From Actinomycetospora lutea (GTDB lineage Bacteria > Actinomycetota > Actinomycetes > Mycobacteriales > Pseudonocardiaceae), in contig NZ_JAQZAL010000001.1 of the NCBI RefSeq assembly GCF_028737205.1, forward strand, positions 186,001-250,000: DNA of 64,000 nucleotides, given 5' to 3'. The translations under genes and the position numbers were made by a program. The notes under the pieces were generated by a model that was not told the origin of the DNA, made no database searches, and was given only the letters and a program-made list of their open reading frames with translations. Shown here piece after piece: positions 1 through 64,000 of this stretch. How positions within the stretch are numbered: position 1 is the stretch's first letter; the number at the start of each line of letters is the position of its first letter.

Positions 1-1
1 C

Positions 2-358
2 ACTTACCGTCTAAACGAAGTCATTCTATCCGGCTGGGATATTCTTCCGTCAAACAATACTGCGAGCGCCTGGAGAAGTGAGCCGACCGAGGACGAACTC
101 GAGGAGATCGAGGAATGGCTCGGTGTGGATCTAAATAGTCGGCTTCTCGAAGATGTCGAGGAGCTTATAGGTTATCTCGATGATCTCGAGCTCCAGTCGC
201 TGGCAGCTCACACGACAGACGACATCGAGTCTCAAGTTCCTGAATTGCCTCGCTTCGATGCAGACGTGCAAGCGTGGGGTGACCACGAGCAACGCGATGC
301 CGATCTTGATATCTCGAACGAAGAGTGGAGGAACTTTGCGCGGGAATACCTTGATTGA
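2..358 (+). CDS. C-terminal part of an unidentified acidic protein (5' end outside window)
   Basis: The frame is open from the window edge to a TGA at 356-358, so only the last 118 residues are visible. They are strongly acidic, rich in Glu/Asp and predicted helical, with no motif I recognise. Codon use and GC content are lower than in the chromosomal part of the window and match the STAND gene that follows. The stop overlaps the likely TTG start of that gene by 8 nt, so the two are probably co-transcribed and translationally coupled. This makes it a candidate partner, effector or sensor of the STAND protein. The function is unknown, and the visible part alone does not allow a family call. 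Confidence 0.7.
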   Translation, partial: TYRLNEVILSGWDILPSNNTASAWRSEPTEDELEEIEEWLGVDLNSRLLEDVEELIGYLDDLELQSLAAHTTDDIESQVPELPRFDADVQAWGDHEQRDADLDISNEEWRNFAREYLD

Positions 359-3300
359 TAAAGCGCTGCAGGATCGGCTCGCCGACGGCAGGCTTCTACC
401 ACTGGTTGATTCCTCATTGGACGGTGAGTCCGGTGGGCACGCTGTGTCGCGCCGACACGCATTTGTTCGCCTTCTCTTGTCAAGCGACTTGCCAGCAGTG
501 ATTGCCTACCGCCACCCGAAGGCGTTGCACTCGGCACTGGCTGCATCGGACCCCGCCTGGCGTTTGGCGGGCGGCTTCTACACGAGGGAACCTGCAAACA
601 CGAAATATGTCCTCTCGGCCGGAGAGGCCGGCGATACTCCTACCTGGGAGGACGCGTGGCTCCGTGTGGAAGAGCAACAGCCTGTTCTCTGGGAGACTAT
701 GAGCAGCTATGCCGCTCGTTTCCCTCTGCTCCTTCTTGGTGTCGACCCTGGTTCGGGCGCGTTACAGGATCTCGTCGCGAGACTACGTCCACATCGCTAT
801 TTTAAACCTTCGGGCTGGATTGTTGCAGACCGTGTCGGAGAAGAAGTAGCTCATCAGTGGCAGGATCTCGGGCTTACTATCATAAGTATGACGGACGAGG
901 CGTTCCTCCGAACATGCACTGAGGAGCTCAATGTCCGATCGCACTCGGTCCGCGAGTGGATGCCGGATGTGACTGACCAAATTGCCGCCCAACCCTTCAA
1001 GCTTCTGGACTATTACGATATCGAGGATGCCTCCATTTTCTACGCACGAGGCGAGGAGACCCGTTCTCTCGTACGGATGGTTACATCGAACAGGCTGGTG
1101 ATTGTGACCGGGCCTTCGGGTGCTGGGAAGACGTCCCTCCTTAACGCTGGACTGATCGCCCATATCAATCACCTTCACCCCTATCGGGGTCTATATGTTC
1201 GACTCGTGGAAGATCCAATTGCAGAGTTGCTGGACGCATTTGAGCGTGAGTTGGGTATCACTTGTCAACGGCCATCGAACACGCTGCAGAGACGCGAGAT
1301 GTGGAGCGTCGTTGACGGCACGGATTCCCTACCTGTTGTCGTGTTCGATCAAGCCGAGGAGCTTTTCACTCGCTTCGAAAATACGATGCGAGATGATCTC
1401 TTCGCCCTAATGATTGAAGCGATCGCCTTTCCGCGAAGCCGAGTACGTTTCGTGGTTGGAATCCGGGAAGACTATCTGGCAAACTTGGCCGACTTTGCGA
1501 GGCAGCTGCCAGGAATCCTGCAGAACTCATTCTACGTCGGCGCGCTTGCGAAGGAGCAAGCGCTCGAGGCTATCCGGAGGCCATTTGAGGCGTTTGGGGT
1601 TCATCTAGATGCTGACCTCGAAGCCAAGATCGCGGCTGATATCGGGACGGTCCGCGTCGCCTCACCACAGCTTCAGATCGTCTGCCACAGGCTATTCTCC
1701 TCGCGGGAATCCGATTCAGTTGGGGTTGAGGACTATCGGCGACTTGGCGAGACTAAGGGTATCCTTCGAGATTTTCTCAATAATGAGCTCGAGAAATTGG
1801 GCACGGACCGTGCGGCTGTAGTCGAACTTCTCAAGTCCTTGGTCACGTCAGAAGGTACGAAGGACGTCCTGAGCTTGGAGGAACTCTCAGAACGGTCAGC
1901 GTTGCCATACACGTTATCGGAGAAGCTGGCTGGCTATCTTACGACCAACGCCAGGCTACTGCGTCCAGTCTCGAGCCGGTCCGGCGTACGCTACGAGTTG
2001 GCGCACGAGTACTTGACGCATGAGATTTGGCTGTGGATGTCGCCCGCTGAAATTAGTCGCCGAGAAGCGCAGGAGCTTATCTCTGCCGATTTGCGTGCTT
2101 GGACTACGTTCGATTCGCTGCGGCTGGGTATCGATCGGCTTGAAAGGTATGAGAAGCATGCCCAGAATATTAAGGTTGACGAAGACGTCGGAACGCTGCT
2201 CCTTTTGAGCTGTGTGCGGTATTCTCGGCCTCATGGAGTCTGGGTCGAGGCAATTCGGAGACTTCCTCAGCCCGCCCAAATGCGCATCTCGTGGTCCCTC
2301 CTTCGTTTCATCGCTTCGCGTCCGGACAATCAACGATTCGAGGCGGCGGAAGCCATAGCGTCGCTAGGCAGCTCTGTGATCATTTCAGCCTTATCGGCAG
2401 CGGATCGTGATATTCGACGCGCAGCGTTGTACATGGTGGGCGGCCTGGGACTCTCGTCAGCGCGGCCAGTCTTGATCGAGATGCTTGAGAAGGCTGAGGA
2501 TGAGCGATCGGAAGAGCTCGCATGTTTCGCGCTTGGCGAGATTGGTGGCAAGGGTGTTGTACAAGCCCTCATTCCACGTACATCGGGTCGTTCAGTTCAG
2601 GTAGCAGCCGCCGCTGTCCGCGGTCTTGGGGCCTGTCGTGAAGCACAGGCGTATCCGTACTTGATGGCAGCATTGTGGGGAACTCAGCCAGCGATGACTC
2701 GCGCTGCCCAGCTTGGTGTCGCTGCAGCTGCGTCTGTGGAACTGTCCATCTACCTTGCTGCGAACATCGAAACGATCGCGGATGTCAACGGGCATCCGGT
2801 AACCATCGATTCTGCGCGCAGGCTCTCCCTTATTTTGGAAGGTTTGGATCACGCTCGGATTGGCGGTGATGAGCTGCTGGCTCCGTTCGCCTCTCTTATT
2901 CGAGCGAAGCCCCTGGAAATGAAACGCTATAGTTGTGCGTGGCTCGTCGAGGGCCTTCGGCGAATTTCAGGTGGCGGTATGCCCGCTGAGAGGCCTGACC
3001 GACAGCGGGTCAAGCAGAAGCTCCTATCCGCCGATCAAGTGGTTGCCGCGCTTGAAAGGTACCGACCGGACTCAGTCGCTCACGCGTTGGCAAGAGGCGG
3101 ACCAAGGTCGCTGCCAATCCTTCGAGGACTTTCCTCCCACGAATCGGATAAGGTTCGCCTTACTGTGCTGATGGCATTGTGGCTGTACGATGAGTCACGG
3201 ATCGGGGCAACCTGGCGCACCCACATAAGGCCATCAATTCTCGTGCGCGGTCTCCAAGATGACAGCCCAGCCGTTCGGTATTATGCATGTCTTGCAGTGA

Positions 3301-3488
3301 AGAATCTCAGGCTGATTGAGTGCGTCCCATTCCTTCGGTCACTCGCGCGTGATGACGCGCGTGGAAGTTGGTATGTGATAGACGTCGGCAAGCGTGTAAG
3401 TGATGCGGCCCACGCGGCTCTCGACGCTCTGCGCCCAGAGTCTAGAGTTTGGCGGAGAGATTGGCAGTTAGATGCGAGACCCCTCTGA
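351..3488 (+). CDS. STAND-family NTPase with SIR2-like N-terminal region and HEAT-like repeats
   Basis: Start taken as TTG 351, overlapping the upstream stop; the only nearby alternative is GTG 444. The protein has 1,045 residues. Residues about 1-215 resemble a SIR2-like fold: 'LADGRLLPLVDSS' sits where a Rossmann glycine loop would lie, and 'LLLLGVDPGSGALQDLVARL' matches the SIR2_2 pattern around its conserved Asp. The glycine loop looks degenerate, so NADase activity is doubtful. A nucleotide-binding module follows, with Walker A GPSGAGKTS near residue 255 and Walker B-like VVVFDQAEELF near 330, the form typical of novel STAND NTPase 1. A winged-helix part ('YELAHEYLTHE') and HEAT/PBS-lyase-like repeats from about residue 660 to the end come next. 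STAND proteins of this build are often antiphage sensors; that role here is inference. Low GC and mobile-element context support acquisition by transfer. Confidence 0.75.
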   Translation: MIDKALQDRLADGRLLPLVDSSLDGESGGHAVSRRHAFVRLLLSSDLPAVIAYRHPKALHSALAASDPAWRLAGGFYTREPANTKYVLSAGEAGDTPTWEDAWLRVEEQQPVLWETMSSYAARFPLLLLGVDPGSGALQDLVARLRPHRYFKPSGWIVADRVGEEVAHQWQDLGLTIISMTDEAFLRTCTEELNVRSHSVREWMPDVTDQIAAQPFKLLDYYDIEDASIFYARGEETRSLVRMVTSNRLVIVTGPSGAGKTSLLNAGLIAHINHLHPYRGLYVRLVEDPIAELLDAFERELGITCQRPSNTLQRREMWSVVDGTDSLPVVVFDQAEELFTRFENTMRDDLFALMIEAIAFPRSRVRFVVGIREDYLANLADFARQLPGILQNSFYVGALAKEQALEAIRRPFEAFGVHLDADLEAKIAADIGTVRVASPQLQIVCHRLFSSRESDSVGVEDYRRLGETKGILRDFLNNELEKLGTDRAAVVELLKSLVTSEGTKDVLSLEELSERSALPYTLSEKLAGYLTTNARLLRPVSSRSGVRYELAHEYLTHEIWLWMSPAEISRREAQELISADLRAWTTFDSLRLGIDRLERYEKHAQNIKVDEDVGTLLLLSCVRYSRPHGVWVEAIRRLPQPAQMRISWSLLRFIASRPDNQRFEAAEAIASLGSSVIISALSAADRDIRRAALYMVGGLGLSSARPVLIEMLEKAEDERSEELACFALGEIGGKGVVQALIPRTSGRSVQVAAAAVRGLGACREAQAYPYLMAALWGTQPAMTRAAQLGVAAAASVELSIYLAANIETIADVNGHPVTIDSARRLSLILEGLDHARIGGDELLAPFASLIRAKPLEMKRYSCAWLVEGLRRISGGGMPAERPDRQRVKQKLLSADQVVAALERYRPDSVAHALARGGPRSLPILRGLSSHESDKVRLTVLMALWLYDESRIGATWRTHIRPSILVRGLQDDSPAVRYYACLAVKNLRLIECVPFLRSLARDDARGSWYVIDVGKRVSDAAHAALDALRPESRVWRRDWQLDARPL

Positions 3489-3954
3489 TGCCGTCTGCTG
3501 CGCCCCCCGACTCTGGGCAGGCTGCGGCCTGTTGACGCGTGAAACGCGCTAGGTTGGTGGTCGCCTGCGCCCGTCGTCGCAGGTAACGATCTCGACGTTT
3601 CGCTAATAGACAGCGCACCGCATTGGTGCGGAGGCGATGGGACGATAACCAGTACGGCGTCTTCAAAGGGAGAAACCCATCGGTGCCAGACGTGGATGCG
3701 AAGGTGCGGAAATCGTCAACATCCCGGGACCCGGTGCCGCGTCTACGGGCCACGGCGGCGTCGGTGATTCCGGACACCCGTCTACGCGATCCCTCGATTC
3801 ATCGGTGCGTGACGCGACCTAATTTTTAAGCCTTTGTGCGTGGAGCTCGCGATAGCCCGTAGCATCGATACAGCGCACCTCTTCACGGTCTTGCGCTCCT
3901 GTCCCGTGGGGTTCCCGACCACCTTCGGTATAATCATCCGAAAGCTCGCTGTCG
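3489..3954. other. 466-nt stretch without a supported gene
   Basis: This interval separates the plus-strand STAND gene from the minus-strand zinc-ribbon gene. Open frames exist on both strands but none has a plausible ribosome-binding site, domain or codon bias. Composition is intermediate between the low-GC cargo and the rest of the element. It may hold the 3' ends of both transcripts, but I see no convincing hairpin. Confidence 0.4.
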
Positions 3955-4815
3955 CTAGCACGAGTCTTGACGATGGTCAAATCCGTCCGCCCCTTTGTGC
4001 GGTCCGCAGCCGGTGGTGCGTTCGTTCGACCCATCGTGGATCGCGGTCTTACGTTCGCGAAGGTGATGGCTGTGACCGGATAGAAAAGCGGGGGTCCACC
4101 GTTTGAGATCGCCGAGGCTGGAGATATCGATGTGTACACCAGTACACATGGCGCGTGGACCTCGAGAATCCTTTCGAAGCGCAATCGAGTGCTGCACGCG
4201 GAGCGTTGTGAGCCAGGTCGATAAGGTCTCGGTGGTCGTGGCCGCGAAGGCGGCGGTGCCAACTTCGTTCCGCCACCACGTGACGCCTCCGTCGGATACC
4301 ACGATGGCCGCTCCGTTCAGGAAGCCGACGAGGGCACGCTGTGCAGCGCGTTCCTCCTCGGTGAGGGGCCTGCCGCGTTCCTTGCGACGGTAGTAGCTCG
4401 CGAGGGCGGAGGCTCTCTTCCGTTCGCGGCGGGCGGCATCCTTGGCGGGGTGGGGGTCGCTGCCGCAGTCCCAGCAGTTCTGCTGGTTCTTCTCGGCGTT
4501 CTTCCGTTGGACGGTCCGGGTGTGACCGCAGCCGATGTAGGTGTGGGCGACGAGCCGCGTGGGGGAGTGCACGCACTCGGGGCAGGCGGCGACGTCGCTG
4601 TTCTTCCACTTGGGCATTCCGGTGCGGGTGGCGACCTTGTCTTGCCACTCGTGGCCCTCGGCGCAGCGCCACCACACGGTGGCCGGCGAGGTGGCCGGGA
4701 TCGTGTCCGGGGTGCACCGCCCTGGCCCTGCGCCGTTCCGGTCCGGGTGCCATTGAGCGGCGAGGGCCGGGAATCGGGCTGCGAGGGTGCGGCTGGGGTC
4801 GAGGCTTCGAGGCAT
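3955..4815 (-). CDS. zinc-ribbon (DUF4379-like) protein next to the replication initiator
   Basis: 286 residues. The N-terminal half has the pattern of the 'probable zinc-ribbon' family (DUF4379/PF14311): 'FPALAAQWHPDRN' then 'VWWRCAEGHEWQDKVATRT', followed by CPEC (about residue 78). A second Cys/His set follows: 'GCGH' near 95 and 'CWDCGSD' near 113. These could bind one or two zinc ions. A basic helix 'RRERKRASALASYYRRKERGR' region and a C-terminal half without a recognised domain complete it. A strong AGGAGG lies just upstream of the ATG, and only 15 nt separate it from the stop of the Rep gene, so it is the promoter-distal gene of the same operon. Such ribbons occur in endonuclease-like and nucleic-acid-binding proteins; the actual role here is unknown. 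The last 100 residues have poorer codon bias, and a shorter real protein cannot be excluded. Confidence 0.65.
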   Translation of the reverse strand: MPRSLDPSRTLAARFPALAAQWHPDRNGAGPGRCTPDTIPATSPATVWWRCAEGHEWQDKVATRTGMPKWKNSDVAACPECVHSPTRLVAHTYIGCGHTRTVQRKNAEKNQQNCWDCGSDPHPAKDAARRERKRASALASYYRRKERGRPLTEEERAAQRALVGFLNGAAIVVSDGGVTWWRNEVGTAAFAATTTETLSTWLTTLRVQHSIALRKDSRGPRAMCTGVHIDISSLGDLKRWTPAFLSGHSHHLRERKTAIHDGSNERTTGCGPHKGADGFDHRQDSC

Positions 4816-4830
4816 GGGTCAGGTCCTCCT

Positions 4831-6249
4831 TCAGGCCGCGAGCGGGTGGGGGACGGGCGGTGATGGTGGGTCGGCGCCCGCGCGCTTGTGGTGCAGCCGG
4901 GTGCCGTGGTCGGTGAGGTCGATGGCCAGGCCGCGGTGGTCGAACCAGGCGACGATGGCGGGCATCCCACCGACGCGGCCGGCGGCCTTGAGGGTGTCGA
5001 GCTCGTAGGCCACGACGTTGCCGTAGTCGGCCGCGGAGATGTAGGCGATGGTCTCGGTGCCGAGGTCGTCGGCGTCGGCGAGTTCCTGTTCGGTCGCTTC
5101 GTCCTCGAGCAGCGGGCCGGGGATCCCGAGCTCGCGGGCTTTCTCGGCGAACCAGCCGCGCATCAGCGGTGGCCATTGGCACTGCCGGAACCGCATCTCG
5201 GTCGCCGTGCGCGACCATTCGCTGATCAGGCGGGCGTCGGCGTCGGCGGCTTGGTGGTCGCCTTCAGCTATGGCGACGGCGCAGGTCTCCATGACCTCGA
5301 CGGGGGTGCGGTGGCGGCGGCCGGGTTCGTCGCGGCCGTGCTTGAACACCGACCCGACGGCTTCGAGAGCCATCTTGAACGGGTAGCGGGCCATGTCGGT
5401 GTTGCTGGTCTCGGGGCCGGTGTCCATGACCTTGACGTCGAACCCGGCGGATTCCTGCTGTCCGCTGCGGAGGATGTAGCTGATGGCGTCGAGGCCGTGT
5501 TCGGCCAGGCCCTCGCACCAGCGCTGCCAGCTCTCGGCGAGCACGGTTTCCGCGTAGGGCGCGGTGATGCCGATCGGGTCGCCGATGGGCTGGTCGAGCG
5601 CGGTGCGGGTGCGGCCTTCGGTGCCCCACGGGACCTTTCTGGTGGTCCATTCGCGGGGGTCGCAGAGCAGGAACACGTGCATGTGTGGGTGCCAGCCGGC
5701 CTCGTCGCCGACGGTGCACTCGAAGGCGCGCAGCACGAACCGCACCCCGAGCCGTTCCTTGAGCCGGCGCCACGGCCGGTCACTGGTCACGTGCTTCCAG
5801 GCGGTGCGCTGCGCCTGCACGAGGGTGCGTAGCGAGTGCCCGAGGTGGTGGCGCGCGGAGAACGTCGCGAGCACGACGGTGCCGCCGAGCGCTTCCCACA
5901 CCGAGAACGCGTGCGCGAGGTCGCGGGCGCGGCCGACGGCGATCTTCGCGCCGCAGCACAGGCACGAGTGCCAGGTCGCGCAGGTCTGGAGGCCGCCGAC
6001 GCCCACGTCGAGGGAGCCGCGGTCGTCGGTCTCCAACCCGCGCAGCGGCAGCTCCTCGGCCTGGGCGTCGAACCGGAACCGGCGACAGGTGCGGACCTTG
6101 CGCAGCGGGGACACGGTCCACATCGCCCGGTGCACCGCCCACCGCACGTCGGCGTCGTCCGGGGGCGGCACCGCGGCCAGAGCGGGCCCGGCGGTGGTGT
6201 CGGGTGTGGGGGAGCTAAACCCCTCATTCCCAAGGCGCGGTGCGCTCAC
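4831..6249 (-). CDS. rolling-circle replication initiator (HUH, RepSA-like)
   Basis: 472 residues from a GTG start. The central 'GWHPHMHVFLL' (about residue 180) is the HUH metal-binding motif of rolling-circle Rep proteins. An N-terminal Cys-rich segment 'CATWHSCLCCGAKI' (about residue 92) is typical of actinobacterial plasmid and AICE initiators such as RepSA of pSAM2. Such proteins nick one strand at a double-strand origin and stay bound through a catalytic tyrosine; 'RYPFKMALEAVG' (about 290) contains a candidate Tyr-x3-Lys region. The GTG overlaps the stop of a small upstream membrane-protein ORF by 4 nt (GTGA), which suggests translational coupling. The zinc-ribbon gene follows. Its presence just inside an attR-like site indicates an integrated, excisable element rather than a free plasmid. 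Confidence 0.85.
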   Translation of the reverse strand: MSAPRLGNEGFSSPTPDTTAGPALAAVPPPDDADVRWAVHRAMWTVSPLRKVRTCRRFRFDAQAEELPLRGLETDDRGSLDVGVGGLQTCATWHSCLCCGAKIAVGRARDLAHAFSVWEALGGTVVLATFSARHHLGHSLRTLVQAQRTAWKHVTSDRPWRRLKERLGVRFVLRAFECTVGDEAGWHPHMHVFLLCDPREWTTRKVPWGTEGRTRTALDQPIGDPIGITAPYAETVLAESWQRWCEGLAEHGLDAISYILRSGQQESAGFDVKVMDTGPETSNTDMARYPFKMALEAVGSVFKHGRDEPGRRHRTPVEVMETCAVAIAEGDHQAADADARLISEWSRTATEMRFRQCQWPPLMRGWFAEKARELGIPGPLLEDEATEQELADADDLGTETIAYISAADYGNVVAYELDTLKAAGRVGGMPAIVAWFDHRGLAIDLTDHGTRLHHKRAGADPPSPPVPHPLAA

Positions 6250-6563
6250 CGTGCATCACCGCCAGGGGTGGGGGCCGGCGCTGGCGCGCCGGTGCCCGGC
6301 CCTTCCGGGCCGGGCACGCTTCCGCTCCTGTCTTCGACCCGCGGCGCGCGCCCGGCCCGCGGGCCGGGCGGGGCGACGGCAGCGGCGACCACGACCACGG
6401 CGAGAAGCACGAGGAGCAGCCCGCGTCGGGGAACGTGGGGGAGAGCTCGCGCGCCCGACGCACCGGCCGGAGGGCTGCTCAAGGCCGCGCGGCCAAGACC
6501 CCGGAGGAACCGCCTACGGCGGGGCGGGGCGGCGGCACGCGAGCTTGTACGGCCGTCCCTCAC
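6246..6563 (-). CDS. small membrane protein with Pro/Ala-rich tail, upstream of Rep
   Basis: Open frame whose stop (TGA, complement of 6246-6248) overlaps the Rep GTG in a GTGA arrangement. It contains one clear hydrophobic segment, 'GLLLVLLAVVVVAAAVAPPG', preceded by basic residues and followed by a Pro/Gly/Ala-rich tail of about 40 residues, so it may be a single-pass protein with the tail outside. Small membrane proteins preceding rep are common in actinobacterial conjugative elements. The start is uncertain: GTG 6563 gives about 105 residues with no good ribosome-binding site, and the true start may be closer to the membrane segment. The overlap with Rep is the best evidence that it is real. 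Confidence 0.4.
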   Translation of the reverse strand: MRDGRTSSRAAAPPRRRRFLRGLGRAALSSPPAGASGARALPHVPRRGLLLVLLAVVVVAAAVAPPGPRAGRAPRVEDRSGSVPGPEGPGTGAPAPAPTPGGDAR

Positions 6564-6695
6564 CAGCAAGGGCCGCCAACCATCTTCACCGGCAGACCGA
6601 CGACGCAGGCCGCGGATCAGGACGAGGGGCCGCTGAAGATCGTTTGCTTCCTCCCTTGCTGACGAGCCTCCGACGGCCGAAGGGCCCGCAGGCGC

Positions 6696-6719
6696 GGTGG
6701 GGCCGGAACGGACCCCACC
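6696..6719. terminator. hairpin between the divergent Rep and SLOG genes
   Basis: GGTGGGG at 6696-6702 pairs with CCCCACC at 6713-6719 around a 10-nt loop. No T-tract follows. It lies in a 200-nt gap between genes transcribed away from each other, so it could equally be a regulatory or replication-origin structure. Confidence 0.3.
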
Positions 6720-6774
6720 CGGGGCGCGCACCGCCGCCCCGCCCATCTCAAGGGCGTCGTTGGAGGTGGCCGGG

Positions 6775-7113
6775 ATGCGAGTCCTCGTAGCCGGCTCGAG
6801 GTTTTGGACCGACGAGCAGACGCTGACGGAAGCGCTGGCGCTGGTGTATGAGCCCGACGGCGTGCTCGTGACTGGCGCGTGCCCGGAGGGCGCCGAGGAG
6901 CTCGCGGCCCTGCAGCGGCGGAGCTGGGGCGGGCAGGTCGAGCGGTGGGAATTCGACTGGGACCAGGCGGCGGGGACCATCGTGCCGGGCCGCCACTGGC
7001 GCATGCTCGAGGCGGGTGCCGACGTCTGCCTGACCTTCGGCGGCTTGACCGGGCCGCAGTCGCTCGAGGCGATGAGCCGCGCAGCCGGCGTCCCGACGTA
7101 CGGATGGACGTGA
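6775..7113 (+). CDS. SLOG-family (DUF2493/YspA-like) nucleotide-binding protein
   Basis: 112 residues; ATG 6775 chosen because GGAGG (6762-6766) sits 8 nt upstream. The sequence starts 'MRVLVAGSRFWTD' and contains 'VLVTGACPEGAEELA' and 'GADVCLTFGG', the nucleotide-binding pattern of the YspA/DUF2493 branch of the SLOG superfamily (Rossmann-like, related to lysine decarboxylase-like and DprA proteins). SLOG proteins bind nucleotides or process nucleotide derivatives, and this branch is frequent on phages and conjugative elements, sometimes in putative defence or signalling systems. It is the last gene before the attR-like site. Substrate unknown. Confidence 0.75.
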   Translation: MRVLVAGSRFWTDEQTLTEALALVYEPDGVLVTGACPEGAEELAALQRRSWGGQVERWEFDWDQAAGTIVPGRHWRMLEAGADVCLTFGGLTGPQSLEAMSRAAGVPTYGWT

Positions 7114-7384
7114 GCGTCCCGAGGCGCGCGCGACCGTCGGAGGTGACGAGACACCTCGGGTTCCTGCGCGGCTCGGGACGACCGGTCAGGCGCCGCCATG
7201 AGACAGGCCAGAGCGAGCGGACAGACCTACGCCGGCACCGTCGAGCGGACGGGCCGACGACGAACACGCGACGAACACAGCCCGTAGACGGGTCCAGACG
7301 ATGCCGAGCCGGCTCGGCACGAAGCCGCAGCTCCAGGGCACTTCCGGGGCACTGCGTGACGCGCGGGGGGCAACCCGGGGGACC

Positions 7385-7429
7385 TTCACACCGAAGAGGT
7401 CACTGGTTCGATCCCAGTATCGCCCACCA
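7385..7429 (+). other. attR-like 3' fragment of tRNA-Val (CAC), end of integrated element
   Basis: The 45 nt correspond to the anticodon loop (TTCACAC, anticodon CAC), the 3' anticodon stem CGAAG, the variable region, a T arm with GGTTCGATCC, the 3' acceptor strand ATCGCCC, discriminator A and encoded CCA. The 5' half of a tRNA is absent: the bases before 7385 do not pair with CGAAG or ATCGCCC. A 3' tRNA half that begins in the anticodon loop is the usual attR left by tyrosine-recombinase integration into a tRNA gene. The complete tRNA and attL should then lie to the left, beyond the window. The integrase gene is not in the visible part. Confidence 0.8.
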
Positions 7430-7435
7430 GCAAAG

Positions 7436-7477
7436 CCCCTGGTCACAGGCTCACCAGAGCCATCGGCCAGGGGTTTT
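7436..7477 (+). terminator. rho-independent terminator of the original tRNA-Val gene
   Basis: CCCCTGG (7436-7442) pairs with CCAGGGG (7467-7473) and is followed by TTTT (7474-7477). It lies just past the CCA end of the tRNA fragment, so it is probably the terminator of the tRNA gene before integration. Confidence 0.65.
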
Positions 7478-7627
7478 CTCGTGTCCGGGCAAGATCGGGG
7501 CAGCGTCCGGGCGGCGGACGGGCTCGTCGGTTGGTGCGGAGCTCCGGAGCGGTACTGCGTCCTTTCGACCGGACCGCCGTCTGTGGGACTGTCCATCTCC
7601 ATCCCGCACCCATCCACGGGGGTCGGC

Positions 7628-8236
7628 GTGACAGCATCAACCCACGAGCCGGCGGCCGCTCCGGGCAGCCGGACCAGCGAGGACGTCTGGCGGGAGTTCG
7701 GGGCGCAGCTGCGCGCGTTCGTGCACCGGCGGGTCGCCGATCCGCAGCGCGCGGAGGACGTCCTCGGCGAGATCGTGCTGCGCATCCACCGCAATCTCGG
7801 CCGTGTCGAGGACGACGAGCACCTGACGCGGTGGGTCTACCGGATCACCCGCAATGCGATCGTCGACGAGTACCGGCGGGCCGAGCGGGAGCGTGCCCGG
7901 GAGCGCGCCCTGCCCGAGGACGTCGCCGAGCTCGTCGGCGAGGTCGGGCCCGAGGACGAGCCGACGGTGCTGCGGGAGCTGGCGGCGTGCCTGCGGCCGC
8001 TGCTCGAGGGGTTGCCGCCCGAGCAGCGCCGGGCCGTGGAGCTGACCGATCTGGAGGGGCTCACCCAGGTCGACGCCGCGGGGCGCGAGGGCGTGTCGGT
8101 GTCGGGGATGAAGTCGAGGGTGCAGCGCGGCCGGCGCCGGCTGGCGGAGCTGCTCGGCAAGTGCTGCGAGCTGACCCTCGATGCGCACGGCACGCCGATG
8201 GACTACACCCGGCCGACCGACTGTCGGTGTGACTGA
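7628..8236 (+). CDS. ECF sigma factor, SigZ-like, with Cys-rich C-terminal tail
   Basis: 202 residues from GTG 7628. Region 2 is seen in 'VWREFGAQLRAFVHRRV', 'AEDVLGEIVLRIHRNL' and 'TRWVYRITRNAIVDEYRR' (residues 20-90). Region 4 is 'LPPEQRRAVELTDLEGLTQ' plus 'GVSVSGMKSRVQRGRRRL' (residues 135-180), a helix-turn-helix that reads the -35 element. The tail 'GKCCELTLDAHG...CRCD' carries four cysteines and resembles the SigZ subgroup. Its position next to arsI and the ars operon suggests control of metal or thiol stress genes. No anti-sigma gene is adjacent, and the Cys tail could take over sensing (inference). The longer reading frame that starts before 7628 runs over the tRNA fragment and is not credible. 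Confidence 0.85.
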   Translation: MTASTHEPAAAPGSRTSEDVWREFGAQLRAFVHRRVADPQRAEDVLGEIVLRIHRNLGRVEDDEHLTRWVYRITRNAIVDEYRRAERERARERALPEDVAELVGEVGPEDEPTVLRELAACLRPLLEGLPPEQRRAVELTDLEGLTQVDAAGREGVSVSGMKSRVQRGRRRLAELLGKCCELTLDAHGTPMDYTRPTDCRCD

Positions 8237-8284
8237 GCCCCGGATCGGGGGCCCCGCCGGCGGCGGGACCCCGACCCGGCGCCG

Positions 8285-8749
8285 TCAGGTGCAGCACGTG
8301 CCGCCGGCCGCGGCGGCCTGCGCCTCGCACGCGACCGCACACACCGATGTCGACTCCCCGTCGGGATTGGCCGCCGAGTCGTCGATGACGGCGTAGTACT
8401 CCCACCAGCCGGTGGGCGTGTCCGGAGCGGTGACGAACACCTTGTCCTGTGCGGCGTGGCAGCACACGTCGTGCTCGGCCAGCGTCGCCTCGAGACCGGC
8501 GCCGCGGAACCGGGTCAGAGCCGCCGTGACCTCCTCGGAGGTCTGGGCCTCGACCCCGAGGTGGTTGAGGTGCTCGCCGTTTCCCGGCTTCTCGATCAGC
8601 ACCAGCTTCAGGGGCGGGTCCTCGACGGCGAAGTTCGCGTAGCCCTCGCGCTGCTTGTGGGGCGGCACGCCGAACATGGCGGTGTAGAAGGCCGTCGCGG
8701 CCTCGATGTCGGTGACGTTGAGCGCGAGCTGGACGCGGGTGGTGGTCAT
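8285..8749 (-). CDS. arsI: ArsI/CadI-family dioxygenase (VOC fold), copy 1
   Basis: 154 residues. 'RVQLALNVTDIEAATAFYTAMFG' is the opening beta-alpha unit of a vicinal-oxygen-chelate domain, and 'EGYANFAVEDPPLKLVLIE' is characteristic of cadmium-induced CadI and ArsI. ArsI cleaves the C-As bond of trivalent organoarsenicals with Fe(II) and oxygen and uses a vicinal Cys pair to bind As(III); here the pair is in 'HDVCCHAAQDKVFV'. The C-terminus has further cysteines (VCAVAC, TCC) that may bind metal. The plus-strand ArsI at 11767 is a paralogue. A 28-bp palindrome lies in the promoter region shared with the divergent LmbE-like gene. Assignment to the family is firm; substrate (organoarsenical or cadmium-related) is inferred. 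Confidence 0.85.
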   Translation of the reverse strand: MTTTRVQLALNVTDIEAATAFYTAMFGVPPHKQREGYANFAVEDPPLKLVLIEKPGNGEHLNHLGVEAQTSEEVTAALTRFRGAGLEATLAEHDVCCHAAQDKVFVTAPDTPTGWWEYYAVIDDSAANPDGESTSVCAVACEAQAAAAGGTCCT

Positions 8750-8838
8750 GGTCGGTCTCCCTGATCTCCGGCACCCGGCCGGGTCGCCCCCGTCGGGCCC
8801 CGTCGCCGTGGTGTCACCCGCTACTGACGGCAGGACCG

Positions 8839-8866
8839 GGCGAAGGACGCAGCTGCGTCCTTCGCC
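8839..8866. promoter_or_regulatory. perfect 28-bp palindrome in a divergent promoter region
   Basis: Bases 8839-8866 read identically on both strands, centred on AGCT at 8851-8854, with 14-bp arms beginning GGCGAAGG. The site lies between the start of arsI copy 1 (minus) and the LmbE-like gene (plus), so it cannot be a convergent terminator. It may be an operator for a dimeric regulator or form a cruciform. Confidence 0.6.
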
Positions 8867-8914
8867 GGGCGTCGTCGTCAGTCCCGGCGTCACAGGACGT
8901 TCGGAGGTGCCGCG

Positions 8915-9658
8915 ATGAACGAACAGCTGCAGGTCATGCCGGAGGACTGGAGTCGGGCGATGGCCGTCGTCGCCCACCCCGACGACCTGGAGTACGGCGC
9001 GGCCAGCGCGATCGCGCGCTGGACCCGGGCCGGCCGGTCGGTCGCCTACGTCATGGTCACCGACGGCGAGGCCGGGATCGACGGTCTCGACCCCACCGAG
9101 GCGGGCCCGGTGCGGCAGAAGGAGCAGGTCGCGAGCGCCGCGCTCGTCGGGGTCGACGACGTGACCTTCCTCGGGCACCGCGACGGCGTCGTCGAGGGTG
9201 GCCTGGACCTGCGCCGCGACATCGCCCGGGAGATTCGCCGGTTCCGGCCGCACGTGCTGGTCACCGCGACCTTCGAGCTGACCTACGGGATGGGCCCCGG
9301 GCAGCGGATCCTGAACCAGGCCGACCACCGGGCCGTCGGTGTCGCGGTCCTCGACGCCGCCCGCGACGCCGGCAACCGGTGGATCTTCCCGGAGCTGCTC
9401 GACGAGGGCTACGCGCCGTGGGACGGCGTGCGCCACGTCTACGTGATGGGCGCGAGCACGGCCACCCACGGCGTCGACGTCACCGACGTCCTCGAGCCCG
9501 GGATCGCGTCCCTGCGCGCCCACGAGGCGTACCTGCGCGGGCTGGGCCGCGAGTTCGATCCCGAGGAGTTCGTGCGTGGTATGACGGCGATGGCCGGACC
9601 GGCCCTCGGCGTCCCGCACGCCGTCGCGTTCGGCCAGATACAGCTCCACGGCGTCTGA
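8915..9658 (+). CDS. PIG-L/LmbE-family metal-dependent deacetylase
   Basis: 247 residues; ATG 8915 preceded by a GGAGGTG. The N-terminal 'VVAHPDDLEYGAASAIARW' contains the His-Pro-Asp-Asp zinc motif of the LmbE/PIG-L family, and 'QADHRAVGVAVLDAAR' (about residue 130) supplies the third metal ligand. The family includes MshB and mycothiol S-conjugate amidase Mca, which act on glucosaminyl-inositol compounds. In an arsenic/metal locus of an actinobacterium, a role in mycothiol chemistry or detoxification is reasonable but inferred. It is divergent from arsI copy 1 across the 28-bp palindrome. Confidence 0.85.
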   Translation: MNEQLQVMPEDWSRAMAVVAHPDDLEYGAASAIARWTRAGRSVAYVMVTDGEAGIDGLDPTEAGPVRQKEQVASAALVGVDDVTFLGHRDGVVEGGLDLRRDIAREIRRFRPHVLVTATFELTYGMGPGQRILNQADHRAVGVAVLDAARDAGNRWIFPELLDEGYAPWDGVRHVYVMGASTATHGVDVTDVLEPGIASLRAHEAYLRGLGREFDPEEFVRGMTAMAGPALGVPHAVAFGQIQLHGV

Positions 9659-9700
9659 GCGGTTTCCTCCAGAGGCCGCGCCCGGCGCGAAGGCCCTGAG

Positions 9701-10165
9701 TCAGCGGGCAGCGGGGACGAGCTCGGCGAGCAACGCCCGCACGCGCTGGTCGATGTCGTCGCGGATCGCGCGGACCTCGTCGGGGCCCCTGCCGGCCGGG
9801 TCGGTCAGTTCCCAGTCGAGGTAGCGCTTGCCGGGGAAGACGGGGCAGGCGTCGCCGCAGCCCATGGTGATCACGACGTCGGCGGCTTCGACGACGTCGC
9901 TGGTCAGTGGCTTGGGGAATTCCCCGGAGAGGTCGAGGCCGAGTTCGCCCATGACCTCCCGGACGGCGGGGTTGATCTCGCTGGCGGGGGTGGAGCCGGC
10001 GGAGCGGACATGGACCGCTCCCCGGGCGTGGTGGTCGAGCAGGGCGGCGGCCATCTGGGAGCGGCCGGCGTTGTGGACGCAGACGAACAGGACCTCGGGG
10101 ACCCCGGACGGGCTGCGCGGTGCACCGGTGCTGCGGGAGGTGGGGTGGACGGCGTCGTTGCTCAT
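9701..10165 (-). CDS. arsC: arsenate reductase, low-molecular-weight phosphatase type
   Basis: 154 residues. 'VLFVCVHNAGRSQMAAALL' carries the CX5R(S) active-site loop near residue 30, and 'TMGCGDACPVFPG' (about 105) gives the two additional cysteines of the redox relay found in thioredoxin- or mycoredoxin-coupled ArsC. It reduces As(V) to As(III), the substrate of the efflux protein encoded just upstream. Its ATG overlaps the acr3 stop by 4 nt (ATGA), so it is the third gene of the arsR-acr3-arsC operon. The N-terminal 22 residues are a variable extension. Confidence 0.93.
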   Translation of the reverse strand: MSNDAVHPTSRSTGAPRSPSGVPEVLFVCVHNAGRSQMAAALLDHHARGAVHVRSAGSTPASEINPAVREVMGELGLDLSGEFPKPLTSDVVEAADVVITMGCGDACPVFPGKRYLDWELTDPAGRGPDEVRAIRDDIDQRVRALLAELVPAAR

Positions 10166-11289
10166 CGGCGGGTCCCTGTCCGTGAGTGCTGCACGTCCTC
10201 GGTGCGGGACGTGAAGAGCCGGCGGCGCAGCCACAGGGAGACGTACACCAGGGCGACCAGGACGGGGACCTCGATGAGGGGTCCGACGACCCCGGCGAGG
10301 GCTTGGCCGCTGGTGGCGCCCCAGGTGGCGATGGCCACGGCGATGGCGAGCTCGAAGTTGTTGCCCGCGGCGGTGAACGCGAGCGTGGTGGTGCGTCCGT
10401 AGCCCAGGCCGACGGCGCGGCCGAGGGCGTAGGAGCCGGCCCACATCACCGCGAAGTAGATCAGCAGCGGGAGCGCGATCCGGGCGACGTCGAGGGGCTG
10501 GGAGGTGATGGCGTCGCCTTGGAGGGCGAAGAGGATGACGATGGTGACCAGCAGCCCGTAGAGCGCGAACGGCCCGATGCGGGGCAGGAACTCGGCCTCG
10601 TACCACTCGCGGCCGCGGGCGCGTTCGCCGATGCGGCGGGTGAGGTAGCCGGCGAGCAGCGGGATGCCCAGGAAGATCAGCACCGAGCGGACGATCGCCC
10701 AGGGGGAGACGTCGAGGCCGGTGGTGGGCAGGCCGAGCCAGCCGGGCAGGACGGCGAGGTAGAACCAGCCCAGGGCGCCGAAGGCGATCACCTGGAACAC
10801 CGAGTTGAGGGCGACGAGCACGGCGGCGGCTTCGCGGTCGCCACAGGCGAGGTCGTTCCAGATGATGACCATGGCGATGCAGCGGGCGAGCCCGACGACG
10901 ATCAGCCCGGTGCGGTACTCCGGGAGGTCCGGGAGCAGCAGCCAGGCCAGCGCGAACATCAACGCCGGCCCGAGCAGCCAGTTCAGCACCAGCGAGGACA
11001 CCAGCAGCCGGCGGTCGCCGGTGACCGTATCGAGGCGGTCGTAGCGAACCTTCGCCAGCACCGGGTACATCATGATCAGCAGGCCGAGCGCGATCGGCAG
11101 CGAGACCCCGTCAATGGCGACGGCGCCGAGGGCTTCACCGAGGCCGGGGATCAGTCGGCCGGCCAGCAGGCCGAGCGCCATGGCGGCGAGAATCCAGACC
11201 GGCAGGAACCGGTCGAGGGTGGAGAGCTTCGCGACGACCCCGGCCTCGGTCGGGTCGGTCGCGGTGTCGGTCGCGTCCGGGCCGCTCAC
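10162..11289 (-). CDS. acr3: arsenite efflux transporter, ACR3 family
   Basis: 375 residues with about ten hydrophobic segments. 'IALGLLIMMYPVLAKVRYD' and 'GLARCIAMVIIWNDLACGD' (about residue 125) are hallmark ACR3 stretches; the Cys in 'LARCIAMV' is the conserved residue needed for As(III) transport. 'FTAAGNNFELAIAVAIA' near residue 310 is also family-specific. The GTG start at 11289 overlaps the arsR stop (GTGA) and the gene's own stop overlaps the arsC start, so the three are tightly coupled. It exports arsenite across the cytoplasmic membrane. Confidence 0.95.
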   Translation of the reverse strand: MSGPDATDTATDPTEAGVVAKLSTLDRFLPVWILAAMALGLLAGRLIPGLGEALGAVAIDGVSLPIALGLLIMMYPVLAKVRYDRLDTVTGDRRLLVSSLVLNWLLGPALMFALAWLLLPDLPEYRTGLIVVGLARCIAMVIIWNDLACGDREAAAVLVALNSVFQVIAFGALGWFYLAVLPGWLGLPTTGLDVSPWAIVRSVLIFLGIPLLAGYLTRRIGERARGREWYEAEFLPRIGPFALYGLLVTIVILFALQGDAITSQPLDVARIALPLLIYFAVMWAGSYALGRAVGLGYGRTTTLAFTAAGNNFELAIAVAIATWGATSGQALAGVVGPLIEVPVLVALVYVSLWLRRRLFTSRTEDVQHSRTGTRR

Positions 11290-11690
11290 GCCTCCACCAC
11301 CGGCAGGGCCTCGCGGTCGGGTGGCATGCCGGCAGGGCTCTCGGGGGCGGCCGGCACCAGGACCGCGGAGACCTGGGCGAGCAGGTCCGGGCGCACGCGG
11401 TAGTAGACCCACGTGCCGCGGCGCTCGCCGGTGATCAGCCCGGCCTCCCGGAGCACCTTGAGGTGGTGCGAGATGGTCGGCCCGGACAGGTCGAACACGT
11501 CGGTGAGGTCGCACACGCAGGCCTCGCCACCGGCGTGGGAGGCGATCAGGGAGAGCAGGCGCAGGCGCACCGGATCGCCCATCGCCTTGAACACCCGGGA
11601 GAGCTCCATCGCCTGCTCGGCGGACAGCGGCTCGCGGGCCAGCGGCTCGCAGCACCCGACGATCGCGGCAAGCGGATCCTGCTTCGACAT
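11286..11690 (-). CDS. arsR: ArsR-family arsenic-responsive repressor
   Basis: 134 residues. A winged helix lies at 'EACVCDLTDVFDLSGPTISHHLKVLREAGLI' (residues 55-90 in two parts), with the CVCD metal-binding motif of As(III)-sensing ArsR at the start of the recognition region. 'CCEPL' near residue 13 may add a ligand. It heads the minus-strand arsR-acr3-arsC operon and faces arsI-arsM on the plus strand, with one inverted repeat (11700-11713) just before its start. This fits autorepression and control of both operons, relieved by As(III). Confidence 0.93.
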   Translation of the reverse strand: MSKQDPLAAIVGCCEPLAREPLSAEQAMELSRVFKAMGDPVRLRLLSLIASHAGGEACVCDLTDVFDLSGPTISHHLKVLREAGLITGERRGTWVYYRVRPDLLAQVSAVLVPAAPESPAGMPPDREALPVVEA

Positions 11691-11699
11691 GCATCTACC

Positions 11700-11713
11700 T
11701 TGACATCCGTCAA
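11700..11713. promoter_or_regulatory. ArsR operator in divergent ars promoter
   Basis: TTGAC-ATCC-GTCAA is a perfect inverted repeat with 5-bp arms and a 4-nt spacer, ten bases upstream of the arsR ATG. Its position between arsR and arsI copy 2 makes it the obvious ArsR binding site. Confidence 0.75.
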
Positions 11714-11766
11714 AACAGCGCGCAACCTCTGCTTAGACCGTCGTCGAAGCAAGAGGAGGGGCCACG

Positions 11767-12264
11767 ATGTCCCGAGTGCAGCTCGCCCTGCGGGTCTCCG
11801 ACCTGGAGGGCTCGATCCGCTTCTACAGCCAGCTCTTCGGGGTGGAGCCGGCCAAGCGCCGTCCCGGCTACGCCAACTTCGCGGTCACCGAGCCGCCGCT
11901 GAAGCTCGTGCTGCTCGAAGGCGAGGCCGACCGCCCGACGGTGATGGACCACCTCGGGGTCGAGGTCGGGTCCACCGACGAGGTCGACGACGCCACCGCC
12001 CGCCTGTCCGAGCTGGGCCTGTTCACCCAGGTCGAGAACGACACCACCTGCTGCTACGCCCGCCAGGACAAGGTGTGGGTCCAGGGGCCGGGACGCGAGC
12101 CGTGGGAGGTCTACACCGTCACGGAGGACTCCCAGGACTTCGGCACCAACGGGATCATCAGCACCATGCCCGACGACGCCGAGGAGGCGACGGGGCAGAC
12201 GACGTGCTGCGGGGTCACCGCCACCGAGCCCCGGACCGCCACGGGCTGCGGGTGTGTCGCGTGA
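11767..12264 (+). CDS. arsI: ArsI/CadI-family dioxygenase (VOC fold), copy 2
   Basis: 165 residues; GAGGAGGGG precedes the ATG. It shares with copy 1 'RVQLALRVSDLEGSIRFYSQLFGV', 'GYANFAVTEPPLKLVLLE' and the vicinal Cys pair, here in 'NDTTCCYARQDKVWV' (about residue 97). The C-terminus carries 'QTTCCGV' and 'GCGCVA', a second cysteine-rich patch. The family cleaves C-As bonds of trivalent methylarsenicals or responds to cadmium. Its stop overlaps the arsM GTG by 4 nt (GTGA). Pairing a demethylase-type ArsI with the ArsM methyltransferase in one operon is notable because the two act in opposite directions. Confidence 0.88.
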   Translation: MSRVQLALRVSDLEGSIRFYSQLFGVEPAKRRPGYANFAVTEPPLKLVLLEGEADRPTVMDHLGVEVGSTDEVDDATARLSELGLFTQVENDTTCCYARQDKVWVQGPGREPWEVYTVTEDSQDFGTNGIISTMPDDAEEATGQTTCCGVTATEPRTATGCGCVA

Positions 12265-13010
12265 CCTCCGACCAGACGCCGGACCGGGCGGCCGCGGTGC
12301 GCGAGCGGGTCCGTGACCGCTACGCCACCGCGGCCGCCCAGGTCCGCGCCGGCCGGACCCCGAGCTTCTCCGAGGCCGACCCCGCCGGCATGTGCGGCGA
12401 CGCCTACGACCCCACGCAGCTCGACGACGCCGGCGCCGCCGGAGCGGCGAGTCTCGGGTGCGGCAACCCGCTCGCGGTGGCCGACCTCGCGCCCGGGGAG
12501 ACCGTGCTCGACCTCGGCTCCGGCGCCGGGCTGGACGTGTTGCTCTCCGCCCGCCGGGTCGGTCCCGACGGGTTCGCGTACGGCCTGGACATGACCGACG
12601 AGATGCTCGACCTCGCCCGCCGGCACGCCGCCGAGGCCGGCGTCCCGAACGTCGCGTTGCTCCGTGGGCACATCGAGGCGATCCCGCTGCCGGACGCGTC
12701 CGTCGACGTGGTCATCTCCAACTGCGTGATCAACCTGTCGACGGACAAGGCGGCCGTGTTCGCCGAGATCGCCCGCGTGCTGCGGCCCGGCGGGCGCCTG
12801 GGCGTGGCCGACCTCGTCGGCCAGGACGATGCCGAGGCCGAGCAGCAGGCCCGGGCCGCCGTCACGGTCGGGGCGATCAACGGAGTCCTCACCGCGAGCA
12901 GCTACCACGAGCAGCTCGACGACGCCGGCCTGACCGACGTCCACATCAGCCTGACCCACGAGGTCGCGCCCACCGTCAGCTCCGCCGTCATCCGGGCGTC
13001 GCGGCGCTGA
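12261..13010 (+). CDS. arsM: arsenite S-adenosylmethionine methyltransferase
   Basis: 249 residues from GTG 12261, overlapping arsI. The SAM-binding motif is 'VLDLGSGAGLDVLLSARRVG' (about residue 78). Three cysteines at the positions expected of ArsM are seen in 'AGMCGDAYD', 'SLGCGNPLA' and 'ISNCVINLS'; the last motif is diagnostic for the family. The enzyme methylates As(III) to methyl- and dimethylarsenicals in the cytoplasm. Expression should follow ArsR control with arsI copy 2. Confidence 0.93.
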   Translation: MTSDQTPDRAAAVRERVRDRYATAAAQVRAGRTPSFSEADPAGMCGDAYDPTQLDDAGAAGAASLGCGNPLAVADLAPGETVLDLGSGAGLDVLLSARRVGPDGFAYGLDMTDEMLDLARRHAAEAGVPNVALLRGHIEAIPLPDASVDVVISNCVINLSTDKAAVFAEIARVLRPGGRLGVADLVGQDDAEAEQQARAAVTVGAINGVLTASSYHEQLDDAGLTDVHISLTHEVAPTVSSAVIRASRR

Positions 13011-13043
13011 ACCGCCCCGCGCGACCTGCCGTGGCGGGCGGCG

Positions 13044-14210
13044 TCATCGCGCGACGCGCTCGCCGCGGGACGGGACGCCGTCGAGGTCCAGCGCGAACGC
13101 GCCGATCCCGTAGGCCAGGGTGGTGACCATGCGGTCGAACCGGGCCCGGTCGATGTTCTCGAGGTCGTCGCAGGCCTGGTGGTAGCACGGATCGAACGGG
13201 GCGCCCGCCCGACCGCCCCACAACCGGGCCTGCTCGGGGGTCTTGGTGCCCGAGTCCCCGGAGAAGACGCCCCCGGTGGCGATCCCGGCGGCGACGAACG
13301 GCCCGTAGTCGGAGTCGTCGATGAACGGGGTCCCGCGCGGCTCGACCCCCTGGGAGGCGAGCCGATCGGCGAGGACGCGCTCGATCGCCGGGGAGCCGGG
13401 GGCCGCCACCTCGGTGTTGCGCCCGTCCGAGCCGTCGCCGTCGTAGACGAAGTAGCCGCCGTTCGGGGCGGCGATCACGTCGGAGTTGAGCATGAGCGCG
13501 ATGTCCCGGCGCTGATCCGGCGACAGCCCGCCGACGTAGGCCTGGGAACCCAGCAGCCCCTGCTCCTCGGCGCCGAACCAGACGAAGCGCACGGCGTTCG
13601 TGACGGGCGCGTCGGCGCCGAGCTCCAGCGCGATCTGCAGTTGTGCGGCCACGCCGCTGCCGTCGTCGTCGATCCCCGGCCCCTCGGGGACGCTGTCGAG
13701 GTGGGCGCCACTGAGCACCACCTCGTCGACCCGACCGCTCGTCGTCTGCGCGATCACCATCCGGGTGCTGCCCGCCGTGGTGGATCCCTCGCTCTCTTCC
13801 TCGCCGCCGTCCCCGCCCTCTTCCGGGGCGAGGGCCATCGTCGGCGTCTGCACGGCGAAGCCCGCGCGGCGCAGGGTGTCGGCGACGTAGTCGACGCTCT
13901 GCTCGTACCCGGGGGTCCCCATGGCCCGGTTGCCGCCGTTGCGGTCGGCGACCGCCTGGAGAGCCTGCAGGTGCACGAAGGCCTCGGACCCGGTCACCGT
14001 CGACGCGAGACGCTCCGCCAGGCTCCGGTCGCCGGTGGGTGCGGGGACCGACTCCCCGCCCGGCGACGCCGGTGTTCCGCCGCCGCCCGAGCAGGCGCTC
14101 AGCGTCAGCGGTGCGATCAGGACGGCGGCGACCACCGCGCGTGCGGCACCCCCGCGTCGTCCCCGCGGAGCGCGCCGCGAACCGGCTGATCGACCCGGAA
14201 GGTTCCTCAC
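13044..14210 (-). CDS. secreted M28-family aminopeptidase, lipoprotein
   Basis: 388 residues. An Arg-rich n-region, a hydrophobic stretch and the lipobox 'LTLSAC' (Cys about 40) mark a lipoprotein signal peptide. The catalytic domain shows the M28 zinc ligands in order: 'LSGAHLDSVPEGPGIDDDGSG' (His/Asp), 'WFGAEEQGLLGS' (Glu-Glu), 'DSDYGPF' and a late 'CYHQACDD' (His). This is the layout of Streptomyces griseus aminopeptidase. A Glu/Gly-rich insertion ('EEGGDGGEEESEG') splits the early part of the protease-associated region. It would trim N-terminal residues from peptides outside the cell. It is convergent with arsM and not obviously related to arsenic. Confidence 0.9.
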   Translation of the reverse strand: MRNLPGRSAGSRRAPRGRRGGAARAVVAAVLIAPLTLSACSGGGGTPASPGGESVPAPTGDRSLAERLASTVTGSEAFVHLQALQAVADRNGGNRAMGTPGYEQSVDYVADTLRRAGFAVQTPTMALAPEEGGDGGEEESEGSTTAGSTRMVIAQTTSGRVDEVVLSGAHLDSVPEGPGIDDDGSGVAAQLQIALELGADAPVTNAVRFVWFGAEEQGLLGSQAYVGGLSPDQRRDIALMLNSDVIAAPNGGYFVYDGDGSDGRNTEVAAPGSPAIERVLADRLASQGVEPRGTPFIDDSDYGPFVAAGIATGGVFSGDSGTKTPEQARLWGGRAGAPFDPCYHQACDDLENIDRARFDRMVTTLAYGIGAFALDLDGVPSRGERVAR

Positions 14211-14273
14211 GTCGACTCCGCCAGTCGTTCCGCAGCAGCCTGAGTGCGGCGAGCCTACGTCGTCCTGACCGGG

Positions 14274-14966
14274 TCAGACGTACTCGTCGTGGCGCTCCGC
14301 GCGGTACGGCGGGAGCTGGGGGCGGCCCTCGGGGGTGTCCTCCCACGTCTCCTGGCGGCCGAGCGCGGTGAGGTCGAGCATCGACAGCGTCGGCAGCAGC
14401 GGCTCCACGCCGCGGCCGTTGACGAAGTAGGTCCGGTAGACGCGGTCGTGGTCGTCGCGCAGGAAGACGTTGAGCCCGAACATCGTCGGGACGTCGAACT
14501 CCCGGCTGAAGGCGTCGCCGACGAGCGTGTACCAGGGCGTGCCCTCCCAGCCCATGTGCCGCGCGAGCGCCGCGATCTGGTCCTGCCCGGCCTCGGAGAC
14601 CATGACGAAGCTGGTGTCCCACGCGTGGAGGTGGGCGAGGTGCGGGACGTTGTCGGCGAGGTAGGAGCAGCCCGCGCAGCCCTTCTCCGGCCAGCCGTCG
14701 ACGTCCGGGTCGAAGAAGAAGCGGTAGACGAGGAGCTGGCGCCGGCCGCCGAAGAGGTCGAGCAGCCCGACCTCGCCCTCCGGGCCCACGAAGCGGTGGT
14801 CGGTGTCGACGCGCGTCATCGGCATCCGCCGGCGTGCGGCGGCGAGGGCGTCGCGGGCGCGGGTGGCCTCCTTCTCCTTGACCAGCAGCTCCGCGTGGGC
14901 CTTCGCCCACTCCTCGCGCGACACCACGGGCGGCAGGGCGGAGTCGGGCAGGGGCAGTGACGTCAT
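14274..14966 (-). CDS. DUF899-family thioredoxin-like protein, copy 1
   Basis: 230 residues. The opening 'LPPVVSREEWAKAHAELLVKEKEATRARDALAAARRRMPM' pattern (positions 10-50), the 'CAGCSYLADNVPHLAHLHA' region (about 97-115) and 'DVFLRDDHDRVYRTYF'-type ending are standard for DUF899, a thioredoxin-fold family with a CxxC-like motif but unknown reaction. A paralogue is encoded at 43931-44668, where it is linked to an ArsR regulator; this copy has no adjacent regulator. Two direct repeats 17 and 49 nt before its start look like operators. Confidence 0.85.
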   Translation of the reverse strand: MTSLPLPDSALPPVVSREEWAKAHAELLVKEKEATRARDALAAARRRMPMTRVDTDHRFVGPEGEVGLLDLFGGRRQLLVYRFFFDPDVDGWPEKGCAGCSYLADNVPHLAHLHAWDTSFVMVSEAGQDQIAALARHMGWEGTPWYTLVGDAFSREFDVPTMFGLNVFLRDDHDRVYRTYFVNGRGVEPLLPTLSMLDLTALGRQETWEDTPEGRPQLPPYRAERHDEYV

Positions 14967-14982
14967 GGCGCGACCTCCTCGT

Positions 14983-15026
14983 CCTGATCAGTACGAAAAC
15001 AGGAGTCTACGATACCTGATCAGTAC
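14983..15026. promoter_or_regulatory. two direct 12-bp repeats upstream of DUF899 copy 1
   Basis: CCTGATCAGTAC occurs at 14983-14994 and again at 15015-15026, 32 bp apart (three helical turns). Each contains the palindrome TGATCA, within CTGATCAG. The intervening bases are AT-rich for this genome, as expected of a promoter. A repressor binding side by side is likely, but its gene is not adjacent. Confidence 0.55.
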
Positions 15027-15090
15027 TGTTCGACAAGCAGGCGTGGACGACGCGGTTCACGGGCGAGCCCCGGGAGTCCCGCGCAGGTCG

Positions 15091-15519
15091 CTAGGCCGGC
15101 GGCGGCACCGCGCCGACCTGGACGAGCAGGCCCAGCATGTCCGAGCACGTCCAGCGCTCGGCGCAGCGGCCGTCGCGGAAGTGCAGGATCGTGATGCCCG
15201 GCATGGCGATCTCCCGGCCGGTGGCGGGGACGCCCATGAAGTCGCCGTCGTGCCGGCCGGTGAGCGTGAACCGGCTCGTGAGGCGGTCGCCGTCGGCGAA
15301 CGTCTCGTGTCGTTCGATCCGATTGCCCGGGAACGCCGCGAAGATTCCCTCGTAGAACGCGCGCGCGGCGGTCTTGTCGAGGGGTTCCGGCGCGAATCCG
15401 TGCAGCAGCACATCGTCGGTGTAGAGATCGAGATAGCCATCGAGATCACCCGCGTTCCAGCGATCGATCGCGGTCGCGAGCGCCTCCTCGTTGCGGATCC
15501 CGGACGTGGTCGTGCTCAT
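15091..15519 (-). CDS. SnoaL-like/NTF2-fold polyketide cyclase-related protein
   Basis: 142 residues from ATG 15519, preceded by GGAGGGCC. 'AIDRWNAGDLDGYLDLYTDDVLLHGF' and 'FYEGIFAAFPGNRIERHETFADGDRLTSRFTLTGRHDGDFMG' (two segments, residues 17-105) are typical of SnoaL-like ester cyclases of the NTF2 superfamily. The fold makes a cone-shaped pocket for small hydrophobic molecules. No biosynthetic cluster is nearby, so a general hydratase or cyclase-like or binding role is as likely as polyketide chemistry. Confidence 0.8.
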   Translation of the reverse strand: MSTTTSGIRNEEALATAIDRWNAGDLDGYLDLYTDDVLLHGFAPEPLDKTAARAFYEGIFAAFPGNRIERHETFADGDRLTSRFTLTGRHDGDFMGVPATGREIAMPGITILHFRDGRCAERWTCSDMLGLLVQVGAVPPPA

Positions 15520-15837
15520 GGCGGCCCTCCTCGATCGGGGATCGGAGAAAGGAACGTAGCGCGATGGGACGAATTCCGAGCATTGTTCATGGCAATTCTC
15601 GGGGTGACCGTGGCGCTGTGTCGCCGTCCGGTTCCGCACCGGGTCCGGTGGCGACCACAAGGGCCGTCCTGCGGTCGACGGCCGCGCGACGCTCCGGTTC
15701 GTCTCGGGTCCGGGGGAGACCGTGACGACGCCGCCGGGACCGCGCGCGACGGTCGATGCCCGGGAGCCCGGAGGGTTGCTGAGCGGTCTCGCTTTCGCGG
15801 GTCGGGGTTGTCGGGGGTGTCGGCTAGATTCGAACAC
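15520..15837. other. 318-nt divergent intergenic region
   Basis: It separates the minus-strand SnoaL-like gene from the plus-strand HNH gene. An AT-rich patch at about 15,575-15,600 is the likely promoter area of the SnoaL-like gene. No gene is supported. Its right end contains the SOS-box-like element described separately. Confidence 0.4.
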
Positions 15838-15845
15838 ATGAGCGA
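15830..15845 (+). promoter_or_regulatory. degenerate LexA/SOS box overlapping the HNH start codon
   Basis: TCGAAC-ACAT-GAGCGA at 15830-15845 compares with the actinobacterial SOS consensus TCGAAC-N4-GTTCGA: the left half is perfect, the right half matches 4 of 6. The ATG of the DUF222-HNH gene lies in the spacer. The related 13E12 family of Mycobacterium is LexA-regulated, which supports the reading. Confidence 0.45.
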
Positions 15846-17316
15846 ACGGGTGGTCGGGGTGCCGGAGCGTGAGGCGCTCGACCGTGCTCGGACGCACCTG
15901 ATCGCGCAGCGCTGTGCCTATTTCCAGCGCCTCGAGGACATCGCCGTGTTGCACGAGCTCGGCACGGCGGTGAGCACGGGCTATCGGTCGACCGAGGCGC
16001 TGCTGGCCGACCGGGACAACCTCGACCACGCCGAGGCCAAGCGGCTGGTGGACGAGGCCGAGGACCTGTGCGCCCGCGTGTCGATGCACAGCGAGTTGCT
16101 ACCCGCCCGCTTGCCGGCCACGGCGGAGGGGCTGTCGGCGGGGGAGATCGACCCGGCGCACGTGAGGGTCATCCGGGGGACGGTGCGGCACCTGGTACGG
16201 CTGGCGAGCCCGCCGTCGCTGGAGGAGCTGGTCGGGATCGAGCGCTCGCTCGCCGAGCAGGCGCGGCTGTTGCCGCCGCGGTTGCTGCGTCGACTCGCGA
16301 AGAGGTTGATCGATCACTACGACCCCGACGGCGCCGCCCCGTCCGATGGCGCGGACGGGCACGACGAGTTGCGGCTGCACCGACGCCAGGACGGCTCGCT
16401 GGTGTTCAAGGGTCGCCTGGGCGATCCGATGGACGCCGAGATGGCCATCGAGGTCTTCGGGGTGCTGGCCGCCCCGGCCGGGGCGGACGACGAGCGCGGG
16501 TTGGTCAAGCGCAACGCCGATGCGTTCAAGGACCTCCTGCAGGACGCCCGCGGTCCCTGCGGGCTCGCTACCGCCGCCCGCCGGGAGGAGGACGGCCCCG
16601 TCACCGCAGAGGACGGGGCGGGCGAGGAGCCGACCGAGACGGCCGACGACGAGGCCGACGACGAGGCCGTCGGCGCGGACCAGCCGGCCGATGCCACCGC
16701 GAACCACGAGCCCGGCGACGCCACTGAGGCGGACGAGGCCGCCGGTCAGACGCCGTTGGCGCTGATCCCCGAGCCCCGCCGTCCCGACAGCCCCACCACC
16801 ACGCGCGGGTGGACCGAGCGGCCCGGCCGCGCTCTGTTGACGGTCACCATCGATCACCGCTGGCTGTGCGCGGCGCTGGCCGGGCGGGACGGCTACGGCA
16901 CCCTGGACTCCGGCCACACCGTGGACGCGGCCACGGTGCGCCGCTGGGCCTGCGACGCCGACATCGTCCCCATGATCCTGGGCGGCCGCTCCGAGCCCCT
17001 CGACGTGGGCCGCGCTCAGCGCACCGCCCCCGACGCCATCCGCCGCGCCCTCAACACCAGGGACGGGGGCTGCGCGTTCCCCGGCTGCGACCGCACACCC
17101 CGGCGCTGCCAGGCCCACCACGTGCAGAGCTGGCTCGACTGCGGCGTCACCGCGGTGCACACCATGTGCCTGCTCTGCCGCTACCACCACCAGCTGATCC
17201 ACCACGGGCACTGGACCATCCAGATGATCGACGGGCGGCCCTGGTTCACCCCACCCGGCTTCATCGACACCGAACGACGACCACGACGCGGCGGACGACC
17301 CCGCGTCCCCCTCTGA
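15838..17316 (+). CDS. DUF222/13E12-type HNH endonuclease-like protein
   Basis: 492 residues. The N-terminal DUF222 domain covers about residues 1-270 ('AEAKRLVDEAEDLCARVSMHSELLPARLPATAEGLSAGEIDPAHVRVIR' in parts). A highly acidic Ala/Glu/Asp linker (about 255-300) separates it from the C-terminal HNH nuclease: 'RDGGCAFPGCDRTPRRCQAHHVQSWLDCG' and 'LCRYHHQLIHHG' (about 405-460) with the two CxxC-type zinc pairs and catalytic His. Such genes are multicopy in actinobacteria, and the 13E12 relatives of M. tuberculosis respond to DNA damage. A degenerate SOS box overlaps this start. Cellular target unknown. Confidence 0.9.
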   Translation: MSERVVGVPEREALDRARTHLIAQRCAYFQRLEDIAVLHELGTAVSTGYRSTEALLADRDNLDHAEAKRLVDEAEDLCARVSMHSELLPARLPATAEGLSAGEIDPAHVRVIRGTVRHLVRLASPPSLEELVGIERSLAEQARLLPPRLLRRLAKRLIDHYDPDGAAPSDGADGHDELRLHRRQDGSLVFKGRLGDPMDAEMAIEVFGVLAAPAGADDERGLVKRNADAFKDLLQDARGPCGLATAARREEDGPVTAEDGAGEEPTETADDEADDEAVGADQPADATANHEPGDATEADEAAGQTPLALIPEPRRPDSPTTTRGWTERPGRALLTVTIDHRWLCAALAGRDGYGTLDSGHTVDAATVRRWACDADIVPMILGGRSEPLDVGRAQRTAPDAIRRALNTRDGGCAFPGCDRTPRRCQAHHVQSWLDCGVTAVHTMCLLCRYHHQLIHHGHWTIQMIDGRPWFTPPGFIDTERRPRRGGRPRVPL

Positions 17317-17588
17317 CCGGGCGATGCTTCAGGCGCGCACGTCCTCGTGTCCCGCGGCACCGGCGCGTCCGGGTCTGATTAGAATTTCCCGGCCGCGGTC
17401 GAACAGACGGCCGCTTCGTGGATCGGGGCGCCGGCGCGTCGTCGTGCGCTCGCCAGGTCCCTTCGTCGTGCGTGATCGCTCGCACCCATGTCCGGGGTGG
17501 GGGCGTCGGTGGCGCGCCCGGGGGACCTGCAGCACGACTCCCTGTGCTGCCCCGAGTCTCGTAGCGACCGTGAAGGTGGGGGAACCGC

Positions 17589-18416
17589 GTGCACCCGGGC
17601 CAGGCCGAGCAGCTCGTCGTCGCTCTGCGCAAGGCAGCCCAGACCCTGCTCGAGCGACGGAGCATCCGGGATCTCCAACAGACGCTGTCGGACATCGTCG
17701 CCGCCGCGGTCGAGACGATCCCGGGCGCGACGGCGGGGGGCATCTCGGTCAGCGAGGACGGGATCGTCGACACCCGCAACCCGACCAGTCGGGGGATCTC
17801 CGAGCTCGACCGGCTCCAGGGCGAGCTGCACGAGGGGCCGAGCATCACCGCGATCGAGAGCCCGACCGAGGACGGCGTCGTCATCGCCCAGGACCTGGGC
17901 GGGGTCGACCGGGAGCGATGGCCGCGGTTCGCGCCGACCGCCGTGGCGGCGGGCTACCGGTCGATGCTGTCGGCCCAGCTCGCCACGGCCGGCCCGATGC
18001 GGGCGTCGCTCAACCTCTACGCCGCCGAGCCCCACGTCTTCGACCTCGAGGCGCGCCTCACCGCGGGGCTCTTCGGGGTGCAGGCGGCCATGCTGCTCCA
18101 CGGCAGCGAGCAAGCCGTCCACCTCGGCCGGGCCGTCGACAGCCGCGACATCATCGGCCAGGCCAAGGGCGTGCTCATGGAGCGTTTCGGCGTGGACGAG
18201 ACCGAGGCGTTCCAGATGCTCGTCGAGTCGTCCCAGAGCACGAACCTCAAGCTGGTCGACGTCGCGCGGTGGCTCGTGGGGGAGGTCGGCCGACGCCGGA
18301 CGCGGCGCGCACCGACCGACGGCGCCCGCACCGACGGCGCCCGGCTGGACGGCGCCCGCACCGACGGACACGGTCCCGAGGTCACGACCAGCGAGCTGCT
18401 CCGCCCCGAGCGTTGA
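17589..18416 (+). CDS. GAF-ANTAR transcription antitermination regulator
   Basis: 275 residues from GTG 17589 with GTGGGGGA upstream. The GAF-like sensor spans about residues 15-165 ('IVAAAVETIPGATAGGISVSEDG', 'GPSITAIESPTEDGVVIAQDL'), then the ANTAR RNA-binding domain at about 180-235: 'SRDIIGQAKGVLMERFGVDETEAFQMLVESS' read in two parts, with the conserved Ala-x-Gly-hydrophobic and Phe/Leu pattern. ANTAR proteins bind paired hairpins in nascent mRNA and prevent termination. The last 45 residues hold a tandem TDGAR/LDGAR repeat that the family does not need. It is convergent with the VOC gene downstream. Confidence 0.9.
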   Translation: MHPGQAEQLVVALRKAAQTLLERRSIRDLQQTLSDIVAAAVETIPGATAGGISVSEDGIVDTRNPTSRGISELDRLQGELHEGPSITAIESPTEDGVVIAQDLGGVDRERWPRFAPTAVAAGYRSMLSAQLATAGPMRASLNLYAAEPHVFDLEARLTAGLFGVQAAMLLHGSEQAVHLGRAVDSRDIIGQAKGVLMERFGVDETEAFQMLVESSQSTNLKLVDVARWLVGEVGRRRTRRAPTDGARTDGARLDGARTDGHGPEVTTSELLRPER

Positions 18417-18419
18417 GCC

Positions 18420-19067
18420 TCAGGGTCCGCCGATGACGACGGGCCCGGAGGGCGTCCGGAGCTCCGCCCGCAGGTCCGGGGGACCGTCCGCGACGGTGAC
18501 GCATCCCGAGAGTCCGAGCGCGGCGAGGCGTCGACGCAGGTCCGGCGCACCGGGCGACGACACGAGGAGGCGCTCCAGGCGGACGCCGGCGTCCTCGAGC
18601 GCGTCGGTGGGGTGGGCGCCGTCGGGCGCGTCCCAGGCGATCAGCGACGGGACGAGCCCGCTGCCGTCGCCGGGCAGCGATCCGTCGGCAGGCACGGTCA
18701 CCGTCCACGACAGCGCGTCGCGGGAGAGGTGGAGGCGCTCGCCGTGGTCGTCGGGACCCGGCGGCAGCACCGCGGGGCGGGCGACCCAGTGCAGCAGCTG
18801 CGGTCCCTCGGTGAGGCGGGACCGGACGGCCGCGGTGTCGAGGCCGAACCACCGCGGGCGGCCCGGCGCGGGGGCGTCGGGGTCGATCGCGATCAGCTCG
18901 AGATAGGTGGCGCCGCCGATTGCCAGCAGGGCGTTGTGCGTGCCGAAGGCCGCGTGCCGACCGCCACCGGCGAGCCGGACCCCGAGCTGCTCCTCGAGGG
19001 CGGGGACGCCGTGGGTGAGGTCCTCGGCGGCGACGACGAGGTGGTCGACGGCGGGAGCGGGCGGCAC
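18420..19067 (-). CDS. glyoxalase-like (VOC) protein
   Basis: 215 residues. 'VDHLVVAAEDLTHGVPALEEQLGVRLAGGGRHAAFGTHNALLAIG' (positions 7-53, read in parts) with 'TYLELIAIDPDAP' is the pattern of the Glyoxalase_3 (PF13468) group, which has a long C-terminal half. Members bind a metal through His and Glu at the cleft; the His in 'VDHL' and the Glu in 'YLELI' are candidates. Reaction unknown. It is divergent from the DHA2 transporter at 19153; the short shared gap contains a palindrome. Confidence 0.8.
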   Translation of the reverse strand: MPPAPAVDHLVVAAEDLTHGVPALEEQLGVRLAGGGRHAAFGTHNALLAIGGATYLELIAIDPDAPAPGRPRWFGLDTAAVRSRLTEGPQLLHWVARPAVLPPGPDDHGERLHLSRDALSWTVTVPADGSLPGDGSGLVPSLIAWDAPDGAHPTDALEDAGVRLERLLVSSPGAPDLRRRLAALGLSGCVTVADGPPDLRAELRTPSGPVVIGGP

Positions 19068-19104
19068 GGGCGCCGACCCTACCGACCAGCAACAGTACGA
19101 GAAA

Positions 19105-19120
19105 ACAACTAGACAGTTGT
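19105..19120. promoter_or_regulatory. palindromic operator candidate upstream of DHA2 transporter
   Basis: ACAACT-AGAC-AGTTGT is a perfect inverted repeat with 6-bp arms in an AT-rich 60-nt gap between the divergent VOC and transporter genes, 33 nt before the transporter start. A MarR- or TetR-type repressor would fit; the nearest candidate is the MarR gene at 20989. Confidence 0.55.
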
Positions 19121-19152
19121 TCCAAAGAACTGCAAGCTGTTAGCGTCGTCCC

Positions 19153-20715
19153 ATGACCACCGCGACCACGGGACGCCGCGCATGGACCGGGCTCGCCGTC
19201 CTGGCGCTTCCGACACTGCTGCTCTCGCTCGACATGAGCGTGCTCTACCTGGCGCTCCCGGCCCTGTCCGCGGAGCTGGGTCTCGGGCCGACCGCGCAGC
19301 TGTGGGCGATGGACGTCTACGGCTTCATGATCGCGGGCTTCCTCGTCACGATGGGCACGCTGGGCGACCGCATCGGGCGCCGCCGGCTCCTGCTCATCGG
19401 AGCGGCGGCGTTCGGGGTCGCGTCGGTGGCCGCGGCGTTCTCGACCGGGCCGGCGATGCTGATCGCGACCCGCGCGCTGCTCGGGATCGCGGGGGCGACG
19501 CTGATGCCCTCGACGCTTGGCCTGATCCGCACGATGTTCCCCGACCCCCGCGCCCGGGGCACCGCCATCGCGATCTGGATGAGCTGCTTCATGGGCGGCA
19601 TGACCGTGGGCCCGCTGATCGGTGGCGTGCTGCTCGAGGCGTTCTGGTGGGGCGCGGCCTTCCTCATGGGTGTACCCGTGATGGTGCTGCTGCTGGTGCT
19701 CGGCCCGATCCTGCTGCCCGAGTCGCGCGACGCCGCCGCCGGCCGCCTCGACCTCGCGAGCGTCGCGCTGTCGCTGGGGGCGGTCCTGCCGGTGGTGCAC
19801 GGGCTCAAGTCGCTGGCCGCCGACGGTCCGGAGCCCGGCGCCCTCGTGGCGCTCGCGGTCGGGACCGGGCTCGGTGCGGTGTTCGTCCGCCGCCAGCTCC
19901 GCCTCGACGACCCCCTGCTCGACCTGCGGCTGTTCCGCCACCGCGCGCCGGCCGGCGCGCTGGGCATCAACCTCGGCGGCGGGGTCGTCATGGCCGGCAC
20001 GTTCCTGCTGCTCACGCTGTGGCTCCAACTCGTGGCCGGCCTGTCGGTGCTGACCGTGGGCCTGGTGCTCGCGCCGCTGCAGGCCGCCATGGTGGTGGCC
20101 TCGCTGCTCGCCCCGCGGCTCGCGCGCTCGATCCGGCCGGCCCGGGTGACGGCGGCCGGGCTGGTGATCGGCGGGGTGGGGCTCGCGGTCGTGGGCCTGC
20201 TCGGTGCGGGCGCGGGCGGCGGCACCGTGGTGCTGCTCGCGGGCTTCCTGCTCGCCTCGGTCGGCATCGCGCTGCCCACCGCCCTCGGCACCGACCTGCT
20301 CGTCGGCTCCGTGCCCGAGGAGAAGGCGGGCTCGGCCGGCGCGCTGTCGGAGACCAGTGGCGAGCTGGGCATCGCGCTCGGTGTGGCGACGCTCGGGAGC
20401 CTCGCGACGGCCGTCTACCGGGACGTCCTCGTGCTCCCGCCCGGTACGCCCGCCGCGCTCGCCGACGCGGCCCGCACGGGGCTCACCGAGGTGGCCGCGG
20501 CCGGGCCGACGCCCGCGGTCGCGAGCGCCGTCGAGGCGGCGTTCACGACCGGGCTCGGTGTGGCCGCCACGGTCGGCGCGGTGATCTTCACCGGTCTCGC
20601 GGTGGTCGCCACCGTCGCCTTCCGCCACGTGCCCGTGACGGCCGCGCCCGACGAGGACGCCGGCGTCGAGGCGCCGCCGCCGCGGCGGGAGGCCGGCGAG
20701 CCCGCCGCGGTGTGA
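19153..20715 (+). CDS. MFS drug/H+ antiporter, DHA2 (14-helix) family
   Basis: 520 residues with about 14 hydrophobic segments. 'LDMSVLYLALPALSAELG' is the first-helix motif of the DHA2 group (QacA/SmvA/EmrB relatives), 'GTLGDRIGRRRLLLIG' is MFS motif A after helix 2, and 'RALLGIAGATLMPSTLGLIRTMFPD' is the family's motif in helix 4-5. It probably exports a toxic cationic or hydrophobic compound by proton exchange. The MarR regulator 270 nt downstream and the palindrome upstream suggest inducible expression. Confidence 0.9.
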   Translation: MTTATTGRRAWTGLAVLALPTLLLSLDMSVLYLALPALSAELGLGPTAQLWAMDVYGFMIAGFLVTMGTLGDRIGRRRLLLIGAAAFGVASVAAAFSTGPAMLIATRALLGIAGATLMPSTLGLIRTMFPDPRARGTAIAIWMSCFMGGMTVGPLIGGVLLEAFWWGAAFLMGVPVMVLLLVLGPILLPESRDAAAGRLDLASVALSLGAVLPVVHGLKSLAADGPEPGALVALAVGTGLGAVFVRRQLRLDDPLLDLRLFRHRAPAGALGINLGGGVVMAGTFLLLTLWLQLVAGLSVLTVGLVLAPLQAAMVVASLLAPRLARSIRPARVTAAGLVIGGVGLAVVGLLGAGAGGGTVVLLAGFLLASVGIALPTALGTDLLVGSVPEEKAGSAGALSETSGELGIALGVATLGSLATAVYRDVLVLPPGTPAALADAARTGLTEVAAAGPTPAVASAVEAAFTTGLGVAATVGAVIFTGLAVVATVAFRHVPVTAAPDEDAGVEAPPPRREAGEPAAV

Positions 20716-20765
20716 GCGGTGGCCCGAGCCCCGGACGACGTGGCGGCACCGGCTACGGTGCCGCC

Positions 20766-20978
20766 ATGCCGGGCTTCACGTGGCCGCCGCGCGACACCGA
20801 CCGCAACCGCTTCCTGTGCCGGGTGCAGGTCGTGGTCTACGCGCTGGTGACCCTCTACTTCGGGGCGTTCGCCCTCGCGAGCGGGTCGCTGCTGCCGTGG
20901 ACGATCTTCACCCTCGCGCTGGCCGCCACCCTCGTGGTGGGCGTCGCGCTGGCGCTCATGCGCACCCAGCGGCGCTGA
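20766..20978 (+). CDS. small two-helix membrane protein
   Basis: 70 residues from ATG 20766: a short polar N-terminus ('WPPRDTDRNRF') followed by two hydrophobic segments, 'VVVYALVTLYFGAFALA' and 'WTIFTLALAATLVVGVALAL', and a basic end 'MRTQRR'. It follows the transporter by 50 nt and may be co-transcribed. No family recognised; coding is supported by codon bias and the clean topology. Confidence 0.6.
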   Translation: MPGFTWPPRDTDRNRFLCRVQVVVYALVTLYFGAFALASGSLLPWTIFTLALAATLVVGVALALMRTQRR

Positions 20979-20988
20979 CCCGCGAGCG

Positions 20989-21477
20989 TCAGGTCGCCGT
21001 CCCCGTCGCGACGGTCTCCCAGCGGCGGGACAGCGCGTCGAGACGCTCGAGGAGCTCGCCGACGCCGGACGCGTGGTCGGCCATCAGCTCGCTCTCGAGG
21101 GCGAGGACCCGGTCCTGCAGGCGCTGGAGCGCGGCGCGCCCCTCCTCGGTGAGCCCGATGAGCTTGCGACGTCCGTCGGCCGGGGCCTGGGTGCGTTCGA
21201 TGAGCCCGCGGTCCTCGAGGCGGCGGCAGACGTCGGCCATCGTGGAGCGATCGAGCGCGACCGTGTGCGCCAGCGAGCCCTGGTCGAGCCGCGGATGGGC
21301 GTCCACCGTCACCAGGACGGCGTACTGCGGCCCCGTGAGCACCGGGTCGACGCGCCGTGCCCAGGCGGCGATGTAGGCCTGGTGCAGGCGTCGGGCCAGG
21401 TAACCGGGTGCTTGGCGTATGACGGCTGGAGTGGCCGGGCCACCCTCCGAACTCGTCGCGTCCCCCTCGCGTGACAT
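20989..21477 (-). CDS. MarR-family transcriptional regulator
   Basis: 162 residues from ATG 21477. The winged helix is 'LTGPQYAVLVTVDAHPRLDQGSLAHTVALDRSTMADVCRRLEDRGLIER' (about residues 47-95, read in parts), with 'DGRRKLIGLTEEGRAAL' forming the wing. MarR proteins repress efflux or catabolic genes and release DNA on ligand binding. Likely targets are its own promoter (direct repeats at 21487-21507), the divergent MDMPI-type gene and possibly the DHA2 transporter. Confidence 0.9.
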   Translation of the reverse strand: MSREGDATSSEGGPATPAVIRQAPGYLARRLHQAYIAAWARRVDPVLTGPQYAVLVTVDAHPRLDQGSLAHTVALDRSTMADVCRRLEDRGLIERTQAPADGRRKLIGLTEEGRAALQRLQDRVLALESELMADHASGVGELLERLDALSRRWETVATGTAT

Positions 21478-21486
21478 TCGTCCACT

Positions 21487-21507
21487 GTGACACAACTCAG
21501 TGACACA
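21487..21507. promoter_or_regulatory. direct repeat upstream of marR
   Basis: GTGACACA occurs at 21487-21494 and 21500-21507, 13 bp apart and within 30 nt of the MarR start. Further right, GTTCG (21579-21583) and CGAAC (21593-21597) form an inverted repeat close to the divergent gene. Either could be a regulator site. Confidence 0.35.
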
Positions 21508-21624
21508 CAACGCATTACCGGCGGTCACGAGACTGACAAGCGGTCGTGTGACGCGCCCACCGGGGCGTTCGGTCGGTTGTTCGTACAGTGAGCGAACGTC
21601 CGGACACGATGGGAAAGTCGTTCC

Positions 21625-22296
21625 GTGGACGAGATCGCGGAGTGGAGTCGGGCGCAACAGCGGGTGATCGCGCTGGTCGACGGGCTGACGGCGGAGCGCG
21701 CCGGGACGCGGGTGCCCGCCTGTCCGGACTGGACGGTGCGGGATCTGCTCTCGCACATGGTCGGCCTCGGGGCCGACGTCCTCGCCGGCGACGAGCCCGA
21801 CGACCACAACGAGGAGTGGACCGCGCGGCAGGTCGACGCCCGCCGCGGGCGTGACGTGGGCGCCCTCGTGGCGGAGTGGGAGGTCGTCGCCGAGCCGCTG
21901 CGCGCCTGGATGGCCGAGCACGGGACCCGCCCGCTCGGGGACGTCACGATCCACGAGCAGGACCTGCGCGGCGCGCTGGAGGTCCCGGGCGGTCGCGACA
22001 CCCCGGCGATGGCGGCGCTGCGCGACCGCTTCGTCGGGCGGTTCGCGCCGCGGCTCGACGCCGGGCTCCCGCCGATCGCGCTGGTCGGCGAGCAGTGGTC
22101 GTGGTGCTCGGCGGGGGCGCCCGGGGACGCGGCGGTGGAGCTGCGCGCCTCCGACTTCGACCTCGCCCGCGCGCTGATGACCCGCCGCTCCGCGGCCCAG
22201 CTGCGCTCGTGGACCGTCCGCGGCGACGTGGAGCCCTACCTCGACGCCTTCGCGACCCTGGGACCGCTGCCGGAGCAGGACCTCACCGACGGGTAG
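21625..22296 (+). CDS. MDMPI/DinB-fold protein, maleylpyruvate isomerase-like
   Basis: 223 residues from GTG 21625. 'TRVPACPDWTVRDLLSHMVG' (about residues 28-47) is the signature of the mycothiol-dependent maleylpyruvate isomerase N-terminal (DinB-like four-helix) family, with the metal-ligand His in 'LLSHMVG'. 'GDVTIHEQDLRGAL' supplies the second His. Most actinobacterial paralogues have unknown substrates and are thought to be mycothiol-dependent transferases. It is divergent from marR. Confidence 0.8.
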   Translation: MDEIAEWSRAQQRVIALVDGLTAERAGTRVPACPDWTVRDLLSHMVGLGADVLAGDEPDDHNEEWTARQVDARRGRDVGALVAEWEVVAEPLRAWMAEHGTRPLGDVTIHEQDLRGALEVPGGRDTPAMAALRDRFVGRFAPRLDAGLPPIALVGEQWSWCSAGAPGDAAVELRASDFDLARALMTRRSAAQLRSWTVRGDVEPYLDAFATLGPLPEQDLTDG

Positions 22297-22303
22297 TCAT
22301 CGT

Positions 22304-22333
22304 GGTGAGACGGGGCGGCGGGCGGGTCTCACC
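22304..22333. terminator. bidirectional hairpin terminator between convergent genes
   Basis: GGTGAGAC (22304-22311) pairs with GTCTCACC (22326-22333) around a G-rich loop. It lies between the ends of the MDMPI-type gene (plus) and the FHA-like gene (minus) and can serve both. Confidence 0.6.
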
Positions 22334-23168
22334 GGCCGCCGATCCGCGGCACCTGGCTCGGGAAGAGCAGACGCACGTCGTCGAGGGTGACCAGCCGCAG
22401 GTGGATGACCTGCTCGACCACCGCGATCCGCCAGCCCCGGGTCTTGTCGTTGAGCCGCAGGCCGCGCAGCCAGCGCTGGGCGTGCCGGAAGGCCTCGCTC
22501 TGGGTCTTCGGGCTCGGTGCGGGGCGGCCCTCGGCGCGGTGCCAGTCGGCGATCTGCTCGGCGTCGCCGTGCACGTCGCGCGGCACGCTGCCCGGGCCGG
22601 CGAGCGCCGCCGCGATGATCGTGGGCCCGCAGGCGGCCACGAGCACCGACCACCACGTCTCGGCGGTCGGCAGCGAGGTGTCGATGGTGCGCCCGCCCGC
22701 GAACCCGCCGCTGGTGGTCGGCCCCGCGCCGGCGGTGGGGGCGAAGCGCAGCAGGGCCAGGGTCAGCTCCTGGCCGTCGGGGAACCACAGGCCCAGCGAG
22801 GACCGGTCGTCGCGGACGAGCAGGCCGTTGCCGGCGCGGATCCGGTCCTTGCCCGGCACGCCGGGCACGAACAGCGTCAGCAGCGCGCCGTGGCGCTGCC
22901 GGTTGATGATCAGGTAGGCGTCGTCGCGGACCTCGATCTCGGCGGCCAGGCGCGAGACCCGGTCGTCGGGGACCGGGACGTGGCGCGGGCCGCCCTGGAC
23001 GCCGCGGCCGGTGGCGTCGCCGCGCCCGATCGTGATCCGCTCGCCCCACGGCACCGACTGCGTGTGCTCGGTGCGCACGTCGAGCACCGCGAGCCCGCCG
23101 ACGGGCAGGCGCGGGGACGGCGCCTGCGGGGGACCGGACCGGACCGGGCGTGCGGCGGGTCGCGTCAC
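22329..23168 (-). CDS. FHA-like domain protein with C-terminal helical domain
   Basis: 279 residues from GTG 23168, with GGGAGGTG upstream. Residues about 45-100 follow an FHA outline: 'RITIGRGDATGRG', then 'VPDDRVSRLAAEIEVRDDAYLIINR'. The Gly-Arg and Ser-Arg of the phosphothreonine pocket are kept, but the usual His after Ser-Arg is replaced. The C-terminal part ('WLRGLRLNDKTRGWRIAVVEQVIHLRLV', about 230-265, read in parts) looks helical and may be a second domain. It is the last of three minus-strand genes after cvpA-like and the DUF3662-like membrane gene, so it may read the phosphorylation state of a membrane-linked partner. Function unknown. Confidence 0.6.
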   Translation of the reverse strand: MTRPAARPVRSGPPQAPSPRLPVGGLAVLDVRTEHTQSVPWGERITIGRGDATGRGVQGGPRHVPVPDDRVSRLAAEIEVRDDAYLIINRQRHGALLTLFVPGVPGKDRIRAGNGLLVRDDRSSLGLWFPDGQELTLALLRFAPTAGAGPTTSGGFAGGRTIDTSLPTAETWWSVLVAACGPTIIAAALAGPGSVPRDVHGDAEQIADWHRAEGRPAPSPKTQSEAFRHAQRWLRGLRLNDKTRGWRIAVVEQVIHLRLVTLDDVRLLFPSQVPRIGGR

Positions 23169-23202
23169 GCCACCTCCCGGTCGGCCGGAGAGCGGGTGAG
23201 CC

Positions 23203-24312
23203 TCACTCGCCCCCGCTGCGGCGGGGATCCGCCGGTCGCCGCCACGATACTCCGGGTCGTCCGGCGCCCCGCGCCGTCGCCACGACACGCTCGACCAGGG
23301 TCGGGCGCTCGACGACCTGCGTCCCGGCACGGGCAGGTGCGGTGGGTGCGGTCATCGTGGCGTCCTGACGACCGTGGGCGACCGTCGTCGCCAGGCCGCC
23401 CCGACCACGCGGACCACGCGGACCACGCGGATCACCACAATCTCCCCGGCCGATGGTCGAGCTCCGCTGCGCTCCGTCTCCCCGGAACCCCCCGACGGAG
23501 TCCCGGGAAACCCCCGCCGGCCCCCGCGCCGGGGCCGGCCGAGGTGGTGACGCCACCCGCGCCGCGGGCAGCGCCGGGCCCGGCCGGCCGGCTGCCCCCG
23601 GCACGGCCGGGCCGGGCGGTCCCGGCGGGGAGGGGGGACCCGCCGGGACGGGAGGCGCCGACAGCGACGTGGGGGTCGGGTCGGTCGCGGACGTGGTCGC
23701 CGCGGGCGTCGCCGCGGGTCGCGAGAACGCGGCAGTGACGATCACGCGGCCGACGGGGACGTCGGGGCCCGCGAGCAGGTGCAGGAACGTGCGCTCGGCC
23801 AGCCGGCGCGCCTCGCCGGCGCGGGCGTGCTCGAGGTAGCCGCTGAGCAGCTCGTCGGCGAGCACCTCGAGGGGCCAGCGGGCGGCGACGTCGGCGAGGT
23901 CGTCGGGGTGCAGCTCCACCCACAGGTGCGGCGCCGTGACGCGCTGCCCGCGCGGGGTCCACACGAGCGCCTCCTCGGAGGCGAGCCGCCGCGCGGCGGC
24001 GCGGACCAGCCCGTCACCGTGCACCCACGGCCGCCCGAGCATGCCGCGCAGGGTCCGGCGCACGCGGTCGCCGGCCGAGGTCGGGCCGAGGTCGGCGGTG
24101 GGCAGCGCGTCCGCGACCGCGGACCCGCCGGCCTGCCCGCGCGCCGCCCGTCCGCTCCAGGACACGAACAGCCAGGCACCGAGCGCGGTGGCGCCGACGA
24201 GGACGAGGACCAGCAGCGCCAGGAGGAAGGAGCCGGAGCCCCACCAGGTCAGGAGCAGCAGCACGAACGCACCGCCGCCGACGAGGCGGGGGAGGGTCGC
24301 GGGGGTCGTCAT
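23203..24312 (-). CDS. membrane protein with DUF3662 (FhaA N-terminal)-like domain and Pro-rich tail
   Basis: 369 residues; ATG 24312 overlaps the stop of the CvpA-like gene (ATGA). Two hydrophobic segments occupy residues 8-50. Residues about 85-195 ('LVRAAARRLASEEALVWTPRGQRVTAPHLWVELHPDDLADVAARWPLEVLADELLSGYLEHAR' in parts) resemble the DUF3662 domain found before FHA in mycobacterial FhaA, which binds the MviN/MurJ region. A Pro/Gly/Ala-rich tail follows and contains a GPR tandem repeat (9-bp units, 23402-23428) and a copy of a dispersed DNA repeat. The tail therefore may be evolutionarily recent. Role inferred as cell-envelope control; not established. Confidence 0.6.
   Translation of the reverse strand: MTTPATLPRLVGGGAFVLLLLTWWGSGSFLLALLVLVLVGATALGAWLFVSWSGRAARGQAGGSAVADALPTADLGPTSAGDRVRRTLRGMLGRPWVHGDGLVRAAARRLASEEALVWTPRGQRVTAPHLWVELHPDDLADVAARWPLEVLADELLSGYLEHARAGEARRLAERTFLHLLAGPDVPVGRVIVTAAFSRPAATPAATTSATDPTPTSLSAPPVPAGPPSPPGPPGPAVPGAAGRPGPALPAARVASPPRPAPARGPAGVSRDSVGGFRGDGAQRSSTIGRGDCGDPRGPRGPRGRGGLATTVAHGRQDATMTAPTAPARAGTQVVERPTLVERVVATARGAGRPGVSWRRPADPRRSGGE
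23420..23487 (-). repeat. dispersed ~30-bp repeat (copy A) next to a 9-bp tandem repeat
   Basis: On the minus strand, GGGGAGACGGAGCGCAGCGG continues to AGCTCGACC (complement of about 23456-23485). Two relatives occur at about 35011-35041 and 42279-42307. Just to its left lie 9-bp units GGACCACGC between 23402 and 23437. Both sit in the Pro-rich tail of the DUF3662-like protein. Confidence 0.6.
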
Positions 24313-24821
24313 CGCGCGCCCCCGTCGGCCAGGGTGGGCGCCTCGACCGGCAGCAGCACCAGCGGGTTCGGCAGCCGCTCGGCGGCGGCGCCCAGCACGG
24401 CGCTGTCCCGCGCGGCGTCGCCGAGGCCCGCCGGGCCGAACGCGGTCACGACGCCGGTGAGCAGCACGAGCACCATGAGGGTCAGCGCGCTGTGCGCGGC
24501 GACGCCGAGGACGCGGTCGGGCAGGGCGGGACGGCGCCACCCGCCGCCGGTGCGCCGGGCGAGGCCGTCGCCGAGCCGCCGGCCCAGCCCCCAGCCGATC
24601 AGCGCGCCGACCAGCGCAGCACCGAGCACCAGGGCGTACCGGGAGATGCCGTCGTCCGTGGTGACGAGCATCGGCACCAGCCAGCGGGCGAGCGCCCCGG
24701 CCAGCAGCACGCCGGCCACGGCGCCCGCGGCCTTCAGCACGAGCCCGGTGCCACCCCGGCGCCACCCGCGCAGCGCGGCGATCACGACCACCGCGAGCAC
24801 CAGCAGGTCGACGATCGTCAC
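24309..24821 (-). CDS. CvpA-family membrane protein
   Basis: 170 residues from GTG 24821. 'VTIVDLLVLAVVVIAALRGWRRG' is the family's start, followed by three more hydrophobic segments ('GLVLKAAGAVAGVLLAGALA', 'YALVLGAALVGALIGWGLG', 'SALTLMVLVLLTGVVTAFG'). CvpA/colicin V production proteins affect envelope permeability; in mycobacteria MarP adds a protease domain, which is absent here. The 4-nt overlap with the DUF3662-like gene ties them into one operon with the FHA-like protein. Confidence 0.75.
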   Translation of the reverse strand: MTIVDLLVLAVVVIAALRGWRRGGTGLVLKAAGAVAGVLLAGALARWLVPMLVTTDDGISRYALVLGAALVGALIGWGLGRRLGDGLARRTGGGWRRPALPDRVLGVAAHSALTLMVLVLLTGVVTAFGPAGLGDAARDSAVLGAAAERLPNPLVLLPVEAPTLADGGAR

Positions 24822-24925
24822 GGCACCTCCCGATCCCCCGACTCGCTCCCGTGTCCGGTCACACGGGACCGGGTGACATCGAGTCAACGCCCGCCGTGAC
24901 GGTGCGGGCGGCGGACGATCGGGAA

Positions 24926-26428
24926 CTAATTCCCGGAAACGACGGCGCCGGGGCCCTCGAGGGGCACCAGCACCTCCTGCATGCCGGGGCTGTCGACGGG
25001 GCCGCCGGCCATCCGGGTCAGGAAGCCGATCACCCCCGCCGAGCCCCAGTGCCAGGACGGCTCCCCGCCGAGCGTCCACCGCCCGGCCTCGCGGGTCGCG
25101 CCCCACCGGTGCTCGGGCGTCGCGACGGCGAGCAGCCAGTTGCGGGCCGCGCGGGCCGCGCCGGCGAACTCGTCCTCGCCCGTGACGCGCCCGAGCGAGT
25201 CGAGGAACCAGCCCGTGCCCGCCGCGCCGCTGTTGGTGGCCGTGTGCACGATCGGGCTGCCCTCGTACTCCGCCCACGCGCGCCCGACCGGCTCGGTCAG
25301 CGAGACGTCGACGAGCCAGCGCCCGGCGGCGCGGGCGCGCTCGAGGTGGCGGGCGTCGCCGAGGATCGCGTGGGCCTGCAGCGACACCCAGCCGATCCCC
25401 GCCGCGCCCTCCTCCATGCCGGTGGCGCGGCGGGGGTTGTCGGGGACGAGGGCCTGCGGCCCGGCGCCGAGCAGTATCGGCCAGGTCACCCCTCGCCCGG
25501 CGGGCTGCGCGGTGCGGTCGAGGAAACCCAGCGCGGACTCCGCGTCGCGGCGCCAGCGCTCGTCGCCGGTCGCCTGGTACATCCGCAGGAAGACGAAGGC
25601 GGCGCCCGCGGTGCCCGACAGGAAGCCGGTGTTGCGCCGCGGCTCGTCGTCGCGCTCGGGCAGGCCGCCGTCGTCGTCGAGGCGGCTCGACAGGTACGCC
25701 GCGCCGCCGGCCGCGTGGGCGGTGAGCTCCGGGTCGCGCAGGCGCTCGCCCATCACCGAGAGCGCGTAGACGATGCCGGACTGCCCCTCGCCCATCCCGT
25801 GGCGGTATGACGGCGCGCCACCGCCCTCGACGTCGGCCCACGACCAGCGGCACCGCTCGGGGCAGGGCAGGCCGTCGACGCCCTCGGCGCGGTCGAGCAC
25901 CCACTGCAGCGACGCCCGGGCGCCCGCGCGGAAGCGCTCCTCGCCGGTGGCCTCGCCGACGCGCCACAGCACCTCGGCGATGCCCGCCGCGCCGTCGTCG
26001 AACGACGTGTAGGCGCGGTCGGCGGGCCCGCCCGGGTTGACGTAGTCGGGCACGCGCCCGCCGCGCGAGGCGCCGAGCAGGAAGTCCCCGGCGGCGCGCG
26101 CCCCGCCGAGCCAGCGCTCGCGCGCCGCGGGATCGGGCGTCGCGGCGGCCAGCGCGAGGAACCCGTGCGCGACGCCCGCCGCACCGACGTCGCGGTCGGT
26201 CTGGCGGTTGGGCGCCTGGATGGAGCTCGTCCAGGCGCGCGCACCGGAGAGCGCGGCCGGCACGTCGGCGCCGAGCGGGTCGGGCACGGCGTCGTCGAGG
26301 AGGCGCTGGGCGAAGGCGGTCGGCAGGGGCGGTGCTCCGGTGCCGGGGTCCGGCTCGTCGGCGGGGGCCGTGGCGCAGCCGGCGGCGAGCAGGCCGATGG
26401 CGAGCACGAGGACCAGGGCCCGGATCAC
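24926..26428 (-). CDS. LanC-like (alpha/alpha)-barrel lipoprotein
   Basis: 500 residues from GTG 26428. Signal 'VIRALVLVLAIGLLAAGCATAP' ends in lipobox 'LAAGC' (Cys 18). The mature part has seven regularly spaced GxxG-type motifs: GAAGV, GAAGI, GQSGI, GTAGA, GAAGI, GAAGT and GSAGV, the layout of LanC-type barrels. The LanC zinc ligands (Cys and Cys-His pair) are not seen, and no lanthipeptide precursor is nearby, so it is not a lanthionine synthetase. Many (alpha/alpha) barrels are glycoside hydrolases or lyases. Its GTG overlaps the stop of the polysaccharide deacetylase gene (GTGA), so a role in trimming or binding the exported polysaccharide is the best inference. Confidence 0.75.
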   Translation of the reverse strand: MIRALVLVLAIGLLAAGCATAPADEPDPGTGAPPLPTAFAQRLLDDAVPDPLGADVPAALSGARAWTSSIQAPNRQTDRDVGAAGVAHGFLALAAATPDPAARERWLGGARAAGDFLLGASRGGRVPDYVNPGGPADRAYTSFDDGAAGIAEVLWRVGEATGEERFRAGARASLQWVLDRAEGVDGLPCPERCRWSWADVEGGGAPSYRHGMGEGQSGIVYALSVMGERLRDPELTAHAAGGAAYLSSRLDDDGGLPERDDEPRRNTGFLSGTAGAAFVFLRMYQATGDERWRRDAESALGFLDRTAQPAGRGVTWPILLGAGPQALVPDNPRRATGMEEGAAGIGWVSLQAHAILGDARHLERARAAGRWLVDVSLTEPVGRAWAEYEGSPIVHTATNSGAAGTGWFLDSLGRVTGEDEFAGAARAARNWLLAVATPEHRWGATREAGRWTLGGEPSWHWGSAGVIGFLTRMAGGPVDSPGMQEVLVPLEGPGAVVSGN

Positions 26429-27249
26429 GGGACCACCACGGCGGGCGAGCCCTGGTTGACCGCCGAGCGGACCGGCGAGGGCGCGACGACGCCGAAGGTG
26501 AAGCCGCGGGCGCGGAGCTGGTCGATCGCGCGCGGCAGGTACTCGAGCTGCGAGGGCGGGCAGCCGACCACGTCGCCCGCGTCGTGGAGCAGGATCATCG
26601 CCTGGTCGGTGGCCTCGGTCACCACGTAGTCGGTCACCGCGTCGGCCCCGCCGCACTGGAAGTCGCCCTTGCGGTTCGTTGTCCACTTCCAGTGGACGCC
26701 GCCGGTGAGCCCCAGCCGGGCCAGCGCGGCGTCGCCCTCGGGGGAGGACTGGCCGAACGGGTAGCGGAACAGGGTCGGGCGCTGCCCGGTGATGCTGGTC
26801 AGCAGCTCGTTGGTCCGCCGGATCTCCTGCTCGGCGTCCTCGGCGCCCAGGTCCGGGAACCACGGGTGCTGCCACGCGTGGTTGGCCACGACGTGGCCCT
26901 CGGCCTGCACGCGGCGCACCAGCTCGGGGTGGGCCTGCGAGTGGTCGCCCTGCAGGAAGAACGTCGCGCGCACGCGCTTGGCGGCCAGCACGTCGAGGAT
27001 GTACGGGGTGAGCTGCGGCGACGGGCCGTCGTCGAAGGTCAGGGCGACGCGGGGGCCGGCCCTGTCGTCCGGGGCCGGCGGGAGCGCCCGGTCCGCGGCC
27101 GTCGGGGTGTAGCGCGGGCCGCTCGCGAGCTCGCCGCGGTCGGCCGCGCCGGCGAAGTCGGCGCCGAACGAGATCACCACCGTCGCGAGCAGCGCGACGA
27201 GGAAGAACAGGAGCGATCGGACGTTGCGGCGCCGGTCGTCGAAGGACAC
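26425..27249 (-). CDS. membrane-anchored polysaccharide deacetylase (NodB domain)
   Basis: 274 residues. An N-terminal helix 'LLFFLVALLATVVISFGADF' anchors the protein. The NodB domain shows motif 1 'ALTFDDGPSP' (about residue 68, two Asp), motif 2 'HVVANHAWQHPWF' (His-x3-His type, about 118), motif 3 'FRYPFGQSS' (about 160) and a later 'MILLHDAGD' (His). It removes acetyl groups from N-acetylated hexosamines of a polymer outside the membrane. It lies 4 nt before a 59-aa membrane gene and in the same operon direction as the GT2 polymerase, as pgaB does with pgaC. Confidence 0.9.
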   Translation of the reverse strand: MSFDDRRRNVRSLLFFLVALLATVVISFGADFAGAADRGELASGPRYTPTAADRALPPAPDDRAGPRVALTFDDGPSPQLTPYILDVLAAKRVRATFFLQGDHSQAHPELVRRVQAEGHVVANHAWQHPWFPDLGAEDAEQEIRRTNELLTSITGQRPTLFRYPFGQSSPEGDAALARLGLTGGVHWKWTTNRKGDFQCGGADAVTDYVVTEATDQAMILLHDAGDVVGCPPSQLEYLPRAIDQLRARGFTFGVVAPSPVRSAVNQGSPAVVVP

Positions 27250-27253
27250 GCGC

Positions 27254-27433
27254 TCAGCGGCGGAGGCGGGCGCCGCGGCGCACGATCCGGACGAGCAACA
27301 TCGTCGTGAACAGCACGGTCACCGCCATGAGCACGGCCGCCATGGCGTTGATCCCGGTGGCCGCGGCCAGGGCGAGGCCGGTGGTGCCACCGCCGACCCC
27401 GCTCGTGAGGTACATCGAGTGCTCGCCGTACAT
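27254..27433 (-). CDS. 59-aa membrane protein between GT2 and deacetylase genes
   Basis: Short frame with ATG 27433, stop complement of 27254-27256. It begins 'MYGEHSMYLTSGVGGGTTG', has one long hydrophobic stretch 'INAMAAVLMAVTVLFTTMLL' and ends in a basic tail 'VRIVRRGARLRR'. It lies between the GT2 gene (48 nt downstream of its stop) and the deacetylase gene (4 nt upstream of its start), with GC-rich third positions. A small accessory subunit of the polymerase complex, comparable in position to PgaD, is a reasonable inference; no family recognised. Confidence 0.65.
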   Translation of the reverse strand: MYGEHSMYLTSGVGGGTTGLALAAATGINAMAAVLMAVTVLFTTMLLVRIVRRGARLRR

Positions 27434-27481
27434 CCCCGCGCTCCGTCCCCTTCCGATCCGATCGATCCCTGATCGATTCCG

Positions 27482-28765
27482 CTACCAGGCCTGGCGCCGC
27501 GCGTTGAGGCAGCGCCAGGCCGCCACCACCGCGCACAGCTCCAGGAAGAACCCGTAGAAGTCCTCGACGACGAGGACCGCGACGAGCGCGACGTCGGTGG
27601 CGCTCCGCCCCGGCAGGCGCCACATCGACGTCACCCGCTCCAGCCACATCACCCCCAGCGGGATGAGCCCGATCAGCGCGTACCGGAACGGCACCGCGTA
27701 GACGATCATCAGCGTGAGCATGGTCAGGAACAGCACGCGGAAGAACACGCTGAAGCCGAACAGCACGTAGGACAGGCAGTCCTGCCGCGTCGCGGTCGAC
27801 CAGCCGCGCTTGAGGCACTCGTCCATCCCGCCGCGGCCCCAGCGCAGACGCTGCACCCACAGCTCGCGGAACGACCCGGGCGGGGTGGTGTAGACGTGCG
27901 CCTTGCGGGCGGCGGCGACGCGGTAGCCGCGGGCCTTGAGCTCGAGGGTGAGCGCGTAGTCCTCGATCAGCGAGGAGCCGTCCCACGGCTCGCCGGCCTC
28001 GCGGGCGGCGGCGACGGCCTCGAGCGCCGCGTTCCGGTACATCGCCGCGGCGCCGCTCGCGACCGAGACCCGCCAGCGCCTCAGGTCGCGCAGGTCGTCG
28101 TAGCGCGTGTACTCGAGGCGCTGCAGCCGCCAGACCAGGCCCTTCCCCGGCGACGCCCAGTAGCGCGCGCAGACGGCGCCGAGCACGGCGTTGGCGCGCA
28201 GCTCGCCCGCCATCTCCGCGACGGTGTCGGGCAGCAGGACGGTGTCGGCGTCCATGGTCAGGACGAGGTCGGCGTCGCGGGCGGTCTCGCGCCAGCCGTG
28301 GTTGAGCGCGCCGGCCTTCTTGTCCGGGTTGTGCGGCATCTCCAGCACGGTCACCGGGTAGCGCCGCGCGATCTCGGCGGTGCGGTCGGTGCAGTTGTTG
28401 GCGACGACGACGACCTCGGCGATCCGCAGCCACTCGGGGACGTCCTGGGCGAGGAGACCCTCGACGGTCGCCGCGATGCCCTCCTCCTCGTCGTGCGCCG
28501 GCACCAGGACCGCGACGGTCGTGGTCTTCGTGCGCGCGGCGCGCTCCTCGACCGGCTTCTTCGCGGGGGCCTTGATCGGCGTGCGCGTGGCCGGGGCGGG
28601 GGCCGGGGCGGGGGCGGGCGCCGCGATCGCCGTCCGGAGCTGGATCGTCGGCGCGTCGGGGTCGCTCGAGCGCCGGGCCGGGCGGTGGCGGGTGCCGATG
28701 GGGACGGCGACGTGGGGCGCTGATCCGTCCGCTCGCCCCGTCCGCACAGCCTGGCTGCTCGCCAC
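27482..28765 (-). CDS. family 2 glycosyltransferase, processive polysaccharide synthase
   Basis: 427 residues. A basic, Pro/Ala-rich cytosolic N-terminus of about 80 residues precedes the GT2 domain: 'VAVLVPAHDEEEGI' (about 86), 'LVLTMDADTVLLP' (DxD, about 165), 'SLIEDYALTLELKARGYRV' (the ED catalytic base) and 'WVQRLRWGRGG' (QxxRW, about 297). Three or four C-terminal membrane helices follow. This is the layout of hyaluronan/chitin/PNAG synthases that couple polymerisation to export. With NagA upstream and a deacetylase downstream, a beta-linked N-acetylhexosamine polymer is the likely product (inference). The 139-nt upstream gap contains the AT-richest bases of the locus and probably a promoter. 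Confidence 0.88.
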   Translation of the reverse strand: MASSQAVRTGRADGSAPHVAVPIGTRHRPARRSSDPDAPTIQLRTAIAAPAPAPAPAPATRTPIKAPAKKPVEERAARTKTTTVAVLVPAHDEEEGIAATVEGLLAQDVPEWLRIAEVVVVANNCTDRTAEIARRYPVTVLEMPHNPDKKAGALNHGWRETARDADLVLTMDADTVLLPDTVAEMAGELRANAVLGAVCARYWASPGKGLVWRLQRLEYTRYDDLRDLRRWRVSVASGAAAMYRNAALEAVAAAREAGEPWDGSSLIEDYALTLELKARGYRVAAARKAHVYTTPPGSFRELWVQRLRWGRGGMDECLKRGWSTATRQDCLSYVLFGFSVFFRVLFLTMLTLMIVYAVPFRYALIGLIPLGVMWLERVTSMWRLPGRSATDVALVAVLVVEDFYGFFLELCAVVAAWRCLNARRQAW

Positions 28766-28904
28766 GTCACCTCACCTGCGTCGTCGGTCGGTCCCCGAAC
28801 GGTCATCACCCGATCGGTGGGCCCTCGTGTCGGACATACCGTACACAGGCGGGATTTCGTTACACCATCGTGAGAAATCGGGTGTTCCGAGTGACACCGC
28901 GGTC

Positions 28905-30020
28905 TCACTCCGTGGTGTCTCGCTGGTCCATCCCGCGGCCTTCGACGAGCACCCGTGTGACGCTGAGTGCGTCGTCCAGGAGGACGAGATCCGCGGCGAC
29001 ACCCGGCGCGAGGCGCCCCACGTGGCGGCGCCCGAGGAGGCGCGCGGGCACGGTCGTCGCGGCGCCGACCGCCTCGACGAGCCCGACCCCGGCCGCGACG
29101 GCCGTGCGGACCCCGCGGACCAGGGGTGCCGCGGCACCGGCGAGCCCGCCCGCGGCGTTGCGCACCGCCCCGTCCGCCAGCGTGACCGGGAGCCCGGCGA
29201 GCCGGAACGGGCCGTCGGGCATCCCCGTCGCCGCGGTCGCGTCGGTGACCAGCGCCCAGCGCCCGGGCGCGGCGGCCGCGGCCAGGCGCAGCATCTCGGG
29301 GGCGACGTGGTGGCCGTCGGCGATGAGGGTCGGGGTGACCTCGGGGCGCGTGAGCGCGACCGCCGCGAGGCCGGGCGCGCGGTGCCCGAGCCCGCTCATG
29401 GCGTTGTAGAGGTGCGTCACGGCCCGCACGCCGCGGTCGACCGCCGCGTGCGCGGCGGCGGCGTCGGCGTCGCTGTGCCCGGCGGCGACGAGGACGCCGC
29501 GCGCGCGGAGCAGGTCGACGAGCGCCCCGGCGCCCGGGAGCTCGGGGGCCAGGGTGACGACGTCGACGCGCCCGGCGTCCAGCAGGCGGGCGAGCAGGTC
29601 GGGGTCGGGGTCGCGGCGGTGCTCGGGCGGGTGGGTGCCGAGCCGGGCGGCGGCGAGGAACGGGCCCTCGAGGTGGGCCCCGAGGAGGCGGGCGCCGGGG
29701 GTCGCGCTCGCCCGGGCGGCGTCGAGCCGCGCGAGGGCCGCCGCCGTCCGCGCCGGGTCGTCGGTGAGCAGGGCGGGGCACAGGGCGGTCGTGCCGTCGC
29801 GGGCGGCGGCCGCGCGCACCGTCGCCACGTCCTCGACCGCCGCGCTCGCGAGGTCGACCCCGGCGTACCCGTGGCAGAGCAGGTCGACCAGGCCGGGGAC
29901 CGCGATCGTCCCGCCGCGCGCCGCCGGGAGCCCGACCGCGGCCACCCGGCCGTCGGCGACCTCGACGTCGCCCGGGCACCAGGCACCGTCGACCACCGCT
30001 CCCGAGACACCGAGCCGCAC
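28905..30020 (-). CDS. nagA: N-acetylglucosamine-6-phosphate deacetylase
   Basis: 371 residues from GTG 30020. An amidohydrolase-type beta-barrel: 'GLVDLLCHGYAGVDL' replaces the usual HxH region with a single His, as in many NagA. 'LGAHLEGPFLAAARLGTH' (about residue 120) and 'AGHSDADAAAAHAAVDRGVRAVTHLYNAMSGLGHRAPGL' (about 180-218, read in parts) are diagnostic NagA motifs; 'LVTDATAATGMPDG' holds the catalytic Asp. It converts GlcNAc-6-P to GlcN-6-P. Its position 139 nt upstream of the GT2 synthase, on the same strand, suggests amino-sugar supply or recycling for that system. Confidence 0.9.
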   Translation of the reverse strand: MRLGVSGAVVDGAWCPGDVEVADGRVAAVGLPAARGGTIAVPGLVDLLCHGYAGVDLASAAVEDVATVRAAAARDGTTALCPALLTDDPARTAAALARLDAARASATPGARLLGAHLEGPFLAAARLGTHPPEHRRDPDPDLLARLLDAGRVDVVTLAPELPGAGALVDLLRARGVLVAAGHSDADAAAAHAAVDRGVRAVTHLYNAMSGLGHRAPGLAAVALTRPEVTPTLIADGHHVAPEMLRLAAAAAPGRWALVTDATAATGMPDGPFRLAGLPVTLADGAVRNAAGGLAGAAAPLVRGVRTAVAAGVGLVEAVGAATTVPARLLGRRHVGRLAPGVAADLVLLDDALSVTRVLVEGRGMDQRDTTE

Positions 30021-30045
30021 GCCCCCAGTCCTACCCTGGGGCGCG

Positions 30046-30605
30046 GTGACCGCCATCGAGATCGTGGGCTTCGTCGTCTCGCCCGCGCACGCGTACGAGG
30101 GACGTCCCGGGGACGGGCCGCGGCCGGTGCCGACGACGACCCCCGACGTGATCACGATCCGCGCCGGCCACGGGTGGAGGGCGACCGGTACGCGGGGCGG
30201 GCGGCGCACCGGGACGCGGCGGTGACGCTGCTCGCGATCGAGGCGCTCGAGGCGGTGGCCACGGAGCTCGGGGTGCCGCCGTTCGACCCGGTCGCGGCGC
30301 GGCGCACGATCGTCACGCGCGGCCTGGAGGTCGAGGCGCTGCGCGGGCGCGAGTTCGCGATCGAGGCCGGCGGCGGGCCCGTGCGGCTCGGCGGCGGGCG
30401 TCCGGCGGCGCCGTGCGCCTGGATGGACGTGGTCCTGGCCCCCGGCGCCCACGCGGCGCTGCGCGGGCGCGCCGGCGTCCGCTGCGCGGCCCTGTCGTCC
30501 GGGACGCTGCGCGCCGGCCCGGCGACCATGACGGTCACCGACGGCCTCGGCGACCCGGATCCCGCGCGGGCGGGCCTGCCCCACCGGCGGCGCGCCCGGG
30601 CGTGA
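30046..30605 (+). pseudogene. MOSC-domain protein gene with a frameshift
   Basis: Frame 1 from GTG 30046 gives 'VTAIEIVGFVVSPAHAYEGR...PDVITIRAGHG', the usual start of a MOSC protein, then runs into unrelated residues and a stop at about 30225. The continuation lies in another frame from about 30174: 'VEGDRYAGRAAHRDAAVTLL', then 'RTIVTRGLEVEALRGREFAI', 'RLGGGRPAAPCAWMD' and on to a stop at 30603-30605. The join falls at the 'GHG-VEGDRYAG' motif, which is continuous in intact MOSC proteins. So a single-base change near 30165-30180 has split the gene, or the sequence has an error there. MOSC domains carry sulfur for molybdenum-cofactor enzymes through a Cys; one is visible in 'PCAWMD'. Confidence 0.75.
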
Positions 30606-30667
30606 GGCCGGCGTGGGATCCGTCTCGTCCGCGCGTCGTCGGGGTGCCGGGCGGGCACGGCCATGCG

Positions 30668-31882
30668 GTGAGCGCGGAGATCGGAGCCGGGACCGGACCA
30701 GCGACCGGGACGGCGACCGCGACGTCGCCCCCGACCATCGGCCGGGCCCGCACGCTGCTCCTGGCGGTGCTGTGCGGCGCCGCCGTCGCCAACATCTACT
30801 ACGCGCAGCCGCTGCTGCACACGATCGGCGAGGCGTTCGGGGTCGGCGACGGCACGGCCGGGCTGCTCGTCACCGCCTCGCAGGTCGGGTACGCCGCCGC
30901 GCTGGCGCTGCTCGTCCCGCTCGGTGACCTGCTGGAGCGCCGGCGCCTGGTGACCGTGCTGCTCGCGGCGTGTGCCGTGGTGCTCGCGCTCGCCGCCGCC
31001 GCGCCCGCGTTCGGGCTGCTCGCCGCCGCGATCGCGCTGGTCGGCGTGACGTCGGCGGTGGCGCAGATCGCCGTGCCGCTCGCGGCGTCGCTGGCCGGCG
31101 ACCACGAGCGCGGCCAGGTCGTCGGCACCGTCATGAGCGGGCTGCTCATCGGCATCCTGGGCGCCCGCACCGTCGCCGGGTTCGTGGCGGAGGCCGGCGG
31201 GTGGCGCTGGGTGTTCGGGGCGGCGGCGGGCGTCATGGTGCTGCTCGCGGCGGTCGTGCGCCTCGGGCTGCCGGTGGTGCCGCCCACCGAGTCCGCGACC
31301 TACCCGCGCCTGCTGCGCACCGTGCTCGAGCTCGTGCGCGACCAGCCCGAGCTGCGCCGGCGCATGGCGCTCGGCGCGGTCGGCATGGGCTGCTTCACGA
31401 TCCTGTGGACCTCGATCGACTTCCTGCTGTCGGCGCCGCCGTACGGCTACGGGCCCGCCGTCGTGGGCCTGTTCGGGCTCGCGGGCCTCGCCGGCGCGGC
31501 GATGGCGGTGCTGGCCGGGAAGCTCGCGGACCGGGGGCACCAGCGGCTCGTCGTCACCCTCGGACTGATCGTGCTGGCCGCCAGCTGGGGGCTGCTCGGG
31601 CTCGGCGGGGTGTCGCTGGTCGCGCTGATCGCCGGGGTGGTCGTGCTGGACCTCTGCCAGCAGGCGCTGCAGATCAGCCACCAGAGCGTGATCTACGCGC
31701 TCGCCCCGGAGGCGCGCAGCCGCGTGACGACGGCGTTCATGGTCTCGGCGTTCGCCGGCGGCACGCTGGCCTCGGCGGCGACGGCGCTGATCTACCCGGT
31801 CGGCGGCTGGCTCGGGGTCTGCGTGCTCGGCGGGGCGATCGCCCTGCTCGGCGTTGCCGTCTGGTTCCTGCCCCGGACGTGA
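30668..31882 (+). CDS. MFS transporter, 12-helix (YnfM-like)
   Basis: 404 residues from GTG 30668. 'AAVANIYYAQPLLHTIGEAFGV' (about residue 42) is the signature of the YnfM/'inner membrane transport' DHA1 subgroup, and 'LVPLGDLLERRRLVTVLL' is MFS motif A. About 12 hydrophobic segments. Substrate unknown. A large hairpin overlaps its stop and separates it from the convergent IclR gene. Confidence 0.88.
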   Translation: MSAEIGAGTGPATGTATATSPPTIGRARTLLLAVLCGAAVANIYYAQPLLHTIGEAFGVGDGTAGLLVTASQVGYAAALALLVPLGDLLERRRLVTVLLAACAVVLALAAAAPAFGLLAAAIALVGVTSAVAQIAVPLAASLAGDHERGQVVGTVMSGLLIGILGARTVAGFVAEAGGWRWVFGAAAGVMVLLAAVVRLGLPVVPPTESATYPRLLRTVLELVRDQPELRRRMALGAVGMGCFTILWTSIDFLLSAPPYGYGPAVVGLFGLAGLAGAAMAVLAGKLADRGHQRLVVTLGLIVLAASWGLLGLGGVSLVALIAGVVVLDLCQQALQISHQSVIYALAPEARSRVTTAFMVSAFAGGTLASAATALIYPVGGWLGVCVLGGAIALLGVAVWFLPRT

Positions 31883-31918
31883 GCACGCTCCGGGGCTGTC
31901 GGCCCGGAGGGTGCTCAC
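31879..31918. terminator. strong bidirectional terminator hairpin
   Basis: GTGAGCAC-G-CTCCGGG (31879-31894) pairs with CCCGGAG-G-GTGCTCAC (31903-31918) with only one internal mismatch and an 8-nt loop. It includes the stop regions of both convergent genes. Confidence 0.75.
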
Positions 31919-32637
31919 GGGGGGCGGGCGGCCAGGCGCGCGGAGAGATCGGTCGCGGCGGCGGCGGTCGCGGCGGCGTGCGCGGCGAGGGACGGGCGCA
32001 GGCGCTCGGCGGGCCCGGACACGGTGAGCGCCGCGACGACGCCGCCGTGGAACCCGCGCACCGGGGCGGCGGCGCCCGCCAGACCGGGGTCGAACTCCCC
32101 GTCGACCACCGCGTACCCCGCCGCGCGCACCCGCTCGAGCACCGCCGGCTCGGCCCCGACGGCGCGGGCGGCGGCCGCGTCGCGCTCGCTGAGCAGGACC
32201 CGCCCGGTGGAGGTCGTGGCCACCGGGATGTCGTCGACGTCGAAGCGGGGCCGCGCCGGTCCGCCGCCGGCCTCGGCGGTCAGCACCGTCGCGACCCGGG
32301 TGCCGTGCAGCCGGCACAGCGACGCGTTCTCTCCGGTCCGCGCGGCCAGCGACACCAGCGCGGGCCCGGCGACGTGCACCAAGCGGGCCTCGGTGGTGCG
32401 GGCCGCGAGGGCGTAGAGCCGCCAGCCCAGCCCGTAGCGCCGGCTCGCGGTGTCGCGCTCGACGAGCCCCTCGGCCTCGAGCGCGGCCAGGGCCCGCGAC
32501 ACCTGGCTGGGCCCGCGCCTGGTCAGCTCGGCCAGGCGCACCACCCCGAGCCCGCCGGCGAGGGCCTCGGGCGAGGCCAGCGCGTCGAGCAGCTCCGTGT
32601 CGCGGCGCAGGCCCGCGGACATCGTCGGGCCGGTCAC
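31915..32637 (-). CDS. IclR-family transcriptional regulator
   Basis: 240 residues; GTG 32637 overlaps the stop of the membrane gene (GTGA), with ATG 32622 as alternative. The winged helix is at about residues 20-75 ('GVVRLAELTRRGPSQVSRALAALEAEGLVERD'), followed by the effector domain ('VATTSTGRVLLSERDAAAARAVG', 'RAAGYAVVDGEFDPGLAGAAAPVRGFHGGVVAALTVSG' in parts). IclR proteins usually control catabolic genes; the divergent enolase-superfamily and Fe-alcohol dehydrogenase genes beyond the small membrane gene are likely targets. Confidence 0.9.
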   Translation of the reverse strand: MTGPTMSAGLRRDTELLDALASPEALAGGLGVVRLAELTRRGPSQVSRALAALEAEGLVERDTASRRYGLGWRLYALAARTTEARLVHVAGPALVSLAARTGENASLCRLHGTRVATVLTAEAGGGPARPRFDVDDIPVATTSTGRVLLSERDAAAARAVGAEPAVLERVRAAGYAVVDGEFDPGLAGAAAPVRGFHGGVVAALTVSGPAERLRPSLAAHAAATAAAATDLSARLAARPP

Positions 32638-33083
32638 GCCAGCACCAGCATGACGAGCGCGACCACCCCGCCGAGCGTCCACGCGGCGGTGCGCCACCAG
32701 TTGGTGCGGGTGAGCCGGGCGAGGACGTCGGGGTCGTAGCCCCGCGCCAGCCGCTCGTGGCAGGGCATTGAGATCGCCAGGGTGACGGCCACCGTCGCGG
32801 CGCCGCAGACCCCGGCGGCGAGGGCGGCGACGAGGGGGACCCCGGGCGGCCGCCAGACCAGCAGGACCGCGCAGGTCAGGCCCTGCACCAGCCACGGTCC
32901 ACCGATGATCTGGCCCATCAGGCGGGTGTGGCGCTGGTGCAACGCGACCCAGCCGGAGCGCTCCATGGCCGCGAAGCCCGGGTAGACCAGCAGCTGGATG
33001 ATCCAGACCAGGCCCGTGCAGAACCACACGGCGGCGGTGTGGGCGCCGAGCAGCAGGGTCCCGGCCAGGTCATTTGCGCTCAC
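32634..33083 (-). CDS. four-helix membrane protein of unknown function
   Basis: 149 residues from GTG 33083. Four hydrophobic segments: 'TLLLGAHTAAVWFCTGLVWIIQLLVYP' (in parts), 'GQIIGGPWLVQGLTCAVLLVW', 'LVAALAAGVCGAATVAVTLAI' and 'TAAWTLGGVVALVMLVLA'. 'QLLVYPGFAAMERSGWVALHQRHTRLMG' (about 30-58) is a conserved-looking loop with His and Arg residues. Similar small proteins exist across bacteria without known role. The stop overlaps the IclR start, so the two are one operon. Confidence 0.7.
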   Translation of the reverse strand: MSANDLAGTLLLGAHTAAVWFCTGLVWIIQLLVYPGFAAMERSGWVALHQRHTRLMGQIIGGPWLVQGLTCAVLLVWRPPGVPLVAALAAGVCGAATVAVTLAISMPCHERLARGYDPDVLARLTRTNWWRTAAWTLGGVVALVMLVLA

Positions 33084-33153
33084 CGCACGGATTGTTGCCG
33101 AGGGTTCGCGGCGGCGCCTGTACTGGCGGCGACCGCCCCGGGAGAGACGCACC

Positions 33154-34239
33154 GTGAAGATCACCGACATCCGCCTCGAGCACCGCGAGACCGTGCTCGA
33201 CCCGCCCTGCCACGCCGCCTGGGACCCCGAGCCCCGCACGCGCTTCGCCGCCACGATCGTCCGCGTCGAGACCGACGAGGGTGTCGTCGGCGTCGGCTCG
33301 GGCGACACGATGGCGGGCTTCGACGACCACCGCGAGCTGTTCCTCGGCACCGACCCGCTCGCCACCGAGGTCCAGGTCCGGCGCATCGAGTCGGTCGGCT
33401 TCCACGCCGGGCGCTTCTGGCCGCTCGAGGCCGCGATCTGGGACATCGTCGGCCAGGTCGCCGGGCTGCCGGTGGCCACGCTGTTCGGCGGGGTCACCGA
33501 CCGCCTGCCGGTCTACGCGTCGTGGTGCTCCGAGCAGGCGCCCGGCCGCCGGGCCGAGGACGCGCACCGGCTCGTCGAGCAGGGCGTCCGCGCGGTCAAG
33601 ATCCGGGCGCATCCCCGCCGGCTGCGGCAGGGCGTCGCCGCCGTCGCCGCGGTCCGCGAGGCCGTCGGCGACCGGCTCGACATCATGGTCGACCTCAACC
33701 AGGCCTGGCGGATGGCCGGCGACGTCACCGAGCCCCTCGAGCTCGCCGAGGTCCGCCGCGTGGTGCGCCGCCTCGCCGAGCACGACGTCGCGTGGGTCGA
33801 GGAACCGCTGCCCTACGCCGACGCCGACGGCCACCGGATGCTGCGCGCCGACAACCCGGGCCTGCGGATCGCGGCGGGCGAGATGCTCGACTCGCTGCCG
33901 CAGACGCTCGCGCTGCTCGAGGCCGACGCGCTCGACGTCTACCAGGCCGACGTCGTGCTCGCGCTCGGCATGACGCGCGCCCGCCAGCTCGCCGAGGCCG
34001 CCCGGGCCCGGCACCGCCGCTTCACCCCGCACACGTGGACCAACGGGCTCGGCCTGCTGGCGAACCTGCACGTCGCGGCCGGGGTCGGCGCCGGGCCGTA
34101 CCTGGAGTTCCCCGACGACCCGGCCGGCGGCTGGACCCCCGAGCGCCGCGACTTCGTGCTCGCCGAGCCGCTGCGCCCGGACGCCGACGGCATGCTGGTC
34201 GTGCCCGACGCGCCCGGCCTGGGCGCCGTGCTGTCGTGA
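33154..34239 (+). CDS. mandelate racemase/muconate-lactonizing enzyme family protein
   Basis: 361 residues from GTG 33154 (GGAGAG upstream). Enolase-superfamily layout: capping domain at 1-120, then a barrel with 'VRAVKIRAHPRRL' (KxR/K catalytic strand, about 152), metal ligands in 'MVDLNQAW' (Asp), 'WVEEPLPY' (Glu) and 'RIAAGEM' (Glu), and 'HRRFTPHTWTNG' (His at the end of strand 7). It abstracts an alpha proton from a carboxylate, probably a sugar acid or similar (dehydratase or racemase). The Fe-alcohol dehydrogenase follows 28 nt later and the IclR regulator is divergent, so this is a catabolic unit; substrate unknown. Confidence 0.88.
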   Translation: MKITDIRLEHRETVLDPPCHAAWDPEPRTRFAATIVRVETDEGVVGVGSGDTMAGFDDHRELFLGTDPLATEVQVRRIESVGFHAGRFWPLEAAIWDIVGQVAGLPVATLFGGVTDRLPVYASWCSEQAPGRRAEDAHRLVEQGVRAVKIRAHPRRLRQGVAAVAAVREAVGDRLDIMVDLNQAWRMAGDVTEPLELAEVRRVVRRLAEHDVAWVEEPLPYADADGHRMLRADNPGLRIAAGEMLDSLPQTLALLEADALDVYQADVVLALGMTRARQLAEAARARHRRFTPHTWTNGLGLLANLHVAAGVGAGPYLEFPDDPAGGWTPERRDFVLAEPLRPDADGMLVVPDAPGLGAVLS

Positions 34240-34267
34240 GATCCCCCGATCGTCGAGGAGGAGCCGC

Positions 34268-35470
34268 GTGACCGGCCCCCTGACCACCTCCCCGTGCGCC
34301 GGCGTCGCCGCCGGCACCGCGTTCCTGTCCGGCTCCGGGCCGGTCGTCGACTTCGGGCCCGGCGCGGTGGCCCGAATCCCCGACCACCTGGCCGCCCAGG
34401 GGGCCCGGCGGGTGCTGGTGGTCACCGACGCCGGGCTCCGGGCCGCCGGGGTCGTCGACGCGGTGACCGGCCCCCTCGCCGCGGCCGGGGTCGCGGTCGA
34501 GGTGTACGACGCCGTGCGCGGCAACCCCTCGGTCGAGGTCGTCGAGCGGGGCGCCGACCACGCGCGGGACCTGGGCCTCGACCTCGTCCTGGCCCTCGGT
34601 GGCGGGTCGAGCCTCGACGCGGCGAAGGGGATCGCCCTGCTGGCGCCGAGCCCGGGCGCCCGGGCCGACGGCAGCGGCGCGATGCCCGCGGCGGGCCTGC
34701 CGGTGGTGGCGGTCCCGACCACCGCGGGCACCGGCGCGGAGACCAACGGATTCGGCGTCCTCGAGGACGCGGCGACCCGGCAGAAGGTCTACTGCGGCGA
34801 CGCCGGCGTGGTGCCCCGGGTCGCCGTGCTCGACCCCGAGCTCACCTACGGGCTGCCCGCGCCCGCCACCGCCGCGACCGGGGTCGACGCGCTCGTGCAC
34901 GGCCTCGAGTCGCTCGCCTCGCGGGGCCGCGACCCGATGAGCGAGGCGTTCGCCGCCGAGGCCGTGCGGCGCGCCTGGACCTGGCTGCCCGTCGCGGTCG
35001 CCGACGCGGGGGAGACGCAGCGGAGCGGAGCTCGACCCGACGAGACGGGCCGCCGGGCGCGCGCCGAGATGCTCGTCGCGGCCCACCTCGCCGGCCAGGC
35101 GCTCACCCGCAGCGGCCTGGGCCTCGTGCACGGGCTGGCGCACGCGCTCAGCCTGCACACCGGCGCCGTCCACGGCCTGGCGCTGGCTGCCGTCCTGCCC
35201 GAGGTCGTGGGCTGGTCGCTCGAGGCCGACCCGGCCGGATGGGGGCGCGCGGCCGAGGCGGCCGGGCTCCCCGCGGCGTCCGCGCTGCCCGACGCGCTCG
35301 CCGGGGTGCTCGACGCCACCGGGACCCGGGTCTCCGTCGCCGACCTGCACGCGGGCCCCGACCTGCACGAGCCGCTGGCCCGGACGGCCATGGCCGACCC
35401 GGTCAGCCGCAACGCCCCCCGGCACCCGATGTCGGCGCAGGAACTGGTCGCCCTGCTGGGCAGATGCTGA
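34268..35470 (+). CDS. iron-containing alcohol dehydrogenase
   Basis: 400 residues from GTG 34268 with GGAGGAG upstream. The N-terminal nucleotide domain has 'DLVLALGGGSSLDAAKGIALL' (about residue 105) and 'VPTTAGTGAETNGFGV' (about 152). Metal ligands lie in 'GVDALVHGLES' (Asp, His, about 203) and 'GLVHGLAHALSLHTGAVHG' (two His, about 290). It oxidises an alcohol or reduces an aldehyde with NAD(P). An insertion 'GETQRSGARPDETG' (about 254) is encoded by a copy of the dispersed repeat and is not needed by the fold. Same operon as the enolase-superfamily gene. Confidence 0.9.
   Translation: MTGPLTTSPCAGVAAGTAFLSGSGPVVDFGPGAVARIPDHLAAQGARRVLVVTDAGLRAAGVVDAVTGPLAAAGVAVEVYDAVRGNPSVEVVERGADHARDLGLDLVLALGGGSSLDAAKGIALLAPSPGARADGSGAMPAAGLPVVAVPTTAGTGAETNGFGVLEDAATRQKVYCGDAGVVPRVAVLDPELTYGLPAPATAATGVDALVHGLESLASRGRDPMSEAFAAEAVRRAWTWLPVAVADAGETQRSGARPDETGRRARAEMLVAAHLAGQALTRSGLGLVHGLAHALSLHTGAVHGLALAAVLPEVVGWSLEADPAGWGRAAEAAGLPAASALPDALAGVLDATGTRVSVADLHAGPDLHEPLARTAMADPVSRNAPRHPMSAQELVALLGRC
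35011..35041 (+). repeat. dispersed ~30-bp repeat (copy B) inside the Fe-ADH gene
   Basis: GGAGACGCAGCGGAGCGGAG then CTCGACC resembles copies A (about 23456-23485) and C (about 42279-42307), with the middle rearranged from GGAGCGCAGC to GCAGCGGAGC. It lies in frame and encodes an inserted loop of about 10 residues. Confidence 0.6.
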
Positions 35471-35643
35471 GCGTTCGCCCGGATTTTGGGTTGTGCAACA
35501 GGTTTTCGGCCGGAGTCCTCGCTGTGCGCGTAGAGCGCGGGGCAGGCGGTCCTTACCGTCGGAAGTGTGATCGACCAGCGGGCCCGCGCGGGCGACGCAC
35601 CGATGTCGCCGCCCCGCTCCCCCCGGATCCCGCAGGAGGACCC

Positions 35644-36894
35644 GTGACCGCACTCGAGACCATCCCCGAGCACGTCACCCGGATCAACGACGCCAAGACC
35701 CCGACCGGCCCGGGCCGGCCCGGTGCCAGCACGGCGCACATCACGCCGTCCACCGAGCACCTCACGACCGACGACATCGAGCGCCTCGGCGCCGAGCTGG
35801 AGGCCATCCGCGACCGCGTGATGTCCTCGCTGGGCGACGACGACGCGCGCTACATCCGCCGGGTCATCCGCTCGCAGCGCGGCTTCGAGGCGGCGGGACG
35901 CATCCTGCTGCTCGGCGCACTCTTCCCGCCGGCGTTCCTCGCGGGCACCGCGTCGCTCGCCCTTGCCAAGATCCTCGAGAACATGGAGATCGGCCACAAC
36001 GTCCTGCACGGCCAGTGGGACTGGATGCGCGACCCGGAGATCAACTCCACGACGTGGGAGTGGGACCACGTCTCCACGGCCAAGAGCTGGCAGCAGACCC
36101 ACAACTACCTGCACCACACGTACACCAACGTGCACGGCAAGGACCGCGACATCGGCTACAACGTGCTCCGGGTCGACCCGGAGCAGGAGTGGCACCCGAT
36201 CTACCTGTTCCAGACCTTCACGAACGCCGGTCTGGCCATGATCTTCGAGTGGGGCATCGCGGCCTTCGACCTCGAGCTGGACGAGATCCAGCGCGGCGAG
36301 AAGACCTGGAAGGACAAGCTCCCCGAGCTCAAGAAGATGGGCCGTAAGGCCGGCAAGCAGGCGCTCAAGGACTTCGTGGTGTTCCCGGCGCTGTCCGGCC
36401 CCTCGTTCGTCCCCGCCCTCGTCGGCAGCGTGCTGGCCAACATCATCCGCAACGTCTGGTCGCACGCGGTGATCTTCTGCGGGCACTTCCCCGTCGAGGT
36501 GGAGACCTTCGACGAGGAGCGGCTGGAGAACGAGTCGCAGGCCGAGTGGTACGTCCGCCAGATGCTCGGCTCCGCCAACATCGACGGCTCGGTCCTGCTG
36601 CACGTCATGACCGGGAACCTCTCGCACCAGATCGAGCACCACCTCTTCCCGGACATGCCCTCGCGGCGCTACCGCACGATCGCGCCCGAGATCCGCGACC
36701 TCTGCCGCCGCTACGGCCTGCCCTACCACTCGGGGCCGATGTGGAAGCAGTACGGCGGCGTGCTCGCGAAGATCGCGCGCCTGTCCTTCCCCGGTGGTCA
36801 CCGGGGCCTCGCCAAGCGGCGCCTGCGGGCCCTGCCCTTCGGCCGCCGGCGCGCCGAGTCCCTCGACCGCACGGCCGCCCCCGCCGCGGCCTGA
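35644..36894 (+). CDS. desA3: DesA3-like acyl-CoA/fatty-acid desaturase
   Basis: 416 residues from GTG 35644 with AGGAGG nine bases upstream. The three histidine clusters of membrane di-iron desaturases are seen: 'IGHNVLHGQWDWM' (about 120), 'QQTHNYLHHTYTNVHG' (about 155) and 'GNLSHQIEHHLFPDMP' (about 328). 'ENMEIGHNVLHGQWDW' closely follows mycobacterial DesA3 (Rv3229c), a stearoyl-CoA delta-9 desaturase that makes oleate for membrane lipids. DesA3 normally works with a flavoprotein/ferredoxin reductase (Rv3230c type); none is encoded next to it here. The convergent neighbour is a PucR-type regulator. Confidence 0.9.
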   Translation: MTALETIPEHVTRINDAKTPTGPGRPGASTAHITPSTEHLTTDDIERLGAELEAIRDRVMSSLGDDDARYIRRVIRSQRGFEAAGRILLLGALFPPAFLAGTASLALAKILENMEIGHNVLHGQWDWMRDPEINSTTWEWDHVSTAKSWQQTHNYLHHTYTNVHGKDRDIGYNVLRVDPEQEWHPIYLFQTFTNAGLAMIFEWGIAAFDLELDEIQRGEKTWKDKLPELKKMGRKAGKQALKDFVVFPALSGPSFVPALVGSVLANIIRNVWSHAVIFCGHFPVEVETFDEERLENESQAEWYVRQMLGSANIDGSVLLHVMTGNLSHQIEHHLFPDMPSRRYRTIAPEIRDLCRRYGLPYHSGPMWKQYGGVLAKIARLSFPGGHRGLAKRRLRALPFGRRRAESLDRTAAPAAA

Positions 36895-36903
36895 TCGTCG
36901 CCC

Positions 36904-36920
36904 GACCCGGCGGCCGGGTC
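36904..36920. terminator. short hairpin between desA3 and PucR-type gene
   Basis: GACCCGG (36904-36910), loop CGG, CCGGGTC (36914-36920). It stands in a 40-nt convergent gap and could terminate either transcript; there is no T-tract. Confidence 0.5.
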
Positions 36921-36934
36921 CGACGGGGGAGCGG

Positions 36935-38212
36935 TCAGCCCTCGGCGAGGCCCGGGCCGCCGGCGCGCAGCGCCAGGGCGACCTCGAGGCGCCCGACGGG
37001 GTCGTCGAGGACGCCCGCGAACGCCTCCTTGAGCCGGGCGAGCCGGTAGCGCACCGTCTGCGGGTGCACGTGCAGGCGCGTGGCCGCCTCGCCCACGTCG
37101 CCGTGCGCGTCGAGCCACGCGGTCAGCGTGGTGACGGCCCGGTCGCGTGCCGCCGAGGTCATGCGCCGCAGCGGCTCGAGGCGCTGGGCCACGAGGTCGG
37201 CGGTGAGGGTGACGTCGGCGTGCAGGAGCAGCACGAGCAGGTGGTCCTCGCTGCGCACGAGCCCCTCGCCGGGCAGGCTGCCGTCCTGCTGCAGCGCCCA
37301 GGCGGCGCGGGCGCGCGTGACGGTGCGGGGCACCTGGTCGGGCGTGACCGTCGGCCCGAGCACCGCCGGCGTCCCGCGCAGGGCGTCGGCGAGGGCGTCG
37401 ACGCGGCCCGGCCCGTCCGGGTCGGGGACGAACACGACGCCCACCCCGTCCACCGCGGACGCGGCGATCTCGGCCGGGAGGCGCCGGCACGCGACGGCCA
37501 GCGACTCCTCGGCCAGCACCAGCGCGCCGAGGGTCTTCGGCGGCGTCCACCCCGCCTCCCGGGCGAGGGACTCCAGCTCCGACGGCTCCGGGGCCGGCGT
37601 GCGGCACAGCCGCTCGACCAGCGCGTGCTGCCGCGCCTGGCGTGACCCGGCCGCCAGGGACTGCTCGTAGGCGTAGCCCGAGACCGAGGCGGCGGCGAGC
37701 TGCTCGATGTAGGCGAACAGGGCCTCCGCGAGCCGGAAGATGTCGTCCGCGCCGAGCCCCAGGTCGTCCGGGGCGTGGGCGCCGCCCGTCCCGTTGCGGC
37801 CGCTGCCGTCGCTGCCGTCGCTGCCGTCGCTGCCCTCGCTGGCGGCGGCGATGCGGCGCCACAGCACGCGCGAGCCGATCCGGTAGGCGCTCTGCAGGGC
37901 GTCCATCGTGCGGCCGTGGCGGTGCTCCACGCGGCCGAGCTCGAAGTAGACGGTGGTGTCCGGCAGCGCGTCGTCGGTGCCGAGCAGGTCGAGGAACTGG
38001 TCGAGCGCCACGGAGACGCCGAGGCGGATTCTTCGCCCGAACTCGCCGTCCATCGACAGCGCGTACTCGGCGATCTCCGCCCGCACCGTCGCGATGATCT
38101 CGTCGCCGGTCCCGAGCACCACGGGGCGCAGCCGGTCGCCCGCCGTCGCGGGGACGTCGGCCCACGGATGCCGTCGCGATGCGTCCGTCACCGCGCACAC
38201 ACCGTCGCTCAC
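36935..38212 (-). CDS. PucR/CdaR-type helix-turn-helix regulator
   Basis: 425 residues from GTG 38212. The C-terminal HTH_30 is '[38 protein letters not shown]' (about 355-400, read in parts), the PucR signature. The N-terminal half ('[33 protein letters not shown]') is the sensory part seen in RsbRD/PucR-like proteins. A 9-bp microsatellite (GCTGCCGTC, 37802-37837) encodes an SDG repeat in the middle, which may vary in length between strains. It may regulate desA3, with which it is convergent, or distant genes. Confidence 0.85.
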
Positions 38213-38329
38213 GAGCCCAGTGTCGCAGGATCGCGGGGAGACGTCAGGAATCCGCGCACGGCAGCGGCCGCGACGTGGCGCACGTGACTCGCGCGGGCGG
38301 TGCTCGGGGCCACGGTCCACGATGGTCCG

Positions 38330-39628
38330 GTGCGTGGTCCGTTGCGACGAGTGGCGGACCGCCGTGTGCGTGCTCTGCTCGCCGACCTCCGGATGCGGCT
38401 CGCCGACGAGCTCCGCGCCCCCGGCGCGCGGACGTCGCTGCTGGTCGGGGGCGTGGCGGCGCTCGTCGCCGCGTCGGGGCTGCGGCCGCTGACGCGCCGC
38501 TGGCCGGCCGCGGTGGTGGGGAGCCTGCTGTCCTCGACGGCCACCGAGACCCCGCGGGCGACGGCGCTGCTCGTCGGCGCGGGCGCCGGGGTGGCGCTGC
38601 GGCGGGGGGCGGCGGGCAACCCGGCGGGCCGGGTCGGTCTCGCCGTGGCGGGCAGCGCGGTCGGCGTGCTGCTCGCGCTGGACCAGGGCGCGCGCGCCGA
38701 CGCCGAGAACCTCGCCGAGGCCCTCTCCGCCGAGCTCGGGCCCGTCGAGCTCCCGGCGCGCGGCACGTTGTTGCGCTCGATCCTCGGCCGCAGCCGCTAC
38801 GCCACGGCCCGCGACGTCGCCTACGGCCCCGACCCGGTCGCGAACCTGCTCGACATCTGGCGCGACCCGCTGCTCGCGCCCGACGCCCGCGCCCCGGTGC
38901 TCGTGCAGATCCACGGGGGCGCGTGGTCGTCGGGCAGCAAGGCCGCCGACGCCAACCCCCTGATGGCGCACATGGTCGGGCGGGGCTGGGTGTGCGTCAG
39001 CGTCGACTACCGCCTCGGGCCCGCGGAGCGCTGGCCCGCGCAGATCGTCGACATCAAGCGGGCCCTGGCCTGGACCCGCGCCCACATCGCCGAGCACGGC
39101 GGCGACCCCGACCGCATCGCGATCACCGGCGGGTCGTCCGGCGCCCACCTCGCCGCCCTCGCCGCGCTGACCCCCGGCGCCTGGCAACCCGGGTTCGCCG
39201 ACGCGGACACCTCGGTCGCCGCGGCCGTGTGCCTCTACGGCATCTACGACCTGACCAGCGACGACGGCAGCGGCACCCTCGACGAGCTGCTCGCCGAGAC
39301 GATGATGCCCACGGTCCTCGACGAGGACGCCCACCCGTACGTGGCCGCGTCCCCGTCGGCGCGCGTGCACGCGGGGGCGCCGCCGTTCATGGTGCTGCAC
39401 GGCACCGGCGACGCGATCGTCGTCCCGGCCCAGAGCCGCGCCTTCGTGGCGCGGCTGCGGGCGGTGTCGCGCGCCCCGGTGGTGCACGCCGAGCTGGCCC
39501 ACGCCCAGCACGGCTTCGACCTCGTGCCGACCCCCCGCACCCTGGCCGCGGTCCGGGCCGTCGCGGCGTTCCTGGAGACGGTGGTCGGACGGGGCCACCC
39601 CACGGTCCGCGGCCCGGGCGATCGATAG
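38330..39628 (+). CDS. alpha/beta hydrolase (esterase/lipase, HSL-like)
   Basis: 432 residues if GTG 38330 is used; GTG 38300 would add ten, and neither has a clear ribosome-binding site. Three or four N-terminal hydrophobic stretches (residues 35-130) suggest membrane association. The hydrolase domain begins near 165 with '[15 protein letters not shown]' (HGG oxyanion loop), the nucleophile elbow '[13 protein letters not shown]' (GxSxG), '[10 protein letters not shown]' (Asp) and 'HAQHGFDLV' (His). It should hydrolyse a carboxylester, perhaps a lipid. It precedes thrS by 41 nt but is not expected to be functionally linked. Confidence 0.85.
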
Positions 39629-39669
39629 GCTCGGGGGGACAACCGTTCGGAATCGGAGGAGGGTCCGTC

Positions 39670-41721
39670 GTGTCCTCGCTCGCCCCGCCCCAGCCCCTCG
39701 TCGCCGACAGCGTGCGGGTGACGGCGGGCACCACCGCGGGGCAGGCGGTCCGCGAGGCGGGCCTGCCGACCAGCGGGCCGCAGACGGTGGTGGTGGTCCG
39801 CGACCCCGACGGGGCGCTCAGGGACCTCGCCTGGAGCCCGGCGGAGGCCGTCGACGTCACGCCCGTGCCCGCCGACACCGAGGACGGCCGCGCGGTCATC
39901 CGCCACTCGGCGGCGCACGTGCTCGCGCAGGCGGTCCAGCAGCTCTTCCCCGAGGCGAAGCTCGGCATCGGCCCCCCGGTCACCGACGGCTTCTACTACG
40001 ACTTCGCCGTCGACCGTCCCTTCACGCCCGAGGACCTCGAGGCCCTCGAGAAGGCGATGCGCAAGATCATCAAGGCGAAGCAGCGGTTCGTGCGCCGCGA
40101 GTACGCCTCGCTCGAGGACGCGCGCGAGGAGCTGGCCGGCGAGCCGTTCAAGCTGGAGCTGGTCGACCTCAAGGGGTCGGTCGACACCAGCGAGGTCATG
40201 GAGGTGGGGGAGGGGAACCTCACCGCCTACGACAACGTGCACGCCCACACCGGCGAGCGCGTCTGGGGCGACCTCTGCCGCGGCCCGCACATCCCGACCA
40301 CGGGCTTCATCCCGGCGTTCAAGATCACGCGCAGCGCCGCCGCCTACTGGCGCGGCGACCAGCGCAACGCGCAGCTGCAGCGGATCTACGGGACGGCGTG
40401 GGAGTCGCCGGAGGCCCAGGACGCCTACCTGGAGCGGATCGCCGAGGCCGAGCGCCGCGACCACCGCCGCCTGGGCGCCGAGCTCGACCTGTTCAGCTTC
40501 CCCGACGAGATCGGCTCGGGCCTGCCGGTCTTCCACCCCAAGGGCGGGATCGTCCGCAAGGAGCTCGAGGACTACAGCCGCCGGCGCCACGCCGAGGCCG
40601 GCTACGAGTTCGTCAACACCCCGCACGCCACCAAGGGCGAGCTGTTCGAAGTCTCGGGCCACCTCGACTGGTACCGCGAGGGCATGTTCCCCGCGATGCA
40701 CCTCGACGCCGAGTACGGCGACGACGGCGAGCTCAAGCGGCAGGGCATCGACTACTACCTCAAGCCGATGAACTGCCCGATGCACAACCTGATCTACCGG
40801 GCGCGCGGACGGTCCTACCGCGAGCTGCCGCTGCGGTTGTTCGAGTTCGGGACGGTGTACCGCTACGAGAAGTCCGGCGTGGTGCACGGACTGACCCGCG
40901 CCCGCGGCTTCACCCAGGACGACGCGCACATCTACTGCACGCGCGAGCAGATGCGCGACGAGATCCGCTCGCTGCTGGCGTTCGTGCTCGACCTGCTGCG
41001 CGACTACGGGCTCGACGACTTCTACCTCGAGCTCTCCACCCGCAACCCCGAGAAGTCGATCGGCTCGGACGAGGCGTGGGACGAGGCGACCGACGTGCTG
41101 CGCGAGGTCGCCGAGGGCGCGGGGCTCGACCTCGTGCTCGACCCCGGCGGCGCCGCGTTCTACGCCCCGAAGATCTCGGTGCAGGCCAAGGACGCGATCG
41201 GGCGCACCTGGCAGATGTCGACGATCCAGGTCGACCTCATGCTCCCCGACCGCTTCGAGCTCGAGTACACGGCGCCCGACGGCTCGCGGCAGCGGCCGGT
41301 GATGATCCACCGCGCGCTGTTCGGGTCGATCGAGCGCTTCTTCGGCGTGCTCACCGAGCACTACGCGGGCGCCTTCCCGGCCTGGCTCGCGCCGGTGCAG
41401 GTCGTCGGCATCCCCGTCTCGGGCGACCAGACGTCCTACGTCACCGAGGTCCTCGACCGGCTGCGGGCCGAGGGCCTGCGCGTCGAGGTCGACGCCTCCG
41501 ACGACCGGATGCAGAAGAAGATCCGGACGCACACCCTGCAGAAGGTGCCGTTCCTGCTGCTCGCCGGAGGCAAGGACGTCGACGCCGGCGCGGTGTCGTT
41601 CCGGTTCCGCGACGGCTCGCAGCGCAACGCGGTGCCCGTCGACGACGCCGTGGCGGCGGTCGTCGACTGGGTGCGCCGCCGCGAGAACGCCTCACCCGAC
41701 GCGGAGAAGTTCGCACGCTGA
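39670..41721 (+). CDS. thrS: threonyl-tRNA synthetase
   Basis: 683 residues from GTG 39670, with GGAGGAGGG upstream. Domains in order: TGS (1-65), editing domain ('[35 protein letters not shown]', about 77-112, read in parts; zinc-like HxxxH), class II catalytic core with '[28 protein letters not shown]' (Cys/His zinc site, about 362) and '[14 protein letters not shown]' (motif 2), '[17 protein letters not shown]' (motif 3, about 545) and an anticodon-binding end ('[21 protein letters not shown]'). Charges tRNA-Thr. Its stop overlaps the HIT gene start (TGATG), as in the conserved actinobacterial thrS-HIT-pgsA series. Confidence 0.97.
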
Positions 41722-42326
41722 TGACCGGTGATGTGACCGGGGAGAGCACCGACCTCGACGAGCTGTGGGGAGCCGGGACCCCCGACGGCTTCCGGCGCCT
41801 GTGGGCGCCCCACCGCATGGCCTACATCGCGGGGGAGACCGGCACCGGGCAGGTCGAGGGCGGCGGCTGCCCGCTGTGCCGCATCCCGACGCTCACCGAC
41901 GAGGACGGCCTGGTCCTGCACCGCGGCGAGCGCGTGTACGCGGTGCTCAACCTGCACCCGTACAACCCGGGCCACCTCATGGTCGTGCCCTACCGCCACG
42001 TCGCCGGGCTCGACGAGCTCGACCCGGAGGAGTCCGCCGAGCTGGTCGGCGTCACCCAGCAGGCGGTGCGGGCGCTGCGCGCGGTCGCCGCGCCGCACGG
42101 GTTCAACGTCGGCATCAACCTCGGCCACGTCGCCGGCGGCTCGCTCGCCGACCACCTGCACCAGCACGTCGTGCCGCGCTGGGGCGGCGACGCCAACTTC
42201 ATCACCGTGGTCGGGCAGACCAAGGTGATCCCGCAGCTGCTGGCGGAGACGCGGAGCCGGCTGGCGGCGGCCTGGGCCGGAGACGGAGCGCAGCGGAGCC
42301 CGACCCGTCGGACCGAGCCCCGATGA
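41721..42326 (+). CDS. HIT-family hydrolase/phosphorylase (Ap4A phosphorylase-like)
   Basis: 201 residues. 'GGCPLCRIPTL' gives a CxxC-type zinc pair near residue 50, and the histidine triad is 'DHLHQHVVPRWGGD' (about 150). The counterpart in M. tuberculosis (Rv2613c), in the same gene order, is an Ap4A phosphorylase, so hydrolysis or phosphorolysis of dinucleoside polyphosphates made by aminoacyl-tRNA synthetases is likely. The last 15 residues derive from a copy of the dispersed repeat. Its stop overlaps pgsA (ATGA). Confidence 0.92.
   Translation: MTGDVTGESTDLDELWGAGTPDGFRRLWAPHRMAYIAGETGTGQVEGGGCPLCRIPTLTDEDGLVLHRGERVYAVLNLHPYNPGHLMVVPYRHVAGLDELDPEESAELVGVTQQAVRALRAVAAPHGFNVGINLGHVAGGSLADHLHQHVVPRWGGDANFITVVGQTKVIPQLLAETRSRLAAAWAGDGAQRSPTRRTEPR
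42279..42310 (+). repeat. dispersed ~30-bp repeat (copy C) at the 3' end of the HIT gene
   Basis: GGAGACGGAGCGCAGCGGAG followed by CCCGACC matches copy A at all but one base over this part. It encodes the 'GDGAQRSPTRR' end of the HIT protein, just before pgsA. Confidence 0.6.
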
Positions 42327-43009
42327 TCAATCAGTGGGCGCGCGCCGCGATGAAGGGCGGCGTCGAGCCGACCGCGGCGTGGCTGGTCCGCCGCGGGGTG
42401 CACCCGGACGTCGTGACGGTGGTCGGCACGGTCGCCTCGACCGCGTCGGCGCTGTGGCTCATCCCCACCGGGCACCTGTTCGCGGCGTCGCTGGTGGTGT
42501 GCGCGTTCGCGATGCTCGACGTGCTCGACGGGGCGATGGCCCGGGCGCGGGGTGTGGCGAGCCCGTTCGGCGGCGTGCTCGACTCGGTCGGCGACCGGCT
42601 CGTCGACGGCGCGGTGTTCGCCGGCATCACGTGGTGGGCGTTCGGCGTCGACCGCCCGCTGCTCGCGGGGCTCGCGCTCGCCTGCCTGATCACCGGCCAG
42701 CTGATCTCCTACATCAAGGCGCGCGCCGAGGCCGCCGGGCTGCGCGCCGACGGCGGGCTCGTGGAGCGCGCCGAGCGCCTCATCCTCGGGCTCGCCGGAG
42801 TCGGGCTGGTCGGGCTCGGCGTGCCCTACGCCCTCGACGTCGCGCTCTGGCTGCTGGCGGTGGGATCGGTGATCACGATCGGGCAGCGCGTGGTGGCCGT
42901 GTGGCGCAGCGCCCGCGACCAGTACGGCGCGGCGACCGGGCACACGCACCCGACCGACGGCCCCGCACCGGGGCGGCCGGCCACCCCCGACAACGGCACA
43001 GTCGCGTGA
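42323..43009 (+). CDS. pgsA: phosphatidylinositol phosphate synthase
   Basis: 228 residues with six hydrophobic segments. The CDP-alcohol phosphotransferase motif 'DVLDGAMARARGVASPFGGV' plus 'LDSVGDR' (D-x2-DG-x2-AR-x8-G-x3-D-x3-D) lies at about residues 66-92. By gene order it matches Rv2612c, which joins CDP-diacylglycerol and inositol-phosphate to make phosphatidylinositol phosphate, the precursor of phosphatidylinositol and PIMs. It overlaps both neighbours by 4 nt (ATGA, GTGA). Confidence 0.93.
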   Translation: MINQWARAAMKGGVEPTAAWLVRRGVHPDVVTVVGTVASTASALWLIPTGHLFAASLVVCAFAMLDVLDGAMARARGVASPFGGVLDSVGDRLVDGAVFAGITWWAFGVDRPLLAGLALACLITGQLISYIKARAEAAGLRADGGLVERAERLILGLAGVGLVGLGVPYALDVALWLLAVGSVITIGQRVVAVWRSARDQYGAATGHTHPTDGPAPGRPATPDNGTVA

Positions 43010-43926
43010 CGACCACGGCGGACGCCCCGGCCGCGCTCTCGCTCGGCGAGCGGGCCAGCGACCTCGGCTACGCGGCGGGCTGGCGGCTGGTCCGCGCGGT
43101 GCCCGAGCCGGCGGCGCGGTGGGCGTTCCGGGCGGCCGCCGACCTCGCCGCCCGCCGGGGCGGGCGGGGCACGCAGCGGCTGCGCGCCAACCTCGGGCGC
43201 GTGCGCCCCGACCTCGACGCCGACGGTCTCGACGCCCTCACCGCCGCCGGCCTGCGCTCCTACGCCCGCTATTGGCGCGAGGCCTTCCGCCTGCCCGCGA
43301 TGGACCACGCGGCCCTCGCGCGCCGGCCGGTGGTCGAGGGTCAGGAGCACCTCGACGAGGCCCTCGCCGCCGGGCGCGGGGTGGTCGTCGCGCTGCCCCA
43401 CTCGGGCAACTGGGACATGGCGGGGCTCTGGCTGGTCGCGCACTCCGGCCCGTTCACCACGGTCGTCGAGCGGCTCAAGCCCGAGTCGCTGTACGAGCGC
43501 TTCGTCGCGTACCGCGAGTCGCTGGGCTTCGAGATCCTGCCGATGACCGGCGGCGAGGCCCCGGTGCGCGGGCTCGTGCGGTCGCTGCGCGCCGGGAAGG
43601 TCGTGTGCCTGGTCGCCGACCGCGACCTCTCCGCCTCCGGCGTCCCCGTGACCTTCTTCGGCGGGCCGGCCTCCCTGCCGCCCGGCCCGGCCTCGCTCGC
43701 CGCGAGCACCGGCGCCGCGCTCCTGCCGGTGGGCCTGTGGTTCACCGAGGACCCGATGACGGGGGAGGAGGGCTGGCACTTCCGCATCCACCCGCCGGTC
43801 GGTGTCCCCGACCGCGCCGCCGTCTCCGTCGCCACCCAGCGCGTCGCCGACGCCTTCGCCGGCGACATCGCCGAACACCCCGAGGACTGGCACATGCTCC
43901 AGCGCGTGTGGCGCGACCTGCCGTGA
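43006..43926 (+). CDS. phosphatidylinositol mannoside acyltransferase (PatA-like)
   Basis: 306 residues from GTG 43006. Of the LPLAT/HtrB type: 'VVVALPHSGNWDMAGLWLVAHSG' (H-x4-D motif, about 128), 'VCLVADRDLSASGVPVTFFGGPASLPPGPASLA' (about 203-235, read in parts). The Rv2611c homologue acylates the mannose of PIM1/PIM2. It is the last gene of the series here before the inserted block; pimA, normally next, lies 9.9 kb further on. Confidence 0.9.
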   Translation: MTTTADAPAALSLGERASDLGYAAGWRLVRAVPEPAARWAFRAAADLAARRGGRGTQRLRANLGRVRPDLDADGLDALTAAGLRSYARYWREAFRLPAMDHAALARRPVVEGQEHLDEALAAGRGVVVALPHSGNWDMAGLWLVAHSGPFTTVVERLKPESLYERFVAYRESLGFEILPMTGGEAPVRGLVRSLRAGKVVCLVADRDLSASGVPVTFFGGPASLPPGPASLAASTGAALLPVGLWFTEDPMTGEEGWHFRIHPPVGVPDRAAVSVATQRVADAFAGDIAEHPEDWHMLQRVWRDLP

Positions 43927-43930
43927 GTGC

Positions 43931-44668
43931 TCAGGGCGCGGGGGTGCGCCCGGCCGCGATCCGCGACCACTGCGCGGCCGGACGCCCGTCGAGACAGAAG
44001 TCGCTGCCGTCGACGACGACCGGCTGCGGCCAGCCGGCGGGGGAGTCCTCCCACGGCTCGCCGCGCCCGTAGACCGTCATGTCGAGCAGGCCGGTGGTGG
44101 GGGCCATGACCTCCACGCCGCGCCCGCGGGTCCGGTACGTCTCGTACACACGGTCCCCCACGCGCAGGAAGGCCAGCAGCGCGAACCCGCCGTCCAGCTC
44201 CAGCGCCTCCTGCCCGGCCGCGTCGATCGCGTACCAGGGCGCCTCCAGGCCGAGGAAGTCGCGGTAGCGCACGCTGTCCGCGTAGGGCCCCTGGGCGATC
44301 GTCGCGTACGTGACCCCGCGGGCGTGCAGGTAGGCGAGCTCGCGCACCTGGCTGTTGAAGTAGGTGCACCCCGGGCACTGCTCGGCGGCCGAGTGCCCGG
44401 CGTGCCACATGTGGCAGTAGGCGACGAGGCGGGCGCGGCCCTCGAACGCGGCCAGCAGCGTCGTCGGCCCGTCCGCGCCGGTTAGCGGCCGGGCGGCGTC
44501 CACCTCCACCATCGGCAGGCGCCGGCGGGCCGCGGCGATCGCGTCGCCCGCGCGGGTGTGCGCCTTCTCCCGGGCGAGCAGCGCGTCGCGCGCCTCCTGC
44601 CACGTGGCGCGGTCCACGACGGGCGGCAGGGCCGTGCCCTCGGTGTCGATCACGGCGTCAACGGTCAT
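43931..44668 (-). CDS. DUF899-family thioredoxin-like protein, copy 2
   Basis: 245 residues. It shares with copy 1 the opening 'LPPVVDRATWQEARDALLAREKAHTRAGDAIAAARRRLPM' pattern (15-55) and the 'QCPGCTYFNSQVRELAYLHARG' region (about 100-122) with a CxxC motif. The reaction is unknown. Its start overlaps the ArsR stop by 11 nt, so it is the third gene of an SRPBCC-ArsR-DUF899 operon. It ends 5 nt from the convergent acyltransferase gene without a visible terminator. Confidence 0.85.
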   Translation of the reverse strand: MTVDAVIDTEGTALPPVVDRATWQEARDALLAREKAHTRAGDAIAAARRRLPMVEVDAARPLTGADGPTTLLAAFEGRARLVAYCHMWHAGHSAAEQCPGCTYFNSQVRELAYLHARGVTYATIAQGPYADSVRYRDFLGLEAPWYAIDAAGQEALELDGGFALLAFLRVGDRVYETYRTRGRGVEVMAPTTGLLDMTVYGRGEPWEDSPAGWPQPVVVDGSDFCLDGRPAAQWSRIAAGRTPAP

Positions 44669-45047
44669 GGTGACCTCCTGGGTCGTTCTCCGGTGTGTCG
44701 GTGCTGTCGAGGTGGGCGACGAGCGCGTCGAGGCGGTCGTCCCAGTCGCGGGCGAGGGCGGCGAGGAACTGCTGGGCCACGCGCATCGGCGCGGACCGCA
44801 GCCGGAAGCGCACGCGGCGCCGCTCGCCCGGTTCGGCGGTGACCAGGCCCGCGTCGGCGAGCAGGGTCAGGTGCTTGGCGATCGCCTGCCGGGAGATCGG
44901 CAGGCGCGCCGCGAGGTCGGTGGCGGTGGCGGGCCCGTCCGCGGCGAGCGCGGCGAGGACGGCCCGCCGCGTCGGGTCCGCGAGCGCGACGAACACCTGC
45001 TCGGCGACCGCCTCGGGGTCGGGCCCGGGGGCCGGGTCAGGCGGCAT
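44658..45047 (-). CDS. ArsR-family regulator
   Basis: 129 residues from ATG 45047, overlapping the SRPBCC stop by 11 nt. The winged helix is at 'VFVALADPTRRAVLAALAADGPATATDLAARLPISRQAIAKHLTLLADAGLV' (about 18-70, read in parts). No metal-binding Cys is present, as in the ArsR subgroup encoded beside AHSA1/SRPBCC proteins. The double inverted repeat at 45563-45603 is the probable binding site for autoregulation. Confidence 0.9.
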   Translation of the reverse strand: MPPDPAPGPDPEAVAEQVFVALADPTRRAVLAALAADGPATATDLAARLPISRQAIAKHLTLLADAGLVTAEPGERRRVRFRLRSAPMRVAQQFLAALARDWDDRLDALVAHLDSTDTPENDPGGHHDR

Positions 45048-45543
45048 CGAGGTACGCGACGAGCTCGCCGAGCTCGTGGGTCCAGCCGTCGCTGTGCGAC
45101 GCGTAGCCGGCACGGTGGTCGTCGTCGGAGAGCTGGGCGAAGCCGGACTCGACGAGGTGGAGCCGGGTCCCCGTCGGCGTCGGCTCGAGGGTGAAGTCGA
45201 CGTACGTGCGCCGCGGGTCCTCGCGCGCGACGCCGTCGACGCGCCAGGTGAAGCCGAGGACGCGGGCCTCCTCGACGCGCTCGACGCGGATCTCGGCGGT
45301 GGTGTCCCCGGATGCGTCCCCGGATGTGTCCCCGGATGCGTCCCTGGATGTGTCCCCGGATGTGTCCCCGGATGCCTCCCCGCCGGTCCAGACGACCTCG
45401 GCGCGCCCGCCGGGCCGCAGGTCGATCGCGGCCCGGTCGCCCAACCAGGACCGCAGACCCTCGGCGGTGGTCAGGGCGCGCCAGACGACCTCGGGGCGGT
45501 GGGCGAGCTCCACCGTGCGTTCGATGCGGTCGGGGAATCCCAC
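45037..45543 (-). CDS. SRPBCC (AHSA1-like) protein with a variable SGDT repeat
   Basis: 168 residues from GTG 45543. 'VELAHRPEVVWRALTTAEGLRSWLGDRAAIDLRPGGRAEVVW' (10-52, read in parts) and 'TRLHLVESGF' with 'HSDGWTHELGELVAYL' at the end are typical of AHSA1-like START proteins, which form a deep ligand cavity. Between strands the protein carries six 4-residue units (SGDT/SGDA/SRDA), encoded by a 12-bp tandem repeat. The repeat is in frame, so copy-number change lengthens a loop rather than breaking the gene. First gene of the SRPBCC-ArsR-DUF899 operon. Confidence 0.88.
   Translation of the reverse strand: MGFPDRIERTVELAHRPEVVWRALTTAEGLRSWLGDRAAIDLRPGGRAEVVWTGGEASGDTSGDTSRDASGDTSGDASGDTTAEIRVERVEEARVLGFTWRVDGVAREDPRRTYVDFTLEPTPTGTRLHLVESGFAQLSDDDHRAGYASHSDGWTHELGELVAYLDAA
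45301..45372 (-). repeat. 12-bp tandem repeat (six units) inside the SRPBCC gene
   Basis: Six units of the form TGTGTCCCCGGA or TGCGTCCCCGGA run from 45301 to 45372, with a seventh degenerate unit to 45384. Each encodes four residues on the minus strand. Confidence 0.85.
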
Positions 45544-45562
45544 GGCGCCTCCTCGACGAGTA

Positions 45563-45603
45563 GCAACTGGACGGTTGCGAAAATATGGCAACCGAGCAGT
45601 TGC
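45563..45603. promoter_or_regulatory. double operator GCAAC-N6-GTTGC upstream of the SRPBCC-ArsR operon
   Basis: GCAAC-TGGACG-GTTGC lies at 45563-45578 and GCAAC-CGAGCA-GTTGC at 45588-45603, 25 bp apart, with an AT-rich GAAAATAT between them. The two sites have the same arms but different spacers, a strong sign of protein binding. They begin 20 nt before the SRPBCC start. Confidence 0.8.
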
Positions 45604-45692
45604 GTCAAGGCCAGGCCGTCGTCGCGTGAGTGGTGCGTCCGTTCGGGGTAGACGTGACGTGGAGCACACAGGGACGCGCTATCGTTCATCGC

Positions 45693-46892
45693 ATGAACAC
45701 GGTGTCGCGCCCCGGTTCGCCGGCCGGCCTGCGCGACGCGAACCGGCGGCGGGTCCTCGACGCCGTGCGCAGCGGCGGTGCGCCGACCCAGGCCGAGATC
45801 GCCCTGGTCACCGGTCTCGCGCCCGCCACGGTGTCGAACATCGTGCGCGACCTCGGTGCCGCGGGCGTGCTGACCGCGGGCGACGAGGTGCGCGGGGGAC
45901 GCCGTGTCCGCGCCGTCCGTCTCGTCCGCGGTGCCGGGATCGTCGCCGGCATCGACTTCGGCCACCGCCACGTGCGGGTCGCCCTCGCCGACCTCGCCGA
46001 ACCCACGGCGGCGGCCGGGCACCCGGCGCCGCCGCAGCGCACGGAGTTGCGCGCCGACCTCGCCGACGGCCACGGCGTCGCCGACGGCCTCGACGCCGCC
46101 GCCGCCCTGCTCGACGACGCCCTCGGCCGCGCCGGCATCGACCGGGCCGCCCTGCGCGGGGCCGTGGTCGGGCTCCCGGCGCCGCTCGACCTCGCGACCG
46201 GGGCGGTCGGCGCCTCCGGCGTGCTGCCCGGCTGGGTGGGCGTACCGCTGGCCGGGCGGGTGTCGGAGCACCTCGGGGTGCCGAGCTCGGTCGACAACGA
46301 CGCCACCCTCGGCACCCTGGCCGAGCAGCGCTGGGGCGCGCTGAGCGGCGTCGACGACGGCATCTTCCTCAAGCTCTCCGACGGCGTGGGGGCCGGGCTC
46401 GTCCTCGGCGGCCGGCTCTACCGCGGGCCCGACGGGACCGCCGGCGAGATCGGGCACGTGGTGGTCGACCCGGGCGACCGGTTCGCCGCGGTGTGCCGCT
46501 GCGGGCACCGGGGCTGCCTCGAGACGGTGGTGTCGACCCGCACGGTGACGGCGATGCTCGCCCCGCTGCTCGGCGCGCCGCCCACGGTCGCCGAGGTGGT
46601 CGCCCGCGCCCGCGACGGCTACGCGCCGGCGTCGCGCATCCTCGCCGACACCGGGCACCACGTCGGGGTCGCGCTCGCCGGGCTGTGCACGGTGCTCACC
46701 CCGCGTCGCATCGTCGTCGGCGGCGAGCTCGCCCAGGCCGGCGACCTGCTCCTCGCGCCCCTGCACGCCGCCCTCGCGGCCGCCGCGCTCCCCGGCACCA
46801 CGCGGACCGCGGAGGTCGTCGTCGCCGAACTGGCCGAGCACGCCCCCGTCCTGGGGGCCCTCGCGCTCGCCCTCGACCGCTGCGCCGCCTGA
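45693..46892 (+). CDS. ROK-family transcriptional regulator
   Basis: 399 residues. An N-terminal winged helix ('DANRRRVLDAVRSGGAPTQAEIALVTGLAPATVSNIVRDLGAAGVL', about 14-60, read in parts) precedes a ROK sugar-kinase-like domain: 'VAGIDFGHRHVRVALADL', 'NDATLGTLAEQRWG' and the zinc motif 'CRCGHRGCLETVVS' (about 267). ROK repressors such as NagC/XylR bind sugars. It stands 170 nt before otsB and the phosphorylase operon on the same strand and probably controls them. A 16-bp tandem duplication (46891-46922) follows its stop. Confidence 0.9.
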   Translation: MNTVSRPGSPAGLRDANRRRVLDAVRSGGAPTQAEIALVTGLAPATVSNIVRDLGAAGVLTAGDEVRGGRRVRAVRLVRGAGIVAGIDFGHRHVRVALADLAEPTAAAGHPAPPQRTELRADLADGHGVADGLDAAAALLDDALGRAGIDRAALRGAVVGLPAPLDLATGAVGASGVLPGWVGVPLAGRVSEHLGVPSSVDNDATLGTLAEQRWGALSGVDDGIFLKLSDGVGAGLVLGGRLYRGPDGTAGEIGHVVVDPGDRFAAVCRCGHRGCLETVVSTRTVTAMLAPLLGAPPTVAEVVARARDGYAPASRILADTGHHVGVALAGLCTVLTPRRIVVGGELAQAGDLLLAPLHAALAAAALPGTTRTAEVVVAELAEHAPVLGALALALDRCAA

Positions 46893-47061
46893 TCGCTGCC
46901 CCGCCCGATCGCTGCCCCGCCCGGTCACCCGGCTGGCGCGCCGCGCCACGAAGGACGAAGATCACGGCCGCTGTGTTCATCAATTGACGACGTCCCCGGG
47001 CCCGCCCTAGCCTGTGGTTCGCATCACACGACAACGGCGCGCCGAGATGCGGAGGCCCCTG

Positions 47062-47907
47062 GTGACCGTGTCCGCCGACGACTCCGCGACCACGACGGCG
47101 GCCGAGCTGCCGCACGCGCTCGACGCCCCCGAGGTGGCGCAGCGCCTCGACGGCCGGCGTCCCGCCGTGTTCCTCGACTACGACGGCGTCCTCACGCCGA
47201 TCGTGCCGCGCCCCGAGGACGCGATCATGACCGACGAGATGCGGGGGATCCTGCGCTCGCTGGCCGCCCGCTGCCCGGTCTGCATCGTCTCGGGGCGCGA
47301 CCGCGCCGTGGTCGAGCAGCTCAGCGGGGTCACCGACCTCGTGGTCGCCGGCAGCCACGGCTTCGACATCCACGACCCGCAGCGCGGCGTCATCGAGCAC
47401 GAGGCCTCCCGCGGCTGGGAGGGGCTCGTCGCCGAGGTCACCGAGCGGGTCCGGGCGGCGGCCGCGGGGATCGAGGGCGCCCAGGTCGAGCCCAAGCACG
47501 CCTCGGTGGCCGTGCACGACCGCCACGTCGCCCCCGGGGAGCGCCCGCGCGTGGCCGCCCTCGTCGAGGAGGTGCTCGCCGAGCACCCCGGCGAGCTGCG
47601 TGTCACGCCGGGCAAGTTCGTCCACGAGATCCAGCCGAAGATCGACTGGAACAAGGGCAAGGCCGTCGAGCACCTCATCGGGGTCCTCGACCTCGACCAC
47701 CCCGACATCGTGCCGATCTACCTCGGCGACGACATCACCGACGAGGACGCCTTCCGCGCGCTCGCCGGGCGCGGTGACCACGGGACGCCCGGTCTGGGCA
47801 TCCTCGTGATCGACCCGGCCGACGCCGCCGACCGGGAGACCGCCGCGACGGCCGTGCTGGCCACGGTCGACGAGGTCGGCCGCTTCCTCGACGGCCTGGC
47901 CCGGTGA
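47062..47907 (+). CDS. otsB: trehalose-6-phosphate phosphatase
   Basis: 281 residues from GTG 47062 (GGAGG at 47051-47055), with upstream GTG/ATG starts less likely. HAD motifs: 'AVFLDYDGVLTPIV' (about 36), 'CIVSGRDRAVVEQL' (about 75), 'VTPGKFVHEIQPKIDWNKGKAV' read in two parts (about 180) and 'PIYLGDDITDEDAF' (about 218). It removes phosphate from trehalose-6-phosphate. It is followed by GH65, beta-PGM and glucokinase genes; in M. tuberculosis Rv2006 the HAD, OtsB-like and GH65 domains are fused in one protein. Confidence 0.9.
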   Translation: MTVSADDSATTTAAELPHALDAPEVAQRLDGRRPAVFLDYDGVLTPIVPRPEDAIMTDEMRGILRSLAARCPVCIVSGRDRAVVEQLSGVTDLVVAGSHGFDIHDPQRGVIEHEASRGWEGLVAEVTERVRAAAAGIEGAQVEPKHASVAVHDRHVAPGERPRVAALVEEVLAEHPGELRVTPGKFVHEIQPKIDWNKGKAVEHLIGVLDLDHPDIVPIYLGDDITDEDAFRALAGRGDHGTPGLGILVIDPADAADRETAATAVLATVDEVGRFLDGLAR

Positions 47908-47967
47908 GCCCGTGAGCCAGGTGAGCCCGACCCTCCCGCCGCCCGTCCTACGAGTACGGAGACGTCC

Positions 47968-50601
47968 GTGACGAGCACGACCGACCAGCAGCCCGCGACC
48001 GACACGGGTGACGTCCTGCCCGGCGGCGCCGTGGCCGACGACTTCACCCTGACCTGGACCGGTCTCGAGCCCGACGACGAGGGCCTGCGCGAGGCCCTGA
48101 CCAGCACCGGCAACGGCTACTTCTGCACCCGCGGCGCCGCCGAGTGGGAGGACACCGACGCGCCGAAGCACTACGCGGGCACCTATGCCCACGGCGCCTA
48201 CAACCGCGAGACGACGATCCTGGGCGGGCGCCCGGTGCTCAACGAGGATCTCGTCAACCTGCCGAACTGGCTGGTCCTCAAGCTGCGCATCGAGGGCGAG
48301 GAGGCCATCCGCCTCGACAACGTCGAGGTGCTGGACTACCGCCACTCCTACGACATCCGCACGGCGATGGTCACCCGCGAGTTCCGCTTCCGCGACCGCG
48401 CCGGGCGCGAGACCACGCTGCGCAGCCGCCGCTTCGTCTCGATGGCGCACAGCCACCAGGCCGCCATGGAGTGGACGGTCACCGCCGAGAACTGGTCGGG
48501 CCGCATCGGCGTCGTCTCGGCGATCGACGGCCGCGTCGACAACACGATGGTCGCCCGCTACCGCGACCTCGAGGGTCGCCACCTCGACCCCGTCACGCCG
48601 CGCACCTTCGGGCCGGAGATCATCGCGCTGAAGGTCCGGACGCGGCAGTCGAACCTCTACGTCTCCGAGGCCGCCCGCACCCGGGTCTACCGCGGCCGCG
48701 GGCGCGGCTGGGAGAAGGTGGAGCCGGTCCGCACGCTCCACCAGATGAACGACTACGTGCAGCAGGTGCTCGACCTCGACCTCACCGAGGGCGAGACCGT
48801 GCGCGTCGAGAAGATCGTCTCGTTCTTCACCAGCCACGACAACGCGATCACCGAGACGCTGACCGCCGCCGGGCGCCACGTCGAGCGCTACCCGGACTTC
48901 GCGGGCTGCCTCGCCGAGCACGTCGACGCCTGGGACGAGTACTGGGACGTCTGCGACCTCGAGGTGCCGGGCGTCCCGCGCGTCCAGCTGCTGCTGCGCT
49001 TCCACATGGCCCACGTGCTGCAGGTCTGCTCGCGGCACACGGCGCGCCACGACGCCGGCGTCCCCGCCCGCGGGCTCAACGGCGAGGCCTACCGCGGGCA
49101 CGTGTTCTGGGACGAGCTCTACGTGTACCCGTTCCTCAACTACCGGCTCCCGGAGATCACCCGCGGGCTGCTGATGTACCGCTACCGCCGCCTCGCCGAG
49201 GCCCGCGCGGCGGCGGCCGAGGCGGGCTACCGCGGGGCGATGTTCCCGTGGCAGTCGGGCAGCGACGGCACCGAGGAGACGCAGGTCGTCCACCTCAACC
49301 CGCTGTCCGGCCAGTGGGACCCCGACCACTCGCACAACCAGCGCCACGTCAACGCCGCGATCTTCTACAACGTCTGGCAGTACTACCAGGCCACCGACGA
49401 CCTGGAGTTCCTGCGCGACTACGGCGCCGAGCTCATGCTCGAGATCGCCCGGTTCTGGGCGTCGATCGCGCACCGCAACCCCAACACCGGCCGCTACGAG
49501 ATCCACGGCGTGATGGGGCCCGACGAGTTCCACGAGCGCTACCCGGGGTCCGAGGACGGCGGGCTGCGCAACAACGCCTACACCAACGTCATGGTCGCGT
49601 GGATCTGCGCGACCGCCCCAAAGGTGCTCGCGCTGCTGCCCAAGAGCCGGCGCCGCGCGCTGCGCAGCCGGCTGGGCATCACCGACGACGAGATCACCCG
49701 CTGGTCGGAGATGTGCACCTCGATGACGGTGCCGACCCACCACGACGACGACGGTCACCCGGTGATCACGCAGTTCGAGGGCTACGAGGCGCTCGGCGAG
49801 CTCGACTGGGAGGGCTACCGGGCCCGGCACCGCAACATCCAGCGGATGGACCGCATCCTCAAGGCCGAGGGTGACGACCCCGACCGCTACAAGCTGGCCA
49901 AGCAGGCCGACGCGGTGATGCTGTTCTTCCTGTTCGGCGACGACGAGCTGCGCGAGATCTTCTCCCGGCTCGGGTACGACGCGATCGCCGACGACGACGA
50001 CCTCGCCCGCCGCACCATCGCGTACTACGACCGGCGCACCTCGCACGGCTCGACGCTCTCGCTCGTCGCGCACGCCGCGGTGCTGGCCGGCATCGATCCC
50101 GAGAGCTCCTGGGAGCGCTTCCTCGTCGCCGTCGAGTCCGACATCGGCGACGTGCAGGGCGGCACCACCAAGGAGGGCATCCACATGGGGGTCATGTCGG
50201 GGACCCTCGACCTGCTCCAGCGGGCCTACCTCGGCGCCGGCGCCCGCGACGGCGTGCTGACCTTCTCGCCCCGGGTCACCCTGCGCCTCGACGGGCTCGC
50301 CCTCTCGCTGGTGTTCCAGGGCACGACGCTGCGCGTCTCGGTCGCCGGCGGCGCGCTCACCGTCGCCGTGCAGTCGGAGGGCTTCAGCCACCCCGTGCGG
50401 ATCGGGCTCGGCGACGAGGTCCGCGAGCTCGGGGCCGGCCAGGAGTGGACCGTCGATCTCGACGGCGACGGCCGGATCCACCCGCGCGCGACGGCGTCGG
50501 TCGGTGCCGCGACCACGGCGACCCCGGCGAGCACGGCGACCTCGGCGACCTCGGCGACCACCGCCACCGGCGGCCACGACCACGAAGGGAACGGCGCATG
50601 A
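47968..50601 (+). CDS. GH65 disaccharide phosphorylase (trehalose/maltose/kojibiose type)
   Basis: 877 residues from GTG 47968. A beta-sandwich N-terminal domain (to about 330) is followed by the (alpha/alpha)6 barrel. 'HVFWDELYVYPFLNYRLPE' (about 380), 'WQSGSDGTEET' (about 430) and 'EIHGVMGPDEFHERYPG' (catalytic Glu, about 516) are GH65 motifs; 'RTSHGSTLSLVAHA' (about 690) binds phosphate. The enzyme splits an alpha-glucosyl disaccharide with phosphate to beta-glucose-1-phosphate and glucose. Which disaccharide cannot be read from sequence; otsB next to it favours trehalose. The last 30 residues are Ala/Thr-rich low complexity. The stop overlaps the PGM start. Confidence 0.92.
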   Translation: MTSTTDQQPATDTGDVLPGGAVADDFTLTWTGLEPDDEGLREALTSTGNGYFCTRGAAEWEDTDAPKHYAGTYAHGAYNRETTILGGRPVLNEDLVNLPNWLVLKLRIEGEEAIRLDNVEVLDYRHSYDIRTAMVTREFRFRDRAGRETTLRSRRFVSMAHSHQAAMEWTVTAENWSGRIGVVSAIDGRVDNTMVARYRDLEGRHLDPVTPRTFGPEIIALKVRTRQSNLYVSEAARTRVYRGRGRGWEKVEPVRTLHQMNDYVQQVLDLDLTEGETVRVEKIVSFFTSHDNAITETLTAAGRHVERYPDFAGCLAEHVDAWDEYWDVCDLEVPGVPRVQLLLRFHMAHVLQVCSRHTARHDAGVPARGLNGEAYRGHVFWDELYVYPFLNYRLPEITRGLLMYRYRRLAEARAAAAEAGYRGAMFPWQSGSDGTEETQVVHLNPLSGQWDPDHSHNQRHVNAAIFYNVWQYYQATDDLEFLRDYGAELMLEIARFWASIAHRNPNTGRYEIHGVMGPDEFHERYPGSEDGGLRNNAYTNVMVAWICATAPKVLALLPKSRRRALRSRLGITDDEITRWSEMCTSMTVPTHHDDDGHPVITQFEGYEALGELDWEGYRARHRNIQRMDRILKAEGDDPDRYKLAKQADAVMLFFLFGDDELREIFSRLGYDAIADDDDLARRTIAYYDRRTSHGSTLSLVAHAAVLAGIDPESSWERFLVAVESDIGDVQGGTTKEGIHMGVMSGTLDLLQRAYLGAGARDGVLTFSPRVTLRLDGLALSLVFQGTTLRVSVAGGALTVAVQSEGFSHPVRIGLGDEVRELGAGQEWTVDLDGDGRIHPRATASVGAATTATPASTATSATSATTATGGHDHEGNGA

Positions 50602-51362
50602 GCGGCACGGAACGGTCCGGATTCGGCGGAGCGATCTTCGACGTGGACGGCGTCCTCGTCGACTCCCCGCACGAGGAGGCCTGGCGCGAGTCGCTCCGCG
50701 AGCTCATGGAGGGCCCCTGGTCGGACATCGTCGCGCAGACGAGCTACACGCCCGAGAGGTTCACGCCCGCGCTCTACCACGAGCGGATGTCGGGCAAGCC
50801 GCGCACGGCCGGGGCGACCGCGGCCCTCGAGTACTTCGGCGTCCCCGACATCGAGCGCCGCGTGCAGGAGTACGGCGAGTACAAGCAGGAGATGATCATC
50901 CGGTTGATCTCGGAGGGCCGCTTCTCGGCCTACGACGACGCCGTCCAGTTCGTCGTGAACGTCAAGCAGTCCGGCATCCCGATCGCCGCGGCGTCCTCGT
51001 CGAAGAACGCCAAGCTCTTCCTCGAGCGCGTCGACCTGTCCCGCTTCGGCGCCGAGGGCAACCTGCACGGCTACTTCGACGTCGACGTCTCCGGCCGCGA
51101 CTTCGCCCAGGGCAAGCCCAACCCGGAGATCTTCCTGACGGCCGCCTCCGAGCTCGGCGTCGACCCGGGGGACGCGTTCGTCGCCGAGGACGCGGTCAAC
51201 GGCATCCAGGCCGCGAAGGCCGGCGGCTTCGGCGCGCTCGGGGTGTCCCGGGCCGACGACGTCGACGCGCTGGCCGCCGAGGGCGCCGACCTGGTCGTCA
51301 CCGACATGGGCACGATCGACCTGTCCGCGCTGGCCCGCGGCGAGCTGGTGAGGAAGTCGTGA
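50598..51362 (+). CDS. beta-phosphoglucomutase-like HAD hydrolase
   Basis: 254 residues. 'GAIFDVDGVLVDSPHEEAWRESL' (nucleophile Asp and acid/base Asp, about 10-32) with a helical cap, 'AAASSSKNAKLFLE' (about 135), 'GRDFAQGKPNPEIFL' (Lys) and 'FVAEDAVNGIQAAKAGGF' (metal Asp). It isomerises beta-glucose-1-phosphate, the phosphorylase product, to glucose-6-phosphate. 4-nt overlaps on both sides (ATGA, GTGA) place it in the phosphorolysis operon. Confidence 0.9.
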   Translation: MSGTERSGFGGAIFDVDGVLVDSPHEEAWRESLRELMEGPWSDIVAQTSYTPERFTPALYHERMSGKPRTAGATAALEYFGVPDIERRVQEYGEYKQEMIIRLISEGRFSAYDDAVQFVVNVKQSGIPIAAASSSKNAKLFLERVDLSRFGAEGNLHGYFDVDVSGRDFAQGKPNPEIFLTAASELGVDPGDAFVAEDAVNGIQAAKAGGFGALGVSRADDVDALAAEGADLVVTDMGTIDLSALARGELVRKS

Positions 51363-52336
51363 GCGGGCTGACCGTCGGCGTGGACGTCGGCGGCACCAAG
51401 ATCGCCGCGGGGGTCGTCGACGAGACCGGCAAGCTCATCGCCTCCACCCGCCGCGAGACACCGGCGACCGACACGCACATGGTCCTGGAGGCCATCGCCG
51501 ACGGCGTGCGCGAGCTGCGCACCGGCCACGAGATCGCCGGGGTGGGCATCGGCGCGGCGGGGTTCGTCGACGCGGCCCGCGCCAAGGTGATGTTCGCGCC
51601 CAACCTCGCGTGGCGCGACGAGGACCTGCGCGGCGAGCTGTCGGTGGCGCTCGACCTCCCGGTCGTGGTCGAGAACGACGCCAACGCCGTGGCCTGGGCG
51701 GAGTCCCGGTTCGGGGCGGGCCGCGACCACGACGACCTCGTCGCGATCACGATCGGCACGGGCGTCGGCGGCGGCATCGTCACCAACGGGCGCCTGCTGC
51801 GCGGCGGGTTCGGCGTGGCCGCCGAGATCGGCCACATCACGATGGTCCCGTACGGGCGCCGGTGCGGCTGCGGGCTGCAGGGCTGCTGGGAGCAGTACGG
51901 CTCCGGGCGCGCGCTGGTGGGGGAGGCCCGCGAGATCGCGCGGCACTCGCCGGCGTTCGCGGCGGGCCTGCTCGCGGCCGCCGGCGGCGATCCGGAGGCG
52001 ATCACCGGGGAGATGGTGACCGCGGCCGCCCAGCAGGGCGACGTGGGCGCGCTGCACTGCTTCGACGAGATCGGCCGCTGGATCGGCCTCGGTCTCGCCC
52101 AGCTGGCGGCCGTGCTCGACCCGACCCTGTTCGTCATCGGTGGCGGCGTGTCCGCGGCCGGCGAGGTCCTGCGGGGCCGGGTCGAGGAGACCTTCCGAGC
52201 GAATCTCACGGGACGCGGTCACCGGCCGGTCGCCGAGGTGCGGCTCGCGGAGTTGGGGTGGGAATCGGGCATGGTCGGGGCCGCCGACCTCGCCCGGACC
52301 AGTGACGACAGTGCCGTTCCGGGGAGTGACCAATGA
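51359..52336 (+). CDS. glk: ROK-family glucokinase
   Basis: 325 residues from GTG 51359. 'LTVGVDVGGTKIAAGVVDE' (phosphate loop), 'VVENDANAVAWAE' (catalytic Asp, about 105), 'ITIGTGVGGGIVTNG' and the zinc motif 'CGCGLQGCWEQYGSGRAL' (about 167). It phosphorylates glucose released by the phosphorylase. There is no N-terminal DNA-binding domain, in contrast with the ROK regulator at 45693. Overlaps both neighbours by 4 nt. Confidence 0.93.
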   Translation: MSGLTVGVDVGGTKIAAGVVDETGKLIASTRRETPATDTHMVLEAIADGVRELRTGHEIAGVGIGAAGFVDAARAKVMFAPNLAWRDEDLRGELSVALDLPVVVENDANAVAWAESRFGAGRDHDDLVAITIGTGVGGGIVTNGRLLRGGFGVAAEIGHITMVPYGRRCGCGLQGCWEQYGSGRALVGEAREIARHSPAFAAGLLAAAGGDPEAITGEMVTAAAQQGDVGALHCFDEIGRWIGLGLAQLAAVLDPTLFVIGGGVSAAGEVLRGRVEETFRANLTGRGHRPVAEVRLAELGWESGMVGAADLARTSDDSAVPGSDQ

Positions 52337-53772
52337 CCGATCCAGCGCCGGGCACACCCGGCTCGAGGCAGAAGACGACCGCGAAGGCGATCCTCATCTC
52401 GATCGTGGCCGCCGTGGGCGGCTTCCTGTTCGGCTTCGACTCCAGCGTCATCAACGGCGCCGTCGATGCGCTGAACGATCAGTTCGGGCTCCAGGACAGC
52501 CCGCTGCTGTCCGGCTTCGCGGTGGCCGTGGCCCTGCTGGGGTCGGCGGTGGGCGCCTGGTTCGCGGGGCCGTTCGCGGACCGGTACGGCCGCGTGCGCG
52601 TCATGCTCATCGCGGCCGCGCTCTTCGCCGTCAGCTCGATCGGATCCGGTCTCGCGTTCGCGGTCTGGGACCTGATCATCTGGCGCTTCCTCGCCGGCGT
52701 CGGCATCGGCATCGCCTCGGTGATCGCCCCCGCCTACATCGCGGAGATCGCGCCCGCGCACATCCGTGGCCGGCTGGCGTCGCTGCAGCAGATGGCCATC
52801 GTGCTCGGCATCTTCGTCGCCCTGCTCTCCGACGCCCTGCTCGCGGGCGTCGCCGGCGGCGCGGCGAACACGTTCTGGCTGGGTCTCGAGGCCTGGCGCT
52901 GGATGTTCCTCGTCGGCCTCATCCCGTCGATCATCTACGCGGTCCTCGCCCTGCGGATCCCCGAGTCGCCCCGCTACCTCGTGGCCAAGGGACGGATGGA
53001 GGAGGCCGGGCGGGTCCTGGCGCAGGTCCTGGGCACGTCGGTCGACGCGGTGCAGCATAAGGTCGGCGAGATCGCCGACACCCTGCGCCGCGAGGACAAG
53101 CCGAGCCTGCGCGACCTGCGCGGGAGCGCGGCCGGCCTGCGCCCGATCGTCTGGGTCGGGATCCTGCTGTCGGTCTTCCAGCAGTTCGTCGGCATCAACG
53201 TGATCTTCTACTACTCGACGACGCTGTGGCAGGCCGTCGGGTTCTCCGAGAGCGACTCGTTCCTCGCGTCGGTCATCAACTCGCTGGTCAACGTGCTGGC
53301 CACCGTCGTGGCGATCCTCATCGTCGACAAGGTGGGCCGCAAGCCGATGCTGCTCGGCGGGTCGGCCGGCATGGTGGTCACGCTGACGATCATGGCGATC
53401 GCGTTCTCGCAGGCCGTCATCACGGTGGTCGACGGCGAGGAGACGCCGAACCTGCCCGGCCCGTGGGGTCCGATCGCGCTCATCGCGGCGAACCTCTACG
53501 TGGTCGCCTTCGCGGTCTCGTGGGGCCCGGTCGTCTGGGTGCTGCTCGGCGAGATGTTCCCGAACTGGCTGCGTGCCGCCGCCCTGTCGGTCGCCGCGGC
53601 CGCGCAGTGGATCGCGAACTTCCTCATCACCGTCAGCTTCCAGGCCCTCGCCGACATCGGCCTGACGCTGGCGTACGGCCTCTACGCACTCTTCGCCCTC
53701 CTGTCCTTCCTGTTCGTCAGTCGCTACGTGCAGGAGACCAAGGGCAAGGAGCTCGAGGAGATGGTGGCGTAA
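52333..53772 (+). CDS. sugar porter (MFS, SP family)
   Basis: 479 residues with 12 hydrophobic segments. Sugar-porter signatures: 'GGFLFGFDSSVINGAVDAL' (helix 1), 'DRYGRVRVMLI' (motif A), 'RFLAGVGIGIASVIAPAYIAEIAP' (helix 4-5, read in parts), 'RIPESPRYLVAKG' (PESPR), 'QQFVGINVIFYYS' (helix 7) and 'FVSRYVQETKGKELEEM' (PETKG-like, near the end). It probably imports the disaccharide or a hexose with protons. Last gene of the phosphorolysis operon, followed by a strong terminator. Confidence 0.93.
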   Translation: MTDPAPGTPGSRQKTTAKAILISIVAAVGGFLFGFDSSVINGAVDALNDQFGLQDSPLLSGFAVAVALLGSAVGAWFAGPFADRYGRVRVMLIAAALFAVSSIGSGLAFAVWDLIIWRFLAGVGIGIASVIAPAYIAEIAPAHIRGRLASLQQMAIVLGIFVALLSDALLAGVAGGAANTFWLGLEAWRWMFLVGLIPSIIYAVLALRIPESPRYLVAKGRMEEAGRVLAQVLGTSVDAVQHKVGEIADTLRREDKPSLRDLRGSAAGLRPIVWVGILLSVFQQFVGINVIFYYSTTLWQAVGFSESDSFLASVINSLVNVLATVVAILIVDKVGRKPMLLGGSAGMVVTLTIMAIAFSQAVITVVDGEETPNLPGPWGPIALIAANLYVVAFAVSWGPVVWVLLGEMFPNWLRAAALSVAAAAQWIANFLITVSFQALADIGLTLAYGLYALFALLSFLFVSRYVQETKGKELEEMVA

Positions 53773-53780
53773 CCGGCCCC

Positions 53781-53814
53781 GCGGGGCACGGCGCGCCGGC
53801 GCGCCGTGCCCCGC
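53781..53814 (+). terminator. 15-bp-stem hairpin terminator after the sugar porter
   Basis: GCGGGGCACGGCGCG (53781-53795), loop CCGG, and its perfect complement (53800-53814). No T-tract. It lies 8 nt past the porter stop and isolates the sugar operon from pimA. Confidence 0.8.
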
Positions 53815-53865
53815 GCCGAGGTCGTCACGGGGTCGTGACGCGGCGCCGATAGGCTGGCGTCCGCC

Positions 53866-55074
53866 ATGCGCATCGGGATCGTGTGTCCGTACTCGCTGGA
53901 CGTGGCCGGTGGGGTCCAGGCCCACGTCCTCGACCTCGCGCACGCCCTGACCGGACTGGGGCACCACGTCGACGTGCTCGCGCCGGCGGGCGAGGACACC
54001 CCCGTGCCCGCCGGGGTCACGCGCGCCGGGCGCTCGCTGGGCATCCCGTACAACGGCTCGGTCGCGCGCCTGACGTTCGGGCCGGTGTCGCTCGCGCGGG
54101 TGCGGCGCTGGCTGCGGGACGGCGACTTCGACGTCCTGCACGTCCACGAGCCGACCGCGCCGAGCCTGTCGTTCCTCGCCCTCGTCGTGGCCGAGGGCCC
54201 CGTGGTGGCGACGTTCCACACCTCGACGCCGCGCTCGCGCACGATGACGTTCTTCGAGCCCGTGCTGCGTCCGCTGCTCGAGCGGGTCACGGCGCGGATC
54301 GCGGTGTCGCCGCTGGCGCGCCAGGTCTACGTCGAGCACCTCGGCGGGGACGCCGTGGAGATCCCGAACGGCGTGGACGTCGGCGCGTTCGCGGGCGCCG
54401 ACCCGCTGCCGGGGCACGCGCACCACGGTGACGGCGCGACGGTCGGGTTCGTCGGGCGCTACACCGAGCCGCGCAAGGGCATGCCGCTGCTGCTCGAGGC
54501 CCTGCGCCCGCTCGCCGCCCAGCGCCCCGACCTGCGCCTGGTCGTGGTCGGCCGGGGCGACGAGGACGAGCTGCGCGAGCAGGCGGGCCCGGAGCTCGCG
54601 GGGCGGATCGAGCTGCTCGGCGCCGTCGACGAGCCCACCAAGGCCTCGATGCTCGCCTCGGTCGACCTGCTCGCCACCCCGAACAGCGGCGGCGAGAGCT
54701 TCGGCGTCGTGCTCGCCGAGGGCATGGCCGCCGGGGCGCCCGTGGTCGCGAGCGACATCGACGCGTTCCGCCGCGTGCTCGGCGAGCCGCCGGCCGGCGT
54801 GGCCGTGCCGAGCGGCGACGCGGCCGCCTGGAGCGCGGCGGTCGCGGCGCTCCTCGACGACCCCGCCCGCCGGGACGCGCTGCGGGCCGCCGGGCGCCGG
54901 CGCGTGGCCGCGTTCGACTGGTCGGTGGTGGCCGCCGCCGTCCTGCGGGTGTACGAGGTCGCCGTGGCGGCCGATCCCCGCCGGGTCGGCGCGACCGGGC
55001 GGCTCTCGGCCCCGGTGACGACGGGATCCCGCGAGCAGCGCCGCCGGGAGCACGACCTACCGTCGTCGTCGTGA
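53866..55074 (+). CDS. pimA: phosphatidylinositol alpha-mannosyltransferase
   Basis: 402 residues. GT-B fold of family GT4: 'CPYSLDVAGGVQAHVLDLAHAL' start (donor/acceptor loop), 'DVLHVHEPTAPSLSFLAL' (about 87), 'VEIPNGVDVGAF', 'VGFVGRYTEPRKGMPLLLEAL' (about 195) and the EX7E-type 'SFGVVLAEGMAAGAPVVASD' (about 280). PimA adds the first mannose from GDP-mannose to phosphatidylinositol at the inner face of the membrane. It overlaps the Nudix gene by 4 nt (GTGA). The pgsA-acyltransferase pair that normally precedes it is 9.9 kb upstream. Confidence 0.93.
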   Translation: MRIGIVCPYSLDVAGGVQAHVLDLAHALTGLGHHVDVLAPAGEDTPVPAGVTRAGRSLGIPYNGSVARLTFGPVSLARVRRWLRDGDFDVLHVHEPTAPSLSFLALVVAEGPVVATFHTSTPRSRTMTFFEPVLRPLLERVTARIAVSPLARQVYVEHLGGDAVEIPNGVDVGAFAGADPLPGHAHHGDGATVGFVGRYTEPRKGMPLLLEALRPLAAQRPDLRLVVVGRGDEDELREQAGPELAGRIELLGAVDEPTKASMLASVDLLATPNSGGESFGVVLAEGMAAGAPVVASDIDAFRRVLGEPPAGVAVPSGDAAAWSAAVAALLDDPARRDALRAAGRRRVAAFDWSVVAAAVLRVYEVAVAADPRRVGATGRLSAPVTTGSREQRRREHDLPSSS

Positions 55075-56120
55075 CCCTCCTCGGCCCCACCGGCGTGCTG
55101 GTGGTCATCGTCGCCACCGCGGTGCTCCTGCTGGTGATCGTCACCGGGGCGGTGCTGGTCGCCCGGGCCCGGCGCCTGGACCGCCTGCACGTGCGCACCG
55201 ACGCCGCCGCGGCGGGCCTGGCGGCGGTGCTCGACCGGCGGGCCGCGGTCGTGCGCGCCATCGCGGCGACGGCCGGCCCCGTCGCGCTCGCCGACGCCGA
55301 CCGACGCGCCCTGCGCGCCGCCGCCCGCGCGGCCACGGCGACCCGCGCGGCGGGCGAGGGCGGTCTCGACGCCGAGCGCGAGGCGGCCGAGAACGACCTG
55401 ACCCGCGCCCTCGCGTCCCTCGACACCGCCGCGCTCCCGGCCGACCTCGCCGCCGAGCTCGCCGACGCGCACGCCCGGGTGTCGGTGGCGCGCCGCATCC
55501 ACAACGACGCCGTCCGCGACACGCGCGCCCTGCGCGGGCGCCGGATGGTGCGCTGGCTGCGCCTCGCCGGCACGGCGCCGGTGCCGCGCTACTTCGAGAT
55601 CGCCGAGCCGGGCCCCGACGGCCTGCCGCTCGAGCCCGCGGTCCGCGCCGCGCAGGACGCGGTGCGGACGGTGGTCATCGACGGCGACGGGCGGGTCCTG
55701 CTGTTCGAGGGCGTCGACCCGGCGCGGCCCGCCGAGTCGTTCTGGTTCGCGCCCGGTGGCGGCGTCGCCGCGGGGGAGGACCCCGTGGCCGCCGTCGTGC
55801 GCACGGTGGGGGAGGAGGCGGGTCTGGTGGTGCGCGCCGAGCAGGTGCGCGGGCCGCTGTGGGTCCGCGAGGTGGTGTTCGAGGCCGACGGTACGACCTA
55901 CGCCGGCCGCGAGCTCTTCCACGCCGTGCACGTGCCGAACGGCCAGGTCGACTCCAGCACGTTCACCGAGCACGAGTCGCGCACCGTCACGGGCCACCGC
56001 TGGTGGACCCCCGCCGAGCTGGCGGTGACGCTCGACGTGGTCCACCCCCACCAGCTCCCGGACCTGCTCGCCGACCCGCGCACGCTCGAGCCGGGCCCGG
56101 TCCCGCTGGCGATCCACTAG
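55071..56120 (+). CDS. membrane-anchored protein with LemA-like helix and Nudix domain
   Basis: 349 residues from GTG 55071. One N-terminal helix ('VLVVIVATAVLLLVIVTGAVLV'), then a helical region resembling LemA (about 35-150), then a Nudix domain from about 195: 'GGGVAAGEDPVAAVVRTVGE' plus 'EAG'. Against the Nudix box (G-x5-E-x7-R-E-U-x-E-E-x-G-U) the Glu after Arg is Thr, while the later Glu-Glu is kept. Since the first Glu is often the catalytic base, activity may be altered. Gene order matches Rv2609c beside pimA. Confidence 0.85.
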   Translation: MTLLGPTGVLVVIVATAVLLLVIVTGAVLVARARRLDRLHVRTDAAAAGLAAVLDRRAAVVRAIAATAGPVALADADRRALRAAARAATATRAAGEGGLDAEREAAENDLTRALASLDTAALPADLAAELADAHARVSVARRIHNDAVRDTRALRGRRMVRWLRLAGTAPVPRYFEIAEPGPDGLPLEPAVRAAQDAVRTVVIDGDGRVLLFEGVDPARPAESFWFAPGGGVAAGEDPVAAVVRTVGEEAGLVVRAEQVRGPLWVREVVFEADGTTYAGRELFHAVHVPNGQVDSSTFTEHESRTVTGHRWWTPAELAVTLDVVHPHQLPDLLADPRTLEPGPVPLAIH

Positions 56121-56121
56121 G

Positions 56122-56532
56122 TCACCACCGACCCACCACGGCGTCCGCGTACTCGCTCCCCACGGGGATCTCGGTGATGACGTCGACGAGCACGCCGGCG
56201 GGGTCGGCGACGATGAAGTGGCGCTGGCCGAACTCCTCGGAGCGCAGCTCGAGCTCGGGCCGCAGGCCCCCGCGCACGACGAGGCGCTCGTACTCCGCGT
56301 CGACGTCGGGCACCTCGACGTTGAGCAGCAGGCCGCGCGCCGCGGTGCGGAAACCGGCGGGCACCGTCGGGTGGTCGGCCGCGACGAACGCGAGCTCGTG
56401 CGCCCCACGCCGCAGGCTGGCGTACCAGTCGACCTCGAAGACCACCGCGAACCCGAAGTGCTCGACCCAGAAGGCCCGGCAGGCGGCGACGTCGGCGACG
56501 GCGAGGACGGGGTAGAAGCCGGTCGGTTCCAT
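56122..56532 (-). CDS. glyoxalase/bleomycin-resistance-like (VOC) protein
   Basis: 136 residues. '[36 protein letters not shown]' (5-40, read in parts) and '[21 protein letters not shown]' (about 105-125) define a single VOC domain with a C-terminal Asp-Pro-Ala-Gly loop typical of small-molecule dioxygenase or resistance proteins. It is divergent from the TetR gene and shares with it the two 15-bp operators, so it is the likely regulated gene. Confidence 0.85.
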
Positions 56533-56549
56533 GGTGGCGGGTCCTTTCG

Positions 56550-56592
56550 CGTACCGTTGGTACGTGAAGGATGCTGACGTACCATCGGTACG
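56550..56592. promoter_or_regulatory. two TetR operators, CGTACC-N3-GGTACG
   Basis: CGTACCGTTGGTACG (56550-56564) and CGTACCATCGGTACG (56578-56592) are near-identical palindromes 28 bp apart in the divergent gap between the VOC and TetR genes. Cooperative binding of TetR dimers is the expected mode. Confidence 0.85.
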
Positions 56593-56627
56593 TCAAGTGG
56601 TGGGAGCACGTGGTGGGAGGCAGTGCC

Positions 56628-57212
56628 GTGGCCGGGGTCCGGGTCGAGCAGCGGGAGCGCACGCGCCGGGCCCTCGTCGAGCAGGCGCGGGCGCTGTTCG
56701 CCACGCGGGGCTACGGCGACGTCGGCCTCGCCGAGATCGTCGCCGCGGCGGGCGTCACCAAGGGCGCGCTCTACCACCAGTTCGACGGCAAGACCGACCT
56801 GTTCCGCGCGGTGCTCGCCGACGTCGCGGACGGGGTCGCCGCGGCGGTGGTCGCGGCCGCGCGGGAGCAGGGGGACGACCCGTGGGCGCAGTTCACGGCC
56901 GGGAGCCGGGCCTTCCTGGTGGCGAGCACCGACCCGGCGGTGGCCCGGATCGCGCTCGTCGACGGGCCGGCCGTGCTGGGGTGGTCCGAGTGGCGCGCGG
57001 TGGACGAGGCCACCTCGGGGCGCCACCTCGTCGAGGCCCTCGAGACGCTCGTGGCCCGCGGCGTGCTCGCGCCGCGCCCGGTCGAGCCGCTGGCCCACCT
57101 GCTGGGCGGGGCGATGAACGAGGCCGCGCTGTGGCTCGCGGTCACCGACGAGCCCGACGCCCTGGACCGGGTCTGGGCCGAGCTCCTGGCGATGATGGAG
57201 GCACTGCGCTGA
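56628..57212 (+). CDS. TetR-family regulator
   Basis: 194 residues; GTG 56628 chosen because GGGAGG lies at 56615-56620. An earlier in-frame ATG (56571) would start inside the operator area. The N-terminal HTH is 'EQRERTRRALVEQARALFATRGYGDVGLAEIVAAAGVTKGALYHQFDGKTDLFRAVL' (about 7-60, read in parts), canonical for TetR. It should repress itself and the divergent VOC gene through the two operators. Confidence 0.92.
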   Translation: MAGVRVEQRERTRRALVEQARALFATRGYGDVGLAEIVAAAGVTKGALYHQFDGKTDLFRAVLADVADGVAAAVVAAAREQGDDPWAQFTAGSRAFLVASTDPAVARIALVDGPAVLGWSEWRAVDEATSGRHLVEALETLVARGVLAPRPVEPLAHLLGGAMNEAALWLAVTDEPDALDRVWAELLAMMEALR

Positions 57213-57315
57213 AGGGTGCACCGCGTCACGCCTCACGCCCGCCTGACGGACGTACGATCGGGCAGGACGTCGCGACCGACACAGCCGTCGAGAAGTGCAC
57301 CACCGGAGGACCACC

Positions 57316-58218
57316 GTGACCAGGCCCGACACCGCCCCCGCCACCGGCACCGGAGGGGTCAAGCGCGGCCTCGCCGACATGCTCAAGGGCGGCGTGATCA
57401 TGGACGTCGTCACGCCGGAGCAGGCGAAGATCGCCGAGGACGCCGGCGCCGTCGCCGTCATGGCGCTCGAGCGCGTCCCGGCCGACATCCGCGCCGACGG
57501 CGGCGTGGCCCGCATGTCCGACCCCGACATGATCTCCGGCATCGTCGAGGCCGTCTCCATCCCCGTGATGGCCAAGGCGCGGATCGGGCACTTCGTCGAG
57601 GCCCAGGTGCTCCAGTCCCTGGGCGTCGACTACGTCGACGAGTCCGAGGTGCTCACCCCGGCCGACGAGGCCCACCACATCGACAAGTGGGCGTTCACCG
57701 TGCCGTTCGTCTGCGGTGCGACCAACCTCGGCGAGGCCTTGCGGCGCCTGGCCGAGGGCGCGGCGATGATCCGCTCGAAGGGCGAGGCCGGCACCGGCAA
57801 CGTCGTCGAGGCGACGCGGCACATGCGGGCGATCCGCTCGGAGATCCGCGCGCTGACGCGGATGGACCCCCAGGAGCTCTACGCCGCGGCCAAGGAGCTG
57901 CGGGCGCCGGTGACGCTCGTCCAGGAGGTGGCCGAGGCCGGGCGCCTGCCCGTCGTCCTGTTCACCGCCGGCGGCATCGCCACCCCGGCCGACGCGGCGA
58001 TGATGATGCAGCTGGGCGCCGAGGGCGTCTTCGTCGGCTCGGGCATCTTCAAGTCCGGCGACCCGGCCCGGCGCGCCGAGGCGATCGTGCGGGCGACCAC
58101 GTTCCACGACGACCCCGACGTCATCGCCAAGGTGTCGGCGGGCCTGGGCGAGGCGATGGTCGGGCGCACGACGTCCGACATGCCCGAGCACGAGCGGCTC
58201 GCGACGCGCGGCTGGTGA
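57316..58218 (+). CDS. pdxS: pyridoxal 5'-phosphate synthase, synthase subunit
   Basis: 300 residues from GTG 57316 with CGGAGGA upstream. '[56 protein letters not shown]' (19-75, read in parts) is nearly invariant in PdxS/PDX1; the substrate-binding Lys lies in '[11 protein letters not shown]' and the second catalytic Lys in '[21 protein letters not shown]'. It makes PLP from ribose-5-phosphate, glyceraldehyde-3-phosphate and ammonia supplied by PdxT. The partner pdxT is 2.6 kb downstream rather than adjacent. Confidence 0.97.
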
Positions 58219-58250
58219 GCCCCGCCCGCGTGCGTGGCACGATGCGGGCG

Positions 58251-58787
58251 ATGACCACGTCGCACGGCTCCCCGGTCGATCCCGAGGCGCGGACCGAGAC
58301 GATGCGCGCCGTCGGGCCCGAGACCCCCCACGCACACCAGGCCCCTCCGCCGGCCCAGGCCCCGCCCCAGGCGGCCCGCCGCCGGCCCGCCGAGCAGGAG
58401 CCGGTCGAGGAGCCGGCCACGCGCAACGGCATGGGCACCCCGGCCCTGGTGCTGGGCCTGCTCGCCGCCGCGACGTGCTGGACGGGCTGGGCGGGCGTGG
58501 TCCTCGGCCTGCCCGCCGTCGTCGCGGGCTACCTGGGCGCGCGCCGCGCGTTCCACGACCTCGCGACCGACGGCGCCGCCTCGCTCGGCGGTCTCGTCAC
58601 CGGGCTCGTCGGGCTGATCGCCGGCGCGATCATCGTGTGGCCGACGCTGTTCGGCTCCGGCGGGTTCGGCGACGGGCTGACCCTCGACCAGTGCATGGCG
58701 CAGTCCACGTCGGCCCGCGAGATGCACATGTGCAAGTCGCAGCACCTCGCCGAGTTCAACGAGCGGTACCCGAACGCCGCCGAGTGA
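58251..58787 (+). CDS. DUF4190-like membrane protein, copy 1
   Basis: 178 residues from ATG 58251 (ATG 58242 is an alternative). A polar, Pro/Ala-rich N-terminus of about 60 residues precedes two hydrophobic segments ('GTPALVLGLLAAATCWTGWAGVVLGLPAVVAGYLG', 'SLGGLVTGLVGLIAGAIIVWP', read in parts) and a C-terminal domain 'LTLDQCMAQ...MCKSQHLAEFNERYP' with two cysteines. Layout fits DUF4190. The next gene is a shorter paralogue, so the pair arose by tandem duplication. Function unknown. Confidence 0.75.
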   Translation: MTTSHGSPVDPEARTETMRAVGPETPHAHQAPPPAQAPPQAARRRPAEQEPVEEPATRNGMGTPALVLGLLAAATCWTGWAGVVLGLPAVVAGYLGARRAFHDLATDGAASLGGLVTGLVGLIAGAIIVWPTLFGSGGFGDGLTLDQCMAQSTSAREMHMCKSQHLAEFNERYPNAAE

Positions 58788-58807
58788 GCGCCTGGCACGA
58801 TCGCGCC

Positions 58808-59233
58808 ATGACGTCCGCCCCGCAGCCCCCCGCCCAGCAGGGCCGCCGCGACGACCGTGAGCGCGACGGCGGCCTCGGGACCGCCGCGCTGGCCCTGGGC
58901 CTGCTCGCGGTCGGCACGTGCTGGCTGGGCTGGCCCGGCGTCGGGCTGGGGCTGCTCGGCCTGGTCGTCGGGTTCATCGGCTCGCGGCGCGCCTTCCACG
59001 ACCCCCGGCGCAGCGGGGCGATGTCGCTCGGCGGCTTCGTGCTCGCCCTGGTCGGGTTCGTCGTCGGCGCGTGGATCGTCGTGCCCGGCCTGCTCGGCAT
59101 CGGCACCTTCGGCGAGGGCCTCACGCTCGACGAGTGCATGGCGCAGGCCCAGGGCCAGCACGAGGAGCGGATGTGCGCCTCGCAGCACGTCGACGAGTAC
59201 CGCGCCCGCTTCGGCGACCCCGGCACGGGCTGA
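58808..59233 (+). CDS. DUF4190-like membrane protein, copy 2
   Basis: 141 residues from ATG 58808, 20 nt after copy 1. It aligns with copy 1 through 'LGTAALALGLLAVGTCWLGWPGVGLGLLGLVVGFIGSRRAFHD' (two parts) and the C-terminal 'LTLDECMAQ...MCASQHVDEYRARF', with the same two cysteines, but lacks most of the Pro-rich start. The conserved Cys pair on the far side of the membrane suggests a disulfide or a metal site. Function unknown. Confidence 0.72.
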   Translation: MTSAPQPPAQQGRRDDRERDGGLGTAALALGLLAVGTCWLGWPGVGLGLLGLVVGFIGSRRAFHDPRRSGAMSLGGFVLALVGFVVGAWIVVPGLLGIGTFGEGLTLDECMAQAQGQHEERMCASQHVDEYRARFGDPGTG

Positions 59234-59311
59234 CGCCACCCCGCCGCATGCGCGGCGCCCCGATCGGTGACCCCTGCCGGTGACGGCAGTCCCCGAGCGG
59301 GAGGAGTCGCC

Positions 59312-59383
59312 GTGCGCGGCCACCACCAGGAGCACCCCGGCCACGAGCACCTGATGTCAACCGGCGGGACACCGATCCCGTGA
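59312..59383 (+). CDS. His-rich 23-aa leader ORF overlapping manA
   Basis: GTG 59312 follows GGGAGGAG by six bases. The frame encodes 23 residues beginning 'VRGHHQEHPGHEHL', with five His in the first 13, and its TGA (59381-59383) overlaps the manA GTG 59380 as GTGA. A strong ribosome-binding site, dense His and exact coupling suggest a translated leader that feeds ribosomes to manA, which has no good site of its own. Whether it senses histidine, zinc or nothing is unknown. Confidence 0.5.
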   Translation: MRGHHQEHPGHEHLMSTGGTPIP

Positions 59384-60438
59384 CCGGCTGGCTCCCGCTG
59401 CACCTGACCACACCCGTCGCGTCGCACGTGTTCGGGGGCCGGGCGATCGTCGAGCGCCTCGGGCGCGACGACCTGCCGCCGGGGCGCGTGGCCGAGGCGT
59501 GGGAGGCCAGCGACGTCGACGGGATGGCCTCGGTGGTCGTCGCCGGGCCCCTGACGGGGCGGTCGCTGCGCGACGTGGTGCGGACGTGGCCCGACGAGGT
59601 GCTGGGGCCCGGCCGGCGTGACGACGTGTTCCCGTTCCTGACCAAGACCATCGACGCGCACCGCACCCTGCCGGTGCACCTGCACGCCGACGACGCCACC
59701 GCGCAGCGGCTCGAGGGCACCCCGACGGGCAAGACCGAGGCGTGGCACGTCCTCGAGGCCGCCCCCGGGGCCACCGCCCTGTGCGGCACCCGGCCCGGCG
59801 TCGACGTCGACGAGCTGCGCGCGGCGCTGCTCGACGGCGACCACGACGCGGTCCTGCGCCGGCTCCCGGTGCGCGCCGGCGAGACGATCTACGTGCCGGG
59901 CGGGACGCTGCACTCCTTCGGTCCCGACACGCTCGTGCACGAGATCGAGCAGACCTCCGACGTCGTGCAGCACGCGATGCCGTGGCACATGGAGGACGGC
60001 TCGCCGGTGCCGCCCGCGCAGCAGCGGGCGAACATCGAGGCGCTGCTCGCGCAGTGGGACCCCGAGCCCCGCCCCGAGTTCCGCCCGGGGCTCGCCGTGG
60101 ACGTCGACGACGGCGTCTCGCGGGTGGTGCTCACCGCCGGCCCGTACTTCGCGCTCGACCGCTGGCGCATCGCCCGCCGCGCGACGATCGGGGTCACCTC
60201 GGCCACCGTGCTGACCAACGTCGGCGCGCCGGTGTGCCTGCGGGTCGGCGACCACGCCGAGAGCCTGGGCCGCGGGCGGTCGGTCCTGCTCCCGGCGGCG
60301 CTCGGCGGCGTCGCCGTCGACGGGCCCGCCGACCTGCTCGCCGGCCACCGGCCCGACCTCGAGCACGACGTGCGGGAGCCGCTGCTCGCCGCGGGCCACG
60401 GGGCCGGGGCGGTCACCCGGCTGGTGGCCGCCGGATGA
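59380..60438 (+). CDS. manA: mannose-6-phosphate isomerase, class I
   Basis: 352 residues from GTG 59380. Cupin-type metal ligands are seen in 'TLPVHLHADDATAQRL' (HxH, about 90), 'GKTEAWHVLEA' (Glu, about 115) and 'IYVPGGTLHSFGPDTLVHEIEQTSDV' (His, about 175). This is the short class I form of Firmicutes and actinobacteria. It interconverts fructose-6-phosphate and mannose-6-phosphate, leading to GDP-mannose, the donor used by PimA encoded 5 kb upstream. Translation is probably coupled to the His-rich leader. Confidence 0.88.
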   Translation: MTGWLPLHLTTPVASHVFGGRAIVERLGRDDLPPGRVAEAWEASDVDGMASVVVAGPLTGRSLRDVVRTWPDEVLGPGRRDDVFPFLTKTIDAHRTLPVHLHADDATAQRLEGTPTGKTEAWHVLEAAPGATALCGTRPGVDVDELRAALLDGDHDAVLRRLPVRAGETIYVPGGTLHSFGPDTLVHEIEQTSDVVQHAMPWHMEDGSPVPPAQQRANIEALLAQWDPEPRPEFRPGLAVDVDDGVSRVVLTAGPYFALDRWRIARRATIGVTSATVLTNVGAPVCLRVGDHAESLGRGRSVLLPAALGGVAVDGPADLLAGHRPDLEHDVREPLLAAGHGAGAVTRLVAAG

Positions 60439-60515
60439 CGCAGGGCCGTGCGCCGGTCGCGACCCGGGGGTCCGCCGGGCCCGGCCGGGGCTGCTCGGTC
60501 CGTAGCGTCGGGGCC

Positions 60516-60788
60516 ATGAGCAACCGACCCCTGACACCGATCGAGGTCTGGGCCCGGGCCGTGCGGATCTACGTCGAGACGCCGGTGAAGGCCTGGAACG
60601 AGGGCGTCACCGCGGTGGCGCTGTCCCCGATCACGGCCTGGACGCGGGCCGCGACCTCGATCGCCGAGGCCCCCATCGACGCGTGGAGCCGGGGCGCGAA
60701 GTCCGTGGTGACCGCGCCGATCAGCGCCTGGAGCCACGCGGCCACGTCGGCCACCCAGCGTGTGCTGCGACTCGTCATGCCGCGCTGA
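60516..60788 (+). CDS. 90-aa protein of short degenerate repeats (P-I/V-x-AW)
   Basis: ATG 60516. After 'MSNRPLTPIEVWARAVRIYV' the protein has units spaced 17 residues apart: 'TPVKAWNEGVTAV', 'SPITAWTRAATSI', 'APIDAWSRGAKSV', 'APISAWSHAATSA'. Each could form an amphipathic helix with Trp at the same face. No family recognised. Coding is supported by the protein-level repeat, which is stronger than the DNA-level one. It lies 20 nt before pdxT and may share its transcript. Confidence 0.65.
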   Translation: MSNRPLTPIEVWARAVRIYVETPVKAWNEGVTAVALSPITAWTRAATSIAEAPIDAWSRGAKSVVTAPISAWSHAATSATQRVLRLVMPR

Positions 60789-60808
60789 ACCGTTCCTAGA
60801 CTGGAGCC

Positions 60809-61426
60809 GTGAGCGCACCCGTCGGCGTCCTGGCCCTGCAGGGCAACGTCCCCGAGCACCTCGACGCCCTGCGGGCGTGCGGGGCGGACGCACGGCCGGT
60901 GCGCCGTCCCGCGGAGCTCGCCGAGGTCGCCGGGCTGGTGCTCCCGGGCGGGGAGTCGACGACGCTCTCGAAGCTCCTCGAGGCGTTCGAGCTGCTGGAG
61001 CCGCTGCGCGAGCGCCTGCGGGCCGGGATGCCGGCGTTCGGCTCGTGCGCCGGGATGATCCTGCTGGCGCGCGAGGCCGTCGACGCCCGGCCCGACCAGC
61101 ACCAGCTCGGCGCGCTCGACATCACGGTGCGCCGCAACGCGTTCGGCCGCCAGGTGCAGTCGTTCGAGACCGACCTCGCGGTCACCGGCGTCGCGGGCGG
61201 CCCGGTGCGGGCGGTGTTCATCCGCGCGCCGTGGGTCGAGTCGACGGGACGCGGCGTCGAGGTGCTGGCCCGCGTCCCGGGCTCGGTGCCCGGGCCGGCG
61301 TCGGGCAAGGTCGTCGCCGTCCGCCAGGGGCCGGTGATCGCCACCGCGTTCCACCCCGAGCAGACCGGCGACGCCCGCCTGCACGACCTGTTCCTGCGCC
61401 AGGTGCGTGACGTCGCCCCTGCGTGA
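60809..61426 (+). CDS. pdxT: pyridoxal 5'-phosphate synthase, glutaminase subunit
   Basis: 205 residues from GTG 60809. '[17 protein letters not shown]' start, '[16 protein letters not shown]' (about 48), nucleophile '[15 protein letters not shown]' (Cys about 78) and '[20 protein letters not shown]' (His-x-Glu, about 175) define the class I glutaminase PdxT. It hydrolyses glutamine and passes ammonia to PdxS. Its stop lies inside the start of a strong hairpin terminator. Confidence 0.97.
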
Positions 61427-61452
61427 TCTCCCGAGCTGTCGCTCGGGAGATC
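61425..61452. terminator. 12-bp perfect hairpin terminator after pdxT
   Basis: GATCTCCCGAGC (61425-61436), loop TGTC, GCTCGGGAGATC (61441-61452). It begins at the pdxT stop and ends 14 nt from the convergent SCO5389-like gene, so it can serve both. Confidence 0.85.
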
Positions 61453-61465
61453 CCGCACGTCGGCA

Positions 61466-61858
61466 TCAGCAGTCCCGCAGCTCCGGCGACTGGTTGAGCA
61501 GCTGCCCGCGCGGCGAGGTGAACTCGCGGTAGGTCGCGCCGTCCACCGCCTCCGGGCGGAACGCCGCGACGCGGTGGCAGTTCTGGAAGGCGAGCGTGAC
61601 GCCGAAGTGCCGTTCGAGGCCGCCGCGGATCGCGTCGGAGGCGAGCGCGCGGAGCAGCTGGCCGCGCTCGGCCTCGCTCGGCGGCGGGACCTCGTGGTCG
61701 GCGAGCTCGCCGTCGGAGAGCTCGAGGTCGGCGACGGTCGAGGAGATGACCGTCCACGCGTAGGGCAGCGAGGTGCGCACGCAGTCGACGAACGCGGCGT
61801 CGGTCACCTCGCCGCGCGCGGCGCTGTCGAGCAGCTCGGGGGAGACGTCCAGGGACAT
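61466..61858 (-). CDS. SCO5389-family conserved protein
   Basis: 130 residues from ATG 61858. 'MSLDVSPELLDSAARGEVTDAAFVDCVRTSLPYAWTVI' (1-38, read in parts) and 'GLERHFGVTLAFQNCHRVAAF' (about 80-100) are the pattern of the SCO5389 family of Streptomyces, usually found with the ATP-binding protein SCO5388, as here. Conserved Cys in 'DCVRTSLPYAW' and 'FQNCHRVA' may bind metal or form a disulfide. Function unknown. Confidence 0.75.
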   Translation of the reverse strand: MSLDVSPELLDSAARGEVTDAAFVDCVRTSLPYAWTVISSTVADLELSDGELADHEVPPPSEAERGQLLRALASDAIRGGLERHFGVTLAFQNCHRVAAFRPEAVDGATYREFTSPRGQLLNQSPELRDC

Positions 61859-61884
61859 GGTCTGACCTCCAGGTCGTGACGGGT

Positions 61885-62829
61885 TCACAGCGGGACGGGA
61901 GCCGGGACGAAGTCCGGGTCGATCTGCTCGGCGAGCGCGGAGCCGGCCCAGGCCCGCGCGTTGCGCAGGTGCATGGCGACGGCGTCGGCCTGGTAGCGCT
62001 CCCAGTCCTTGGGCACGGCGTCGACCGCGGCGCGCAGATCGTCGAGCACCGTGGCGTTCGCCTCCTCGAGGCCCGCGACGTCGCGCGGGGCGCCGCGGTC
62101 GCCGGCGCGGACGTGGGCGGACCGGCCCAGCAGGCCGAGGAGGTCGTCGCCGACCTCGTCGCGCAGGAACGCGGCGTCGGCGTCGTCGGCCACCTTGTTG
62201 CCGACGACGGCCAGGCGCACGCCGAAGTCGCGGGCGTAGCCGGCGTACTGGCGGTACACGCCGACCGAGCGCAGGGTCGGCTCGCAGACCAGGAACGTCA
62301 GGTCGAAGCGGGTGAACAGGCCGGAGGCGAAGGCGTCGGCGCCGGCGGTCATGTCGACGACGACGTACTCGCCCGGGCCGTCGACCAGGTGGCCCAGCAG
62401 CAGCTCCACGGCGCCGGTCTTGGCGTGGAAGCAGGCGACGCCCAGGTCGGCCTCGTCGAACGCCCCGGCCAGGCCGAGCCGCACACAGGGCACGACCTCG
62501 CGGACGGCGGCGTCGTAGACCGGGTTGTCCTCGACGACGCGCAGCAGCCGCGAGCCGCGCCCGGGCGGCGTCGTCTTGATCATCTGGTCGGCCGACGGGA
62601 TGCGCGGGTTGTCGCCGCGCAGCCACTCCTTGATCAGGCCCAGGTGCCCGGGCAGGGTCGGGAGGCCGGCCGCGTCCTCCTCGGACGCGCCCAGGGCCAC
62701 GGCGAGGTTCTGGTTGATGTCGGCGTCCAGCGCCAGCACCGGGGCGCCGGCGGCGGCCGCCCGGAGCGCGAACAGCGAGGCGCAGGTGGTCTTCCCGCTC
62801 CCGCCCTTGCCGACGAACGCGACCTTCAC
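61885..62829 (-). CDS. CooC/MinD-like P-loop ATPase (SCO5388-like)
   Basis: 314 residues. 'MKVAFVGKGGSGKTTCASLFAL' contains the deviant Walker A (KGGSGKT) of the ParA/MinD/CooC group; 'VLALDADINQNLAVALG' is switch I and 'YVVVDMTAGADAF' is Walker B/switch II. CooC-like members insert nickel into CO dehydrogenase; others of this group act on unknown partners. It lies 26 nt upstream of the SCO5389-like gene and is conserved with it in actinobacteria, so they probably work together, perhaps in metal or protein maturation (inference). Confidence 0.85.
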   Translation of the reverse strand: MKVAFVGKGGSGKTTCASLFALRAAAAGAPVLALDADINQNLAVALGASEEDAAGLPTLPGHLGLIKEWLRGDNPRIPSADQMIKTTPPGRGSRLLRVVEDNPVYDAAVREVVPCVRLGLAGAFDEADLGVACFHAKTGAVELLLGHLVDGPGEYVVVDMTAGADAFASGLFTRFDLTFLVCEPTLRSVGVYRQYAGYARDFGVRLAVVGNKVADDADAAFLRDEVGDDLLGLLGRSAHVRAGDRGAPRDVAGLEEANATVLDDLRAAVDAVPKDWERYQADAVAMHLRNARAWAGSALAEQIDPDFVPAPVPL

Positions 62830-62878
62830 CCGCGACCCCTCTCGTGACGCTGCGCCGAACGAGTGGTTACTCTAAGTC

Positions 62879-63898
62879 ATGCGTGGCGATGCATGTGCAG
62901 GCACCGTCCGTCTCGGGCTCTTCCTGATCTCCCCCCAGTGGCCCGGCCGCGGCCACGGCGAGGCGCTCGCGGAGACCGTTCGGCTCGCCGTGCTCGCCGA
63001 CCGCCTGGGCCTCGACGACGTCTGGCTCGCCGAGCACCACTTCGTCTCCTACGGCGTCTGCCCCTCGGCGACGACGCTCGCGGGGCACCTGCTCGCGGCG
63101 ACGCCCCGGATCGGCGTGGGGACGGCGGTGAGCGTCCTGCCGGTCGCGCACCCGGTGGCGCTCGCCGAGCAGGCCGCGATGCTCGACCAGTTGGCGCCGG
63201 GCCGCTTCACGCTCGGCGTCGGGCGGGGCGGTCCGTGGCGCGAGCTCGTGGTGCAGGGCGGGGGGACGGCGCGCTTCGAGCGGGGCCTGGCCGAGGAGCT
63301 GGACGCGCTGCTCGGGGCGTGGCGGGCGCCGACGGTCGCGGGTGCGGGGCCCGTGCTGGCGTTCCCCGAGGTGGCGGTCGTGCCGCGCCCGGCGACGCCC
63401 GGGGGGCCGCCGGTGCGGGTGGCGGCGACCTCGGGGGCCACCGTCGACCTCGCCGCCGACCGCGACCTGCCCCTGCTGCTCGGGATGCACGCCGACGACG
63501 CCGAGCGGGGCGCCATGGTGCGCCGCTGGGACGCGCGGGCGGGGCGCGCCGGCGAGCACGTCGGCGTGGGGATCGCGCACGTCGCGGACACCCGGGCGCA
63601 GGCGCGGCGGGCGGTGCGCGAGGCCCTGCCGACCTGGCTCGGCCCGGGGCTCGCGGGCCACGTGCGCGCCGACGGCGCCCCGCGGACCCTGCGCGATCCC
63701 GTCGCCTACACCGACCTGCTGTGCGGGCTGCACCCCGTCGGCACGGTCGAGGACGTCGCCGAGCACATGGAGCGGACCGCCGCGGCGACGGGCCTGCGGC
63801 GCCTCGCGCTCATGGTGCAGACCACCGCCGACCCCGCCCGTACCACCGAGACCGTGGAGGCCCTGGCCTCCCTCCGTGAGCGCTTTCGGGGGCCATAG
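62879..63898 (+). CDS. luciferase-like flavin-dependent monooxygenase
   Basis: 339 residues. 'VRLGLFLISPQWPGRGHGEALAETVRLAVLADRLGLDDVWLAEHHFVSYGVCPSATTLAGHLLAATPRIGVGTAVSVLPVAHPVALAEQAAMLDQLAPGRFTLGVGRGG' spans the first 120 residues only in broad form; the diagnostic pieces are 'VWLAEHHF', 'IGVGTAVSVLPVAHP' and 'GRFTLGVGRGG', typical of the bacterial luciferase/LLM family. The enzyme would use reduced FMN or F420 on an unknown substrate. It is divergent from the ATPase gene; the hairpin at 63876 overlaps its end. Confidence 0.85.
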   Translation: MRGDACAGTVRLGLFLISPQWPGRGHGEALAETVRLAVLADRLGLDDVWLAEHHFVSYGVCPSATTLAGHLLAATPRIGVGTAVSVLPVAHPVALAEQAAMLDQLAPGRFTLGVGRGGPWRELVVQGGGTARFERGLAEELDALLGAWRAPTVAGAGPVLAFPEVAVVPRPATPGGPPVRVAATSGATVDLAADRDLPLLLGMHADDAERGAMVRRWDARAGRAGEHVGVGIAHVADTRAQARRAVREALPTWLGPGLAGHVRADGAPRTLRDPVAYTDLLCGLHPVGTVEDVAEHMERTAAATGLRRLALMVQTTADPARTTETVEALASLRERFRGP

Positions 63899-63915
63899 CC
63901 CCGGAAAGCGCTCAC
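63876..63915 (+). terminator. terminator hairpin overlapping the end of the monooxygenase gene
   Basis: GTGAGCGCTTTC (63876-63887) with GGGG pairs with CCCCGG-AAAGCGCTCAC (63899-63915), one bulge, loop of about 6 nt. The stop codon (63896-63898) lies in the loop region. Confidence 0.75.
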
Positions 63916-63965
63916 GGGGAAACGCTGGATATCGGGCACGTACTCAGCGGCGCTAGGCTCGGCCG

Positions 63966-64000
63966 ATGCGCTACGCGGACCGCCCGACCGTCGAGGCCGA
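63966..64000 (+). CDS. start of an SRPBCC-family gene (cut by window end)
   Basis: ATG 63966 opens a frame 'MRYADRPTVEAE' that runs off the window. Actinobacterial polyketide-cyclase/dehydrase-type SRPBCC proteins commonly begin MRYADGPT(V)EVEV, so this is the likely identity. Only 11 complete codons are visible. Confidence 0.5.
   Translation, partial: MRYADRPTVEA

Follow-up and report, generated by a model that had tools for sequence, protein, structure and literature searches.

The locus lies within a 64,000-nucleotide stretch of DNA (the window) from the 6.5-Mb, high-GC genome of a soil actinobacterium that has received little study; its close kin in a scan of named genomes are Actinomycetospora species. 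The five open reading frames that a sequence-only reading had claimed are all present, and four of them run tightly spaced on the minus strand from position 28765 down to 24926 in the order GT2, p59, CE4 and LanC-like:

27482..28765, minus strand: processive family-2 glycosyltransferase (GT2, the synthase), 427 aa; PF00535, 4.8e-25
27254..27433, minus strand: p59, single-TM small protein, 59 aa; MYGE...LALAAATG...TM...RRGARLRR
26425..27249, minus strand: CE4 polysaccharide deacetylase, 274 aa; PF01522, 1.4e-36
24926..26428, minus strand: LanC-fold lipoprotein, 500 aa; PF05147, 6.4e-13
28905..30056, minus strand: NagA-like amidohydrolase, a neighbour judged to lie outside the cassette

The CE4 stop and the LanC-like start overlap in GTGA, 4 nt separate p59 from CE4, and 48 nt separate the GT2 gene from p59. 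All 20 gene comparisons, those of p59 among them, gave a pN below pS (e.g., 0.212 versus 0.437 between the window and locus L050). An Rfam scan gave no match at gathering score, and a sigma-70 promoter scan found none, with 0.0 expected.

Thirteen loci are uncut upstream of the LanC-like gene, i.e., the window, 11 relatives and a Pseudonocardia MAG, and all 13 contain the four genes; recurrence of the LanC-like gene without the GT2 and deacetylase genes did not occur. The order is retained in 11/11 relatives with uncut loci, and a 14th locus, in G008, starts inside the LanC-like gene at a contig end. Within the genus, 13 of 18 genomes have a match to the LanC-like gene (counting G008, cut by the contig end) and 12 have a strong GT2 ortholog, with the LanC-like gene adjoining in each; the remaining five genomes, in which no LanC-like gene was matched, also lack a strong GT2 ortholog, and include G004 and G013, which are 83% and 59% complete, respectively. 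In L050–L053 the cassette occupies another site, at which seven genes that flank it in the window all went unmatched. The predicted five-gene co-occurrence thus stands for GT2, p59, CE4 and the LanC-like gene, but not for NagA, which adjoins the cassette in five of the 11 Actinomycetospora relatives with uncut loci, while no nagA match was obtained in the other six (L045, L046 and L050–L053) or in the Pseudonocardia MAG. At 215.9 bits, the NagA-like protein falls narrowly short of the 225.65-bit cut-off of the NCBIfam nagA model, and nagA lies 6–8 kb from cvpA at three of five cassette-less cvpA sites (L226, L227 and L229). NagA is an old neighbour and not a partner of the cassette.

Beyond the genus, the four-gene set recurs in the Pseudonocardia MAG (L065, identical to L089), where the contig ends within the LanC-like gene; no other of the 62 genomes of that genus gave a match. 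The scan of named-genome contigs, which requires an exact peptide pattern and may miss distant kin, retrieved 12 LanC-type loci, 11 from Actinomycetospora and one from Pseudonocardia, and 14 of 297 family genomes, the own genome included, are of LanC type. Among 396 phylum genomes, the own genome was accompanied by weak LanC matches in four others (E 9e-7 to 9e-10); three of these lie in open frames of 901–964 aa, as in lanthipeptide synthetases, and the fourth, in G697, is a LanC-like gene of 481 aa that stands alone, retains Cys-His motifs and has neither GT2 nor CE4 among its called neighbours. A plasmid search returned four records, none covering 80%. The distribution of the LanC-type cassette is narrow, comprising one genus and one MAG among the genomes searched.

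The GT2 protein is built from a Pro/Ala-rich N-terminus, the catalytic domain, and hydrophobic segments near the C-terminus only. It displays the motifs of processive GT2 enzymes, i.e., DAD at 172, ED at 268 and QRLRW at 305, of which the acids and the Q, R and W are invariant in 11/11 aligned sequences. The best-scoring models, PgaC/IcaA (95.5 bits), EpsU (81.3) and glycosyltransferase-XrtP (58.1), are all far below cut-off, the value for the PgaC/IcaA equivalog TIGR03937 being 422.3 bits, and the polymer is therefore not yet to be named PNAG or chitosan. From the CE4 partner and from PgaC/IcaA being the best-scoring model, though far under its cut-off, we infer that the sugar substrate is probably UDP-GlcNAc. 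A tree was built from 72 GT2 domains (13 LanC-type loci, four further from the genus and 15 further from the family, these 32 being all rows of one search, together with 40 of the 49 non-own rows from a second search). In it, the synthases of the 13 LanC-type loci cluster together (100/100) at the tip of a very long branch (2.68, midpoint root); at such a distance, partner roles may not transfer from other GT2 systems.

The CE4 protein has one N-terminal hydrophobic segment, a putative membrane anchor, and retains the metal ligands D-H-H and the catalytic motifs (TFDD, HAWQH, RYPF and LLHD). It aligns with the peptidoglycan GlcNAc deacetylase 2c1g (5.1e-28) across these metal and catalytic motifs, its best NCBIfam model is NodB (124.3 of 240 bits), and its substrate is most likely a GlcNAc polymer.

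The small protein p59 has a single hydrophobic segment and ends in a basic tail; neither Pfam (below E 0.01) nor NCBIfam (at E 1) yielded a match. By family it is not recognizable as PgaD or IcaD, no such model being matched in Pfam or NCBIfam at E 1, and it has a single TM segment. p59 belongs to a family without a name that is encoded directly downstream of actinobacterial GT2 synthases. When up to 260 nt behind each GT2 gene were scanned, a small ORF of 47–89 aa that encodes a hydrophobic segment and is GC-rich at third codon positions was found in 61 of the 72 distinct loci, which are the best-scoring loci and not a random sample, and was missing from 11; applied as a control to the regions behind 621 other genes called at these loci, the scan yielded 32 candidates. 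A start of M, V or L followed by Y within four residues (MY-type) characterizes 48 of the 61 small ORFs (47 with the scan-chosen L065 start), compared with 9/621 in the control. According to an excerpt of PMC7112194, PgaD and IcaD are mutually unrelated, yet each is required by its own glycosyltransferase; a third, unrelated small partner would therefore fit. Linkage and conservation suggest that p59 assists the GT2 enzyme, presumably by binding to it, and the frequencies behind GT2 genes and elsewhere suggest that a GT2 enzyme with a PgaD/IcaD-like helper is commoner in Actinomycetes than annotated.

The fourth protein begins with a hydrophobic stretch ending in the lipobox LLAAGC (assigned by eye) and continues as an alpha/alpha barrel with the seven GxxG motifs that are a trait of PF05147, which bears out the proposal of a lipid-anchored, seven-motif LanC-like barrel. 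LANC_like is its sole Pfam match at E 1, no Pfam match to GH8 or PL5 was obtained, and the GH127, GH88 and C5-epimerase scores of a relative lie below cut-off, all of which speaks against a known family of hydrolases or lyases; with the LanC profile as query, the best hit among PDB sequences was LanCL2 (E 0.014). The LanC zinc ligands are indeed missing, i.e., the C/C/H triad of the CxG and CHG motifs is absent. By profile register the zinc-site columns are occupied by N398, H459 and W460, or, if the motifs are instead paired in order, by E338/E339, N398 and S399, and the only invariant cysteines are C17 (lipid), C188 and C192. Invariant in the alignment are D79, D143, D144, E213, E338, E339, N398 and H459 (numbered by the first row of the alignment, one less than in the 500-aa protein), so that, across about 40% divergence, acids are retained in four of the seven GxxG motifs and an Asn and a His in two others. 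This acid set could bind metal or a cationic polymer without cleavage.

A second GT2 match in the same genome (L087) is followed by a 73-aa MY-type protein, a CE4 protein and a GH16 protein, in the layout seen in the window. The fourth protein here has a lipobox (again by eye) and a GH16 domain with the motif EIDVVE. The GH16 cassette also occurs in G017 (L086) and in G203, a genome of the genus Pseudonocardia (L142), where the lipobox and the start of the small ORF are ambiguous, though GT2, CE4 and GH16 are present. These cassettes share with that of the window the gene order, the small MY-type protein, the CE4 protein and an exported fourth protein, but their GT2 enzymes are only 32–34% identical to the window GT2 and the GH16 fold takes the place of the LanC fold. 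In the GT2 tree, the three GH16-type synthases form a group of their own (100/100), nested among loci without CE4. A search of 8–15.5 kb around each GT2 gene (tblastn, E 1e-5, two CE4 queries) located a CE4 relative near three of the 59 non-LanC GT2 genes, precisely the three with GH16. Thus, a CE4 protein and a secreted hydrolase-type protein have been joined to a GT2 synthase at least twice, the secreted protein being GH16 in one case and the LanC barrel in the other. It is mainly because GH16 occupies the same slot that we regard the LanC-like protein as a candidate polymer-processing enzyme, by an argument from position. GH16 enzymes act mostly on glucans and galactans, so the LanC and GH16 cassettes may make different polymers.

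Starting from the established gene set, its order and conservation, the signal and membrane features, the fold class, the loss of the zinc triad and the separate assembly of a second, GH16-bearing cassette, we propose a four-gene, synthase-dependent exopolysaccharide cassette in which the LanC-fold barrel trims the same polymer as a hydrolase or lyase, a reading that we hold to be slightly more likely than not. The GT2 enzyme would polymerize a nucleotide sugar and move the chain, beta-linked to judge by the family motifs, across the membrane, with p59 as its putative small membrane partner; the membrane-anchored CE4 enzyme would strip acetyl groups outside, and the lipid-anchored barrel, in which the zinc site appears to be swapped for other residues, some of them carboxylates, would trim or cleave the emerging polymer. 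Catalysis by the barrel is suggested by the parallel cassette, the fold neighbours and the conserved acids. To this extent the 13/13 four-gene loci and the absence of the triad support the earlier view that the genes specify a polysaccharide system of the envelope, in which a LanC barrel devoid of the zinc ligands takes the place expected for a hydrolase.

Several other readings were weighed. The strongest, although unlikely in our judgment, is that the LanC-like lipoprotein lacks catalytic activity and binds or guides glycan, holding the (de)acetylated polymer at the membrane in the manner of an anchor or chaperone. This would be in line with the lost zinc site, the lack of a recognized catalytic pair, and a lipid anchor, itself read from the hydrophobic start and the lipobox, but it leaves the many invariant polar residues, and the presence of a glycosidase family in the same slot of the GH16 cassettes, poorly explained. 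The product could, less probably, be a cell-wall-bound glycan or a decoration of wall polymer or protein and not a free exopolysaccharide, with the small protein serving as a sortase-type anchor. LAxTG (in 23) or LPxTG (in two) precedes the TM segment in 25 of the 61 p59 relatives, with 0/621 in the control, and a sortase-like gene lies near eight of the 59 non-LanC GT2 loci: that near L085 passes the class E cut-off and that near L199 is just below it, those near L084 and L206 match Pfam Sortase and the L085 query, and that near L196 passes the class F cut-off, with sequences more than 80% identical to it near L193 and L200 and a weaker match near L189. However, class E and class F sortase queries had no match in the window at E 1e-5, and the motif is broken in 13/13 LanC-type small proteins (LAAATG, LAATQG, LAASQG and similar), for which reason p59 was rejected as an intact sortase substrate.

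Slightly more doubtful still is another sugar-modifying activity of the barrel, as a polymer-level epimerase, transglycosylase or ester-modifying enzyme. AGE-type sugar epimerases are among the fold neighbours after LanC; these neighbours, GH47 included, come from a Foldseek list, re-aligned as a second look, which leaves room for other families. The Pseudonocardia member has a weak C5-epim_C score (3.4e-4, below cut-off), but no epimerase family exceeded its cut-off in the three cassette members scanned, and the substrates of AGE-type enzymes are free sugars or oligosaccharides. Finally, a genuine cyclase of the lanthionine- or peptide-modifying kind, exported in lipoprotein form, which the LanC fold and Pfam family might suggest, is very improbable, given the absent zinc triad, the lipoprotein signal, and a stand-alone barrel preceded by three polysaccharide-type genes (GT2, small protein and CE4) in 13/13 loci, with no dehydratase partner (LanB, or a LanM, LanL or LanKC domain) among these cassette genes; gene calling of the outer flanks covered the window, L050, L053 and L089.

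Returning to the barrel as a trimming enzyme, a bolder version is that the LanC fold has been recruited outside the cytoplasm as a hydrolase or lyase of polysaccharides, founding a new carbohydrate-active family within an actinobacterial machine of GT2 and an undescribed single-TM partner, whose family may be derived from, or have given rise to, mini-proteins resembling sortase sorting signals; taken as a whole, this falls a little short of an even chance. Should the barrel cleave polymer, an extracellular carbohydrate activity would be added to a fold hitherto linked with peptide cyclization and glutathione chemistry, and family-based annotation of enzymes would be overlooking it. The occurrence of LanC-like or GH16 proteins in the same slot of one genome makes the hydrolase idea directly testable. 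Searches of the open-licence PMC literature yielded no account of an exopolysaccharide system with a LanC-like protein, nor of an LAxTG mini-protein beside a GT2 gene.

The cassette is a synthase-dependent polysaccharide system, known in kind, with an unusual fourth protein. It shares with icaADBC and pgaABCD a processive GT2 enzyme with QxxRW, a small membrane protein beside it and an extracytoplasmic deacetylase; the close parallel to pgaABCD that had been suggested does not hold, however, as the cassette genes include neither PgaA nor IcaC nor a two-domain PgaB, the GT2 protein fails the PgaC/IcaA model and p59 matches no PgaD/IcaD model. The small protein is of a different, single-TM family, the CE4 protein stands alone with NodB as its best model, and where PgaB carries a hydrolase-type domain at its C-terminus the cassette has the LanC-fold lipoprotein. 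The latter differs from LanC, LanCL, NisC and the LanC domain of CuvL in its lost zinc triad, its lipoprotein signal and its polysaccharide gene neighbours. Extracytoplasmic alpha/alpha barrels encoded with polysaccharide synthases have precedents in BcsZ (GH8) and AlgL (PL5), which the LanC-like protein resembles in placement beside the synthase, although the families differ.

A protein of 47-63 aa that resembles a bare cell-wall sorting signal is encoded downstream of 25 GT2 genes across Actinomycetes (examined loci L084, L085, L143-L145, L151-L156, L187, L188, L190-L192, L199, L203, L206, L208, L213, L216, L218, L223 and L225). These mini-proteins consist of LAxTG/LPxTG followed by a TM segment and a basic tail, with no evident signal peptide in any of the 25, and no LAxTG/LPxTG mini-protein was found downstream of the 621 other called genes of the same loci, which were scanned in the same way. 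Close to the GT2/mini-protein pair, sortase genes are present at 8 of the 59 loci that lack a LanC-like gene: four are class E-type, and the remaining four, at L189, L193, L196 and L200, are class F-type, the mini-proteins at these class F-linked loci having no clean motif.

Class E-type sortase genes
L084 6733-7479
L085 236-1024
L199 4950-5603
L206 6572-7156

The surroundings of the cassette in the window include one further conserved block.

22329-24821 (-), CvpA-like gene, gene for a 369-aa protein without a Pfam match, and a third gene

This block is kept at eight other Actinomycetospora sites (L100-L107), all without the cassette. At the window's start, positions 1-4000 have a GC content of 0.56-0.59 versus 0.70-0.79 in the rest, and are perhaps a recently acquired stretch.

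GT2 and CE4 matches also lie together elsewhere in the genome of the window (G000).

L087 3643-7125 (G000:C24), second cassette: GT2, 73-aa protein, CE4 and GH16 lipoprotein
G000:C40:186591-188297, one 1434-aa open frame with both a CE4 and a GT2 match, probably encoding a fusion protein of the two

A stand-alone LanC-like protein is encoded in another genome, G697.

L088 8324-9769, 481-aa LanC-like protein

Among the genes called around it, neither GT2 nor CE4 was seen. The protein retains Cys-His motifs. In Pfam it scores above the cut-offs for GH127, C5-epim_C and GH76 as well, and just under the one for GH88.
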